Under the pieces are notes generated by a model that saw only the letters and a program-made list of their open reading frames with translations, was not told the DNA's origin and did no database searches. The position numbers and the translations under genes were made by a program. Positions 1-64,000 of a stretch of 64,000 nt of DNA are shown here, piece after piece. Position 1 is the first letter of the stretch; each line of letters begins with the position of its first letter. Source of the stretch: Arthonia radiata (taxonomy: Eukaryota; Ascomycota; Arthoniomycetes; Arthoniales; Arthoniaceae); assembly GCA_002989075.1 (NCBI GenBank), contig PSQN01000017.1, positions 2,425,453 through 2,489,452 of the forward strand, in the 5' to 3' direction.

Positions 1-1769
1 GCGACTCCGCGCTTGTAGCTGAAGCTGCCACAATGGACCGCCAGTCGTATGCCAACATGTACGGACCCACCACCGGCGACCTGGTGCGCCTTGGCTCGAC
101 CGACCTCTGGCTCCGTGTCGAGAACGACCTTGCCACACCTGGCGAAGAATGTACTTTCGGTGGAGGTAAGACCATTCGTGATGGCATGGGTCAGGCTTCT
201 GGACATGCGGACAAAGATGTGTTGGATACAGTCGTCACGAACGCGTTGGTTGTTGACTGGTCTGGCATTTACAAAGCTGATATCGGTATCAAAAACGGTC
301 TCATTACCGGCATTGGTAAGGCCGGTAATCCAGATGTCATGGCTGGGGTCAGTCCGAACATGGTCGTTGGCTCTTGTACCGATGTGATCGCTGCGGAACA
401 CGACATAGTGACCGCGGGAGGCTTCGATAGTCACATACACACCATTTGCCCGCAACAAGCCGAAGAGGCAATCTGTTCAGGTGTGACCACTTTTCTTGGT
501 GGTGGCACTGGACCCAGCACGAGCACCAACGCGACGACATGCACCCCAGGCCGAACGCATATCCGGCAGATGCTGCAGTCTTTCGAGACTCTGCCCGTCA
601 ATATCGGTCTCACCGGCAAAGGTAACGACTCGTCTGAGCTTGCGCTCGAAGAGCAGATACAGGCCGGCTGTTGTGGTCTCAAGATTCACGAAGACTGGGG
701 CGCGACTCCAGCCGTCATCGATTCATGCCTGAAGGTGTGCGACAAGCACGACGTCCAAGTTTTGATCCACACAGACACGCTCAACGAGTCGGGCTTCGTC
801 GAGAGCACTATTGATGCCATCGCCGGTCGTACAATCCACACCTACCACACTGAAGGCGCCGGCGGAGGTCACGCACCCGACATCATCAAAGTCGTCGAGC
901 ACCCCAACATCCTTCCTTCGTCCACCAACCCAACACGTCCCTTCACCAAGAACACTCTTGACGAGCACCTAGACATGCTCATGGTGTGCCATCACCTCTC
1001 GCGCAATATCCCAGAAGACATCGCATTCGCAGAGTCCCGTATTCGAGCGGAGACCATCGCCGCCGAAGACGTCCTGCACGACCTCGGCGCCATCTCCATG
1101 ATGTCTTCCGATTCTCAAGCCATGGGTCGCTGCGGAGAAGTCATCCTGCGCACCTGGAACACAGCCCACAAGAACAAAGTTCAGCGCGGTCCGCTCCCCG
1201 AAGACGAAGGCACCGGCGCCGACAACACCCGCGTCAAGCGCTACATCAGCAAGTACACCATCAACCCCGCCATCGCACAGGGGATGTCCCACCTCATCGG
1301 CTCCGTCGAGGTCGGCAAAGTGGCCGATCTCGTGCTCTGGCATCCCGCCAACTTCGGCGTGAAGCCCACCATGGTCGTGAAAGGCGGCATGATCAGCCAC
1401 ATGCAGATGGGGGATCCGAATGCGTCGATCCCGACAGTCGAGCCCGTGTACATGCGGCCTATGTTCGCGCCCTTGAACCCTAAGACGAGGATCACGTTCA
1501 CGAGTGCTGCGGCGCTGGCGACGAAGAACGAGCCGAATGCGCCGAGCAATCAGAGCTTGATTGAGAGCTATGGGCTGCGAGCGAGGGTGGAAGCAGTGAA
1601 GAAGTGCAGAGATGTCGGGAAGAAGGACATGAAGTGGAATGATGCGATGCCGAAGATGAAGGTCGATCCGGAGACGTACCGTGTGGAGGCTGATGGGGTG
1701 CATATGGTAGCCGAGCCTGTGGACCCGACGGAGGGTGTGCCTGCTGGGCAAGCGTATTTCATATACTGA
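1..1769 (+). CDS. URE1: Urease, catalytic (alpha) region, 5' end outside window
   Basis: Nickel urease, hydrolysing urea to ammonia and carbamate in the cytosol. The frame is open from base 3 to the window edge, so the gene begins upstream; fungal ureases run to about 830 residues with gamma and beta parts ahead of this one. Counting from the Met at 33, the active-site residues fall exactly on bacterial UreC numbering: H134 and H136 (HIH), K217 (carbamylated lysine, in GLKIHEDWG), H219, H246, H272, C319-H320 of the flap (MVCHHLS) and D360 ([10 protein letters not shown]). All are intact and no intron is needed in this part. The product needs separate Ni-loading accessory proteins, none of which is in the window. 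The urea permease DUR3 lies at 43.9-46.3 kb. Identity is essentially certain; only the N-terminal part is unseen. Confidence 0.97.
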
Positions 1770-2253
1770 TTGAGCTCATGTAAGTACTGCAGCATCCACA
1801 GATTTTGTTTTGTTGCTTTGGAGCGTTTGTCAGGCAGCCAGCGCGCTGGCGTTGTCCGAAAACGACTTTCTTGGAATCTAAACGACCTTCAGAAGGGGCT
1901 GCGCTGACGTCTTTTTCGAAGATAGGTCTACAGCATCTAAACTCCTGCTTCTATTGTTTGTCGAGAGCCTTTCAGTTGTTGGAACGGAGGCGCCGTCTCG
2001 ACACGCTCACCCCGAAAGCAAATCGTACTCGATTGTGTGCTCTTTTGGAATGCATTGTGCTAATACGTAGCGCTCTAGTTGGATGCGGCCGGAGATTATG
2101 GTCAGAATGCATGCCACACTGCCCGGGCTGTCCATGCTAAGAGATATTGAACCTATTTTGCATATTCGCTGAGAACAGTGTAAAAGAGCGAAGATTTGCT
2201 TTCTCCTGCCATTCCCGTGATGACGCCAAGAGCTCCACGGACGCAATGATCAT
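1770..2253. other. Intergenic, 3' flank of urease
   Basis: Only short open frames without recognisable features. It probably holds the urease 3' UTR. Confidence 0.5.
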
Positions 2254-2523
2254 TCATCTGACATAGTTGGATCCCATGGCCGGTTGGTACGCCTGAACGT
2301 TCCCCCTCCAGCAGCGCCAGTGCTTGTAGCAGTGCTTGTACCTGCCATCCCTACTGACCATCCACCAGCGATCTCTAAATCGGTTGCCATATATTGGAAA
2401 GCTGTCACCGGGGAAAGCCGTGACCTGGACCTGGCCCTGCAGTTTGCGGCAGCCTGATGAAGTCGCCAATGCTTGGTTACTAAACAGCAGAAGCAGCATG
2501 AAGCAAAGTTCATATACCTTCAT
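2254..2523 (-). CDS. Candidate small secreted protein (89 aa)
   Basis: A single-exon frame with a true ATG at 2523. The first 20 or so residues form a convincing signal peptide: MKVYELC, then a leucine-rich core (MLLLLF), ending near NQALA. The predicted mature part is about 65 residues, with three cysteines and many aromatic and basic residues (RWWMVSRDGRYKHCYKHWRCW). I do not recognise a family. Size, signal peptide and isolation suit a small secreted or effector-like protein, but a chance frame cannot be excluded because no second line of evidence is visible. Confidence 0.4.
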   Translation of the reverse strand: MKVYELCFMLLLLFSNQALATSSGCRKLQGQVQVTAFPGDSFPIYGNRFRDRWWMVSRDGRYKHCYKHWRCWRGNVQAYQPAMGSNYVR

Positions 2524-3000
2524 CTCCTCAGCCAGAATGGCGGCGCTGCCCTGAAACTGGTTCCTATTGAATATAAGTCATCTTGCTTAGCTGCTGTTCC
2601 ATTCCATCACGCTCGTAGATGGGACTGTTGGCCATGTACGTGTAAAGCAGCATCCTGTATTAACATAGACCCGACTATGAGCAGCATGAGCAGCGTGGGC
2701 ACCATCTAGTTGCCTAAGTCTGATTACCCTTCTGATCAGCAGGTCGACGACGTATCCTAAAACCGAAGGTCCTAGGGCATATTCGATCTTGCTTAATTGC
2801 TGTGAATTTTCATTGCGATTAAATAAAGAGATTTGCTTGAATGCGCATCATTTGCTCGAATTGCGTGGAAATCTGTTATACAAGTCTGAGCAGGGCCATG
2901 CCCTCGATAATGCCACTAATTCAGGAAATTAAGTCAACGCCAGCCCTTCGCTTGTCCACGGTGTCTTCGAACACCCATTTCCACCTCATTACTCTGCTCT
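2524..3000. other. Intergenic
   Basis: No gene recognised. It lies between the candidate secreted protein and the stop of the minus-strand gene at 3001. Confidence 0.5.
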
Positions 3001-5199
3001 TCACTGCCAGTCTTGCTCGGCGCGAACGGCCACGTCAGCAGCCAGCGATAGGATCAAGATCACCCCAACCCAGATCAACAATCGCCACGCCGCCTTCATC
3101 TTGAACTTTTGGCGAAATTCCAGAACCTCGCCATCGCTGAGCCAGCTGACGTAGGCGTTGCTAAATCCGCTCCAAAACATGAGCAGAGGTAGACAGATGG
3201 GCATGATGGTGCAGTAGCGAATCGCCAACTTCGAGATCGCTTCCTGGCGGAGCTCCTGCGCTCTGGTCTGGCGGCTTGGGGGGTCGCGGAGTGCCGGACG
3301 GTCTCCGTTCTCAGGGTGGCATAGATAGTCTCGAGCATTCTTGAGTCGCGCAGAGATCTCGCGAGACATTCGTCGGAATGGGGATTGGTTGGTGTATGTG
3401 ATTGCAGGGAATGGCGTAGAACCACTCTCCAGCATGGCAGCCTGACCGAACGCTGCGAAGTTAGTGAATTGAACTTCTCCTATGACGTCGCCGTGCTTTG
3501 GGCTGCGTGTGTCGATCTGGCTTGACTGATATGGACCTGGTACGTTGTGTCCTGCATTACGCCTAATTGCACGGGATTGAACCGCAACAGGCTTGTTAGA
3601 GCTGCTTCCTTGATGCGAAGAATGGTGGCAGTCTTCAACGTCGCACTTCTGATTCATTGCGCTTGGGAGTGGCAGCGATGTGTCGCTGTGGCCAGCCAGA
3701 CTGTCATTGACGAACATTGAGTGTGCGTATGAGGCGTTCTGCGACTCGAGTAGATGATCCGATGACGCATGGGGTAACGCATTCGTGCCATTGGCGAGGC
3801 CATTCAGGTCTGGTACGGGTGACCCGTTGCGACCGTGAAGTCCCCGCCCAACTGTAGGCTGGGCATCGGAGCCATTGTCGCGTGCCTGCCGACGGCGTCC
3901 GAACAGAGGCGCTGGGGGTCGGACGGAACCGACGTCCGAAACGTCGTGATCAGTCTCCAGGGGTGACACGTCCTACGTTCAGAATAGTCAGCATCAGCCA
4001 CACTACACAGCAGCCTTCGCCGGTGAATGAACCCATCAAGGGCCTCTCAGCGCGTAGCGAGCGACGTGACGAAGGAGAAAATAGAAATGAGGGGAATGCT
4101 CTGCAGTTACCTCGCTTTCTCTCATATCTACCCATTCTTCAGAAGATTGCCTCTGGTTAGGTTTCTCTGCCTTTTCGAACCAACCGCTTTTGGTGCGCTG
4201 AATGTATCCAAATCGCGGAGGGCCGGCCAGAGTCCCATCGATTTGACGTAAGCGCGCTGGCCGACGGCTGCTCGCGAGCTGCTCTTCTGGGAAGCTTCTA
4301 GCGGAACTGGGACCTGGCATCGAGTAATCGACAGTGTCAGTACGTCCCGATCGAAGGAGCTCACTGGTGTTGTAATCATCCAATGATGAAGTTGGCTCAA
4401 AGTCCGACGTCTGGTTCCCATAATAATCAATCACTTCCGTGAACCCATTGCCTGTGCCATCTGCCTGAGACCCAGCCCTTCCCAGCGAGTCTTCCCCATC
4501 CGTTGCACCACCATCAGCCTGCCAGATTCCGCCACGTCCCGAAGGTCTGTCTGAGAATGGAGACATTCTTGAATCCCGTTCGGTCTGTTCCTTTGACAAG
4601 TCCGTCCTTGGTCCAGTCCCCGTCCGATCACTTGCGGCGAACGAAGTCACGTCACCACGATAAAGCAGACTAGGTCTGCATGCACTATACTCACCGTCCG
4701 TGTAAGCGCTCACACGAACGCCCTCCGCTCTTGGCCCTGGATGGTCAGAAGCTATGCTGTTGACTCGTCTCCGGCGGTTGAACCTGCTCCGAAGCGAGCT
4801 CTGAAGCCGTTGATCAGTCTGTTCACGCCCTCTCAATTGACAGGTGCTCTTTGATGGGTGTGAACGTCCTGGTGGAGACGGAAACTGCGAGAAGAGAAGG
4901 TCTTCTGAAGTTTGAGAAGAGGAAGAGAGAGAAAGAGCTCGATAGCGGGGTAGGTGAGGGTGAATGAAGCTTGGAGCGCGAAGATTGCGCGTGGTTGAGG
5001 CGTCGCGAGCGCGTTTGCTCGTCTCTTGATGCGCTTGTCTGAATTTGAAGGGCTCCACTCCCTCAACCCTGGGTTCCGCGAAGCTAGAGATTGTTTGCCA
5101 GCAGGTTGAGCCGAGCTCCGAGCAAGTGTGGTGCTTTTGCTGCAGGACGGGATGCTGAAGTGAGGTGGTGGGAGATGAACATGATCTCGACCGAGTCAT
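3001..5199 (-). CDS. Uncharacterised protein with disordered N-terminus and two C-terminal TM segments
   Basis: Two exons, 5199-4111 and 3972-3001, joined in phase 0 across a 138-bp intron (3973-4110), giving about 686 aa. The start is the first in-frame ATG of the long 5' exon and is uncertain, since later Met residues could serve. Roughly the first 500 residues are rich in Ser, Arg and Gly and look disordered. Near the C-terminus come a basic stretch (RRMSREISARLKNARDYL), a hydrophobic segment (IMPICLPLLMFWSGFSNAYV), a short polar loop and a second segment (WRLLIWVGVILILSLAADVAV). This suggests a small hairpin membrane anchor, perhaps in the ER or nuclear envelope, with a large cytosolic domain. 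I do not recognise the family; the topology is inference. Confidence 0.7.
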
Positions 5200-6196
5200 G
5201 AAGGTCACTTCCCAGCCGCATATGCGCGATGAGACGGAAGTGAAGAGAATGCCGGTGGTACATGCAGCCAGCTCGTTTATCAAGTATCAAGCGAGGGCGG
5301 CTCGCCCCACCTTGCGTAAGATGGAGGTCCGTTGCTTACGAGCTGCCCAGCATTGCCCACTGCTGCAGTTGACTTCAAGCAGGAGTTTAGTGTTCATGCT
5401 CAACTCACTGTAGTGCCATGAGAACAACATCTTGACTTCTTTTTCGACCTACGTTCAGGTGGTAATTGGTGAAAAGAGAGGTTCGTGTTGCTTCCTCCAA
5501 CAGGCAAGCCATGGAAAGTCAGAAAGGGCTTGGGGTCGTGACTCCCGTGAAGAGAAGACATTCAGCCAGACACAGTACCACTGACCACGGAAGGCGCAAG
5601 CCATCGTTGAGGGCTAACAAGCTTTTCATGAGCCCCTCTAGAGGCTGCGCTTTATGATATGAGAAGCCATCCCAGCTTTAGCGCTGCAGCACTAATCTGG
5701 TCGCGCGCCGGCCGCCATGAGCACTCTGCGAATCGATCGGCATAGCATCAGAAGCAAAGAATTTCTCCATCTTCTCAATGCCTACAAGATGCCGGCCCAG
5801 GGCGCATAGCAACGAAAATATGTTGAATGTTTTGATGTAAACAATAGGGATGTCGCGTCGGGCAGTATTCATCTTTTTCTGCATATGAGAGCACATAGAA
5901 AAATGCGACTCATGAACGAGCGACGAGAATATTCATCACACTCCAATGTGGTCCGCGAAGCCTGGAAATATGATGCTGGTCCAGCCATGAAGTGCGCAGA
6001 GCAACAGGAAGTTGAGTTGATGGGTTCGTGCACGGACCCAATGATGCGCCGTGCCTCCATCGGCTGCGCCTTCCCTGTTCGATCTTCAAGGTGGAGGTGT
6101 GCGCCAAGGATAACTGCGAGGTACGTGATCAATAGCTCAGTCACGAACAAACAACGTAATATATGGAAAACGCTATAGGTCATGATTGGTATTTGC
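5200..6196. other. Intergenic, ~1 kb
   Basis: It contains the 5' flank of the minus-strand gene at 3001-5199 and the 3' flank of the MFS gene. Several short open frames on both strands show no features. Confidence 0.5.
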
Positions 6197-8267
6197 TCAG
6201 TCGGCCTTCTCCGTTGATGCGGCGTACGTCGATTTGCTTCGCAACCACGAGCCGTACTTGTAGAAAACATACGGTACAGGCACCAGAAGGGCTGAGATAC
6301 AAGCCAGAATCGTTAGAGTATAGTGCACTCCCGTGTTCTTGTAGAAAGGAACACCTACAACCACCATTCCACCGGCTGCAAGGTATCGTAGCAGCGTGAC
6401 CGAAGCCAGCGCGCTGGCTGCGTAGATCTCGTACGAGTCGATAATATACTGATATGATGATATAAAGACGCACAGGATCCCGTAGCCGAAGAAGACCGAT
6501 GCGACAAGTGGCGACCAGATCGAAACGTTGCTGTCAGATGTCCATCCCATCCAGAATAGACTGATCGGTATCGCGAAGGCCCCACCAAGCATGGAGTACC
6601 ATAGGCGAAACTCAGGAGGCAGTCGGTCACCTCCTTGCTCTCTAATGTTTTGCAGGTCACGCTTGGCCCAAGGATAAATTACCGGTACCAGGGCGGTAGC
6701 GAAGCATAGCCCGATCGCGATTCCCAGAAAGCAGGTTCCGGTAATACCTTCGGAGGTGCCGTGAATCTCGGAGAAGATGTAGTCATACCCGTCCAAGAAC
6801 GTAAAGAGGATAATGTAGACAACGGTGAGGTAAAGCGCTATGAGGATCACGATTGGCTCTCGTGCTGTGATCTCAAATGGACGGTACAGCGAGACGACTA
6901 GCCGCTTGCCAAAAGATTCGGCCCTGACTTCGATAGGGGCCGCGAAGCGGTCATCGCCTGTGAGTCTGCGCATATGCTGAGCTTTCCATTTTAGTATGAC
7001 CGGCGTGTAAGTCTCTGGTTGGAATAGAATGACAAGAGTAATTACAAGACCGGAGATGATAAGTGTGATCCATTCTGTCCATCGCCACCCAACCAAAGGG
7101 CTACTGGAGATCCAGCCTCCGATTACAGGTCCAAGTACCGGTCCTGTTAATGATGATTAGCGCGTCAATAACAGAAGTATGATTCCATGGCATAATTCAG
7201 CGCGCTGAACGTTACGCATCTTGCGTTATATGCTTCGGAGAGCGTGAGAAAACTTAGACCTACCTACGAAAGCGGCATTGGCAAATATTGGAAAAGCATA
7301 GACACGCTCTAAGGGGTTCCACAGGTCCGCGACGCTGCCCCCAGCACAAGTTAGTGGCGTGCTGGCGAAGAAACCTGCGATAAGTCGGAAGGTAAGCTGA
7401 GCCCCGATGTTTGGAGCCAAAGCCGACGCCATTATCCAGATCATATACATGGCCAACGTAGTGATGTATACTGGATTTCTCCCAATCGTCTCAGAAATTG
7501 GACCGGCGAACAAGGCGCCTGCACCAAAACCAACGAGAAAGAGACCTGAACGAGCATTAGCATACAAATGTGCTCTTATTCCGATTGGACTGAAGCTTAC
7601 CAGTCGCCATGGATTCAACCACCTCACTTACGCCAAATTCTTCCGAGGCCGGACGCAATACTGAGCTGTCGATGCTCGATGCGACACCGACTACCCAGCC
7701 TATTGATGCAACTATAAAAGTCGCTGCCATGCGTCTGGCAAACCCCCAATTCTGTGGGTTCATCGGGTCATCGTCGCCTTCGTACCCGACCACAAACACC
7801 TGACGGCTGCGATCACCGCCTTCGTGTGTAGTGCGGTCTCTTACATGCACGCCTGTCAGGGAGTGCCCAATTTTGGTACCAATGCTTTTGTTCGAGCGCT
7901 GAGTTGTCGTGCGGCTCAATGTAGTTCCTGGCGCCGCCGGCTGCGGACGATCCGGTTTTTCAAGCGTGTCTTTTGATGAGCTTGAGGGGCTGTCCGGGTA
8001 CGTGTGATCATGCTCCTCAACCTCTTCCTTCTCAAGCTCGGGCTCTGGCTCTGGTCCAAGGTCTCTACTGTTGGGTTCATGTGCATCCTGATCGCCCTTC
8101 TCTAGATCCTGTGCAAAATCGTCTTGGGGCTCTTTTTGCTGATGTTGAGATGGTGCTGAAGGGTCGCTATCATTGATCGCGCGGATCAAGTCATACTTCT
8201 GCTTGTCTCTCTGCAGCTGTTGCGCGACTCTGTGTCCAAATTTGCGAAATTGCAGATAAGACTGCAT
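6197..8267 (-). CDS. MFS transporter, DHA1 drug/polyamine type (Tpo1/Flr1-like)
   Basis: Proton-coupled efflux pump of the major facilitator superfamily, expected in the plasma membrane. Three exons: 8267-7601, 7545-7264 and 7143-6197. Introns are 55 and 120 bp, both phase 1, total 631 aa. The cytosolic N-terminus of about 150 residues is acidic (repeated Glu and Pro) and leads into DPMNPQNWGFARR, a hallmark of the Tpo1/Flr1 branch. It is followed by the TM1-TM2 region (GLFLVGFGAGALFAGPISE) and motif A in the form ETIGRNPVY. TM4-TM5 carries PVLGPVIGGWI, the antiporter motif C. The rest supplies the remaining helices up to a short polar tail. The ATG at 8267 is the first real one in the frame. 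The substrate cannot be read from sequence: polyamines, azoles and other xenobiotics are typical of the family. Confidence 0.88.
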
Positions 8268-9013
8268 AACGACTCGCCGTCGCGCTTGCGACAAGAACGT
8301 CGAACAAGCCAATAGATGCTGCTTCCTTCCGGGGTGAAATCAGAGGTAGGGTTCTGCTGTGTTGATGTACGTATGCTCGTGGGTGCAGGCAAGGACGGGA
8401 AGCTGACGAGGCAAGCAAAGCCATTGGGGGAGATAGCGCCATTTTGGACCTCGCAGAGCATCTGAACAGACGCATCATCGCAGGTCATCGAAAGATTAGC
8501 ACAGGAATGAATGTGCCGATCCGCCGTTGTTCCGAGGCGCGAGCGAGCAAGATCCAATGCGCGAGCCGGTTAGCGGGAATTTAGGTAGAAGCTTGTTCAC
8601 GTCGACGGACACCGCAGACACGGTATGTCCCCTGGCCAATACGTGCTCAGAATATCAAAAAAATTCCGCGAGAATCGTGTTCTCAGCATATTGAGTTCGT
8701 CATACTACACTTGAAGTTGCTGACGGCCGTTGGTGAACGACGTTGGTGTACCATTGGATGGCAGGGGCGAAACGGCCACCCGCTCAGCCTTACAACATCG
8801 GTCATCTGAACAAGGTTAGCAGCACGCTCAAGCATGCTGTGAGAGTGGTTAGGAAGAGCCAAGACGCTTTTGATTGTTTGGGCTGGCCACTCCAGGCGTA
8901 CTTCGGCCAGCAGCCAATTCAACATTCTCAGCATCTTTCCTTGGAGCAGGCAATAGGGGTTGGATTGATTGACGTTTAATTCTATACAGGTCTATGTCCT
9001 CGGTTGATTGCTT
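8268..9013. other. Intergenic between MFS 5' end and MCR1 3' end
   Basis: Probably the MFS promoter plus the MCR1 3' UTR. No coding feature recognised. Confidence 0.5.
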
Positions 9014-10170
9014 CTAAAACTTGTACACTTGATCTTGGCTGTAGCCCAGCTCCTTCAAAGCACCAGTAAGCTCTCCCTGGTCGGACGGGCTATTCTTCGT
9101 ACCGCTGATCGCCTTGTACAGGCCCGGTGGACCACAGACAAAGATCTTGATATTCTCCTCTTTCGGTTCTGGCATCACCTGCTTCAATAACTCTTTCGTG
9201 ATCACACCCGACCCTTGCGTCCAATCTTTCGGGGGCTTGTCTAATGTGTAGAATGCGCGGAACTGTTGCGGCCGGGTGTTCTCGAGCTCGTTCCATTCTT
9301 TCTTCAGTAAAATGTCGTCTTCCGTGACGTTGCCGAACACGAGCGTGACTTTGGTCTTGTCATTTGGATTCTTGAAAATGCTGCGCGCAACCTGCCACAT
9401 GGGCGTGACGCCAGTGCCGCCGGCGATCATGACGATGTGGTTATGCTTGTTCTCAGCCATGGGATATTTCGGAATGGGTCCCTTGATATCCAGACTTTGA
9501 CCGGGCGCCATATCATGGAGATGCTCAGACATCGGACCATTTGGATATCGCTTGATTATGAAATCGACAAACCCTTGCTCGTCTGCATGAATGGTAAGCA
9601 AGAGCACAGGCACAAGACGGCTTAGCCCACTTACCAACATCGCTGGTAGGAGTGTACGGTCGAATCACCGGCTTCTCCATTTCCGGACCCTTGTACTTCG
9701 TAATGATAGCAGCTTCACAAACAGTCAGCAAGCCAACATGGAATTCGGAGCACGTGTCCGCCAGTACGCACAAGCAACAGGCAGGCCAGACTCTTGATTC
9801 GACTCTGGCAGCGCAAAGCGAAATTTCTTTGTGTTTGGGCTGACAGTTTCTACGCTCTCCAGCTTGAGGGAAAGGAACCCCTGATCGCCTCCTTGGAAAG
9901 CTTTCGGGGCAGGGCCTTCTGCTTGTAATGCCGGCTTCTTTTGCGAGCTTGTATAGTACAGGTAGCCTCCGCCCATGGCACCGAGACCGATTGCACCATA
10001 TGCAAGGCCGCTCATGCCCTGCTTTGGACTCGCTTCTGAAGCATACCGTCGGGCGCTCTGTGGTTGACTGTGAGCCTACGACATCGTTACACAGTGGCGC
10101 GGACACCAACCTTCAATGGTCCTGATGCGCGCGTCGCGCGGAACGCCGATCCCGCAAACATTGTGCTCAT
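9014..10170 (-). CDS. MCR1: NADH-cytochrome b5 reductase, mitochondrial
   Basis: FAD enzyme passing electrons from NADH to cytochrome b5 and related acceptors, located in the mitochondrial outer membrane or intermembrane space. Four exons: 10170-10111, 10057-9772, 9712-9635 and 9582-9014. Introns are 52-59 bp, total 330 aa, which matches the family. The N-terminus is a basic presequence ([16 protein letters not shown], later SARRYAS), followed by a short hydrophobic anchor ([19 protein letters not shown]). The FAD site is RPYTPTS, the NADH site GGTGVTP, and the C-terminal signature is VCGPPG. Intron 1 begins with the unusual donor GTTGGT; the next two begin GTGCGT and GTAAGT. An in-frame ATG at 10272 would add 34 residues and seems less likely. 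It is divergent from the Clr5-domain gene. Confidence 0.95.
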
Positions 10171-10510
10171 GATAGCGGCTCTTGAAATGGGCAGCAGGTG
10201 GATGATGAATCGTGTGGACACCGGCGCGTGTGTTCTGTCGTGGGAGAAAAGAAGTTCGAGGAGGATGTCCATCGATTCGTCTTATTGTTAACAAGTTAGC
10301 TCGGCAACGCTAGACCAGTCTGAGAGCTCGTCCGAGCTGCCCCGAGCAAGATCTGTCCCGCGAAAATGGGGGCTTCATCACTCCAACTCGCCGTACCGTG
10401 ATCGCGCATTGGAGCTCGTACGCGCATCGAGGCATGGTTTACAATTGGTGAGCGTCGAAAATTTGAAGACAGACCTTGAAGCCCGTGTGTTGACATTTTG
10501 TGTACAGGGT
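10171..10510. promoter_or_regulatory. Shared divergent promoter region MCR1 / Clr5 gene
   Basis: 340 bp separate the two predicted start codons. No specific operator recognised. Confidence 0.45.
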
Positions 10511-12967
10511 ATGTCAGCGCGTAATTCGTCCTCACGGCATGCTCAGGATGATGCTATGAACCACATCTTTGTGGCTAGCATTGAGCCTAGACGTTTGGTT
10601 GGACTGATGCGCTGACATTCGCGATTGAAGGCGCCCTACGAAGATGAGTGCTTTCGATTGTTCATCGAAGAAGGCAAGTCGGTTGCGGAGGTGCAGCGGT
10701 ACATGAGGGAGCAATACAACTTTGAGCCAAGTACTCGAGGTTATGAAGTGCAATTCAAGCGGTGGGGGTTTTCCAGCAAGCGTGTACGTATTCAAGAAGC
10801 GTGAGCTCGTGGTTTAAGAAGCAACCGTCCTAACATGAACCTCGAGGGTACTCCGGCCGAGCTCTCTCAGATCACAGACCGAGTCAGGCAGCTATGGGAG
10901 GCCAACACGTCCCGGACGGAGATGCTCAAGGTACTGGCTGATGAAGGTTTCCGCGTAAGTGAGCCGCAGCTACGCAGAGTCAGGCAGAAGAATGGATGGA
11001 TGCTGCGCGGCGGTACGGCGTATGGCCATGCAGCTGCTCAGGCAGCAGACTCAGGCGCAGACAATGGTGACGGTGAACCAGAGGAAGAAGACGAGCCCGA
11101 TTCTGCTGGCGCGCCAGAGGGCAATAACTACGTTGTTGCTCCACTACAGGTGAATGCAGCGCATGTTCCGTACCAAACTTTCGCACACCAGCAACATTAT
11201 CAGCAGCCGTACCCTGAGCCGATGCAGCCAAATCTCGCCTATGCGTATCAAACGCAGCAACCCGTGAACGCACCTGCGCCAACAAGCAGTCATCACAATC
11301 CGCCCTGGGCGCCTCAAATGCAACTGGAGACGCCTCGATCTAAGAAGAAACGGCGACGTCTGCAATCCCACGGCGACGATTCTACGCCTTCTGGTCCGCC
11401 TCGTTTTCCGTCAGAGACGACACTTGATGAGGCAAAGGCGTTTCTGCATATGAGCAATGAGAACTATCGGTCTGTACGCAACCACCTGCAAGACGTCTGC
11501 GAAGAGACCGGCGTGGTGCGAAAAGCCGGTGCAGCAGCGGGCGAATGGGAAGGGGTAAAGACCCGGCTTGTGGCAGAACATGATCACTTACGAAAGGAGT
11601 TTCACGGCCCTTTCAATGGCGTCCCACGGGAACAAAAGGACCTGGCACTTGATGCGATCGCCATGAGTGTCACGAAAATGATGCGCAAGGCAGGAAAGGC
11701 CGTGACGATTGCGGATGCAAAGATTGCGCTCAACCTCAATCCCAATGAAGCACGCCAGATTCGCGCCCATTTCTACGCGATCTTAAGCCGCGATAAATTT
11801 ACAAAGATGTCGGACAGTGGGCTTGAGCACTACAACGAGCTCAAGCGCCAGTGGCTCAGTGAGAGCCCGATCTTGCAACAAGCCCTGGGCGCAGACCCAG
11901 ATGCGGCGAAGAAAAAGGCGTCCGACCGCCTGGCAAGCGACGTTTTGAAACGGTACCGAGACGACTGCATAAAACGCAATCCGAGCTTGAAGGGCAATAG
12001 AAACATTGGACCCGGGCCCGGCCCGGTGTACAAAGGCGCAAATGAGCAAGCAGCCACCAGTTCAGCATCGTCGAAGCTTACGGGTACAGGGGAAAAGCGA
12101 GCCAGGCAAGTGTCCTCCTCTCACGCCGGAAGAGACAGCGAAGAGGCTACTGAAGACGATGAGACCCCGTCCGCCTTCCCTCGGTTAACACCACACGAGG
12201 GCACTCCTGGCGAAATTAAACCTGGGCACACCGCCATGGGCGTCCGCACGGAGAGGCCGCCGCCATCTGAGCGACCCGAAAATCGCAATCCACGAGTCGC
12301 CAAAGAACCTCGGGGAGACCATCCGCAGCCGTCTCGAAAACGAAAGTCTACTCAAGCGACAGATATTTCGCCACAGCCGGCCGCACCTCCTGGTTCAGCC
12401 AATTCACATCGTTCCAAGCTCCAACAGGAGCAGATGCAGCAGCGACGCCAACAGCAAGCCCGGCCACAACAACCCGCGCAAGCGCCTGCGTCCGCTCAAA
12501 CTCAAGTACAAGAGCCAACTCAAGCACAGCAACCGCCCGAGGCCCTTCACGAAACGAGACGGCAAGTCGTCGAAACCTCAGAGCAGACACAGCAGCCTCT
12601 CCCGAGACCACAGCCTACGCAGAGAGCTCCAGCACAACAGACGCAACCACTTCCGACGCCTACAAACCCCGTCGCCGCGCTCTTCCGACTCGGTCCTCAA
12701 TCAACGCTGCACTCGACGAAGACGATGTGGTTCGCCATGCTCACGACGCATTCCTTGAACGAAATCGTCGCAAAGGCTGCAGGACAGTTCAATGATGTCC
12801 AAGGCCGGACCGTGGTGGTGCGCAAGATCGAGGGTATCCTAGCGGACGAAACCGGTGGAGAGGCGGGCTTCCCGATTCAAAGCAACGAGGAGCTGGAGGC
12901 GTATCTGGGCTGGATGAATATGGGGCGGTGCGTCTTCGTTGTGACGTTGGACAGTGTTGTGAACTGA
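10511..12967 (+). CDS. Clr5-domain protein with second DNA-binding-like module and Q-rich region
   Basis: Probable nuclear DNA-binding protein. Proposed exons are 10511-10570, 10631-10783 and 10847-12967, all phase 0, 777 aa. Exon 2 encodes a Clr5 domain: PYEDECFRLFIEEGKSVAEV at its start and VQFKRWGFSSKR at its end. Exon 3 opens with a related helix-turn-helix-like repeat (RVRQLWEANTSRTEMLKVL to RRVRQKNGWMLRGG). A nuclear-localisation-like cluster (SKKKRRRLQS) follows, then a helical middle part, a long Gln/Pro/Ala-rich stretch near residues 560-680, and a compact C-terminal module (TMWFAMLTTHSLNEIV to CVFVVTL) that resembles a beta-grasp/PB1-type fold. Intron 2 has GTACGT and a CTAAC branch site. 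Exon 1 is inferred, because exon 2 has an upstream stop and needs one; its donor GTGGCT is weak. Targets are unknown. Confidence 0.8.
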
Positions 12968-13138
12968 AGGACGAGACCCGCAGTAGAAACAGCGTACGGT
13001 TGGCAAGAGAGAAACTCGGATTTTATGGCCAGCACGCTGGCATAGTAATTAATACTAGTATTCCTGACCACAACCGCGGCACGGGCATGCTGTTCATGAT
13101 TCATAATCTCGTGCCCTCGTTATCGTTGATGTCGCTCA

Positions 13139-13498
13139 CTACTGTTGTCCAGCCTGTCCATCTTCTTCAGCAATAGCAAATTGTTCAGCCAGCTCCATAG
13201 TCTCTCCATCGAGCCTCAAGTCGCCGGCGTCTTTCCCATTAGCCTCCATCATAGACACCAACCTATACCGCGTAGCTAGCTGTCTTCTCAACTCTGCTGT
13301 AAACCCTTGTAGCACCAGCGCTTCCGAACGGCCCTGGCCCTCCATTCCCGGCGTCAAATTGGCAATTTCATCAAAACCCTCCCGTATGGCTTGCCTCCTC
13401 TTCTGTTCCGAAGCTATATGGTTGTTCTTCTTCTCCTGCTCTGTCAGACGGGGTTTGTCCGTAGGAATCGGAGTTGACTCCGTGAACTGTGGCTGCAT
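13139..13498 (-). CDS. bHLH transcription factor, Ino4-like
   Basis: A 119-residue frame with an ATG at 13498. After a short lead comes TEQEKKNNHIASEQKRRQ, a basic region with the H-x3-E-x2-KR-R pattern that contacts E-boxes. It is followed by helix 1 (AIREGFDEIANL), a loop (TPGMEGQGRSE) and helix 2 (ALVLQGFTAELRRQL). The layout resembles yeast Ino4 and its filamentous relatives, which dimerise through the HLH; the pathway here is not known. The tail after the HLH is acidic. An in-frame TAG lies 15 bp upstream of the ATG, so this could be a complete short protein. The upstream coding-like sequence (13499-14365) suggests a longer N-terminus whose connection is unresolved. Confidence 0.8.
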   Translation of the reverse strand: MQPQFTESTPIPTDKPRLTEQEKKNNHIASEQKRRQAIREGFDEIANLTPGMEGQGRSEALVLQGFTAELRRQLATRYRLVSMMEANGKDAGDLRLDGETMELAEQFAIAEEDGQAGQQ

Positions 13499-14365
13499 GA
13501 AGGAGGCCGTCTAGCTGTTGGCAGGAATGGTGGAGCTGGATGCGGATTTGGCGGATTTGCTCGAGCAGCTGCGGTGTTTCGATTTGGGTCTGATCCGGAA
13601 GACTCTGGAGCGCGCCGGCGGATGAGTCGTGTTGAGCTGGCAAACCAGCAATATGCTGTAGCCGGTGTACGCTGTTGCGGCCGCCGTCGCTTCCAGAAGA
13701 GGGTGGTGGCGCGTCTGGGAGTGACGAGAGGTCGCGGGTGTAGTAAAAGCGGTGCCCAGGTCCTTGCAACCGCCTCAAATGGCAGTAGTCCTGCCTCAGT
13801 ACCCGGCGCAGGTGACTTCGGTTACCTCTTCCGCACTTGCAAACAACCTCGAGATGCTGACCTCGCTCGAACAAGCCAGATCTGTGGACTGGAAGATGTG
13901 GGATGAGCGTGCAGTTATCTTTACTGGGGCGACAGTCTTCAACCCATGACCTCCTTCCGCTGCTGGAGTGAAAGGGCTTGTTGTAGGCTTGTAGGTTATC
14001 CCGACGGGGCTGGCGTTCGTTTCTGCGGAAGGTGGTGAGGTCCTTGCAGATGCGGCGTTGGTTGAATCGAGCCGTGCGAGCCATTGTTGAGACGGATTTT
14101 GCGGGGATACGGTAGCTAGCGTGGAAGGATGGACCGACCGATGTGCAATTGGAAGTGAAGTTGATAATCGTGATGATGTACCAGACGACAGCGACTGGAT
14201 TGGAAAGTGTAATGATTTTGACGAGAAGATAAACGAGATGAGTGGGAACAAGAAAGAGTCATGATAGCGTCGAGGCCATGACAACAGATCGCCATGGCAG
14301 TCGCAACCAGTGTCCTCCGTCAAGCAGGTAGGACAGTAGCGGAGCGTGCTACGAGGTAAGAGCAT
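13499..14365 (-). other. Coding-like 5' region of the bHLH gene, frame unresolved
   Basis: Minus-strand sequence that reads like coding DNA but changes frame. One segment ends SISRLFASAEE at a possible donor (GTAACC, about 13827). A second begins DLGTAFTTPATSRHSQ after an AG. A third is a plausible coiled helix (PQLLEQIRQIRIQLHHSC) and runs to the last bases before the bHLH ATG, in the frame one base away from it. No GT or GC donor of useful spacing is visible at that last junction. Either the 119-aa bHLH protein is complete and this is leader sequence, or a one-base discrepancy (real or assembly) separates the two. Confidence 0.4.
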
Positions 14366-14533
14366 TCATTCCTTCTCGGCTGAACAAAATACAGCGCCAT
14401 GGAACAGACAAAATACCGGCGTTCCCCAACGAAGATCGGTCCTGGCCAGCATCAATACCTCAAACACGCTGTCCTTTTGTTGATTCTGGGCAACTTCGAG
14501 TTGCTCTGGGCCGGTCAGGATGCCGACAAATAA
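14294..14533 (+). CDS. Candidate small mitochondrial membrane protein (66 aa), or first exon of the next gene
   Basis: The ATG at 14294 starts a typical mitochondrial presequence (MAVATSVLRQAGRTVAERAT). A good donor (GTAAGA) follows at 14356, and a 39-bp intron with a CTGAAC-like branch leads to an in-frame exon, 14395-14533. That exon encodes a hydrophobic helix (YLKHAVLLLILGNFELLWAG) and a short polar end (QDADK). I do not recognise the protein. Alternatively the presequence exon splices at about 14648 into the following gene (AG plus C, then AAA AGA in frame), whose first residues, NARRLPYST, look like a presequence cleavage region. The 39-bp intron is short for a fungus, so both models stay open. 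Confidence 0.4.
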
Positions 14534-14594
14534 TGGCCATTTTCATGTTAAAAGCTGCAGAGAATGAGTCACTCAAGGAGGCGTGCCGAATTCC

Positions 14595-15422
14595 ATGGAA
14601 TGCATCAACGATGGCAGTGGTGCTGCAGCAGGAGAATGTGGTCGTAGCAAAAGACGAAATGCTCGACGTCTACCCTACTCAACTCGCTTACAATCGAACC
14701 ACAGATCCCGCGCCGTGCACATCAAAATCTCCCCACGCACGCACAACATCCATGAAAGTCGCGAGATCCTCAAAGTCCTCAAAAGCTTCGGCAATGTCCT
14801 GTGGTATCAGAACTTACGTGTATGCCTCCCTTTCCCAATGTCTCTGACTTTATCACGCTCGTCTAGGCCCCCCTACGTTCTCTTGCCCACGATCCCTGCT
14901 GACGTCCAGCAGTATGATCGTACCAACCCCGCCCCCAACACCCTCATCTGCATCTACGAGCACGCCGACTCCGCAAACGAGCTGATCCGCGAGTCGCCCA
15001 TGCGTTTTACTGTCCCGCCACCGCGGTCAATTACGGAGCCAGTTGTCTCCTTCGTCAGCATGGGCATCATGGACGCTTTCAAATCACCCCACGAGCCCCC
15101 TGCAGCTACATCCACGACGCACGGGCAGGAAAGCACTTCAAACAAAGCAGCAGCCGATAACAACACTGAAAAAGAGTTTGTCCTCTCAGCCGACATCTCA
15201 CTAACCGACCACGAAGCGGCACTACAGCAAAATGAGTATTCCTGGGGCTTCCGCATGCACATGAGGAATCAAGCCCAGGCGGCCTTGGCGCGACAGGTGC
15301 CCGAACAGGGCATGGCAGTGTTGACGCCGGAGCAGCGGACGGTGCCGGCGCGGATCGTGAAGCAGGAGGCTAGGAAGGTGGATAAATTTGTGGAGGACCT
15401 GGAAAGGAGGTTAGTGAGGTAA
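14595..15422 (+). CDS. Uncharacterised, possibly mitochondrial protein with an RRM-like segment
   Basis: Two exons, 14595-14819 and 14913-15422, joined in phase 0 across a 93-bp intron (GTATGC...CAGCAG), 244 aa from the ATG at 14595. The basic N-terminus with ARRLPYSTRL suggests mitochondrial import. The central part (HNIHESREILKVLKSFGNVL, then YDRTNPAPNTLICIYEHA, then SPMRFTV) has the beta-alpha-beta rhythm of an RNA-recognition-like fold, with a helix spaced as in RRM proteins. The C-terminal half is polar, with a final helix (VDKFVEDLERRL). The stop overlaps a sequence that would make a perfect donor (AG|GTAAGT), so a further exon is possible. I do not recognise the family by name. Confidence 0.6.
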   Translation: MECINDGSGAAAGECGRSKRRNARRLPYSTRLQSNHRSRAVHIKISPRTHNIHESREILKVLKSFGNVLWYQNLRVCLPFPMSLTLSRSSRPPYVLLPTIPADVQQYDRTNPAPNTLICIYEHADSANELIRESPMRFTVPPPRSITEPVVSFVSMGIMDAFKSPHEPPAATSTTHGQESTSNKAAADNNTEKEFVLSADISLTDHEAALQQNEYSWGFRMHMRNQAQAALARQVPEQGMAVLTPEQRTVPARIVKQEARKVDKFVEDLERRLVR

Positions 15423-15819
15423 GTGAATGTGATTAGGACGCCTGAAAGATGCTATGTGCCGCGCTATGTGCTGTTTAAACTATTGTACATTATTCAACAA
15501 GGCTTCCGGCTGTCACCGCCGGCGGTGATGCGAAAACCAAGGGTATCGGTCCTGCGCCGTCTAAATGCATGAGATCGCTATGCAACTTTTGAGGAGCTCT
15601 TGCTCGGTGATCGAGGGGTTTGAAGAGACAGTGATCGGATTTCCCGCGGTAAGCAATTTGTTTTGAGAGAATGATGTCGTACTAGAGGCGTTCCGCAACC
15701 ATTTGTGTTGACAATCGCAATGGACGTGACGGTCTTGACCGATGAGGCCCCTCCTTTTGCGAGATGGATAAAGATGCGAGTCTTCGATGGGTTGAAAGCG
15801 ATTCCTCGACAGGTTGGTA
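15423..15819. other. Intergenic
   Basis: Convergent 3' flanks. Minus-strand frames here are not convincing. Confidence 0.45.
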
Positions 15820-16059
15820 TCACTTCCGTTGCTTGGACGGCGCACCGCCGCTATGATAGCCAGAGTCGACAGAGGCGTTGCCAGCAGGCCTCAGCGGTGC
15901 CATCGACGTTTGGCGGTTGTTGTGGTTAGGACATGCGTAGCCGACCAGCATGGTTCTCTCTTCGACCGAGTGTTGACCATATGCTCGACAGGGGTCGACA
16001 GCGTGTTCATAGTAGACGCACTTGCAGACGGCGTAGCGTTCGACAATCTTGATGCACAT
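15820..16059 (-). CDS. Small conserved-looking Cys protein (79 aa)
   Basis: A single exon with an ATG at 16059. The N-terminal half (MCIKIVERYAVCKCVYYEHA, VDPCRAYGQHS, then TMLVGYACPNH) has five cysteines in a C-x9-C-x-C-x8-C pattern plus a last one in GYAC, with scattered histidines. I recall short fungal proteins of this look (V-x-RYAVCxCxYxxHxVDPC), probably metal-binding or disulfide-linked, with no assigned role. There is no signal peptide, so it should be intracellular. The C-terminal third is low complexity (SVDSGYHSGG). Coding status rests on this resemblance only. Confidence 0.55.
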   Translation of the reverse strand: MCIKIVERYAVCKCVYYEHAVDPCRAYGQHSVEERTMLVGYACPNHNNRQTSMAPLRPAGNASVDSGYHSGGAPSKQRK

Positions 16060-17614
16060 TGTGGTTGTAGTGGCAATCGGCGAGGCCGATACTGACAGAC
16101 GAGTGGCGTGCGTATAACGGTGATAGACCAGTTAGCGTACGGTGATGGTGCTGTATGTGGCAAGTTTGTGAAAATAAATTATTCAATGCTGCTTGTTCTG
16201 ATATTGCTAATTCTCCGGTTCGACGAGCGAGGATATATACGCACCGGCCAGCTGATGGCATATGTCTGCTCAGGACTCGTCTTGCTGCTCATTCTAAGTT
16301 ACGAGACCCGTAGGCAGGTTATTGTTGCTAAAGCGGACGACAAAGAGTGTCTGCCGTCCGTGCATACTAGGGATGTACTTGTAAATTAGGTGTGTAACCA
16401 AGAACGAATGAGAGGGTCGCAGAAGGCAGCCGGCACCGACTGTGTAGAGTCTTCAGCTGCGAAGGCGAGCAGGTATGCCTATTTGAGGTGCAACATGACG
16501 TAGCGTTATGAAAGGAAGGCTTCAGCACGGCACCCACGGATGGCGTTGTATGGTAGTATCGTCGTCTATGGTGATGAGCTCGTCAGCCCTGTGGACCGTG
16601 GTGGCCTCGGAACATGCCAAATTATTGAGTGTAGAGAAGGTTCAGGAGTAGACTGCTCAGCTTGTGGCGCATTGGCGGAAGGCGCATGCAGCACGCAAAG
16701 AGGAAGAGTTTGGCGACTCTTTCGAGCCCGGCTAGTGATGCTTTTGAACGGGATGGCATTTTCAACGGCGCAGGAGAGAACTCTCTCAGATATCGACAAA
16801 CAGAGATGATGCGCTGCGATTGGAAGTCTGATCGGGGAAAATCACGAATGTCAAGCCACAGCGGAAAGATTTCCCGACTCGTGCGGTGGTGTCCGCGCCA
16901 AATTCGGTCTGGATCCTCAGCCTCTCACTCAGCCTGACGTGAGCCAGAGCAGAATCATAGCGAAAACAGTCGCGATGTATGCGTTGCTGTGTATATGGAA
17001 TGAAAGTGACAACTATGTTTGCGAGGATGACGGAGGTGAAGTCAGGTCAACATGAGAAGAAGTCGTTGCCTCTGTCGCCCAATATAGAAGTCGCGTTGGC
17101 GATCTGTTTACTCCATACGCAGAAGCTACCTTTTCAGCCTGGCTTGGCGCCACCCTCACCGGGCTGAAACCTCCATTTACACTGATGGACCAATAATCCA
17201 CAAATTGTCGTACAAAATATCTTTAATGACCGTCAAGCTACTGACAAACGCTTCTTGTTGGTCCACGTGTGAGCCACATGTATTCATCAACAATTAGCCG
17301 TGTGCATGGTCTCTCGTACAGTCCTTACCTCATAGGAGTTTCCACACCAGAGTGTCCACCCCAAAGCCAATGAGGTCCCGTCAGCACCGGTCAGCCTGCC
17401 ATGGCTACATATCATGAGGCCGTTGAGTCCCGCGAGCTCAGCTGTGGCGCGGTATTCATGCACCGCAGTAATCGCAGGCGGCAGAAATACAGCGCCGTTG
17501 CAACAGATCGGCCGGATGGATCGCTCCGCACCCGCACTATAGTCAGGACCGTAACGGTCACTGCTTCGAACAATGACAAGTCAATCTCCACGAGGGCTGA
17601 ACAGTCTCAGCTTC
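16060..17614. other. Intergenic, ~1.5 kb
   Basis: Short frames only. One plus-strand frame (16108-16389) has two hydrophobic stretches but starts with GTG and looks accidental. Nothing else seen. Confidence 0.45.
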
Positions 17615-20304
17615 TTATCGTAGCCAATCCGTGTTCGGGTCATATGTATACATAAAGCTCGAGCTGTTGAGCTCGGAGCCATTGTTCATGTCAGAAGGGG
17701 AAAACGATGGTGCTCCTCCAGGGACCTGCAGCGTATTGGCCGAGGAGCCGGGTCCCGAACCTTCAAAGGGTGCGGACAGACGAGGTACATTGAAAAAGTC
17801 GAACACGTCTAGGTATTCCAGCTCGTTGGGCGCTGGGGTGCGAGAAGGTGTTACTGATCTTCCACGGACAGCCGTAGGTTGCCTTGGTTGCCGTGAGATG
17901 AGAAAGTCAAGATCGTACGCGCAGCGTCTGAGATCTGCAAGGATCTTGACAGAAGAGGGCGTCGACCGCTCACCGTTGGCCGTTCCGCTGGCGTTACGCT
18001 CTGACTCAACCAGCTCGTCTTGTACGCGCTGCAAGAGGGATGCATATCGATTAGCGACGTTCCAGTAGGCACCCATCTCGCGTAAAGTATCGACGAACAA
18101 TTTGATTTTCGGATCGACCTCGTGAGCGACTGTAGCTGCGTGCACCAGCAGCACTCGCGCAGCAACCCAGATGGAGAAGGCGAAAGGGGGGCCGAGCTTG
18201 TTCAGGAGGCCCGCGCTGTTGACGTGGCCACAAAGAGCGGCGATATTGGATACCGCGTCCAAGCAATTCTGGCTAGCAGCCAGTGATGGCTTGAATAGGT
18301 TGGACTGGTTTGACGGATACGCAGCTGACGAATGTAGACGGATAACAGTACTAAACGCGATGTCAGCAAGTCCCAATGGCTGCATCTGTCCCGCAGTACT
18401 TACGTGAAATACGTGGCATGGAGCATGACCCAACCACAGTTGACGATCTTATTGCCAGCCGAAGAATCAAAGAGTCTGGTCATGTTGCCGTACTCCTTCG
18501 GCAATTTTTGCTTCCATTCATTCAGCTCGTCATTGAGGCTGCGGTACTCTGATTGCCACGTTTCAACATCGCTCTGAGACCAGATGTCCACAGGCTTCCT
18601 CAAGAAAGAGTGTATCCGTGAAATGATGCCCACGACTTCGATATAATACGAGAACGAGCCAAGGTTTTCAGGTTTCTCGGTCGCCTTCTCCGGCACTCGA
18701 GGGGAGAACCACTTAGTGTCGACGTGCTGGTTTCTAGCGAACAGATCATCACGACAGGGCAGCTTTCGGTCCATCTCGCGTTCGTCGAGCGCAAAGTCGA
18801 ACGCTGTGGGCATTGTCGCATACCGATCTAGAATGTAGATCATCCAAAACAGGCGACGACGGCTTTCGTCCTCGATGAAGCTTACTGGTTCGGGCAAGAC
18901 AACCGCCCGCAATGTGTAGATCGAAGCAGATTGTGGCGAAACAAGCTGCGACGACTCCTCGACAGACAAGCCTGACTGGACGGCAGATCTCGCGATTAGT
19001 GCGAGGAGGTTCCAGCCCGGTGGGCCGTTAGATTCACCACACAGATCAAGTGCGAGGATCACGAGGGCTTGCAGAGACTTGACGCAGGAGTTCTCAAGGC
19101 CATACAAAAATACCTTCTGTTTGGACACTGAATGATAGTGCTGTTTCCTGTCTGGGGTCAGACGGGAGTCGTTGGAGAACCGTAAAGTTGTCGCAACAAT
19201 GGCGTGCAGCAATGCCCGGTCAGCGGTGTCCAGGCTGGAAGTGCCAAAAAGCGTATCGAGCGTGGTGCGTCTATGGAGGATCGGGCACCACGTGTTGATG
19301 TGCTTAAAATAGAGATCGGCCAAAGAGTAGAGGAGATCGTAAGGGGGTAGATCATGGTCTTGTCCAGTGGAGGACTGTCCCTCTGCCTGGTTCATGCCCG
19401 AAGACTTCAGAGGCGCGTTGGAGTTGGTATAATAATCTTGGAGGTGGGGTTGAATCATAGGATGCTCACCCTTTTCCGATGGTGGTGGGCCAGCTTGTGA
19501 GTAGCCATTGAATGGCCCACCATATGGGCCTGCGCTCCCCGAGCCTCCCATTCCTCCACTGCCCATACCAGAGCTTGCCGGTGTTGCATAGGGAGGCGGC
19601 TTTATGTCCTCCTGGATCTGGATGCCCCCGGCGACTTCTGAAGCGGTCATGCCCAGCGGGTGACTGAACACGTTAGCGTCAGGCGCATTTTGCGTCGGCG
19701 GTGCTGAGTGGGGCTGATCAGGTGTCTGAGGCCGCGGTGGAGGTATCAGATTGGGGATGTGAACAGCTTGGGTAAGCTGCTGGATGGTTTGCGATTGCGC
19801 ATGGAGTATGCGCTCAAGGTTGTCTGGATGCGATTAGTCTGTGCCTCGGTATTTTGTCAAGGACACACGACCTACCCAGTCGTGCTTCCAGCTCGCGACC
19901 ATAACCAGCACGTAGGCCGGGCTTCTTGCGCTCCTTGTATTCGCAATGCTGACTGTTCTTAGCGCACCAACTGTGATGTTGTTAGCTGTCGCGCTCTTCA
20001 AAACTTGATAGCCACGGTGCTGACATGCCCGCAGGTTGGTTGTCCACGATCGCCTGTATTCAGAGTCAGCACATGCAGTCCCTGGACATACACAGCATGC
20101 TCATCTCATGCATTTCACTTTGCGCTGCTTGCACAGTTCACAGCTAACGCTCATTGGGCGTTTTCGCTTCTTATCCGAACCCTCTTCGCCGTCGTGGACC
20201 GACTCATCTCCACTCCAGGCATCTTGCAGGTCAGCTGAGTGTTGCTCGGGGCTGGCGAGGTTGTTGGGCTGCTGGAGGCCTCCAGCTGCGAAGTTCGCTG
20301 ACAT
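17615..20304 (-). CDS. Zn2Cys6 transcription factor with fungal-specific regulatory domain
   Basis: Binuclear zinc cluster regulator, 822 aa, five exons: 20304-20112, 20053-20029, 19970-19876, 19823-18404 and 18350-17615. The zinc cluster is perfect: C55, C58, C65, C72, C75 and C82 (CX2CX6CX6CX2CX6C). It is preceded by KKRKRP and followed by a basic linker (KERKKPGLRAGYGRELEARL) and a short coiled coil (LERILHAQSQTIQQL). Introns 1 and 2 must be GC-AG introns around a 25-nt exon to restore the motif, while introns 3 and 4 are GT-AG. The middle (PPYDLLYSLADLYFKHINTW, CPILHRRTTLD, RRRLFWMIYILDRYA) is the fungal_trans domain, as in XlnR/Tea1-type activators. An acidic Ser-rich stretch precedes the zinc cluster. 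Target genes cannot be inferred: the neighbours are a beta-oxidation-type dehydrogenase and an LaeA-like gene. Confidence 0.9.
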
Positions 20305-20673
20305 TGGCAATGATGTGACGAGAAGAGTTGTGTTTTCGGTAGATGGGTGAAATATGCCGAAGATGAGGGGTCGCCCGACACTTCACCACTTACCTAATGC
20401 AGCCATGACCTAGAAACGTGATGAGTGACCCTTTGAGGCGTTTTGGCGAAACCAGGGCCGAGCAACAATACTTAATTTCATTGTTTACACACAGACGGTC
20501 CATGAGCACACTGTGTGCAGCTAAATCTTCGTGAAAGATCACCGAAGTCGCGTGTATCAATCGAGGTTCGCCACGCAGATGCACACTGGCACTTTTTCCT
20601 CTGAACTCCACGCTTTCATGCTGTCTCGTGTCCATCGCGTTCTAATCGCGCTCTCTATACACACACCCTGAGC
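20305..20673. other. Promoter region of the Zn2Cys6 gene
   Basis: 369 bp between the factor's start codon and the stop of the upstream acyl-CoA dehydrogenase. No specific site identified. Confidence 0.4.
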
Positions 20674-22108
20674 TCAAGCAGTGTACTCATTTTGCAAGAT
20701 CTTCGCTATCGTCGTCAGCTGTATGTTGCTCGTGCCCTCGTAGATAGCTCCAATCTTCGAGTCTCTGAACATCTTCTCGGCAATGCCGTCTCTGACGAAA
20801 CCCATTCCGCCCATCCACTCCACCGCAGACGAGCTGACTCGACCAGCGATCTGGCTTGAGTAGAGTTTCGCCATGGCCGCCTCTTTGACGAAGTCCTTGC
20901 CACATTCTTTCAGTCGTGCGGCGTTATAAACCAAGTGCCGCGCTGCTTGAATCTCGGTCCATGCTTGAGCCAGCTGATGTTGCATGGCCTGAAAATTGCC
21001 GACCTTCGTCCCAAATTGCTCACGATCGTTCCAGCAGTAGCGGGCAGCATTCTCCCAGGCGCCCAGTGACAGGCCAGTCCTGCACGGTTGTAAGTACGAT
21101 TGCAGACCAGCCATTGCATCCGGGGGCTCACATTTGCGCCGCTATGCCTATGCGGCCCTCATTGAGCAGGCCAATGGCATACTTGTATCCCTTGCCTTCC
21201 TCACCCAACAAATGGTCCTTTGGTACCTCCACCTCGTCAAAATTCACAACACATGTGCTGCTCGCCTTGATCCCCAGCTTCTTCTCCTTCTTCGAGATTG
21301 AGAAGCCTTTTGCGCCTTTCTCGACGATGAAGGCGGTGATGCCCTTGTACCCCTTGGACGGATCTAAATTCGCAAAGACGATGAAGAATCCAGCTTCCAT
21401 ACTGTTTGTGATCCACATCTTGCTTCCCGAGATCTTGTAGCCGTTCTCAGTCTTCGTCGCCTTCGTCTTGAGCGCGAACGCGTCCGACCCTGATGCCGGT
21501 TCGGAAAGGCAGAAGGAACCTATGGTGTTCGTCGCGAGCTGTGGCAACCACTTTCTCTGTGACTCTTTCGTGCCGTATTTAAGGATTGCAGTATTGACCA
21601 GTGTGTTGTGTACATCAACCATGACGCTGACACTCGGGTCTACTCTTGCTAGCTCCTCAATAGCGGTGATGGCCGCGGTGAAGTTCATGCCAGACCCGCC
21701 AAACTCTTCTGGGATCTCAATACCCATCAAACCTTGCTCAAAACATCGCTCAATCATCTCGGGATCCATCTGCTCCTTCTCATCCATCTCTCGAACTTTA
21801 GGCGCAATGATCTCCGATGCGAACTTTGATACCGAATCTGCCATCAGAGTCTCGGTCTCTGACATATGGCTTATGGGCGTCGGTGGGATGTCTGTGAGAT
21901 CTTGAGGTTCCCCGATGGTGGTCTGCCATCGCTGTGCGGTTGACGTGATCGAGCGCCGCCTGTCTGTATTAATGAGGGTAAATGGTGGAAGACGCCAGTG
22001 ATTCACAAACCATTGATAGGGTTGACGGGCGGCACAGCGATTTTTTGAAGGTGCGAGTCGTCTAGTCGCCGTTGTCAAAGATCCAACCATCCGCCTCGGA
22101 ACTGACAT
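20674..22108 (-). CDS. Acyl-CoA dehydrogenase, short/branched-chain type, mitochondrial
   Basis: Flavoenzyme introducing the alpha-beta double bond in acyl-CoA and passing electrons to ETF. Two exons, 22108-21132 and 21079-20674, with a 52-bp phase-2 intron, 460 aa. The start MSVPRRMVGSLTTATRRLAP is a mitochondrial presequence. Family marks are EEFGGSGMNF, the flavin and substrate loop FCLSEPASGSDAF, KMWITNS, LLNEGRIGIAAQM and YEGTSNIQ, whose Glu is the expected catalytic base. The length and these motifs resemble ACADSB/ACADS rather than the long-chain group, pointing to 2-methyl-branched or short-chain acyl-CoA, e.g. isoleucine breakdown. Substrate choice is inference. It lies between two regulators on the same strand, with no sign of an operon. 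Confidence 0.93.
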
Positions 22109-22995
22109 CTTCGAGGGTTCACTGCAGCACGAATGCGGCGTTGGGAAGACGAAGACGAAAATGCGAGTGCCCACAGACAATTCCAATAGGCGAATTTTGT
22201 TTAGGCTGAGATGAGTGTGGAAGTGATTGAGATATTCATTGTTTGAGTCTAATGTACAAGATATATGCTAGGATTGTGTAAGGACTAAAAGTGTCTGTAC
22301 GGCGGACTCATGAGATCGTTCCCCTCCGCTCGGCGAAAGCTTGGAGTCGGCATGTGAATCTTGGCGGCATTTCTTCAATGCGGATGCCAGCCACAGTGCC
22401 ACAGAAGATACGAATATTCCCCTACATCTTCGACCAATCCATCAGGAAGCGATGAATATGTCGTTCGAATAATGGCTAGCTACCGCACGCCATGACTCTG
22501 GCAGGAGCGGCATCATGCAAGCCACCACCACGTGATTTGACTCTTGCGGGACACGCACGATCTCAGTCCTTTTGCGAGCTCCTTCAGGAGGATGTCAGCT
22601 TTGCGATCGCGGTTGATGAGAGCTTTCTCATCATCCTAGACGGAAGACCGCCGCTTCAGCAGAGCTGATGTCAGGTGACTGAGGCTCACAGGTCTGGAAG
22701 GCATGGAATCGTAATCATGCTCCGGAAAGTAAACTGATGCCGTGCCGTCTCGATTGGCTATCAATGTGAGGAGTATTCCCTGGAATGGAAGAGCTGCATC
22801 ATCGTATAAACCAGTCGTTCGAGGACATGGTGAGCTAATTGCCTGCCCGGCTATTCCGTCGTCTGCATCATTATGATGTTGTCATGGCCGGTAGTCTCAA
22901 CCTTCGGGACGCCGCGCAACCCATATATGTCTGTTGTAGTTCGTTAGCTCATAGGATTCATTGAGTATCAGTACCGATTTCATGCTCTAAATTTT
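22109..22995. other. Intergenic, ~0.9 kb
   Basis: Contains the dehydrogenase promoter and the 3' flank of the methyltransferase. No open frame of note. Confidence 0.5.
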
Positions 22996-24177
22996 TCAGC
23001 GTGTGACGCACATGTTATGATATCCGTGTATTCTGCGGTTCAAGATTGCCTGACCAACCGCGCCCAACAGTCTTTGCACGTCGGATTCGGACCAGGCAAA
23101 TGCCGTCGTCAACGGTCCAATGCTCAGTGCTTCGATCCATTCAAGGAAACAGGCACAGTACCGTCGGCCGATACCCTTCAAACGAGTGTCTTGAGGCCAC
23201 GTATTGAACGGCGCTCGATACACCAGCTCTTGAATCTCGACAAAGCCAGCGCGCTCGAGCATATCTCGGGTGTTGTGATTGTAGGCGATGGGTCGACCAA
23301 TCCGCTGCGTCGCGTCTTTGAGGTAGTCGTACCACTGCTTCAGGGGTGCTTCGGGCATCGTGCCGTCGTCACAGCGCGGCTCCAGATCGATCTCGACTTG
23401 TTCAATATAACCAACGCCAGGCTTGAGGTGGCTTGGGTGCATGTCAGAACGATTTCAAGGGATGACGACGAAACTTGCGGACTTACGAGAACATCTTCTG
23501 ATACAGATGCGGCCAATTCTGGACACTACCCAATGCCTGTCGCAGATGGATCAGATTCCATGAGTCGTATCCCAAAGTCCATGGGCTAAGATAGTCGATG
23601 CCGACATTGAAGCGCAAGTTCTCAGGCATCCTAGATGCGCGTCAGCCTCTCGGACTTGCTCGATAGACATAACGCATGCAGGCTGGCGCACATTCTGGGT
23701 TGTATGTTGGCTAGGTCAATACCAATGACCTCAGTGTTGCGGTAACGGCTAAAAGGCGTGTCAGGACTTTTGAAGCACCAGTTTGTTTTGGCTGTGTATC
23801 GTACTCAGCCATGTCTATTGCCCATATTCCAGTGCCGGTGCCGAGGTCGAGTGTCCTGAAGTCTGCGCTGTTCTGCACAGGCGCTCTATGAAGTTCGTCC
23901 CGGCGTGCTTCGAGTAGGATTGTATGCAGCATGTCCATTCGGACCTTCTCTTGCTAGAGTGAGGAAGGATGATCAATCTTATGAGCGAACGAGTGTGTGA
24001 GCAGGGAGTCTGCGTACCTCATCGCAAGGGTAGAGGTACACGCCACGACGAAACGAGCAGTATTCTCGACCATTTTCGGTGTAGGTCTGCGAAGGGCTGT
24101 TGCTGTATGCAGAAGTCAATGTCAGTGGGGTGGAGAGAGAGGAGGTTGGCGAGCTGGACTTACGTGGATGTAGTCAT
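22996..24177 (-). CDS. LaeA-like SAM-dependent methyltransferase
   Basis: Class I methyltransferase of the LaeA/Llm group, nuclear or cytoplasmic partners of velvet proteins in moulds. Six exons: 24177-24164, 24102-24018, 23953-23805, 23748-23692, 23630-23487 and 23431-22996. Introns are 55-64 bp, total 294 aa. It begins with the typical lead YTENGREYCSFRRGVYLYPC and CDEQEKVRMDMLH. SAM motif I is LDLGTGTGIWAIDMA, motif II is VIGIDLANIQP, and the motif IV area is WNLIHLRQALGSV. HLKPGVGYIEQVEIDLEPRC and DDGTMPEAPL are characteristic of this family. The C-terminus (IEALSIGPLTTAF...ILNRRIHGYHN) also matches. Exon 1 is only 14 nt, so the start is the least certain part. Whether this is LaeA itself or a paralogue (Llm-type) needs a tree. 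Confidence 0.9.
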
Positions 24178-26726
24178 GGCGGGCGCAAGTATTTCGGAGC
24201 CGCATGAGGAGCGTATGAGGAATCTCTTCTCTCTGGTCCTTCGAAGTCACAGCTGACGGCTAGGTTGGCAGGCTGCAGGCTGATCTTCGTGGTGCTGCTG
24301 CCAACTATAAACAGCAGACGACGGAGGATGGAGGGGAGATGAGAGTGAAGAAGTGGGAAGACGGGGAAAGATGGCGCATTTGGCTTGAAGAGAGCAGATG
24401 GTCAACGGTGCTTTGACGAGCAGTGCGTGAGCAATGCGAGTAGCAGGCTAGCAGCAGTACTGAGCGAGTAGAGCTGAGAGGGCAATCCGGGCATGTATGA
24501 CAAGGATGAAATTCCGCGCCAGAGGGACTGGGGCGGACCCGATGGAATGGGTTCGATGGTATTTGCAGCGCGCATCTCCATTCGTTCCCGCGGCGCCGGT
24601 CGCTGGTCCTGAGAGATCGTCTTCCCCGAACAAGACCGCTCCAAAAATTATTGACTGAAAGAATCCGCGCGCCCCCGACCACGCCCTCACCACACCACAA
24701 CGCCCTCTCCCGCGCGCCACGCCCGTTCTCGTGGCGCGCACATTCACCAAACGCCCTCTCTGGTCGCATCACGCACCTTCTTTCCTGCGCTTGGCACTCT
24801 GAATTCCTGAAGTCTTTGTCGTCGAGGCGTTGGCAGTCTAGGCACCTTCAGGCTTCATCTCGCCTTTCCCGAGCGCGTTTTCGCGCTAGCTCGACTAGTT
24901 CGATCGTCAGACCCAGGGCACTGGGCCCCCCGGCAAGATCTCCCATCACCACCGTTGTCCTTCTTTCATCCTCATCACTCACCACGTCTGCCGATGTCGA
25001 ATCGGTAGAGTTGGCTTTGTCCAAAGATACCCGGGCCCAACCGAGAAACGCACCGTGCTTTCTGCAACGGCTTTGTTCTCAGCCATCACTGCAGGAGCCT
25101 TGACAGAGGTTGCCAACGATTTGAGGCGCGAACGTGAGCGGAGCATTCGACAGCGTCTGATGCTGTAGCATTCCAGGCGACGGATAGCACTGATATTAGC
25201 GTTCCGGGAAGCTTTTTCAAGCGATCTAGGAATAGATTTCACCTATCTGAGTCAACTCCACTGAGCTACTAAATTACTAATGCTCTTCCTAATCGCAGAC
25301 GAAAGTCTAGCGATCGTGTGGGCAGGAGTTGCAAGCGCCCTTTCGCGGTATGGCACTTCAGACGCTCAATACGACGGAGACATCTTGCAACCACCACGCC
25401 ACGTCCCCTCTCATGATCTGGTGTAATCGTCGCACACGGGAATGTCACTCTCATGCACAGACGGATGTCTGTGCAGACCCGCTGCATGTCGGGTGTGACC
25501 AATTGTGAAAGCTTAACGTTAAGTAAAAAATCACCACTTGTGGGCTTGGTTGGCTCTGGCTATGTGTTCGGATCCATCATCCGTTCTGGCTGGGCACTAC
25601 TACCCGAATTTTGTAAGAGGTCTAGCATTTCCGTAATGTCGGCACTTGGTCGTACGAAATCTTTGGCTTAGGCCAATATCAAACCCGGCGGACTGCCAAA
25701 CCAGCAGCCTTCACGCCACTCTCGTCTCCTGCTACTGTATCGACTTGCCTTGAAATACGACTGCGACAAGTCACGATCTCTGCGCGGAGACTGTTACGCA
25801 ATCAACGCCAGCTCTGGCCGACGGAAAGACTTTCTGTGAAATTGGCCAAAAGGACAAAGCCTCACCACCGGTTCAAACGATGAGTTCGGGAGATGAGCAA
25901 ACGCCTCCAGACATCGTGCCTTTTGACCACGGTCTGGTCACTCTACCATCTATTGCACATGTCCTACGACGCTACGCGCTTGCTTACATAGTCTCAGCAA
26001 CAGAATTTGAGCAGCGCCAGCATCAACGGGAAATAATTCGCAGCGAGCGAGGACTGCGGCGCCCAGAGAGACTCTGAGATCGATTTTGTGGCGACCACTT
26101 CGAGACTGTCCAATTTTGACGGTCCCGCTGAGCGAGCGGCGATTGTTTAAGAAGGTTCTTCGAGCAGTGGGCGCAGCGCGCGTGAGCATGGCATTATGTT
26201 TCTATCAACTCAGCAGATGAGTCGGTCACGATACGCTACGCTCATCCTGCAAACAGTAGTGGTAGATTAATGTGTTCATTGCCTTCGTCACAGGAGATCT
26301 AATGCTGCGTTCGTTTGATTTGTTTGGTGGAGAGCGCGTTTTGCCTTCGGTTCTGTGACAGTGTATCGAGGAGAATGCGCCAAAAAGGAGATGGAATTTC
26401 GAGACGCTGGAAAAGCCCCTGATAGGACGCCGGGGGCAAGGCTGGGGCTGCTTTAACCTCAAGCTCCGACTTTGGAACTCTATTCTATACAAGCCTATCC
26501 ATCTCGTGGCTCAGATACGATTTTCTGCGATCTCTTCTGCTCACAACGCTGTGAGGCCGTCGTCGACCCACAAGCGTGCAATCATCTTGACCGCTATGTG
26601 TCCCTTGAGTGAAAGCAGCGACTACTACCACCTCTGACCCTACGTTCAATGTCGCTACTTGACAGATGCACTCCTCACACTCGTCCCGGTCCCCCTGCTG
26701 GCGGCTCTTTGTCCGCTTTGATCTAA
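24178..26726. other. Long upstream region of the histidine kinase, 2.5 kb
   Basis: No gene recognised. It holds the methyltransferase promoter and probably a long 5' leader of the kinase; 24,860-25,000 is rich in C and T as in fungal promoters. A short coding-like string (SFFKRSRNRFHLSEST, around 25,200-25,260) is closed by stops on both sides. Confidence 0.45.
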
Positions 26727-29700
26727 ATGAATAATAACAGCGCTCGCTCAATCTTCACTGACATTCGCTTCACGCCCAAATACAGTCAAGAGACAGCTTC
26801 TATTCCAAGGCCCTCCGTCCGACGCTCCATCTCTGAGTCCGACCACCCCTTTCACAACCGCATCTTAGACCGAGCCCCAAACCTCCAAAAAGCTTCAACT
26901 TTACAGACACCGCTATCGAGTTCCAAAACCGTCGGTCATGCCCCATATGATGATCCTTCTGCGCAGGCTGGCTCTACACGCAGTACTCGAATTTCCCAAA
27001 GCACCCCGATAAGCGGCCAGAAGCGACCAGCAACGCCCAGCTTCGAGCGGAATCCCCGCCCGGATTCGACGCGCAAAAGACGACATAGAGACAGTACAAA
27101 GCTGAATCGACGTCTATCGCACGCCCCGTCACCCGCATCTGGACATCGCGCACCCCTTCCATCGCCGCTCTTCTTCTCGAATTCTCCGGCCCAAAGACCC
27201 CAACTACCCCCTCGCTTCTCGAGCTCAGAAGCAGGCGCAAAGATGCTAAGCAAAACGCAAGGAGAAGACAGAACTATCAAGACAGTGACGTTGGCTCGGG
27301 GATCGTATACCTCTGCCACCAGCCCCACCACGCCCTCAAGGCCAACACCACACAGTCGATACTCGTCCGAACGGAATAGCCTCCCCCGCATAAGCTCGGG
27401 CTCTCCTGAGACGTCGGAAGCGCATCCGGCCACTGTGTTGGATGATATCGGTCTGCCTGAGCTGTTGGAGCAAGATCCGCGACCAACCTTCGTTATCGAC
27501 CTCGTAGATACCAAGAATTTCCACTCCGATGGCTTGCATATACTCCATGCCAATTCGGCCTTTTATCATAAATCGACGCAAAATCACGTCGGGCAGGAGG
27601 GCCTTGATCAAAGCTTGGACGTGGCTCCTTGCATTGAGAATCTGCCGGCCTTGAAGACTTGGGTGTACGGCCGCGCGCAGGCGGAGATTGGCACAGCGCG
27701 ATACGGTGCGGTCCTAGAAGACGGTGACACGTTTTGGTCTTGCATTTTCTTGCGCAAGCGGCTTTGTGTAGTGAGCGGAACTGTGCGCTCCAACCCAACG
27801 CAAAGCAGTCACATCCTCGTGTCGACTCCCGCCAAGTCACCGTCTGTCACACATGCTCCCGCGTCATTCGAGCAGCCTGGTCTTACTGAGGAACCTGATA
27901 TCCCCCAGCATGATTCCACGTCTCTAGATGATTCTAATTATCACTCCGCAGCAGATCGAAATCGCTACAGCGATGAGTCCGTGTCACAGCCGAACATCGC
28001 CGTCCCAAGCATCGAGACTTCGAAATCAAGTTCCAATTCAACGGTCCACAGCGCGCAAGATTCTGTGTCATCATTCAGCAGGCATACAGTAGATCTGCCC
28101 GAACGTTATCCAGCTGAACATGTTCTTTCCGCTGCCGCTGCCGGCAATATTGACTCAATCAACAACGTGTCACATGGCGGAGAAGTTGGTTTCTTCGATT
28201 GGACGAGGCTGCCCGTATCTCATACCCTTCCCAACCACATACAGTTCGCACGTAGCATAGACTGGGCTCAGACGGCTCTCGGCCCAATCGAAACCTGGAA
28301 TGCCGATCTGAGGCAGATGTGCAACCTGATTATGGCGAGCCCGCATCCCGCAGCCATGTATTGGGGTGAGGATCTCGTAGCTATATACAATGAGGCTTAC
28401 GTGCTCCTTGCTGGCCAGAAGCATCCCACCTTGATGGGACAAAGCTATCGCGAAGCATGGGCGGAGATCTGGGACGACGTCAAGGAAGTATTCAACAGCG
28501 CTCAAACAACTGGTCAGGCGACGATGAAAGACGATGACTGCCTCTTCATCAGAAGAAATGACTTCTTGGAAGAGACCTACTTCTCGTGGTCGATCATCCC
28601 AATGGTGGGAGAGGATGGTTCAGTAATGGGCCTCTACAATCCCGCCTTTGAGAAAACTCGAAGAAAGATCGCCGAACGACGCATGCTCACACTTCGAGAG
28701 ATCGGTGAACGGACAGCAACCGCCAGAGATGTGAGCAGCTTCTGGGAAGAAGTTCTCGCTGCACTCGAATGCAACGAATTTGACACACCTTTTGTGCTCC
28801 TATATAGCTTGTCAGGCGATTCTGATTTCCTTGAGGACTCATCAGTCCATTCTAGTAACGCCACCGGGTTCTCTAATCAGCGGACATGCAGTCTTGAGGG
28901 TACCCTTGGTGTTCCAGAGGGGCATGCAGCGGCACCAACTTCAGCTGAAATGAGCGGTGATGAGGGATACGTGCCAATCTTCCGTGAAGTGCAGAAGACT
29001 AACAAAGCAGCTGTGCTGGATGTCAACCAGGGTGAACTGTCACCTAACTTACTTGAAGGACTCAATGTCAGAGGTTTCAGCGACCCAGTCACCTCGGTTG
29101 TCATTTGTCCTATACATCCCACGACCGGCGAATCGTCACTTGGATTCTTAGTCCTGGGTGTTAATCCTCGCCGACCTTTTGACGAAGACTATAGCCTGTT
29201 CGTTCAACTACTGAGCCGTCAGCTTGCTACGTCGCTTGCCTCCGTAGTGCTCTTCGAAGAAGAAATTAGACGCGGTCAGCAGGCCGCCAAGCTGGCTGCG
29301 TTGGACCGAATTGAGCTCTCGGAACAGCTGGCTGCGCGAACGCAGGAAGCAATCGAGTCCGAGACCAAATTCACGCGTATGGCGGAGTTCGTACCAGTAG
29401 GCGTGTTCATTGGGTCTTCTGATGGCATCATCACGTATTGCAATGAGTCCTGGTTTTCGATCACCCACGTTCCCTCGGGTAACATAGATAAATGGATGGA
29501 TTATGTGAAGGACGAGGACATGGGTCAAGTACGCAAGCTGTGGCACGACCTCACGGTTGTGAAGAAATCCGTCAGCGCCGAATTCAGATTCAACTCGCCG
29601 TGGACAGATCGGAACGGAGTCAAGGGTGACATGTGGGTGCTGTTCTCAGCGTATCCAGAGCGCCATCCTGATGGCACCTTGAAGAGTATCTTCGGAAGCA

Positions 29701-31267
29701 TCACAAACATTAGCAACCAGAAATGGGCCGAAGGCTTGCAAAAGCGGAAGATGGAAGAAGCTGTTGAGATGAAGCGGCAACAGGAGAACTTTATTGATAT
29801 CACAAGCCACGAAATGCGCAATCCGCTCAGCGCGATCCTTCAGTGTGCTGATGAGATCATTCTCTCATTGAGTGAACGCATGAAGACGATCAGCAGTAGC
29901 GAAGACAAGGTGCTGTTCGATGAAAACATCGACGCGGCCCATACAATAGCACTTTGTGCGCAGCACCAAAAGCGGATTGTGGATGACATTTTGACGCTGT
30001 CAAAGCTCGACTCTGCGCTGCTCATGGTGACGCCGGTTGACGTGCAGCCAGTGACGGTGGCTCAACGGGCGCTGAAGATGTTCGAAGGTGAAGTGCAGTC
30101 TGCTGACATTGAGATGCGGTTTAAGGTTGATCCTTCGTTGCAAGAGCTTGATGTAGATTGGTGCAAATTTGATCCGAGCCGCGTGCTCCAGGTATTAATC
30201 AATCTGACTACAAATGTTGGTGTCCTCTTGCCGCAAAAGAGCCACATCTTGAATGCTGACTGTGACAGGCGATCAAATTCACGACTTCGGAGAGCAAACG
30301 GACCATATCCATATCACTCGCAGCATCACGAGTCAAGTTCTCCGAGCTCAAGGACCCCGTCGTGAGCTATTTTCCCAGCCGCGAGAAGAAGTACAATAGC
30401 GAAGAAGGAGCCGAGTGGGGCGACGGTGAAGAGATCTACATTCAATTTGCAGTTCAGGATACCGGTCGTGGGCTTAGCACGGAGGAGAAAAAGCTTTTGT
30501 TCATGCGCTTTTCCCAAGCAAGTCCCCGCACGCACGTGCAATACGGTGGCAGTGGCCTAGGTTTGTTCATTTCGCGCGAACTGACAGAACTGCAAAATGG
30601 TCAGATAGGTGTGGCTTCCGAGGCAGGCCAGGGAAGCACGTTCGCGTTCTTCATCAAAGCACGAAAAACAGGACCACCAGTAACAGCATTGGACAAAGTT
30701 CTGGGAATGAGCGGTCGTCAGACGTCCGCCGTCAAGACTGCTGGGCGTTCGTCTACAACAATGCAGGCAGAAGGTTCCACGGGGAGTCCACATGCAAAAG
30801 CCCCACCAAAGAAGAAGCTTGATGGCGCCTTGAAGGTTTTAATCGTCGAGGACAACCTAGTGAATCAAAAAGTGTTACAAAAGCAGCTTCGCAACATCGG
30901 ATGCGAAACACACGTCGCCAATCACGGAGGAGAAGCACTTGATCGTCTGCGCGAGTCTTGGTTCGCCACAGAGCGCAAGGAAGATGCGATCGCGCTAGAT
31001 GTGGTGCTAATGGACCAGGAGATGCCGGTCATGGATGGCTTGACTTGCACTCGAAAGATACGGGAGTTAGAGAAGAAGGGCGAGTTTGCGAGGCATATCC
31101 CCGTGATTGCCGTGACGGCCAATGCGAGGGCCGAGCAGATCAGTACCGCAAGAGAAGCCGGCATGGACGATGTCGTGAGCAAACCATTTAGGATTCAAGA
31201 GCTGATACCGAAGATGGAGGAGCTCACTTTGCGGTTTCAGGAGCAGTCGCCGACGAGCGGCGCGTGA
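26727..31267 (+). CDS. Hybrid sensor histidine kinase
   Basis: Soluble two-component phosphorelay sensor, 1495 aa, two exons, 26727-30215 and 30269-31267. Order: a disordered Ser/Pro/Arg-rich N-terminus to about residue 240, a PAS-like part (RPTFVIDLVDTKNF), and a second sensor region starting near 500 (HIQFARSIDWAQTALGPIETW, AMYWGEDLVAIYNEAYVLLAG, PAS-like). Then come a GAF-like stretch, another PAS around 885-1000, the H-box FIDITSHEMRNPLSAIL with H1028, the N-box NLTTNAIKF split by the intron right after N1163, the G-boxes DTGRG and GGSGLGLFISREL, and a C-terminal receiver (LIVEDNLVNQKVL, phospho-acceptor D1412 in VVLMDQEMPVMDG, and SKPF). No TM segments. Signal and downstream HPt partner are unknown. 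The group number within fungal hybrid kinases was not assigned. The intron donor is the uncommon GTTGGT. Confidence 0.95.
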
Positions 31268-34200
31268 GCGAACGCATTTTTCGAGCATTGCATAAGATGT
31301 GGATCGGTTTGGCGAATCATAGGACAACGGCGTTTGTGTGCTTTCGCGTATTGCGAGGACAGCAAGTATATGATTAACGATCAGTTGGGTGCAACGTTTT
31401 CTGGGGCAACAAAGCTAGCATACCCACGACAGGATAATCGCCCGCGGATTGAAGGTTTTGGGCGTGTCTCATGCGTTCTGGAGGAACTCTATGTAGATAA
31501 GAAATACCATGAATACCAGACGAAGTGTAGAGACGTTCAGTGCATGCCATGTTTTCTCAATAACTGTATCTCTGTCGTCAAATACAAGCGTGACGTCGGG
31601 ACCCGGCCCGAATCAAACTCGGCCCTTTTCACATAAAGTCTACATAGGTGCAATTCTGCTTCTGATTTGTGTAGAACCAACAGTAGATTTAAATATACGA
31701 ATCCTATTAAAAGCTTCCATTCGTGCGCTCATCAGTCGTTGTATCAACAGCGAACTCACCCTCCTCGAGCCGGGATACCAATGGAGCTCTACTTTGAACA
31801 CCAAAGATCGTTTCCATTGTTCGCACAGGCTCTTACAAAAAGCACAGCAGGCTACAAACGTTTCCCGCTTCCGAATGCTACCGGATTTGTATAGATCGAG
31901 TGGTTGCACGAAAGGTCGATATCCGCCTCGAAACGAACCTGCTCCAGGCCGTAAGTGCAACGGCCAAGCCAAACCTGCAAACCTTCGTTTCTGCCCTTCG
32001 AATTGCTACCGCATACGAAGGGTAGGCTCCACTCTCGAGTGAGACAATTCTTGGGTTGGTTGAAGAAAATTGAAAAATCGGTGTTGACACCTCGAAGTTT
32101 CACCTCCCCATCTGCCGGAACGTGCAGAGTCCAGCATTATCAAACGTGCAGCTTTGATCTCCAAACTGCTACATCACATATAAATTCGATAGCGCTATCA
32201 AATGTTTCCACTTTCTTATCGAAAAGACATCGTTGAAAAAATCACCCCTCTTGCCTCGAAATGCCTCGAAGCCGCCGAAATCGAACATATCGAAAATATT
32301 GATTTTGCAAATCCTATCATATACCTTCCAATTCAACATTGCAGCTAAAGCTGTGGCACAATATGCATGGCCGAAGATTTAAAGATGATTGAAGAAGTTC
32401 TGACTGACTTGACGTTGCCACCTTCGTTACATTTTGACGGTAAGAGCAGGTATGCCATTCCGCTATTGCTTCCGTCTGCGGGCCTGAAAACTGTACGAGA
32501 GGCATTGACGAAGAGGATTTATACGACTTAGATCAAGTTAGATTGTGGCGTCTGCTCTCAAGATGACATATCTGTTGATCTTTGACTCTTCTTCTACCAC
32601 GCAGTGTCAGAATTCTGGGACATTCTCATACAAACCCGCTACTCTGACCTTCAAAAGCACGCAACATTTACAAAAGCACTCGCTCTCCCTATCGGTGGTT
32701 TCTATGTGTCGGCACGGCAAGGTTTATAAACACCGGTCCGTGCCTTTCCACAGAAGGTCCTGCTCCTCGAAACTAACGAGATGTTTCAACGAAGGCGTGT
32801 TGCCCTAAGTTGTGGTTCTTTCGAAGATGAATATGTATCGTATGGGTGTGTGCAAATTTTAAACACAACAAGCAAAGATTAGAAAGGACTATTTGTCCTC
32901 CACTCGAGAGTCCCCACGCCCCCTTGAGCCACTGACATATCTCTGGTCAATCTTGCATCCACGACTACCAAAAGACGGGAACATGCCCACGTAAGCTCAG
33001 AAGCTCTGCCCAGATTGAAAGCTTGTCGCTGAGCGCTATGGAAAAAATCAACAATTATAATCTACTAATTGACGAGTAGGGATACTGCTAATCTACAGAT
33101 ACGCACTCTCTCTACAATTTGTAGATTAGGTCTATAACTAGCTGACATAAGAATAAGACGCACTATATGCGCATGTGGTAGTAAAAAGGATTTTGACCAA
33201 GACATGAGCGACATCACACCACCACCCTCGCAAAACTTCCATATCTCTACGTCTACCATACAACCACTACCGCCTTTGGATGTACGGCCTTGACACTTCT
33301 ACAACATACTCACATCAGCTCAAATAAAAGGCCCTGATACCAGCTTCATATACGAGTGCGTTTCCAAAACTCCTATGTCTCCGTCGAGAGTTTGAAAAAG
33401 TCGAAGAGCCTCCTCGAGAAATTATGCATTTCTCAATGCCATCTGATCGAAAGTAAAACAAGCAAGTAGATAGCAGTGAGATACAAGCTACAGGTGCCCG
33501 AGTTTCAAGGGGGGCGCAGTCAAAGTGATGGACTTAACGTCTCTTGCCACCCACCTACTCCGCCCACGAGTCCAGCATATGATCATGGTCGGCTTTGCAG
33601 CTATGACCTTGGGATTTGGACAAAATGCTCAGATGACTCTGTTGAGTCGAGCGCAGCGATCAGTGTCACGGTTTCTTGTGCTTCAGGAACTGGCTTGGCT
33701 GCCTCGAAAGACGAAATCGAAGGAGGACGCAGGTTGAACTTTTGAGCGATTTTACAATGTAGGTAATAGAGAATGCAAACAGGTGGATCCGTAAAAGATG
33801 GTGTAGCGAATCCGAGCGCACAAATTGAAGTCGTTTAGAGCAGAGGTGGGTGATGTCAGGACCTTGCGATCAATGGTGCGCTACGTCTATCACCGACGAA
33901 GCCCTCTACAGACGTCCCACGAACGACGCTTCTGCCCACCACCTCTCAACACAGTTTACGCAGGAAGAAGGCGCAGAAGAGACGTCTTTTGATCCAAGAT
34001 TATCAGTATTAGCTATTGAGCCACCCACAACACCCTTCATGTGTCCACGAGTGTATGCCCTCGATATTAATACAACACCATCTATGCCCTAGCCAGCAGT
34101 GACAGATCATATAACCATGGGTATCATTGAATGTCCAAGACCCATCCCAAAGCTTTGAAATAACAGATAGCCGCCTTCGTGATCATCATTCGTGGTGGCC

Positions 34201-34316
34201 CATTTGAAACGCCGTCGCCTGCCGTGTATGCCCAGTCCTGTTTTATGGTTGCAGCGTGCTCAAGGACGCCGATAGATTTGAAACCCTCCTCTTTTCGCCT
34301 GCTCGCTGAAAGCCTG
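31268..34316. other. Gene-poor 3-kb stretch, AT-richer by eye
   Basis: Only short frames without features. By eye it is richer in A and T than its surroundings, mainly 31,600-33,500, which could mean decayed or RIP-affected sequence. I could not recognise any transposon protein or terminal repeats in it. Confidence 0.45.
33088..33129. repeat. Inverted repeat, 10-bp arms, nested palindrome
   Basis: CTAATCTACA at 33088-33097 and its exact complement TGTAGATTAG at 33120-33129 enclose 22 bases. Inside and overlapping the right arm is CTACAATTTGTAG (33112-33124), itself a perfect palindrome around one base. It lies in the gene-poor stretch. Confidence 0.7.
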
Positions 34317-36850
34317 TTAGCCGACAATAACAGCCGTCTGCGCGACGGCATCCTCCACGCCTGTCCCAAACACCGCCCGGTGCAAGTCGACCAACCAACT
34401 GTTGCTCGGCTTTCTGCACATCCAGCGAACAGCCCCTGCGATCTCAAGTGCCGTCGTCCGCGTCTCTGCGGAGCCCGTCGTGATCACAGTAGCTGCTACT
34501 CTCGTCACTTCTTCATTACCATTCTTCAGCTCCCTGATAGGCGTCCCATCGCCTTTCATGATGGCGACCGTGGACACTGAGGAGCGTATGATGGCCGGCC
34601 AAGCTACTATGAACTTTTTGTAGTTCTCGACGATGCCCTTTTGCCACGGCGCAAGGCCAAAGGCTGTGACAGGGAGGTCGCGTATGAAGGTAATGAGTGC
34701 CTCGTTTTGCTGGCCAAGCGTCTTCGGGCTCGTAACGGTAAGGGAGGTAGGACCGGTGCTTGGAGAGTCAGCAGAACCTTGAGAGGCACTACGCGGCTTG
34801 AAGCCCGCGGTGTATGCTGCGCGTAGGAGTAAAACGCGTATTTTTGTGAGGTTAGCGGCAGTAGCTGACGACTGGCCTGGTGCGGTGGCCGTCGAGGAGG
34901 TCCGTTGCGATGACTCTGTGTACCCGCTGAGCGTCGATGCAGAATCTGCCCAGCGGTTACGATTGGCGTGCGCGCCTGCTTGCTCAGGGCCGAGCACAAG
35001 AATATTAGGGACGTTTCCGTCGTCGGCACCTAGTGGGGACTCGTTCATGTCTTCAAAGATGGTGGTGGGTGTTTCGGGCGGAAAGGGCTTGAGGTCGCCG
35101 TGGGCCGGATTATACGAATGAGAGGAGCTGGACCGTGTGACGGACGGTGATCGTGAAGAGAAAAGAGAGTTGCTGCGAATAGAGTTGCCGGTCGGCGAGA
35201 AGGACGACATGGTTTGATGTGGCGCGCGCGGTGTGCCGCGATCGGTTCCGGTCGATGGTCGGGCTTGCGTCCAACCTTCACGGAAGAGATCACCGAGGTC
35301 CCAGCAAGCCTGCACAGCACTACTAAGAAGTTCTTCGTCCTCGCCGCCGTTCTCGTACGCATTTTGACGAAGGCTAAAGAGCATTTCTGCCAGGTTCCAG
35401 CAAGCTCGCAGAAGAGCGTCGGTTTCTGGAGGAAGGCTGGTGCGCTGCTTCATAAGGCGATGACAAAGGGTGAGGTAGAAGTCAAGCGTTCGCTCCTGGA
35501 AAGCGCTTGGGAGGTTGCGATCGTGAGTATTGTATAGATGGTTGTTGAGCTCGAAAGAGACTCTGAGCACGGAGTCTGATACTTCGTCGCCTTTCAGACG
35601 CGCATCGAACAAGGCCTGGCAAAACTCGCGGCAAAGCTCGAGCGTTGGCAGAAGCAGGCCGGCCTGGTCTTCTGCGCGATTCTCGTATAAGCTCTGACAT
35701 AACCGCCAACAAGAGCGCCACGCCTGCTCTTGAACGGAAGATTGGCCGCGATACGTGAATATGTGATTGCGATGGTTTGATGAGAGGTCTGCGAAAGTTG
35801 TACAGAGCGTCCAGCATTCGCTCAAGGCCGTCTGCAGACTTGCAGTTTGCTGTTGATCTTCGCGCTGATTGTGAACATCAGTCTGAGAGTTCTCTGCCAA
35901 TTCATTTGTTCCTGTTGGGTCAGTGCTTGGGGGCTCCGCATCGCTCGTCTCTGGTATATTAGCAAGGTTTACATTCAGACTCTTACGTCTCTGCCACTCT
36001 TGCTCTGCTTCCGCTACGGTCTGAGCCTGTGGAGTCGATCGATCGATGAAAGGTGCACTCGGAAGGTCGGTCCGCAGTGGGGAGGTAGACGTTTCTTTGC
36101 GCTCGCCATTCGTTTCGGAGTTGAGATGGTCACCATTCGCAGGAGCTACCGACGCAGACGGCTCTGGGCTAGGTTTCGGCGACGTTGGCGAGAGTACCGT
36201 GTGGCCTGAGCGATCTGAAGGAGAACTTGTTCTGCTTGGCTTCGCTGGCGGGGCTGTCCTCGAGACAGACTGCGACATGTCAGTGGCGGGGACCAGTTTC
36301 CAAGTTTTTGGGCAACCATACAAATTGTCTGAACTGATCTGACACATGAATGACCGATTGCGGATTCGTCTCTTCGTCAGGCGCAGGACTGCCTGATAGT
36401 GCTGTGTCAAGTTTGCCAAGCTATTATCATCATCAGTCAGCGATGTCAAAAACTTGGAGACGATGTTCACTCTGTACCTGTGAGCCTGGACTAACTGGAT
36501 TGACCGCTGGATCTCTAGTCTGAGACTGATGCCTGACATGCGCTTGCTCTTGCGGCGTTTCGTCGATTTCAGTGGTGTCCGTGCTGGCGGTTCCATTGGA
36601 GTCAACGGGCGAGGGTTCCACGGTCTGCGGGTAAGGTGAAGTTGGGGCTCCAAGTGTAGTACTGGTGCTACAGTCAGTCGGAGCTCTGCTCAGCATCTAA
36701 GCTTTTAAGATACCGTATCACTTGCCTTTGCGGGGCGAAGTCCTTCTCATGGGAGTCTTTGGAGCTTGTCGGGGAGCTGGGGGAATCATTGTAGAAGGAG
36801 AATGGAGAGGGATCGACCGCGCTTGAGGATGACATTGTTAGGGCGGCCAT
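34317..36850 (-). CDS. Conserved filamentous-fungal protein of unknown function
   Basis: About 797 aa from three exons: 36850-36726, 36661-36478 and 36401-34317. Intron 1 (64 bp) is GC-AG with the textbook donor AG|GCAAGT; it restores the frame from DSHEKDFAPQ into STTLGAPTSPYPQT. Intron 2 is GT-AG, 76 bp. The centre, roughly residues 350-560, is Cys/Trp-rich and helical: ALSECWTLCTTFADLS, QAWRSCWRLCQSLYENR, VLRVSFELNNHLYNTHDRNL, LDFYLTLCHRLMKQRTSLP and ACWDLGDLFREGWTQ. I recall this block as widely conserved in Pezizomycotina under a DUF name (possibly DUF7624), without known function. The flanks are Ser/Pro-rich, with phospho-site-like PETPTTIFED. The C-terminus (QQNEALITFIRDLPVTAFGL to EVTRVAATVI) is a second ordered part. 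A further small intron near 36.3 kb is possible. Confidence 0.8.
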
Positions 36851-37364
36851 TACTCTGCCAGACAGGCCTGCTGTTGGCTAGGGCGTTCGAGCTCGAAGGG
36901 CTCAGTCAACCAGAGGTGCCCGGTCACAGAATGCTGTTGTAGATGAAAGCCATCAATGCGCCTGTCGCATTCAGAATTGCATCTGTGGCGAGTCCCAAGA
37001 ACGGTCAGTCGTATCGATATGTCCAGTAGCTCTCGCGACAGTAGTCATCGGGTGCCGTGCAATTCTGGCGACCAGACGAGAGCAACAGAGAAGCTCGGGG
37101 AGTTTGGGAGGTTGTAGCAAGCGTCTTGGCACTGCAGGCGACGAGGCAACCGAACCACAAGTCCGACCAGTCCATTGCACATTGTAGGAGTATGCGGTCC
37201 AGGCTGCCGAGGCATGAACGAGTAGCAGACGACGCTCGAGCGGAATAATATCACTCAAGCTCCATGAATTTTGCTGGGATCATACAGATGTGTCTAGTCG
37301 TAACTTATTATCCTGGTTGCCGTAAATGCCTTCCAGCGCCATGCCATGCAGTACGTAGAACGCA
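36851..37364. other. Intergenic, 514 bp
   Basis: Promoter of the preceding minus-strand gene plus the 3' flank of the ELL-like gene. No coding feature. Confidence 0.5.
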
Positions 37365-40146
37365 TTATTGTTCTAACACCACGTCCTTTAGATTCCCCTC
37401 CTTCTTCGCTCCATACTTCAACGCCTGCGCTCTCGAGATATTTCTCTGTGCGTCTCTGATCCCATCCAGATCACTCCACAGCTCCTCTGCATTCTCCGGA
37501 CTCCATGCGCCGAGATTCTGCACAAAGTCCGCATAGCGTTGCGTCCACTTCTCGAACCGCTTCTTAAGCGCTGTCTTCGCCTTCTCTGAGTCGACTTCGC
37601 TCATCACACCCGTCTTGTCACTGTTAGCACCCCGATCATCAACTCGCACAACCGCATCTGGGTTTGCAGAAAGGTCACGCTTCGCTTGCTCTAGCATGGC
37701 GACGAAGCCCTTGATTAGCGACTCCTGGCGGCCCTTGAGGGCATTGTATTGCGTCTCTGTGCGCTTGATGATATTGTCAAGTATTTTCTCCGGTCTCTGC
37801 TCAAGATCTGAAAGGTTGCTTTTGTACTGTGAAAAGTACTTGTGGTACTGGCGGTAAAGGTTGAAGGTTTGACGGCGCGTAAGCGGCTCGTCCGGACTGA
37901 TAGGATCCAATTTATTTGCCCCATCCACGATCTTGGCCTTTGTTTGAACTACGGGCGAAGGCTTTGGCGAAGGCTTCGCTTCCTCCTTGATTCGCATGTC
38001 AGCAGGTGCCTTCGCGGCATTCTTGGGAGACGGGTCTCTGTCGCTGGTGTTGAGAGCCTGGACTTTCTTCGCCGGTGTCAGGCTGTCGTAAGGGCTCCGC
38101 TTTGGCTGTGCTACGGAGCTGGGCGAGCCTTTTGGAGTGCCTGTGGACATCTGCAGCTTGCTTGGTGTCGCCTTGACGTCTTTCTTGTGGCTCTGAGATG
38201 CCTTGTCTTTCTCATCCGGTTGAGACGCTGGATGACTAGCCTTCACTTTCTTCGCCGAGGCAGATGGACACCCAGGTCTGTCGGTATCGAATCGCTTGGC
38301 ATCATTGCTGACTGAATGTGAAGAGGCCGCTTGCTTACTCTTTGCTGACTCGCTCCTCTCCATGCCAACCTCCTTGTACTTTGATTTCTCCTCTGTGGCA
38401 GCGCTTGTCTTTGCTCTCTTGGCTGTTGGAGGTTGAGGTCCATTTTCAGGAGACTGCCTCTTCGCTGCACCCGACGTAACCTGTGCTGACTCTCCCTTCT
38501 TGCTTTTGGCCTCCGCCGAATGAAGGCTATCCGCTTTTATTGACGAGGAACTGGATTTTGCAGCGGGCATTTTCTGCCTCTCGGTAGGGTTCACGCTCGC
38601 CTTCGTCGCCAGAGAATCATCTTTGACCGGCAATTTCTTGCTAATCGTCGACGCCTCTGTCTCCGCTTGACATGACACTGCACGAGCGCGTTCAACTTTA
38701 GGTACTTTTGCACTGGGCGCAAGGCTTTCATCATCCGAGGAATGAACCCGCTCATCCGACAACACCTTGCGCTTCTTGCCACCCCCATCAGACAGGGAGG
38801 TTCCATTGAGCTTCTTGTCCTCAGCCTTGGCCTTCTTCTCCACGGGCTTCTCTTGCTTTGCAGGCTTGTCAACCTTGTCCCTTCCAGCTAACCTCTTCTT
38901 GGCATTCGCGATCAAGTCTGGTTTCTTCGGCTGCTTGCGGACCGATACCGTACTCTCAGTCTCGCTTTGCTCAGCAGACTGCGTATGGGCGGGTGAGCCT
39001 GGGTGAGATTGTTTTTGGCCTTCCAAGCCGCTCAGCAACTTGCGATGATCGGTCGGAAACTGACTGAGCCTGGACAATGTCTTCCCCTTGCCTCGTTCGT
39101 GAGGAGGGAGCAACAGCTGCCAAAGCTTGTCCGCCGGATTGAGGCGCAACTTATCGAGAGCGTGTATTGCGTTGTCAATGGCCTTGCTCCGATCTTCGGC
39201 CTGGTATGGGAAGGCCCAAGGATCAAGCTCCCTGTAACGTTTGGTTGTTAACGTCCATGTACTTCCGGATACAGAGTTCTTGTTCTCAGCAAGGACATCA
39301 AGTAGTTTTTCTAAAACATCTATCTGTATGCCAGTGCGGCTTTGAATTGTGTGTTGCAGAATTGGTCGAACAGCTAGGAGATGTATCAAGACGAAGCGTT
39401 GGGCACGACTCGACCCTGAGCTAGGATCGGAAGACACTGTGCTAGAAGTGAGGTTTGGAGACAAGTGCGTATTGGTCGAGCTCTTCAGTATGGCTGCTGG
39501 ACGCACAGACGGTCTCAAATGATTGCCAACTTTCGCACGTCTGTTCTTGAGCGGATCTACTGCCTCATCCCGTATCGTGGTCCTGGAAACTCTTATCAGC
39601 TATGTCCACAATGTGTACTGAAGACGTGTCGCTTACTGGTTCGCCAGCTTTTCACGCTGTATGGCGGCGTACTTCTCCTTCATCCTACTGAGGGCCTCGT
39701 CCGCTGCCGCCGAGCTCGAAGTTGTAGATTCAGGCTTCGCCTCTTGAGCAATGTGATGACTGACAGTTCCCGCGAATGTCAAAGCCTGGCCAGTGGCGAC
39801 ATTCTCGCTTGGTTCTCTGTAATACATTTTTTCAGGAAATTTCGTGGGACGGATGCGGAGGGTCTTATGAGTCCGACCGTAGCGAAGCCACTAAAGAGGA
39901 GCTTAGTATCAAGTACACTGCATAACAAGAAGGGGGTATCCATACTAAATGTTTACCAAAGCCTATACTCATGGGAGCACCGGCTTTGACTGCTCTACGC
40001 ATTTCTTGCACGGTGTCTCGAGCGAGATCGATCTGCATGACTTGGAAGGCTTTCTCAGCGGTTTCTGAAGGTTCTTGTGGTATGTTGGCGTCATCCCTAA
40101 GCTCAATTGAGCCTGACAGGGCGTCTGAACCTGCCGTGGCAGCCAT
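37365..40146 (-). CDS. ELL-like RNA polymerase II elongation factor
   Basis: 890 aa in three exons: 40146-39946, 39890-39637 and 39582-37365. Introns are 55 and 54 bp. The N-terminal third resembles the ELL family, which suppresses Pol II pausing in the nucleus: MSIGFGKHL joined to WLRYGRTHKTLRIRPTKFPE, then RFVLIHLLAVRPILQHTIQ, LDPWAFPYQAEDRSKAIDNA and NPADKLWQLLLPPHERGKGK. The middle, about 350 residues, is Lys/Ser/Pro-rich, low complexity and highly charged, and is probably disordered. The C-terminal part (RQTFNLYRQYHKYFSQYKSNL to RFEKWTQRYADFV) is helical and recalls the occludin/ELL homology region, although I assign it with less certainty. The start ATG is well supported by the splice that rebuilds the ELL block. 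Confidence 0.8.
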
Positions 40147-40934
40147 TGTGGTACACTGATTATAGGTGTGTTCGGAAGCGTAGTAAAGAGAGCGGTCGTG
40201 GTGAAATTATACAAGCTGATTTGGCAGAATGTCGACAACAAAGAGTGTGGGTCTAGATGTTATGTATGCGTGAAAGATGGACTACGAGGGTGGTGGCAGA
40301 TGGTGGTCCATTGTGACTACAGACCCGAGAGAATTCTCGCAGTAAGTCTGCAGCTACAGATGAGCAAGAAGAATAATTAACCAAAGGGCAAGCGACAGCC
40401 ACAGCAGTGTGGCAAGATGAGGCTGTTTGCTTGCCTCAATGGGGAGGGGGAGGACAAAGCGGGTATGGGGGAGCGAGATGGGAGGAGAGGTTGAAAGAGA
40501 GGATGATGGAGCACATCTCGGTGCACACAACCCTGGTTTAGCACAAGGTGGGCTGAAGTCTCGCGGCTGCACCTTTCCCGATTGGCATTGGTGCACGGTG
40601 TTCTATCGATAGCGCGGATCTCTCAAGATGGAATAGACTGACCGCTGCCCAGCAAACAACCCTTGGGCTGTGCATAGCAGCCCTGAATGTCAGTTTCAGG
40701 ATCAAAGCATAAGACAGGGCGGTAGTCCAACGCAAGATGCACATTGTCGGTGAGGGCGAGAGAGATATAGGACATTCAGGTACATCTGGATGCTTCGGAC
40801 GCTAGTGTAGCCTGCCAGCCGCCCAAGTGCAGCAGTGCTACCACATCGGTGCACCCACTCGCCAACACCTTCTCCATGGGACAATATATATTGTACACTG
40901 TACTTGGCATGAAGATAGCCAGAGTTTGCCCTCG
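40147..40934. other. Intergenic, ~0.8 kb
   Basis: Promoter of the ELL-like gene and the 3' flank of the monooxygenase. No gene seen. Confidence 0.5.
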
Positions 40935-42935
40935 TCACATATCTTTGCGGACTCCCATTGTCTGCTGATGCTCCTTCCGAAGCCATTCTCCAGTAAGATC
41001 CTTGTAGTCGTCCGGCCCGTAAGCGCCAAAGTACTCCTCGACCCACTTCGATTTCCTTTTCCACGGCAGTCCAAGATCTCTTAGGAGATTGTCCAGGTAT
41101 GGAACAAGCTCAAAAATGAAATCAGGATAACGGTGGCCGAAGCCGTAAGGAAAGCGTAGCGCACAGAACCGTGACGTCAACGCTGCCTCGTACTCAAAGT
41201 CCGCCTTGTTGTCCCCTTCGTCAAGATTGTCCAGCTTCTTGTTCAGGTACGCATAGCACCACAATGCCGAGATCTCGTCCCTCGTCACGTTGAGCAGGTT
41301 CGACGTAAAGCCTTGGAAAACGATTGAGCGATCTCCTTCTGCTGCAAGCACCGGCGGGGCGATGAACCGATACATCCGAAAAGGTTGCAGTGAATTTGCT
41401 TGATCAAGCTGCTGATTGTCTGCTCCTGGGCGAGCTGGCGCTGTCTTGAGTCTTGGCAGCTGAGCAAAGATTGCTGCATCAGCCTTTTCGTCGAGTTGAT
41501 GCCAGAAAGCTTTTTGCTCCACCGTGTAGTGGCGGCTGGGAATGCCCAACTTCGCATGTAGTGAAGCTGGCTCAAACGCCACGCTCGGATCGCATTTCCA
41601 CCCGTTGGTAATCAATCCATCTTTCGACGGTAGACTCGTTCCATTTGCTAGGTGGATCACACCCCGCGAGAAGTGAGATATGTCGGAACGATGGATGGAG
41701 ATCTTGCCACTTATGACGAGGTCGTGAAGAGGCTGGTGTTCGGGGTAGTTCAGAATCGACAACGAGCCTCCGTACCACAGCGCACTGAACGGGTTGTTAG
41801 CAGTTGTAGTAGCTGCCATGGGTGGGTCCAACCATACTTCTCGTTGGGCTTCAGCAGCGCCAGCGCTGGGTGTTTGTTCAAACCTGACTGTGCAAGAGTC
41901 TCGGAGCTCAGCTTCCCCCAAAACACATCAACGAATTTCCGTCCGAGCCACGTCCCGTGCAGCAAGCTACGCATCCAGTAGCCGATGCCGTGGTTGATGT
42001 CCCAAATGCAAGGAGCGAGCCAGCTGAGGAAACGTCGTGTCGTGAGCTTTTCGATCCAGCACTGACTGAAGGGGCCTACATCAACATATGATGGCGCCAT
42101 CCATGTCGCGCCGTAGCCGCTTTCTCGGATGATCCAGTTGACGTGCACACCGGAACTTGCCAGCAGATGAACTGTGTCGTGTGCACCCTTGCTGCCACCA
42201 CAGACGCTGACCTCATGATCCGGCTGCATCATGGAGGCATACCTCGGAAGGTCGATAAAGTGAATGATAGGCGCTTCGAATCGTTCCTGGCCTGGTAAAT
42301 TGAGTGTTTCCTGTGACTTGTCAGTGTGTAGTGCGGCTTTAGGCATGAGCAAGACGCACAGGCTGCGAAGTCAATCCTGTAGCCACAATCAACTTTTTGC
42401 AGCCGAGCTCATACTGTGATGTTTTGTCGTCCTGCGGCGTGCTGTCCACACTTAGAAGCCATTCGTAGGATACATCAGCGTTTTTGCTCACCCTCGTAAC
42501 ACGAGAGTTCAGACGTATACTAGAAAGAAAACCAGAATGTTCAGCATAGGCAGTCAAGTATCGACGCAACGCGTGTCCGGTAATGTATTCTCCTTTTTCG
42601 ATACCAAAGTCACGGGTCATTGGAAACGACGGAAATTCAAAAGTACCCAGGAGGTTATTACTCCTCAAGCCGGGGTATATCCGCTGCTGGGACCAAACAC
42701 CACCAACAGAAGCATACTAACCCACGTCAAAGAATGAGCGACGGCTCACCATTACGGGTACTCGTTCCACTCACCGCGTCCAAGACCAGCAGGTTCGTGT
42801 CCGGGGCACATTGCAAGTAGGTCTTCGCAGCACTCAAGCCAGCGAAACCTCGCCGATATGTCAGCGTTCGTTGTTCAAACAGCTGTCGAAGCTGCTCCTA
42901 CCAGCACCAATCACAACAACGTCAACTACTTCCAT
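40935..42935 (-). CDS. Flavin-containing monooxygenase (FMO-type, FAD/NADPH)
   Basis: Enzyme inserting one oxygen atom into a soft nucleophile or ketone using FAD and NADPH. Five exons: 42935-42902, 42848-42775, 42716-42360, 42310-41838 and 41784-40935. Introns are 49-58 bp, total 595 aa. The FAD Rossmann motif VVIGAGFAGLSAA starts at residue 7 and is split by intron 1. YPGLRSNNLLGTFEFPSFPM is typical of FMO-like fungal enzymes. FEAPIIHFIDL stands where the FMO fingerprint F-x-G-x3-H is expected, with Ala in place of Gly. The NADP motif reads VCGGSKGAHD, and the C-terminal ATG-like loop reads LITNGWKCDP. The substrate is unknown. The absence of neighbouring synthase genes argues against a secondary-metabolite cluster, although DUR3 and the ELL gene are its only neighbours here. 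Confidence 0.88.
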
Positions 42936-43945
42936 GCTTCAGTGACCCGCTTCCCCGGGCGTTCGAGCTCCCCCAGCGATAGTGGAGTTACGACGATGTG
43001 CAGGGAGAGGCCTGCCAAGCAGGTATCTTACATGTGTGGATGCTGTAACCTGTGTGTTCCAAGCGATACTATGCCTGCGTATGTCTTTTTCACTTTATGT
43101 ACAGCTTTGCCGGGGAAGAGTCAATCTCTGCATCAAGCTTCGAGGCCTAGATGATCAACGCTAGGCTTGGCATAGCGCAGAGTCTTGATTGGCACTCAAA
43201 GGGCAGCCGGTCGGCAGCCGAGGCGTCCAGACTGCAGACGGTGTATAATGAATATGCCTGATAATAGCTCTTGTTTTGCTCTGCTCGCTCAAGAAAAGCC
43301 TCTAAGCGAGTGTGTCCTCGTGTATGCCACTCCACGCCGCAGTTTCGCCTCAGTGATGCAAGGGCACAGATAAACGCATCAGCGCTGTGATTTGTTGTCA
43401 AGCTTCTCTGGCGGTCTCAATGCTCGCATATCTGATTGTATCGAGATCGGACTGTCTCACTGGGCCCATTTGATCTGGATCATATCGACGCTGAGCTCAC
43501 AGCATGATAGCTGAGAGCCTGGGGAGCTCTTCCAACAACGGACAGGTGCCAAAAAGTATACGCGTGTTGTCGTTGCTGCTGAAGCCCACTAATATCTCTG
43601 TTAGACTCGTTTGACTAATGCATTCACGTCCACGGTTAAGAAAGCTCGATGCGATGCTTCGGCGAAATTGATGAAGCTGAGAGCTGCTTAGAGACATCGG
43701 CAATGTGGTCGGTATCTTCCGGACCATCCTTGCCGTTGTTGTTATCAGCATGCTCGAGTCAGTCTCCACCTTTCTTATCAGAACCTCACACATTCAGCAG
43801 CTCACAAGCTGTCATCCGAAAACACACCGGCAGATATCGGTGGAGCCATAATGCTCTGCATAAGATCTTCAAATATGGACGTCCCGGCTCCCGGCTCCAG
43901 CTCTAGCTCTTGTACGCACAGTAGAGATCTGGAGGTGTACCAACA
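42936..43945. promoter_or_regulatory. Divergent intergenic region FMO / DUR3, 1 kb
   Basis: Both genes start outward from here. No operator assigned; GATA-factor control of DUR3 would be usual for the family but was not demonstrated here. Confidence 0.4.
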
Positions 43946-46296
43946 ATGGCGACGAGTCCACCGCTGAGCCAAGCTGTCGGATATGGCGTGGTTATTGGCC
44001 TTGGGTTTTTGTTTGCGTAGGTGAATTCGATATCACGCGGTAGCTCATCTAATGCGTTGCAGCTTTGGCATGATCTTGACCACCTTCGTATTGAAACGCT
44101 ATAACAATGAGGTCCAAACGTCTGAAATGTTCAGCACGGCTGGACGCACTGTCAAGACAGGTCTCGTCGCCTCTGCTGTGGTATCCTCGTGGACATGGTT
44201 AGTATACTGGATACCATAGGTAGGCAATATACTTAGAGATATCTCAAGGGCCGCAACTCTCCTCCAATCCTCCGCGGTAGCCTACCAATATGGCGTCTCC
44301 GGGCCCTTTTGGTACGCTTCAGGGGCGACCGTGCAAGTCATCCTTTTCGCGACGCTCGCCATCGAGCTCAAGCGCAAGGCGCCAAACGCCCATACATTCT
44401 TGGAAGTTATCAAAGCCCGCTACGGTGTGACCACACATCTTGTCTACGTGACCTTTGCGCTCATGACAAACATCCTCGTCACGAACATGCTGCTTACAGG
44501 CGGGTCTGCGGTCGTCACCTCATTGACAGGCATGCCCACGCCAGCTGCGTGCTTTTTGCTACCAGTCGGCGTTGTGCTGTATACGCTCTTCGGCGGTATC
44601 AAGGCGACCTTCTTGACGGACTATGTGCATACGGTCATGATCGTCATCATCATATTCATTTTCGCCTTCACTGCCTATGCAACCAACGAAATCACGGGCA
44701 GTCCCAGCAAGGTCTATGATCTTCTTGTGGAGGCTGCAACTGCTCACCCAGTTGAGGGCAATGAGCAGGGCAGCTACTTGACGATGCGATCCCAAGAAGG
44801 CGCTATCTTCTTCGTTATCAATCTCGTGGGAAATTTCGGCACAGTGTTTCTCGATAACGGTATGACTTCCCATGCCCTTTGATCCAGTCCCCAAACCCTC
44901 AGCAGTCAACGCTACGCTTGTATCGCTATGCTAACGGACGGCGCAGGCTACTGGCAAAAGGCCATCTCTGCATCCCCAGTCTACGCCCTTCCTGGATATG
45001 TATTCGGTGGCCTCGCCTGGGTAAGTCTCAGAGCAGCCACACATTTCGTTCTGTGCCTCAAAAGTCATTGTCAGGCAACTGAAGCGCTGGCGCTGCCTCA
45101 TAGCCCTTTGTTTGGAATTTCATCCAACTCCAGAACAGGCTGTGCTGATATGCTCCTTCTAGTTTGCGATCCCATGGCTCTGCGCCACCACAATGGGGCT
45201 CTCCGCGCTGGCCCTCGAGTCCTCCCCCGTCTTCCCCACCTTCCCACAGCGCATGCCAAAAGCCGACGTCACGGCCGGCCTCGTGCTCCCCAACGCCGCC
45301 GTCGCCCTCCTCGGCACCGGCGGCGCCGCAGCAACGCTCCTCCTCATATTCATGGCCGTGACCTCCGCCATGTCCGCAGAGCTCGTCGCGGTCTCCTCAA
45401 TCGCCACCTACGACATTTTCAAAGGCTACTTCAAGCCCCAGGCGACCGGCACTCAACTCATCAGCGTCTCTCACTCCGCCGTCATCGCATGGGCCATCTT
45501 CATCGCAGGCTTCAGCACTGGCCTCTATTACATCGGCATCTCCATGGGCTACCTCTACCTCCTCATGGGCGTCATAATCTCGTCGGCTGTGCTCCCCGCT
45601 TCCCTGACACTTCTCTGGAACCGCCAGTCCTGGGCCGCTGCCACTTTCTCGCCGCCGCTTGGACTGGTCTGCAGCTTGATCGCGTGGCTGGTGACAGCGA
45701 AGAGAGAAAGCGGCAACTTGGACGTGAGCAGTACAGGCGCCAACAACCCGATGTTGGCGGGTAATGTGGTGGCCTTACTCAGCCCACTCGTGTTCGTACC
45801 AGTTCTGTCCTTTATAGGCTGGGGTAAGCCATACGACTGGGCTTCAATGTCTGCCATTCGGAAAGGTGACGACAGTGACGTCGCGCGGCGCGCCTCCGTA
45901 GATCTTGAACTCGTGCCAGGCGAATCACGGCACTCAGACAACGAGGAGCGCGCCGAAAAGGCGCACCTGCTGCGTGCTAGCAAGATCGCGCGGTGGCTGT
46001 GCTTGTTCTTGGCGGTGAGTCTGTTGGTCTTGTGGCCGATGCCGATGTACGGGAGCAAGTACGTGTTCTCGAAGGGCTTCTTCACGGGTTGGGTGAGTGT
46101 GGGTATCTTGTGGCTGTTCTGCAGTGCCGCGATTGTGGTGGTGTATCCGCTTTGGGAGGGAAGGGCGACGAGTGGAAGGGTTTTCAGGATGATCGGAAGA
46201 GAACTGATGGGGAAGGGCAGAGGCGGACCGGTCATGGAAGGGGTGGAGGGAGATGAGGACGAGAAGATCGAGGAGACGGTGGTGGCGAAGAAATGA
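43946..46296 (+). CDS. DUR3: Urea active transporter, SSS family
   Basis: Proton-coupled high-affinity urea importer of the plasma membrane. Five exons: 43946-44016, 44063-44197, 44249-44859, 44947-45020 and 45163-46296. Introns are 46-142 bp, total 674 aa. Dur3 marks include the first helix [20 protein letters not shown], the TM2 region [19 protein letters not shown] and [33 protein letters not shown], and [20 protein letters not shown], followed by TDYVHTV, a sodium/solute symporter signature. Also [19 protein letters not shown] and [18 protein letters not shown]. The cytosolic loop before the last helices is acidic with [10 protein letters not shown], a likely phosphorylation site. The C-terminus is charged and ends VVAKK. 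With urease at the left end of the window it makes a urea-utilisation pair. A 15-codon helix at each splice matches family spacing, so the model is solid. Confidence 0.95.
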
Positions 46297-47006
46297 TCTA
46301 GTCAGGTGTTTGGAACGATGAGTATTTAGTATGCTTTAAGTCATGCTTATTGAACGAAGATCATTGCCCATCTCTGAAGTCGACTCTTTGCCCATCTCAT
46401 CTGAAGGTATGATGTTAGCAAAATGATTTGAAACAGCGACCAGTTTGTCCAATACTAGACCTCACGCCGCCTGTTGAAGAGTGACGCCGTCTCACTGGCT
46501 CGTATGCAGTGACTTCCGAGCGATCACCCACAGTGTGTGAGCGCTGAACAACCTCAAAAGACAAACACTTCATACAGCATATCCTACAGCGGACATGTCA
46601 GCAGCTGCGGAGTCTCAAAGCACACAGCTAGAGGAGTGCCGGCGCATTGGTTGCGACACAGCAAGAATAAAGGGTAAACTTAGACCTGTAAACGCTACCT
46701 GTAAACAAGGAATTGTGCCTGCGGGCGCAGTCTCGCGCAGCGGCCACGATGTTGATTGCGAAGTCTAAAGCCTTCACCTAACAGCATTGCCAGCGCGGAG
46801 GCTGCTGGGTGGCGAGTGATTGGTAATCAAGGCATATGTGGACACAGCTGAAGCTGAAGACAGAAGCGCGAAATATGCATCAAAGCGTTCATTGGGGTAT
46901 CATAATGCTCTAAGAGCCAACTCTTGACGCTACGCCACCTACTCGACCGCTAAAGTCGCATGCAACCACACTTGCCATGCCAGTTCACCTGCTCTTTCGA
47001 CCGCCT
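46297..47006. other. Intergenic, convergent 3' flanks
   Basis: About 700 bp without a coding feature. Confidence 0.5.
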
Positions 47007-48121
47007 TCAACCTCTCATGAACGCATCGAAGTCGAAATCCGCCGGAATGTCCATCCCTGCAATCGGGCCCTGCTCATACTGCCAGTCCATGCTCCCGTCG
47101 TCAACGAACCCAGCAGGCTTGATGCGCTCCATATCCAGGAAGAATTGCGCCACCAACTCCTCGTAGTTGGTCTTCTGCACCATCTTCTTGGTGCCCTTTC
47201 TGGCATCCAGGAGCAGCTCAGATACGTCGAATGGGATCTCTTTGTAGTCGGTGATGGCGTTGTCCATGCCGAGGATGGAGAGTGTCTTAGGGAGTGCGGG
47301 ATTCTGCTCGTGGACTTCCTTGAGGGAGGGGTACTTGCGCGTGTTGAGGTTGAGGTCCTTGTAGTTGAAGTCGAGGTGTGCGAAGGAGGTGGGGATGTTG
47401 GCGTTGGGGTCTTGGGGTCCGGTAGTGGCGTTGCCGGTGGTGGTTGAGGCTCTGTTGGGTGGGCGGGTTGGGTAGTTGGCGAAGCTTCGGGTTGCAGGAC
47501 CGAGTGCAGCCTGGTAGTTGACAGTGTCGTTGGCGCGGGTGGTGTCGATGGCCTTTGGCGTTGAGCGGGCAGCCTTGGAAGCGCGGGTTGGAGTCTTGAC
47601 CACGGTCTGGAGGTGAGAGGTGGCGTAAGCATGGCCGAGTCCAAGGGCGCTGAGAATCCTGTGTTGTCTGTAGTCAGTAGAAGTCACTGGAATGAGTCTC
47701 ATCAGAACGTACTTGTCGTGGTCGGCCTGCCACTCGCCGCCAAGCTCGCCCTTCACCGCCATCTCAGCAATGGTTTCGCCGACGTTCTTGCTGACCATGA
47801 TGAGTCTGCTGCAGGTACCGAGGATTGCGTGACGGGCGCTGTCGGCGACGTCGATGGGAAGATTGTCGCAGTATTGGTGGCAGAACTTCTGAAAGTCCTC
47901 GTCGGAGCTAGGCTTCTTCCTGAATTGAATTGTTAGATGCATCTTCAACGTTGGGGAAGCTTGCAAGGAGAGAAAGCCTGCACTGAGATCACTTACCAGA
48001 ACTTCTCATCGAAGCTCAGCTTTGCGTCGTGAACGGCGTGGTTGATGTCGATGGCAAGTTGCTCTGCCGAGATTGCTTGATTCTGGGCTTTGCCAGCGGC
48101 GGCGCTCTTGCGGTTCGCCAT
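47007..48121 (-). CDS. Uncharacterised protein (327 aa)
   Basis: Three exons: 48121-47997, 47919-47713 and 47658-47007. Introns are 77 and 54 bp, with good GTAAGT and GTACGT donors. The N-terminal 120 residues look helical and ordered: SAEQLAIDINHAVHDAKLSF, CHQYCDNLPIDVADSARHAI, GTCSRLIMVSKNVGETIAEM, and AVKGELGGEWQADHDK. A linker of about 80 residues is rich in Thr, Ala and Pro (repeated TPTRASKAARSTPK, NRASTTTGNATTG). A second short ordered part follows (KTLSILGMDNAITDYKEIPF, ELLLDARKGTKKMVQKT) and the end is acidic (DIPADFDFDAFM), like a docking or activation tail. No signal peptide or TM. I do not recognise the family. A 49-nt GAA tract lies about 100 bp upstream of the start codon. Confidence 0.75.
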
Positions 48122-48712
48122 GTTGGTAGCCAGAAGGCTTGTGATTGAGTTGAGGTTGTGAGTAGATAGAGTGAGAACGTAGGTGTGGAAGAGTGGTGGT
48201 TGAGGAGATAAGTTGGTATTGAAGAAGAAGAAGAAGAAGAAGAAGAAGAAGAAGAAGAAGAAGAAGAAGGGAGCGGTGAAGGAGGGCAAAGAGGATTTCG
48301 ACGGTAAAAAGCGATGGCTGGGAAGTTTTCGATATTTCAGAACGAGATGGCTGGACACTGGCTATTAGGATAAAGCTGGAGGCTGACAAGAAAGGTCAAA
48401 GGCGTAGAGAGAAGAAGTGGGGGAAAGATGATGGAAAAGTAGGATGGCTGGGAGGTGGCCGTTTGTTTCGATCTGACCACCACTTCTCAGCAGCAGTGTA
48501 TCCATCTCGTCTTCAGGCCCTCGTATTGTGCAAGCCCATTGCTCTCCTCGCCGTCGTCTCATGCCATCGATATGCGAGCGCTGGCTTCATAGTAGCGCGT
48601 GATATATTACAATGCTGTTCCTCGTAAATGATCGTAAAATGCTGCCCAAGCGCCGTCGCTATGCCAACGAGAAAAGCCTCCACCCCAAAGATCAGTCTCA
48701 TAATCGATGACC
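48122..48712. promoter_or_regulatory. Promoter/leader of the 47.0-48.1 kb gene
   Basis: 591 bp between the start codon at 48121 and the stop of RPC82. It contains the GAA tract (polypyrimidine on the coding strand). Confidence 0.45.
48221..48269. repeat. (GAA)16 microsatellite
   Basis: Sixteen perfect GAA units plus one G. On the strand of the downstream gene it reads TTC/CTT, a polypyrimidine tract 100-148 bp before its ATG. Confidence 0.95.
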
Positions 48713-50820
48713 TCAAGAACTCGTGGGTTCTACGCAGTCCCTAAATAGCAGTACCATCTCGTCCAAGCGCGACAACTGAATCAATAACTTTTCTTCCTTG
48801 CTCTCCCACGTCGATAGTGCCTCTTTTTCGGGTATTGAGAGGAATTCGTCTTCATGTCCTTGTACATCCGTCCGTTGTGCTTTCTCCAGGACACTCGAAA
48901 CATTCTGCTTTTCCGCCTCGTGCCTTTGGATCAGTCTAGACATCGACTTATACACCCACTCAAGCAGGACACTGCGAGTACGGTCCTGGTCATATGCCCA
49001 CAAGTAGATATTTCGGCTAGGTTGACGGGAGTTGTCACGCGGCACCTCCTGAACGTCAATATAGCCGGCCTCTTGCATGGAAGCCAAAACAGTGCGAAGC
49101 TCCTTCTGCTGTACCAGGCCATATTGACTAATCTGTTTCTCTTCCAATTTGCCTTTATCATGAAGAATGCGTATCATCCGAGTAGCTGTTGGGCCAAACC
49201 TGGCGTTGATAGTCCGCTCAAGCTCGAATTGAACCAAAGTTTGCGCTAGCCGCTTGTGATCGACGCTCCATTGTTTGAAGTTTTTGTCGTAGTGAACAAA
49301 TTCATGAGGGTCATCTGCCAGGATGTGCAGCTGCATCAGCACGGCCTGTTTGACCGTCTCACGTTTTTCGATGTCAGTTTTGTGCTTGTGCTTGTGCACA
49401 CCATTGATGGGTGGCTTTTTTATCTTGACGTCATCTTCCTCGCGTGTCTCCCATTCGTCACGTGCCTCGACCTCTCTATGCAATGTCGCAGAATGCGTGG
49501 GATCGAGAGCATCCATTACTTGGGAGACATCGGCAACAATGAGCTTGTATGCATCCTCATCGTCACCCATAGCATCTAGCTTACCCACAGTCTCCTCTTC
49601 AAGCACCTGCAGTAAGGCTTGATATACTTGACCGGCAGTCTGTCCGAGGCGGCGAGTGGCATACCTTGCAAGAGTCTGCGAGCGAAACGCGAGATTGAAC
49701 CGGTGATGATTGACATACAATGCGGGCTCATTCTACCGGGGTCAGTAGAATTTTACAAGTCAGGGATGCTAAAGCTTACAATTTCCAGTGGAACAGCTTT
49801 CTTGGGCTGAGCTGCTTCGAGGGTCTTGGTTTCTGTACCTGCGCCAGCAACAGTGGCACCGTTAACAGGAGGTGACTTGCGCTTCTTCGTGCCTTTCGTG
49901 ATTTGCTCGTCATCCGTCTCCGTCACAACACTGGACTTTTTGTTGGTCTTGCGCTTCTTGCGTGGGCTTTCTTGAGCGTGCGGTGCTTCTTCCTGCCCTG
50001 TGTGTGATTGGTCGTCATCTGGATCGTTGAGAGACTCGAGACCTCGCTTGAGCTTGAGCTTCTTCTCATCGATTGCATCTCGAAATTCTTTGCTCTTCTT
50101 AGGGCCGGAGACACCCGCCATAAAATAAGGGTCGTGGCCACGAATCCATTCTCCTACAGCAAGATCCATATCTGTCTCGGACATGAACGTGATGTCCCTC
50201 AGTTCTTCGAGGAAGCCCTCACGCTGAAGTTGTGTTACTGGCGCCCGCCTGCCTTCAAGATTATTTGATGCGTGTTGCGAATCGCCATTGGTGAGATTAT
50301 TGCGTGCTTGTGACTCCGCCTCTTCAGCCAGCTGAGAGGGGGAGGCGAGTCCAAGGACTTGTGAGCTGGTAAGAATTGACAAAGCTAATTTTCCATAGCG
50401 TTGCTGAAGAAGTTCAGCATTGTGGCCTGATCGGACGAGATTGTATGCCTGCAGCTGATGTGCTTCGTAGTAGGTGTCTTGAGCCGGACCGGGAGGGTGG
50501 AAGGTGATGAGAGTGTGAGTGATGAGCACAGCCAGGCCGTTCTTGACATAGCGAGGCGAGAGTCCTGTGAAGCGGACGAGATGTCCGAATTGAAGTCGGC
50601 CGTGTTCGAGCAGGGTCGAGAAAAGTAGCTGTGGGAAAGCTTTGTCAACACGCACTCATGGTCAAGGATGAAAGACTAGCTTACGTGAGGGAGATCACCG
50701 TGCTCATGCCGGACAAGAAGAGCGCAAAGTTCTGATAATTGCTGCGCAAGGAATCGAGGATTAGCCCCACCAAGGAATCTTTCTGAGGGTGCGGAATGCG
50801 CCTGAATGTACCTTGGACAT
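48713..50820 (-). CDS. RPC82: RNA polymerase III subunit RPC82 (C82/RPC3)
   Basis: Subunit of the C82-C34-C31 initiation subcomplex of nuclear Pol III (tRNA and 5S transcription). Four exons: 50820-50812, 50741-50685, 50628-49780 and 49732-48713, total 644 aa, usual for the family. The first exon is only ATG TCC AAG; it joins QLSELCALLVRHEHGDLPH and then LLFSTLLEHGRLQFGHLVRF, the conserved first winged helix. Later winged-helix parts include RYVKNGLAVLITHTLITFHP and, after an acidic/Lys linker (PRKKRKTNKK, KKRKSPP), NEPALYVNHHRFNLAFRSQ. Then come FGPTATRMIRILHDKGKLEE and KQISQYGLVQQKELRTVLAS. The C-terminal helix region (LIQLSRLDEMVLLFRDC) is typical. It is divergent from ATP15 across 311 bp. 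Confidence 0.94.
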
Positions 50821-51131
50821 GATCGCGGATCTAGAGACTCTCACCCTCTAGACCCAAGCAAATGCTACCGGAGAAGGATCATTGGGGGTTTGTGTGAGTA
50901 GGGCAGAGAGTGAGCAGGAGGAGTTCAATAGAAGAGTGTGACGATACCACTTCAATGGTGCGATTTTGAAGCTTTGAATCATTCTGAGCGCGCGCCCACA
51001 TTTGCCCTGTTTAGGCAATCGGTGATTCTTGGCGAACAGCTACCTCTTTTGCAGCTCTGTTCGGACGCAAAGGAGAAGACGATGCCGCCAACCTTCAAAT
51101 CGTCCAGCGACTTCACAACAATCCCACCACC
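50821..51131. promoter_or_regulatory. Shared divergent promoter RPC82 / ATP15
   Basis: 311 bp separate the two start codons, so the genes may share control elements. No specific site recognised. Confidence 0.5.
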
Positions 51132-51473
51132 ATGTCTTCCGCCTCTTGGAAAGCCGCCGGCCTCACGTGTGTTTCCTGCTGAGCCATGGCACTCCGAGAA
51201 GCTGATCGCGCATAGATACAACCGCTACCTCGCTGTTGCAGCCCGCGTCGTCCGCCGGTCTCTCAAGGAAGACATACGATTGCAAGCCGAGCGCAGAGGA
51301 GAGATGGACCTAAAATTCGCCAAGTGGGAGGTCAGTGGAGAACCTATGGTTGCAGGATGAGCTTCGATAACTGACGCTCCACACAGAATGGCAAGCAAGG
51401 CGAGAGCAAGAACTTGGCGAGCGCAAATGAATCAGCGATGGCGGAATCTGCAGGACAGCCACCAACATCATAA
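51132..51473 (+). CDS. ATP15: Mitochondrial F1 ATP synthase subunit epsilon
   Basis: Small subunit of the F1 central stalk in the mitochondrial matrix. Three exons: 51132-51166, 51216-51330 and 51387-51473. Introns are 49 and 56 bp, total 78 aa. The protein starts MSSASWKAAGLTYNRYLAVA, the conserved start of the family (W-x-x-AG-x-x-YxxY). It continues ARVVRRSLKEDIRLQAERRG and FAKWENGKQGES, followed by a short variable tail. There is no cleaved presequence, as is usual for this subunit. The 140-residue single frame across this place (from 50938) reads through intron 1 and is not the product. Confidence 0.95.
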
Positions 51474-51740
51474 TCAATGGGTCTGTCAATGAAGGAAAGC
51501 GATTTACCAGGGAGCAGCTGAAAGGTGGAATCGAAGGCGGTTCATGAGCTGGCTGTACATTACGCTGTGTTAAGCAATCATACCATCGCACTTTCCAGCG
51601 CAAAACGTTCTCACATATGTAATCTGCGCCTCGGTATCTCATGTGCCTTATGATGTTACGCAATCTTTGCCAATGCTCATTTACGCTGTCCATGCTGCGT
51701 TCCTAGCTCATCGTTGCTGTCCGTCTTCGTGATTGGGCGC

Positions 51741-54407
51741 ATGGCCGACGACACAGATGAAACCCTCCGCGATGGTAATGCCGCTCTTGCTCCCGCAAAC
51801 TTTCGCCTGATTTATCACTGACTGGCACAGGCATCTCAAGACTCGCCATTGCCGATCCTCTAGCACGAATACGTCCAGGTTACAGGCCCAGAGATATTAC
51901 GCAGACCTTCAAAAGGGCTTGTCAAGGTATGTCGCAGACGCCGTCTCAGCGAATGACATTCTTCATTGTGCAGGCGCAAAAATCACGGATTCGTCAAGGC
52001 TTTTCGTCTCTACTTCATACGTCGTTCATTATTGATTCTTGATGTCTTCTAGATCTTAGAACTGGCCAGCTGGTCCAGCAAGATGGCTTTACACTCTGGG
52101 ATGCCGTCCAGGCGTTGGAGGTCAGTGCAGCGACAGACGCCACTACTAATTCTCTGCTAATGATCAAAGATCGGAGACCCCAAGATGGACAGCGGGTATA
52201 CTGATCCCGAAGAGGACTCCAAAGATGAATTCGATGTTTCGCAGGACTTGCTTCCTAGCGAAATCATCTGGATCATGGACGAGATTCTCTGCAGGGAGAT
52301 GGCATGGCTGAGAGGCTTCGCGCTATTTCAGACGGTTTTCACGTCGAAACATGTTCTTCATCTGCTGATGGAGTACAACCGTACCAAATCCTGGCCTCGT
52401 TTCACTAAGGAGGACAAGCCCCATTCGATTGAGAGCTCCAAGTACACCCATTGGTGTCTTCATGCTTTCTGCATGGGAACCATCATCCAATGTGACATGA
52501 ATGCCGAACTCGTCGCGTCACAGCAGTACTATGAGGAAGAAGACCTCAACACTCAAACGTACAACCTCAATCTTTGCAGTAAGGTGGGGGACGACGACTG
52601 TATCAAGCGACTAGATTATGCAATGGCATGGTTGCAGGACCGAGCGGCTGTCAGTAAAACTCCCGATGAAGATACAGGTACGTTGTAGTCCTTCCTCTGA
52701 ACCCTCTGAGGGTCGTGACTGACGGCCTGTCCAGCGATCTGGCGTCGACTGAATCTGCGACGTATTCTTGTGACGATCTTTATTAATGGTTCAGATGACG
52801 TCGACTTCGCGACACTTCCAGGAGAGATAGATTTGGTCGGCTTGAGCCACTCGCTGGGCAGGAGATATGAGGGGGCGTTCGATGCTAAAGCGTACCGCAA
52901 GCTTGCCATTGGTGGCCCGACACGTGAGCCAGCGACCGTTCCGCTCGAAGAGGCCTTGACCGATCTTCGAAGTCTTCATAGCGACTTCCTGGAAGGCAGC
53001 CGTTTGACTGAGCTGGGCAAGAACCCCAGTGCAGAGGCTTTGCAAGCTTTCCTTTGGAGATTTGCGTCGAGATCACCACCTCCTAGTACACTGGCGAGGG
53101 CGAAGTTGCAAGCACAGCTTTTCTCACAGGGTGCACTATTCGACGTAACCAACATCAGTCGCATGACTAAGGAGCTGAGGGAGTTGACTCTCGCGGATGC
53201 GAATATGCTGAAGTTCGATGCACTTGATAGAGCCCCTCAGTCGAAATCGTTCCAGCAGGCAGAAACGGTTATGCAATTCATGCAAGAAGGCTTCGAGGTA
53301 TGGTAGCTTTATGTGGACCTTTGCAGCCTCGGACTCACCATATTTCCAGACTACCATTGACTTCTACCGCGCGCTCTGCCAGAACAAGTGTCGGATTAGC
53401 AGATGTCTTGTCAACTCCGTCCAGAACTTCCAGAAAGTGTCTGATCGTATGGTCACAACGGGTGACTCTGAGGGAGCGCGCTATGCCCAGGGTATCATCA
53501 CGGGTGGCTACCTACAGCAGGTTATGGCGTCCGCATCTATGTGGGCGGTCCAGCTAGGGTTTGAACATGAGCTGTACGACCCCTATGAGTTGAGTCTAAT
53601 GTATAGGTAAGCAGCTTAATTGGCGCAAAGACTTCGATCACTTCAGCTCTAACATGATGCAGGCTAGTCGAATTTCTACGCGCTCAGATGTTCGAGTTTC
53701 ATGGCTTTGTAATCTCATCCAAGAAGACGGCCATTGCCAATAAATACGCGATGGCCAAATATGCCGAACAAGGTTCGATAGCTGGTATCGCTGCAGCCTT
53801 TAGAAGAGTCTACGCAGTTCTGGACAGGCTTCATGTCATCAAGTGGCCACAGCATGGTTCTGCGACCAGTTATGAAAAGATGTGGGAGCAGCGCACACGT
53901 CCGTTCTACTCTGCTCTGCCATCGGACTTGGAGTCGGTGAAAGACTTCCACACATTCTCGTACTTGAGTCTATACGAACGCCGACCAGGGCCAGCAACCC
54001 TTTTGGAGATGCTTGAGAAGGCAGAAGCGGGGTTCGATGATGTCAAGTTTGCACTGCAGAATTTAGACGAAGACGATCAGGCCAGCGAGACCCTGTTCGA
54101 GCTGCCGTCGGGTCATTGGCTCGTCAAAGACTGGCGAGATGAGCTCAAACGGCGGAAGAGGGCTATCGTGCAAATGCGCTTAGAGATACACAAGTTGAAG
54201 GCGGCGCTACCGGAGCAAGAGCAAGGAGTACCGCGCATCGAGACTGTGAGAGAGGGGTATGAGGTGAGGGTAGAGATCCCCACAACGGCGGAGAGGACTA
54301 AGCGGGACAAGAAGGGAAACCTGCTGGGACATCCGTGGTGGATAGTTCCGCGCATCACGGTCTTGGAGCCACCTCCACCGCAGAGTCCATTGGAGGAGCT
54401 TGACTAA
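51741..54407 (+). CDS. MAK10: NatC N-terminal acetyltransferase auxiliary subunit
   Basis: Mak10/Naa35, the large scaffold of the NatC complex that acetylates N-terminal Met followed by a hydrophobic residue, on ribosomes. Seven exons: 51741-51774, 51831-51926, 52053-52120, 52170-52677, 52735-53297, 53350-53606 and 53663-54407, total 756 aa. Family marks are GQLVQQDGFTLWDAVQALEI next to GDPKMDSGY, LLPSEIIWIMDEILCREMAW (helix entering the core), LHAFCMGTIIQCDM, then LRRILVTIFINGS, FYRALCQNKCRISRCLVNS, and MFEFHGFVISSKKTAIANK. The last exon ends with a basic, helical C-terminus. Intron 2 (126 bp) is longer than the others. The catalytic subunit Mak3/Naa30 is not in the window. Confidence 0.95.
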
Positions 54408-54539
54408 ACACATGAGTTCATCACACACTTGTATGACAGCAGGCGAATACATCAGTATACTCCAAGTACATGAATAAAATACTAAGCCCCGCAGTATTGG
54501 AAAGTAGGCCTCACCCAAAGATAGAAAAGCAAATGAGAC

Positions 54540-54884
54540 TCATGACATTCCCAGACTAAAGTAGCAACATACACTTTCTCTCAGGCACCGCAATATGTGA
54601 ACGGCCGAACCCCGGGAGAGCGCCCCTTGCGAATGCAACAGTCCGAGACGTCGACACACTTGTCGCACCTGGTGAGCTTGTTCTTGCTGCTCGTATGCTG
54701 GCGCATGCAGATGGCGACCGACTCGGGGTTGTCGCGCTTCTCGAGGTCGGTCCAGGGCGGTTGAATCTTCCAGTTCGGCTTGCAACTCGCTCTGGAGGGC
54801 GGCGTCACCCGCATCTGGGGATGCGATGGCTACGGCGAAAGGGACCGCCAGCGCGAGAAGTGGGAGGAGGGTGGAGATGCGCAT
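54540..54884 (-). CDS. Candidate small secreted Cys-rich protein, model unresolved
   Basis: The ATG at 54884 opens a clear signal peptide (MRISTLLPLLALAVPFAVAI) with probable cleavage after ASP or thereabouts. A cysteine-rich stretch of about 65 residues (with CDKCVDVSDCC and seven Cys in all) lies in an overlapping frame at 54581-54814. The two halves together look like one small secreted protein of the effector type, but they do not sit in one frame and I see no normal-sized intron between them. Whether this reflects a data problem, an old lesion or an unusual transcript is open. No family recognised. Confidence 0.4.
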   Translation of the reverse strand: MRISTLLPLLALAVPFAVAIASPDAGDAALQSELQAELEDSTALDRPREARQPRVGRHLHAPAYEQQEQAHQVRQVCRRLGLLHSQGALSRGSAVHILRCLRESVCCYFSLGMS

Positions 54885-55311
54885 GATGCTGGGTCTTGGA
54901 GTTGCTCAGATCCAATGATCGAGGGTCGATATGGTCGTCTTGACTAACAGGAGGGATGTGATGAAGATAGAACACTCGGTGAACATAGGGAAGAGAAAAC
55001 GAACTCAGGGAAAGGCGAGTGCATATATGAGCCTACGACAACGCAGGGCTGTTACAAAGGCCTATTGAGGTATGGATTGGGAAGCCTTGGGTAATGTGTT
55101 TTAAGAGGCGCTGATTACGCTTTGTTGCCCACCTATTCAGATGCATTTCCGGTAAGGCGCTGAAATGAGTATTGTTCATTGAGCAATCTGCTTCTTGATG
55201 GAGTGTGAATGCATCTACTGGATTTGGGTGGTGAAACGTGCTGAACTTGCTTTACTGATGGAGTGGAGAAGTATGATTAGACACAAGTGTCCAGTATTTG
55301 CGCCCTCACAC

Positions 55312-55347
<36 letters not shown>

Positions 55348-56538
55348 GATACTCGCGATGGTGCAAACCCGATTTGTACGCTGATCATGAAATGTGCAAA
55401 GTGCGCACATGCCTCACGAACACCAAATGCTGATCAAAGACCCAAAGCTGGCCGGAATTTTCTGATCGATCCTACAGTATGAAGGCTCAAATTTCCAAGT
55501 ATGCATATCACCTCAATTGTTCAAGCAGATGACAGAAAGCTTTCGATCACTAATCTTACATGCAGGCGTCTTGGAAGTGGCAAACGGACATGATGCGGCG
55601 ACGGTGTAGGCAAATGTCCGGCTGAGCAGGTCTTAGACAATTTCCATGCTCTTGACCGACATCAGACTGCGACAGGATCCGGTGATTAGATGGCAAGGAT
55701 GGCTGAGTCAAGGAAGCCATGCGTGTGGTCACAGGGAACTTGGCCCTGTCCAAGGAACGAGGATGATGAGTTCAGGCGAGAAGGTGAAACAGGCGCAGGC
55801 AAATTTTGGCTTGTCGGCGCGCCAGCAGAAGTGCCAGAAACAAGTCGCAAGTCGACTGATCTGTTGTAGATTGTTATCATTCATGAGCTAGTTATGAAGA
55901 GCAGAATGATTTGGCTGCGTTGTTGGAAGGTCTTGATGTGTTCGTGCATAAGACAACGAGCCCAGATGGCGGATGTCGACCGATCCGGTGATCCTTTTTC
56001 GCCGCCTTGCCGCATTAAGCGCCGTTGACCGAGCGCATCGAACGCAAGCAAATGCTTCTGACATGCTCCCAAAAAGCTGGCCTCTGGCCTCGTGAAACAG
56101 CCGAGAACATGCGGAGAACGAGCGCATCGTTACGCAAACAGGAAAAGGCCTAGAGAATGCAATGCCATAAGATTGCGCGTCTACAAGACATTGAAAGAGC
56201 GTCGTCCGATTATCCGTTGAAGTCCGCTCACGCCGCTGATTCAAGAGGTCTGATTGGATGCAGCTCTACCAGCACGGACTCTCTCCGCTGATGACGGTTG
56301 CCCAGAGCGAGATCCATATGCAGGGTCTGTGTCAACAATCATCATCCCCACACTCTCTCGCATGGTTGTCTAGCCTTTCATCTTGATCTATCTACCGCTG
56401 GAAGCCGCTCTGCGCTCTGACACCTCGATGATCTTCTCCGCGACACGACCTACACCTCAAATCATGCGCCTGCCAGCTCAATCACTACCCCAACAACACC
56501 CAGGCTTCAGCTGATAAGACACACCCCGTCAGCTCAGT
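54885..56538. other. Intergenic, ~1.65 kb
   Basis: No gene recognised. Contains a CTG microsatellite and the promoter of the gene at 56539. Confidence 0.5.
55317..55346. repeat. (CTG)10 microsatellite
   Basis: Ten perfect CTG units in non-coding sequence, flanked by CTGCTT. Confidence 0.9.
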
Positions 56539-58083
56539 ATGGCTGCAGCTGCAACGCTCGTGCAGCACACGAGCCTACCTATGCCTTTCTCTAGTCTTCA
56601 TCCTCGGAAGAGATCCAAGCCAGGTAGTTATGACCCACTGCTGTCTCCCATTCGCTCCGCTGGACTGTTTGGGCAAGACGAAGCAGGCACAGTTGCTCAA
56701 CCACGAACCTTCTCCCCGTCAAGCGCGCTGGAAGGCGGACTTGAAGACTATGCACATCCGCAAGCACGGCAAGAGCCCGCGAAACTCAGGAAGAAACAGC
56801 TGAACAAGCACGTCGCTGGCCGACGCTCGCAAGATCAGTACAGATTGGACGAGACTCCAACTGAGTCGACGACACCTTGGGATTCTACGGACAGCGAAGT
56901 CCAGCCGTCACGGGCCCGGCACAATCGATCAATTTCCAAAGACAAGTATCTAAAGAATCTGCAGAGAAGATTTCGAGACAAGGAAGGAGACACGAGCACT
57001 ATCGACCTGTCGCTGACGATGGAGGAGAACGAGAAACGGTCGGGCCTGGCGATCTCGTCGCAAACACAAAGCCCCGAGTCCGTCAAAGATGCTGATTCCC
57101 AGTTCTCTCGTCGTGGTCACAATCGATCGTGGTCCGCAAATTCTATCGCGGCGAGCGAAACGAACCTTATTGGGCCGAAGATGCCCTTCATGGAACCGAT
57201 CAAGATAGAGTCGCGGCCGCATACTCCCTTGACGAATCGGCACTCTTTCACGGAACTCGAGTGGAAGCTGTGTCCAGGCGCTGTGGATACTAAGGCAGTC
57301 GGTCTGGGTATCGCGCCTGGTCCGGAACCACGACAGCGCGCTGCGACCTTTGATGCGGTAGGCTTGCCCGGAGAGTCACAAGCAGGTGCATTTACACCAA
57401 GTGCTCGCTCAAGCACTTGGAACACTATTGCCAGTGCTCCGACAGCTCAGAAGCGCCCAAAGGCCAAAAGCAGACTTTCGAACGGCTCTTCGAATCTCGG
57501 CAACGCTTCACAATCTACGCTGTCATCGTACAAACAAAATCGATCCCGTCGCAGCACTGCCCAGTCCTTTGACAGCACCGCGGTGACGTCTCCACTGGCA
57601 CGTTCGTCGACAGACCACACGTTCAGCTTCAAGCGTGGGTTCAGCTCTGGTTCCAAAGACACCCCCTCGCTCAACGAATCCGATCGACAAGCCGCAGTTG
57701 ATGCCGCACGCGAGGAGTTCAAGCAGAAGCAAGCCGCGAAGAGTCGCAAGTACGACGAGCAAGAAAGAAGAGCGAATGAGAAAAGGATTCGTAGGGAACA
57801 TGATCATGAAGAGAAGACTCGACGTCAATCTGATGTTTCTGGGACATCAAGACCGAAAAGCTCCAGACGAGGAAGAGAAAGCACATTGCAAAGTAACACG
57901 ATATGCAGAAACTCGAACGAGCAACATCCATCATCTGCGCCACGCTGGCGTGAAGGATTCGCAGATGGGGTCACGTTCGATCATGTCCCGCGATTGACGA
58001 AGAAGAACAAAAACCCCCAGAGCACAGGTGGCTCTTCAGGATTCCTTGGTTGGTGCAAGTCGCGCATTTTGCATATTCGATGA
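56539..58083 (+). CDS. Uncharacterised, mostly disordered protein (514 aa)
   Basis: One uninterrupted exon with an ATG at 56539. The protein is rich in Ser, Arg and Gln. Short conserved-looking pieces stand out: HPRKRSKPGSYDPLLSPIRS near the N-terminus, RHNRSISKDKYLKNLQRRFR, RRGHNRSWSANSIAASETNL, and SFTELEWKLCPGAVDTKAVG. A charged helix (DAAREEFKQKQAAKSRKYDE, ERRANEKRIRREHDHEEK) could form a coiled coil near residues 385-425. It ends FLGWCKSRI. Multiple RxxS sites suggest a phosphoprotein, perhaps cytoskeletal or cortical. There is no signal peptide or TM. I do not recognise a family; the long single frame with biased composition supports real coding. Confidence 0.75.
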   Translation: MAAAATLVQHTSLPMPFSSLHPRKRSKPGSYDPLLSPIRSAGLFGQDEAGTVAQPRTFSPSSALEGGLEDYAHPQARQEPAKLRKKQLNKHVAGRRSQDQYRLDETPTESTTPWDSTDSEVQPSRARHNRSISKDKYLKNLQRRFRDKEGDTSTIDLSLTMEENEKRSGLAISSQTQSPESVKDADSQFSRRGHNRSWSANSIAASETNLIGPKMPFMEPIKIESRPHTPLTNRHSFTELEWKLCPGAVDTKAVGLGIAPGPEPRQRAATFDAVGLPGESQAGAFTPSARSSTWNTIASAPTAQKRPKAKSRLSNGSSNLGNASQSTLSSYKQNRSRRSTAQSFDSTAVTSPLARSSTDHTFSFKRGFSSGSKDTPSLNESDRQAAVDAAREEFKQKQAAKSRKYDEQERRANEKRIRREHDHEEKTRRQSDVSGTSRPKSSRRGRESTLQSNTICRNSNEQHPSSAPRWREGFADGVTFDHVPRLTKKNKNPQSTGGSSGFLGWCKSRILHIR

Positions 58084-59437
58084 TCATGGTTATGGACGGT
58101 ACCCGAGGAAGAGTCAGCAGGATAGCGGCCTGGCAGGCAAAAAAGACACGGTGCAACCAGCAAGGCGTTTTAGAGCTTGCTCGGACGAGCACAGTTGATC
58201 GCATTTGGCATGATAACGAAGAGACGGATGACTTGGGCGGGCGAGGACTGGCTGCGTACAGCTCGACTAACGCATTGTTTACGCGAGTGATACCCTATCT
58301 TTTGAAATGTGAACAGATCTCATACTCTCTATTCACAGACGCTTTGATTCATCTTCACTGACCTGTACTCGCGATGCACAGCGAGGGCGGCCGTGAGCTC
58401 GCAGGCGAACGGCATTGTCTACATGCAGTTCATTCCTCGTATTTATGTAGGTCAGACCTGAGCCGGCCCCGAACAGAGCCACGTGGGATCTGTTAAGTGA
58501 CCTGCAGTATGCCTCGGATCTAAGAACTCAGTCACACCCGACGTAAGCATGTGAGATGCGAACCTGCAATTATACCCACTGCAAGTGTGCAAGCAGCTGT
58601 AGCAGCGAGTTGGTGGGGCGCCTGGGTAGCCCCCACCAAGCCGTACCTCGTACCTTGCCGGCTTGAGATGCATCATGCGGGTGATGACGGGGCCAGGGAC
58701 CCAGAATATACGTTTGATGCTGGTCCATGGCCCAAGCTCCTATTATTATTTTGGGAAGCGTGCAAGGGGATCACACTCAACAATCATCTGGAACAGATCC
58801 GGAGAGCGATGATTGTGACTTTGCAACATCCACGCTCCCAAGCTGGTTTGGTCTTGCTTCTTACACTTTGGCCAAGCTGCGCTACACAAGACCGTGTGCA
58901 GTTCCGGCTTTTTGAGGGCTGTAGATCTGCAAAGCGTAGCGTATTCTGAATCGGGCTGCATCTGGCCGCCAATGGTCTGAATTTTTTTTGCCAAGTCAGG
59001 AGCAATTCGTGAGAACACGACTGCTCAACAAAGTCAACCCGCACCGTCCGCTGGTTGTCACAGGTGATTTGTGCGCCACACACGCTCGCTGCCCTTAGTC
59101 TTCGATAGCACCTGATACACCGCTACAAAGCTTCCGTCTCGACTCTCGCGGTCCTCTCCGTGTTCGTCAGGGAACGCACTTGCAGCTTGCGGTTAGCGTT
59201 CGTGTTGCTACTCTGTGCACTCTCCATTCTTTTTGTTCATCATTCGTTGTGGCCACTACCTCCCGACCTTTGATTACCTTCGCCTTAACAGGTTGCGTTT
59301 GCATTGATTGCTGCCATTACACGCAATACATAAAAGTCGTTCCCTAGCGCGCCAAACCCTACGACCTTTCTCAACGCTTCCTGAAAAGGCTTTCCACAAT
59401 AATACCGACTCGACAATCACCTACCCATCGATCAGTG
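58084..59437. other. Intergenic, ~1.35 kb, upstream of the desaturase
   Basis: No gene seen. It includes the desaturase promoter and leader; the last 300 bp are rich in C and T. Confidence 0.5.
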
Positions 59438-60924
59438 ATGTCCACCACCGCTCTGCCTACGGGCGATGCAGCTTTTCGACGAAACATGACCGTTGATTCA
59501 ACCGCCTCTTCGTCCGTCGCAAGCCCGTCGCATAGTCCCTTCGACTCCCCACAGCACTCTCCGTCATCGACCTCCCTCTCCTCGCTGAGTGATGGCGAGA
59601 GCTCGACCCAGCTCAAGAGCCAACCCAAGCTTCTTGACACATACGGAAATGAATTCGTGCTTCCAGACTATACCATCAAGGACATCCGCAATGCTATCCC
59701 AGCGCACTGCTTCGAACGCTCCGCCGCTAAAGGCCTGGCGTACGTCGCTCGAGACATCGCCTCCCTCGCTGCAACCTTCTATATCTTCAACACCTATGTC
59801 ACTCCTGACACTGTTCCCAACACAATCGCAAGAGGCGGGCTTTGGGCGCTGTACACGTTCGTTCAGGGTTTGTTCGGTACGGGGTTGTGGGTGCTTGCGC
59901 ACGAGTGTGGGCACCAGTCCTTCTCTCCCTCAAAGACGTTGAACGATACCGTCGGCTGGTTCTGCCATTCAGCGCTGATGGTCCCATACTTCTCGTGGAA
60001 GATCTCGCATGGCAAGCACCACAAGGCCACAGGCAACCTTGAGCGTGACATGGTCTTCGTCCCCGATACCCGTGAGATCTACAGCTCCAAAGTAGGCAAG
60101 ATGATGCATGAGATCCATGAACTGACCGAGGACACTCCAATTGCGACGGCTTGTCATCTAATCAAGCAACAAATTGGTGGATGGCCCACATACCTGTTGG
60201 CCAACGTGACTGGCCACAATTACCATGAGCGCCAAGCCGAGGGCAAGGGCAGGGGCAAAAAGAATGGTCTGTTCAATGGCGTGAACCATTTCAACACCGC
60301 CAGTCCCCTGTATGAGAAGAAGGATGAGCACCTCATCCTTCTGAGCGACGTCGGTCTTGCCATCACCTCGGTGGCGCTGTACTTGGTTGGCCACAACTTT
60401 GGATGGACCAACCTCCTCGTGTGGTACATTCTGCCCTATCTTTGGGTCAACCATTGGCTTGGTAAGTTGCTTTACTTGCCTTTGTTGAATCGCTCGTTGC
60501 TGACAACCTCTCAGTTGCCATTACGTTTCTTCAGCACACCGATCCATCGCTCCCGCACTACACCGCAGAATCGTGGAACTTCACCCGTGGCGCCGCCGCC
60601 ACCATCGACCGCAACTTCTGGCCTATTGGACCTTACCTCTTCCATGGCATTATCGAGACTCACGTCTTGCACCATTACATCAGCACTATCCCATTCTACA
60701 ATGCCGACGAGGCCACGGAAGGCATCAAAGGCGTCATGGGTCAACACTACCGCAGCAACACGAGTGGCGGCGCCGTGGGTTTCTTGAAGAGCCTCTGGAC
60801 GAGTGCCCGAACGTGTCATTGGGTGGAGCCTAACGAGGGCGCTGAAGGAGAAAACAAGGGTATAATGTTCTACCGCAACCGCAACGGTCTGGGCGCGCCG
60901 CCCATGAAGGTGTCTGCCTCCTAA
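59438..60924 (+). CDS. FAD2: Delta-12 (omega-6) fatty acid desaturase
   Basis: ER membrane di-iron enzyme turning oleate into linoleate. Two exons, 59438-60461 and 60515-60924, with a 53-bp phase-1 intron, 477 aa. The three histidine boxes are complete: HECGH (155-159), HGKHH (191-195) and HVLHH (391-395). Other family marks are YTIKDIRNAIPAHCFERS, WVLAHECGHQSFS, PYFSWKISHGKHHKAT and LQHTDPSLPHYTAESWNFTRGA. The last of these is characteristic of fungal delta-12 enzymes rather than omega-3 ones, though the two classes are close. The first 60 residues are Ser-rich and probably cytosolic. ATG 59438 follows a GTG that is not used. No linked lipid genes; the neighbour is an arsenite exporter. Confidence 0.93.
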
Positions 60925-61422
60925 CGATGTCATGAAGTCAAGAGAGCATGAATTCATTTGGATGAAAAGGGCCGAGGGCGAGACAACGGCACTCTTATGC
61001 GTCAGCATAGGCGTTTAGCAGGGGTGTGGTCACAAGGTCACATCTCTCAAGGACCGTGCCGCCCCCTCCGCGGAGACACGTTATTTTCTTGAACTAGCAT
61101 AGACCATTGCGTAGACTAGATATGCTTTTAGAATGAATCTATTACAACCAAACTGTACCAGATCCGTACGCAATAATCTTTCACCTCACTGTGTCCGAAC
61201 CGTTTCGGTTTCTGACCTTCCTCTAGACTAGAGGCTCCACCACACCTGCACCTATCCTAGCCAATCGTAAGTCGAACATGAACAGAACCCACGGCCAAGG
61301 GTTCGTAGCTTGCCACTCTGGCCAAAGCGGACTCTAGTGTCACGTATCTTCGCAAAGTCTTGCAATCGCAATCCGCTAAGTGCACAAATGCCGTATTTAT
61401 CTAGCTTCTAGGGTAGGGTAAA
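60925..61422. other. Intergenic between desaturase and ACR3
   Basis: Desaturase 3' flank and ACR3 promoter. No site identified. Confidence 0.45.
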
Positions 61423-62959
61423 ATGGACACCATTGAGCGTGGCGCGATAACGTGTGAAGAGTATAAGCAAAAAGAACACCGAGAGCAATTCAGTAGCAGT
61501 CAAGAGAAAAGAAATGCCAGCATAGGTGAAGATATCGAGCAGCATGCTGTTGGGTGTGCCGCCAACAGTAAAGAGTCTGAGACAAGTGAGTAACTTCGCA
61601 GCAACCGCGCTCGATCCAGTCCAGCAACAGAAAAAGTGCTTCTCAGACGCCGCACTGAATCTATACTGGCTGTTCGTTGACAAATATAGCCCATCGAAAG
61701 CAGCTCAGCAACAGTGAAGAGCCAGATACGCCACCACTCAAAGGCCTCAGCTTTCTCGACCGCTTCCTTGTGATATGGATCCTTCTGTCAATGGCCATCG
61801 GCATCATCTTGTCGAACCTCGTTCCCTCAACAGGGCCAGCGCTACAGCAGAGTACCTTCGTTGGCGTCAGCGTCCCCATCGCCGTGGGCTTGCTTGTCAT
61901 GATGTAAGTGCTACTTGGGATGTTGCATATGTGTGTTGGAAGAGTTCTGTGCTGATACATGGCTGCAAGGTATCCCATCCTGTGCAAAGTACGCTATGAG
62001 ACCGTGAGTGCATTTTGGTAGAGACGTTCACACGAGCGGCGAAACTTGCACATGTGCATTTGCTCATACTTCAAGTCTAGCTGCACCTACTCCTGCGACA
62101 ACGGGCATTATGGATGCACATCGGCCTTTCATTCTTCCTGAACTGGATCATCGCCCCTCTCTTGATGACAGGCCTGGCATGGGCCTTTCTACCAGATCGT
62201 CGGGACCTGCGAGAAGGCCTCATCTTTGTCGGCATCGCCAGATGCATAGCTATGGTGCTGATCTGGACCGATCTCGCACAGGGCGACGGTGACTACTGCG
62301 CGGTGCTGGTCGCTTTCAACTCGATCCTGCAGATGGTGCTCTTTGCACCTTTCGCCGTCTTCTATATCAAGGTCGTCAGTCGCGAAGATGACGTCCAGTA
62401 CCTGAGCTACTCCCTCGTCGCAAGAAGCGTCGGTGTCTTCTTAGGTAAGCGCTGTCCATCATCAATGACTTTGAATCATCTCACACGTCTAGGCATTCCT
62501 CTCGCAGCCGCCATCCTCACGCGTCTCGCCCTTCGTGCGCTCCTTGGCGAACGCCGCTACCAGACGCACTTCATTCGCTTCATCAGCCCTCTCTCACTCA
62601 TCGGCCTCCTCTACACCATCATCGTGCTTTTCGGCTCGGAAGGCAAGAACGCTGTGCATCAGATTACTGATCTACTTCGTGTCTGCGCACCGCTTATCGT
62701 CTATTTTGCCATCACCTTCTCCAGCACGGTCTTCATCTGCTGGAAGTTCGGCTTTGGCTATCGCGTCAGCTGTACGCAGAGCTTCACTGTGGCAAGTAAT
62801 AATTTCGAGCTGGCTATTGCAGTCGTTGTCGCCGTGTATGGTGCCTCGAGCGGACAGGCACTGGCGAGCACGGCTGGACCGTTGATTGAGGTGCCGGTGC
62901 TCGTGGCGTGTACGTATGGAATCAAGTGGCTGAAGAAGAGGGTGAATTGGGAAGGGTGA
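61423..62959 (+). CDS. ACR3: Arsenite efflux transporter Acr3
   Basis: Plasma-membrane As(III)/H+ antiporter of the BART superfamily, 413 aa. Proposed exons: 61423-61585, 61690-61903, 61970-62003, 62081-62444 and 62493-62959. The 5' exon is inferred: it gives a hydrophilic N-terminus (MDTIERGAITCEEYKQ...) and ends at the best donor (GTGAGT). The membrane part starts SFLDRFLVIWILLSMAIGII and has the family marks VGVSVPIAVGLLVMMYPILC, SFFLNWIIAPLLMTGLAWAF, GIARCIAMVLIWTDLAQGD with the essential Cys, and AFNSILQMVLFAPFA. NNFELAIAVVVAVYGASSGQ carries the conserved Glu. Intron 4 (62445-62492) is 48 bp without a stop, so its retention would insert 16 residues in frame. No arsenate reductase or ArsR-like gene is nearby. 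Confidence 0.9.
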
Positions 62960-63093
62960 TGCGATCGCCTCTGAGCGTCACTCAGCGTCTGTGCTTCGAT
63001 TAACCAACTTTCGCGTATGCCTACCCAATGCAGCGAGCTTCCAGGCAGCTGTGCTGCGCAAGCAGCTAGCTGACTATTTAAGCGACTTGTGTG

Positions 63094-63606
63094 ATGCTTC
63101 CTCACTCTCCAGCTCTTACCTTCTCAATAACTTCAGCTGCTGAACTTCCCAACTCGACCATCAGACCGCCATACTCAAGCTCAAACATCAACCATACCCT
63201 GCCTCCACGACCCGAAGGGAGCATGTCAAATCCAAAGTCCAAAGACGAGGTCCATCTTGAGATTCATGACTACTTCTCTAAAATCCTAGAGACCCTCAAG
63301 TCTGTCGACCTGGAGGATTTCACCAAAGCCAGTGCTTTCGACGACCAGTGCCGCAAGCAGAGCTCCAGCACAGACGCCAAGGTGGCAGAACGGGGTCGAC
63401 ATCAGAATTACAAACTTCTGCCGCACAAGGGGCTGTTCCTCGACGACCAGCCGAAGCGTGAGCTCTTCAACACGGTCTATAGCATCATGGGTGTGATCAT
63501 TTCGGAACGCGATCAACAGGGAGACGCTGAAGTGGACCCCATCGGAAACAAGTTTCGTGACCTGCGCGTCAAGTTCGACACGTTCGAAACATATTTGCCT
63601 TTCTGA
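63094..63606 (+). CDS. Uncharacterised small protein (170 or 127 aa)
   Basis: Single frame. The first ATG is at 63094, but the better start may be 63223 (MSNPKSKDEVHLEIHDYF), because the residues before it are low complexity. The rest is hydrophilic with helical pieces: VHLEIHDYFSKILETLKSVD, LFNTVYSIMGVIISERDQQG and NKFRDLRVKFDTFETYLPF at the end. No signal peptide, TM or known motif. The sequence gives no hint of function. It may extend through an intron beyond the window's right part. Confidence 0.5.
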   Translation: MLPHSPALTFSITSAAELPNSTIRPPYSSSNINHTLPPRPEGSMSNPKSKDEVHLEIHDYFSKILETLKSVDLEDFTKASAFDDQCRKQSSSTDAKVAERGRHQNYKLLPHKGLFLDDQPKRELFNTVYSIMGVIISERDQQGDAEVDPIGNKFRDLRVKFDTFETYLPF

Positions 63607-64000
63607 GAGAATTGGAGGGTCGACAATGGCTCATCAAGCTTTAGGCCACTATGGTGCTGTCAAGGAGGCACCGAGACGCAATGACAGCACGGTGGAGGCA
63701 TCATATGAGCTGAAGGTAGAAAGGGCCTCGGTAACAGCGGTGCGCCTGAAGGCGAAAGACTGTCAGCAGAGATGGTGAAAAGGGAAGCAATCAAAGTCTC
63801 CTTGGACGACCTCTTCTCTGAATATCCTTTACTTATCGCATCCTGCATACATGTTTCTTCGTAATCCTTACAGCACCGCCAGATCCTACAGCGGTTTCTT
63901 AGTCATCACCCGCCTTTGTTCTGCACCTGACATTTTTATGTGCCATCGTCACCTTTATGCTTTGAAGTAGTTCAGGCCGGCATGACGGGGTCGCGATAGT
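63607..64000. other. Right end of window
   Basis: 3' flank of the preceding frame. A short plus frame from an ATG at about 63626 shows no features. Nothing else recognised. Confidence 0.4.

What the first reader, a model, noticed from the sequence alone, without database searches (positions are those of the whole stretch)
19971..20111. Two consecutive GC-AG introns flanking a 25-nt microexon inside a zinc cluster
Seen: exon 1 stops after RKVK with T|GCATGA, and exon 2 (20053-20029) encodes DRGQPTC with split codons at both ends. It ends GG|GCATGT, and exon 3 begins T TGG TGC. Only these joins give C-x2-C-x6-C-x6-C-x2-C-x6-C exactly; every GT donor nearby leads to a stop or loses cysteines. 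Both introns are 58 bp. GCATGT is GTATGT with C at +2. Weak donors around a microexon would make zinc-cluster formation depend on splicing, a possible on/off control (inference).
Basis: partly seen in the sequence, partly recalled or inferred. Interest (0 to 1): 0.75.

Follow-up and report, generated by a model that had tools for sequence, protein, structure and literature searches.

The report
Zinc-cluster microexon between GC-AG introns
A fungal gene-control protein appears to have its DNA-binding zinc cluster stitched together from three exons, one only 25 letters long, by two introns that both start with the rare GC instead of GT; the structure is well supported by sequence, but whether the fungus uses it as a switch is untested.

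Summary
Confirmed. On the minus strand a Zn(II)2Cys6 transcription factor gene (20304-17615, 822 aa, PF00172 + PF04082) has five exons. Introns 1 and 2 (20111-20054, 20028-19971; 58 nt each) start with GC and flank a 25-nt exon encoding DRGQPTC; introns 3 and 4 are GT-AG. The cluster is intact in 111 of 120 listed relatives. Pairing with U1 is poor at intron 1 and moderate at intron 2. Retaining either intron or skipping the microexon truncates the protein at 67, 82 or 121 aa. Of 189 listed models of relatives, 45 lack a regular cluster, hinting at very short exons elsewhere in it. GC-AG introns are known in fungi, and a glucose-switched zinc-cluster microexon is reported for Trichoderma Xlr2 (PMC11121469). 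For regulation here there is no evidence either way: no RNA data, and two scans for relatives' DNA found none. A real, unusual gene structure; new variant of a known kind.

The parts
17615..20304 (-). Zn(II)2Cys6 transcription factor gene, five exons, 822 aa, Zn_clus (aa 54-89) + Fungal_trans (aa 274-543)
20112..20304 (-). exon 1 (coding part): ...RPMSVSCELCKQRKVK + first base of the Cys3 codon; start codon is the ATG at 20304, chosen by eye
20054..20111 (-). intron 1, GC-AG, 58 nt, donor T|GCATGA
20065..20069 (-). branch-site-like CTGAC of intron 1
   Evidence: consensus recalled
20029..20053 (-). exon 2, 25-nt microexon: (C)DRGQPTC(G), holds two bases of the Cys3 codon and Cys4
19971..20028 (-). 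intron 2, GC-AG, 58 nt, donor GG|GCATGT
19981..19985 (-). branch-site-like CTAAC of intron 2
   Evidence: consensus recalled
19876..19970 (-). exon 3: (G)WCAKNSQHCEYKERKKPGLRAGYGRELEARL
19824..19875 (-). intron 3, GT-AG (GTAGGT), 52 nt
18404..19823 (-). exon 4, linker and most of Fungal_trans
18351..18403 (-). intron 4, GT-AG (GTAAGT), 53 nt
17615..18350 (-). exon 5 to stop

Best explanation
This is a working Zn(II)2Cys6 regulator gene of a filamentous ascomycete, apparently near Arthoniomycetes. Its zinc cluster is coded across three exons: two introns with GC donors must both be removed, and the 25-nt microexon included, to build the DNA-binding domain. SHOWN from sequence: the gene structure, the six-cysteine spacing, the match to relatives, and the truncation that follows failure at either intron or skipping of the microexon. 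INFERRED: the introns are spliced mostly constitutively by the regular spliceosome, helped by short length and good branch-site motifs; failed transcripts give short products or are degraded, so splicing efficiency sets how much active factor is made rather than acting as a dedicated switch. The gene may be the counterpart of Tpc1 of Pyricularia/Neurospora (a lead only).
For: Exact joins and an 822-aa open frame; Zn_clus 6e-9 and Fungal_trans 1.2e-25 on the spliced protein; 1218 homologs at E<=1e-3, best 2.2e-296; cluster intact in 111 of 120 listed models; a single solution in the splice enumeration and products of 67, 82 and 121 aa on retention of intron 1, retention of intron 2 and microexon skipping; nearest solved structure Gal4, with the microexon residues aligned inside its cluster; one full-length locus in the genome, the next (C2:906563-908413) matching at 27% over the middle and 42% over the first 103 residues (query P0006). 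The best of three U1 candidates keeps the A that faces donor position +2, so no sign of a GC-adapted U1. Other introns checked are GT-AG, 6 of 6: introns 3 and 4 here and one each in four other window genes, joins judged by eye. Literature: GT-AG 98.7% in fungi, GC-AG under 1% in model organisms (PMC7072748, passages); non-canonical introns 'not uncommon in euascomycetes' (PMC8703528, passages; the sentence prints GC-AC).
Against: No transcript evidence. No relative's DNA, so conservation of the GC donors is unknown. An error at both donors cannot be excluded. U1 pairing was computed with a canonical U1 end from memory; the best U1 candidate of this genome (45 bits, below Rfam's 69.5) reads ATACTTACTG at its start, differing after the core, and the two weaker candidates did not show the core at their start. 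duplexfold energies are best duplexes, not forced into the splice register. For some of the six GT introns a GC donor would also keep the frame open (acyl-CoA dehydrogenase-like gene, symporter-like gene, intron 4); I chose by recalled protein motifs.
Confidence: 0.78

Rival explanations
1. Splicing switch: weak donors make inclusion of the microexon condition-dependent, so the cell turns the DNA-binding form on and off, as reported for Xlr2 in Trichoderma.
For: Poor U1 pairing at intron 1 and truncation on each failure examined; Xlr2 precedent: a 20-nt zinc-cluster microexon included without glucose (PMC11121469); models of relatives hint at very short exons in the cluster of the same factor.
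Against: No expression data. Residues and intron positions differ from Xlr2. None of the failures examined gives an in-frame isoform lacking only the DNA-binding domain; re-initiation, for example at Met163, would be needed.
Confidence: 0.15
2. Sequence or assembly error: one or both donors are GT in the organism.
For: GC donors are rare in fungi (PMC7072748); two in a row are rarer.
Against: Two sites 83 bases apart would both have to be wrong in the same way. The assembly is contiguous (33.5 Mb in 16 contigs), and the rest of the gene is open.
Confidence: 0.05
3. Other, GT-based splicing with a different reading frame.
For: GT donors exist nearby (GTGAAC 20141, GTGAAA 20118, GTGGCT 20015). 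A chain with the GC intron 1 and the GT donor at 20015 keeps 49/53 consensus residues but loses a cysteine.
Against: 0 of 720 open GT-only chains give the cluster; the best keeps 32/53. The cluster is intact in 111 of 120 listed relatives.
Confidence: 0.02

Closest known systems
Xlr2 microexon of Trichoderma virens (PMC11121469; outline, introduction, all of the results, discussion 3.1, 3.2 and 3.5, and figure legends seen)
   Same: A very short exon (20 nt) inside the Zn(II)2Cys6 cluster, not a multiple of three; reading into intron 1 gives an early stop; gene models of most Trichoderma species listed there missed it.
   Different: Introns canonical there; that microexon encodes PCRRCE (two cysteines), ours DRGQPTC; glucose-dependent inclusion is reported there and untested here.
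GC-AG introns of euascomycetes (Rep et al. 2006; not seen, known here through citations in PMC8703528 and PMC1973085, passages)
   Same: GC donor, AG acceptor, otherwise ordinary short introns; gene prediction mishandles them (quoted in PMC8703528; PMC5677156 passage, says Augustus does not recognise them).
   Different: Here two in a row flank a microexon inside a DNA-binding domain. No such case appeared in the listings, of which 38, 39 and 52 showed only 15 of 82, 15 of 40 and 12 of 146 papers; most listed papers were not opened.
Tpc1 of Pyricularia oryzae (MGG_01285) / Neurospora crassa NCU05996 (PMC5542705, passages)
   Same: Zn(II)2Cys6 regulator of filamentous fungi, single copy, 839 aa there; 822 aa and one full-length locus here.
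   Different: Orthology not tested: no sequence under that name was held. The P. oryzae homolog found (P0188, 894 aa) is 67% identical to a Thermothelomyces one; the paper gives 67% for M. oryzae against N. crassa, which is a likeness of figures, not proof.

Membership tests
Zn(II)2Cys6 transcription factors | Six cysteines C-x2-C-x6-C-x5-12-C-x2-C-x6-8-C and Pfam PF00172 | tested here: met
   Gal4 is the best solved match
Zn(II)2Cys6 transcription factors | Fungal-specific middle domain PF04082 | tested here: met
   1.2e-25
GC-AG introns | GC at the donor, AG at the acceptor, branch-site motif, usual fungal length | tested here: met
GC-AG introns | Splicing proven by transcripts | not testable with these tools
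   no RNA data
Xlr2-type zinc-cluster microexon switch | Exon of 30 nt or less inside the zinc cluster | tested here: met
   25 nt
Xlr2-type zinc-cluster microexon switch | Same encoded residues and canonical GT donors as Xlr2 | tested here: not met
   PCRRCE and canonical donors there; DRGQPTC and GC donors here
Xlr2-type zinc-cluster microexon switch | Condition-dependent inclusion | not testable with these tools
   no RNA data
Tpc1 orthologs | Reciprocal best match with MGG_01285 / NCU05996 | not tested
   lead from PMC5542705 passages

The most novel reading that the evidence does not exclude
The zinc cluster of this conserved regulator has been cut into microexons more than once in evolution: 25 nt between GC-AG introns here, and in Sordariomycetes probably a 24-nt CExCKQRK exon between introns at SVS|C and RK|VKC. 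The reason would be that splicing of the DNA-binding domain controls how much active factor is made, and GC donors would be one way to keep that splicing inefficient and therefore adjustable.
Probability: 0.13. Interest if true: 0.75.

Novelty: new variant of a known kind. Interest (0 to 1): 0.4.

Why it matters
If these donors limit splicing, every active molecule of a conserved regulator would depend on two unusual splice sites and a 25-nt exon: a directly testable case of splicing-controlled DNA binding in fungi. Even if splicing is constitutive, this place seems to defeat gene prediction: 45 of the 189 listed public models of this factor lack a regular zinc cluster. By class: 9 keep SVS and VKC but lose what lies between, 16 begin at or just before VKC, 10 jump from SVS to RN, 4 carry extra residues before VKC, 6 are other. 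Surveys that count zinc-cluster factors from models would miss or misdescribe such genes.

Tried and rejected
GC-AG frequency in this genome: no figure obtained. Whole-genome motif counts did not help: GCATGT pattern 145 matches (backwards control 295), GAATGT 194 (185), GTATGT 315 (200), with repeats in the lists. Of the 23 GC candidates printed there, 8 in the window were looked at; one (39657-39583) has good open frames on both sides, the others are doubtful. Of twelve hand queries, nine gave candidate joins or none of use; clear joins came from four genes other than this one (kinase-like, acyl-CoA dehydrogenase-like, symporter-like, Mak10-like; names from recalled motifs) plus intron 4.

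Relatives' DNA: one scan each of genome contigs (query P0004) and viral contigs (alignment of 26 homologs) found no relative, so gene-model errors were used as indirect evidence.

Limits of that evidence. Of 23 metagenome-source models in the lists, 17 lack a regular cluster but 6 have it whole, and 20 run unbroken over KCDRGQPSCGWC. If those predictions ignore introns, our two intron positions are absent there and the six have no intron in the cluster at all; I do not know how they were predicted. For NCBI models an unbroken protein says nothing about introns. The closest relative's model (P0004, Coniocarpon cinnabarinum, Arthoniomycetes) carries VDNQHV-DNLER, the microexon in the wrong frame joined to exon 4, as our own DNA gives AIVDNQPA-DNLER. 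That suggests the microexon exists there, but not what its donors are: the same model ends ...ATYFT, as if running into an intron 4 like ours, so it is simply poor. P0072 (Bogoriella) has SVSCDRG, which our DNA reproduces from a cryptic T|GT donor at 20141. P0033 and P0034 read RK-AC(S/N)T, where a GCATGT donor at another position would be read as Ala-Cys; possible, not shown.

A GC-adapted U1 was looked for and not seen. A search of papers for the protein motif found nothing.

Full report
What is there. The window lies in a 33.5-Mb, 16-contig fungal genome. On the minus strand, 20304-17615, five exons encode an 822-aa protein with Zn_clus at 54-89 and Fungal_trans at 274-543. Introns 1 and 2 start with GC; introns 3 and 4 start with GTAGGT and GTAAGT. 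Introns 1 and 2 are 58 nt each, end in CAG and hold CTGAC and CTAAC 11 and 10 bases before the acceptor. Between them lies a 25-nt exon.

Is it more than chance? A script listed one- and two-intron chains with splice sites between about 20170 and 30 bases before the end of exon 3, introns of 35-250 nt. With GT donors only, none of 720 open chains has the six-cysteine pattern. With GT and GC, exactly one of 5245 has it, 51/53 identical to the consensus of relatives. With AT, GA and GG added, 5 of 18327 have a cluster-like pattern, the same chain leading. The motif of intron 2 is not itself above chance in the genome (145 matches, 295 for the pattern read backwards); the argument rests on the protein.

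Relatives. A protein search gave 1218 homologs at E<=1e-3; the best 120 are listed. Of these 111 have the cluster intact, 81 of the 111 with CDRGQPSC at the microexon. The highest identity is to a model of Coniocarpon cinnabarinum (76% over 69% of the query; Arthoniomycetes). A second search, from a Sordariomycete, listed 69 models not in the first list. Over both lists 45 of 189 lack a regular cluster: 9 from the first list, 36 of the 69 new ones. The classes are: 9 keep SVS and VKC but lose CExCKxRK; 16 begin at or just before VKC; 10 jump from SVS to RN; 4 carry extra residues before VKC; 6 other. In nine models a Q stands right before VKC, as if an intron end CAG were read through. I infer, without DNA, that many Sordariomycetes and some others have introns at SVS|C and RK|VKC, which makes CExCKQRK a 24-nt exon. 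Against this stand six metagenome models with the whole cluster and the many intact NCBI models, which do not show whether introns exist. Whether our two intron positions occur elsewhere is not settled; the models P0004 and P0072 look as if they do in Coniocarpon and Bogoriella. The sample is neither random nor complete.

How it probably works. In the splice register the GC donors pair with a canonical U1 end at 4 + 1 GU (intron 1) and 6 + 1 GU (intron 2) of 11 positions, introns 3 and 4 at 6 + 3 and 9 + 0. Best duplexes of any register are -1.5, -3.8, -10.0 and -7.1 kcal/mol. With U at +2 intron 1 would be -1.9 and intron 2 -7.6, so the C matters at intron 2 while intron 1 is weak anyway. Retaining intron 1 stops translation at 67 aa, intron 2 at 82 aa, and skipping the microexon at 121 aa. 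The microexon supplies Cys4 and two bases of the Cys3 codon; in Gal4, the nearest solved relative, the matching cysteines are zinc ligands (recalled). So each active molecule needs both GC introns removed. I think splicing is mostly constitutive and its efficiency affects the amount of factor. A dedicated switch is possible and has no evidence here. The best of three U1 candidates keeps the base that faces position +2.

Known matter. GC-AG introns are an established class (PMC7072748, PMC8703528, PMC1973085; passages), and Augustus is said not to recognise them (PMC5677156, passage). Intron retention giving a truncated product is reported for a zinc-cluster gene of Aspergillus nidulans, AN1569, with many other zinc-cluster genes needing re-annotation (PMC8396895, passages). 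A zinc-cluster microexon with glucose-dependent inclusion is reported for Xlr2 of Trichoderma virens (PMC11121469, sections seen), with canonical donors and other residues. I saw no report of two consecutive GC-AG introns around a microexon in the listings, which were partly capped; most listed papers were not opened. The gene may correspond to Tpc1, a polarity regulator (PMC5542705, passages): a lead from length, copy number and conservation, not a test.

Base rate. If about 1% of introns were GC-AG and independent, a genome with some ten thousand neighbouring intron pairs would hold about one such pair by chance (my estimate; the number of pairs is assumed and the rate in this genome was not measured). 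The pair itself is rare but not startling. Its place, around a frame-breaking microexon in the DNA-binding domain, makes it worth a transcript test.

Noticed in passing
20111-19971: Four GCATG motifs in about 150 bases of the gene strand (two are the donors themselves) against 1.29 per kb per strand in the window. In animals (U)GCAUG is the RBFOX motif near microexons (recalled); I know of no fungal equivalent.
   Followed up: no
relatives P0001-P0189: Public gene models of this factor lack a regular zinc cluster in 45 of 189 listed cases, often with breaks at SVS|C and RK|VKC, which points to very short exons in the cluster of other ascomycetes.
   Followed up: partly
G000:C1:2000001-2100000 (L009-L018): Eight of the ten 10-kb blocks have only 20-28% G+C, while the next 100 kb is at 53-55%: a sharply two-part genome, probably repeat-rich degraded blocks.
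   Followed up: no
26727-31267 (+): Long histidine-kinase-like gene (by recalled motifs) with a GT-AG intron at about 30216-30268.
   Followed up: partly
39657-39583 (-): Possible further GC-AG intron (GCGTGA, 75 nt) leading into a 744-aa open frame; open on both sides in one frame, homology not checked.
   Followed up: no
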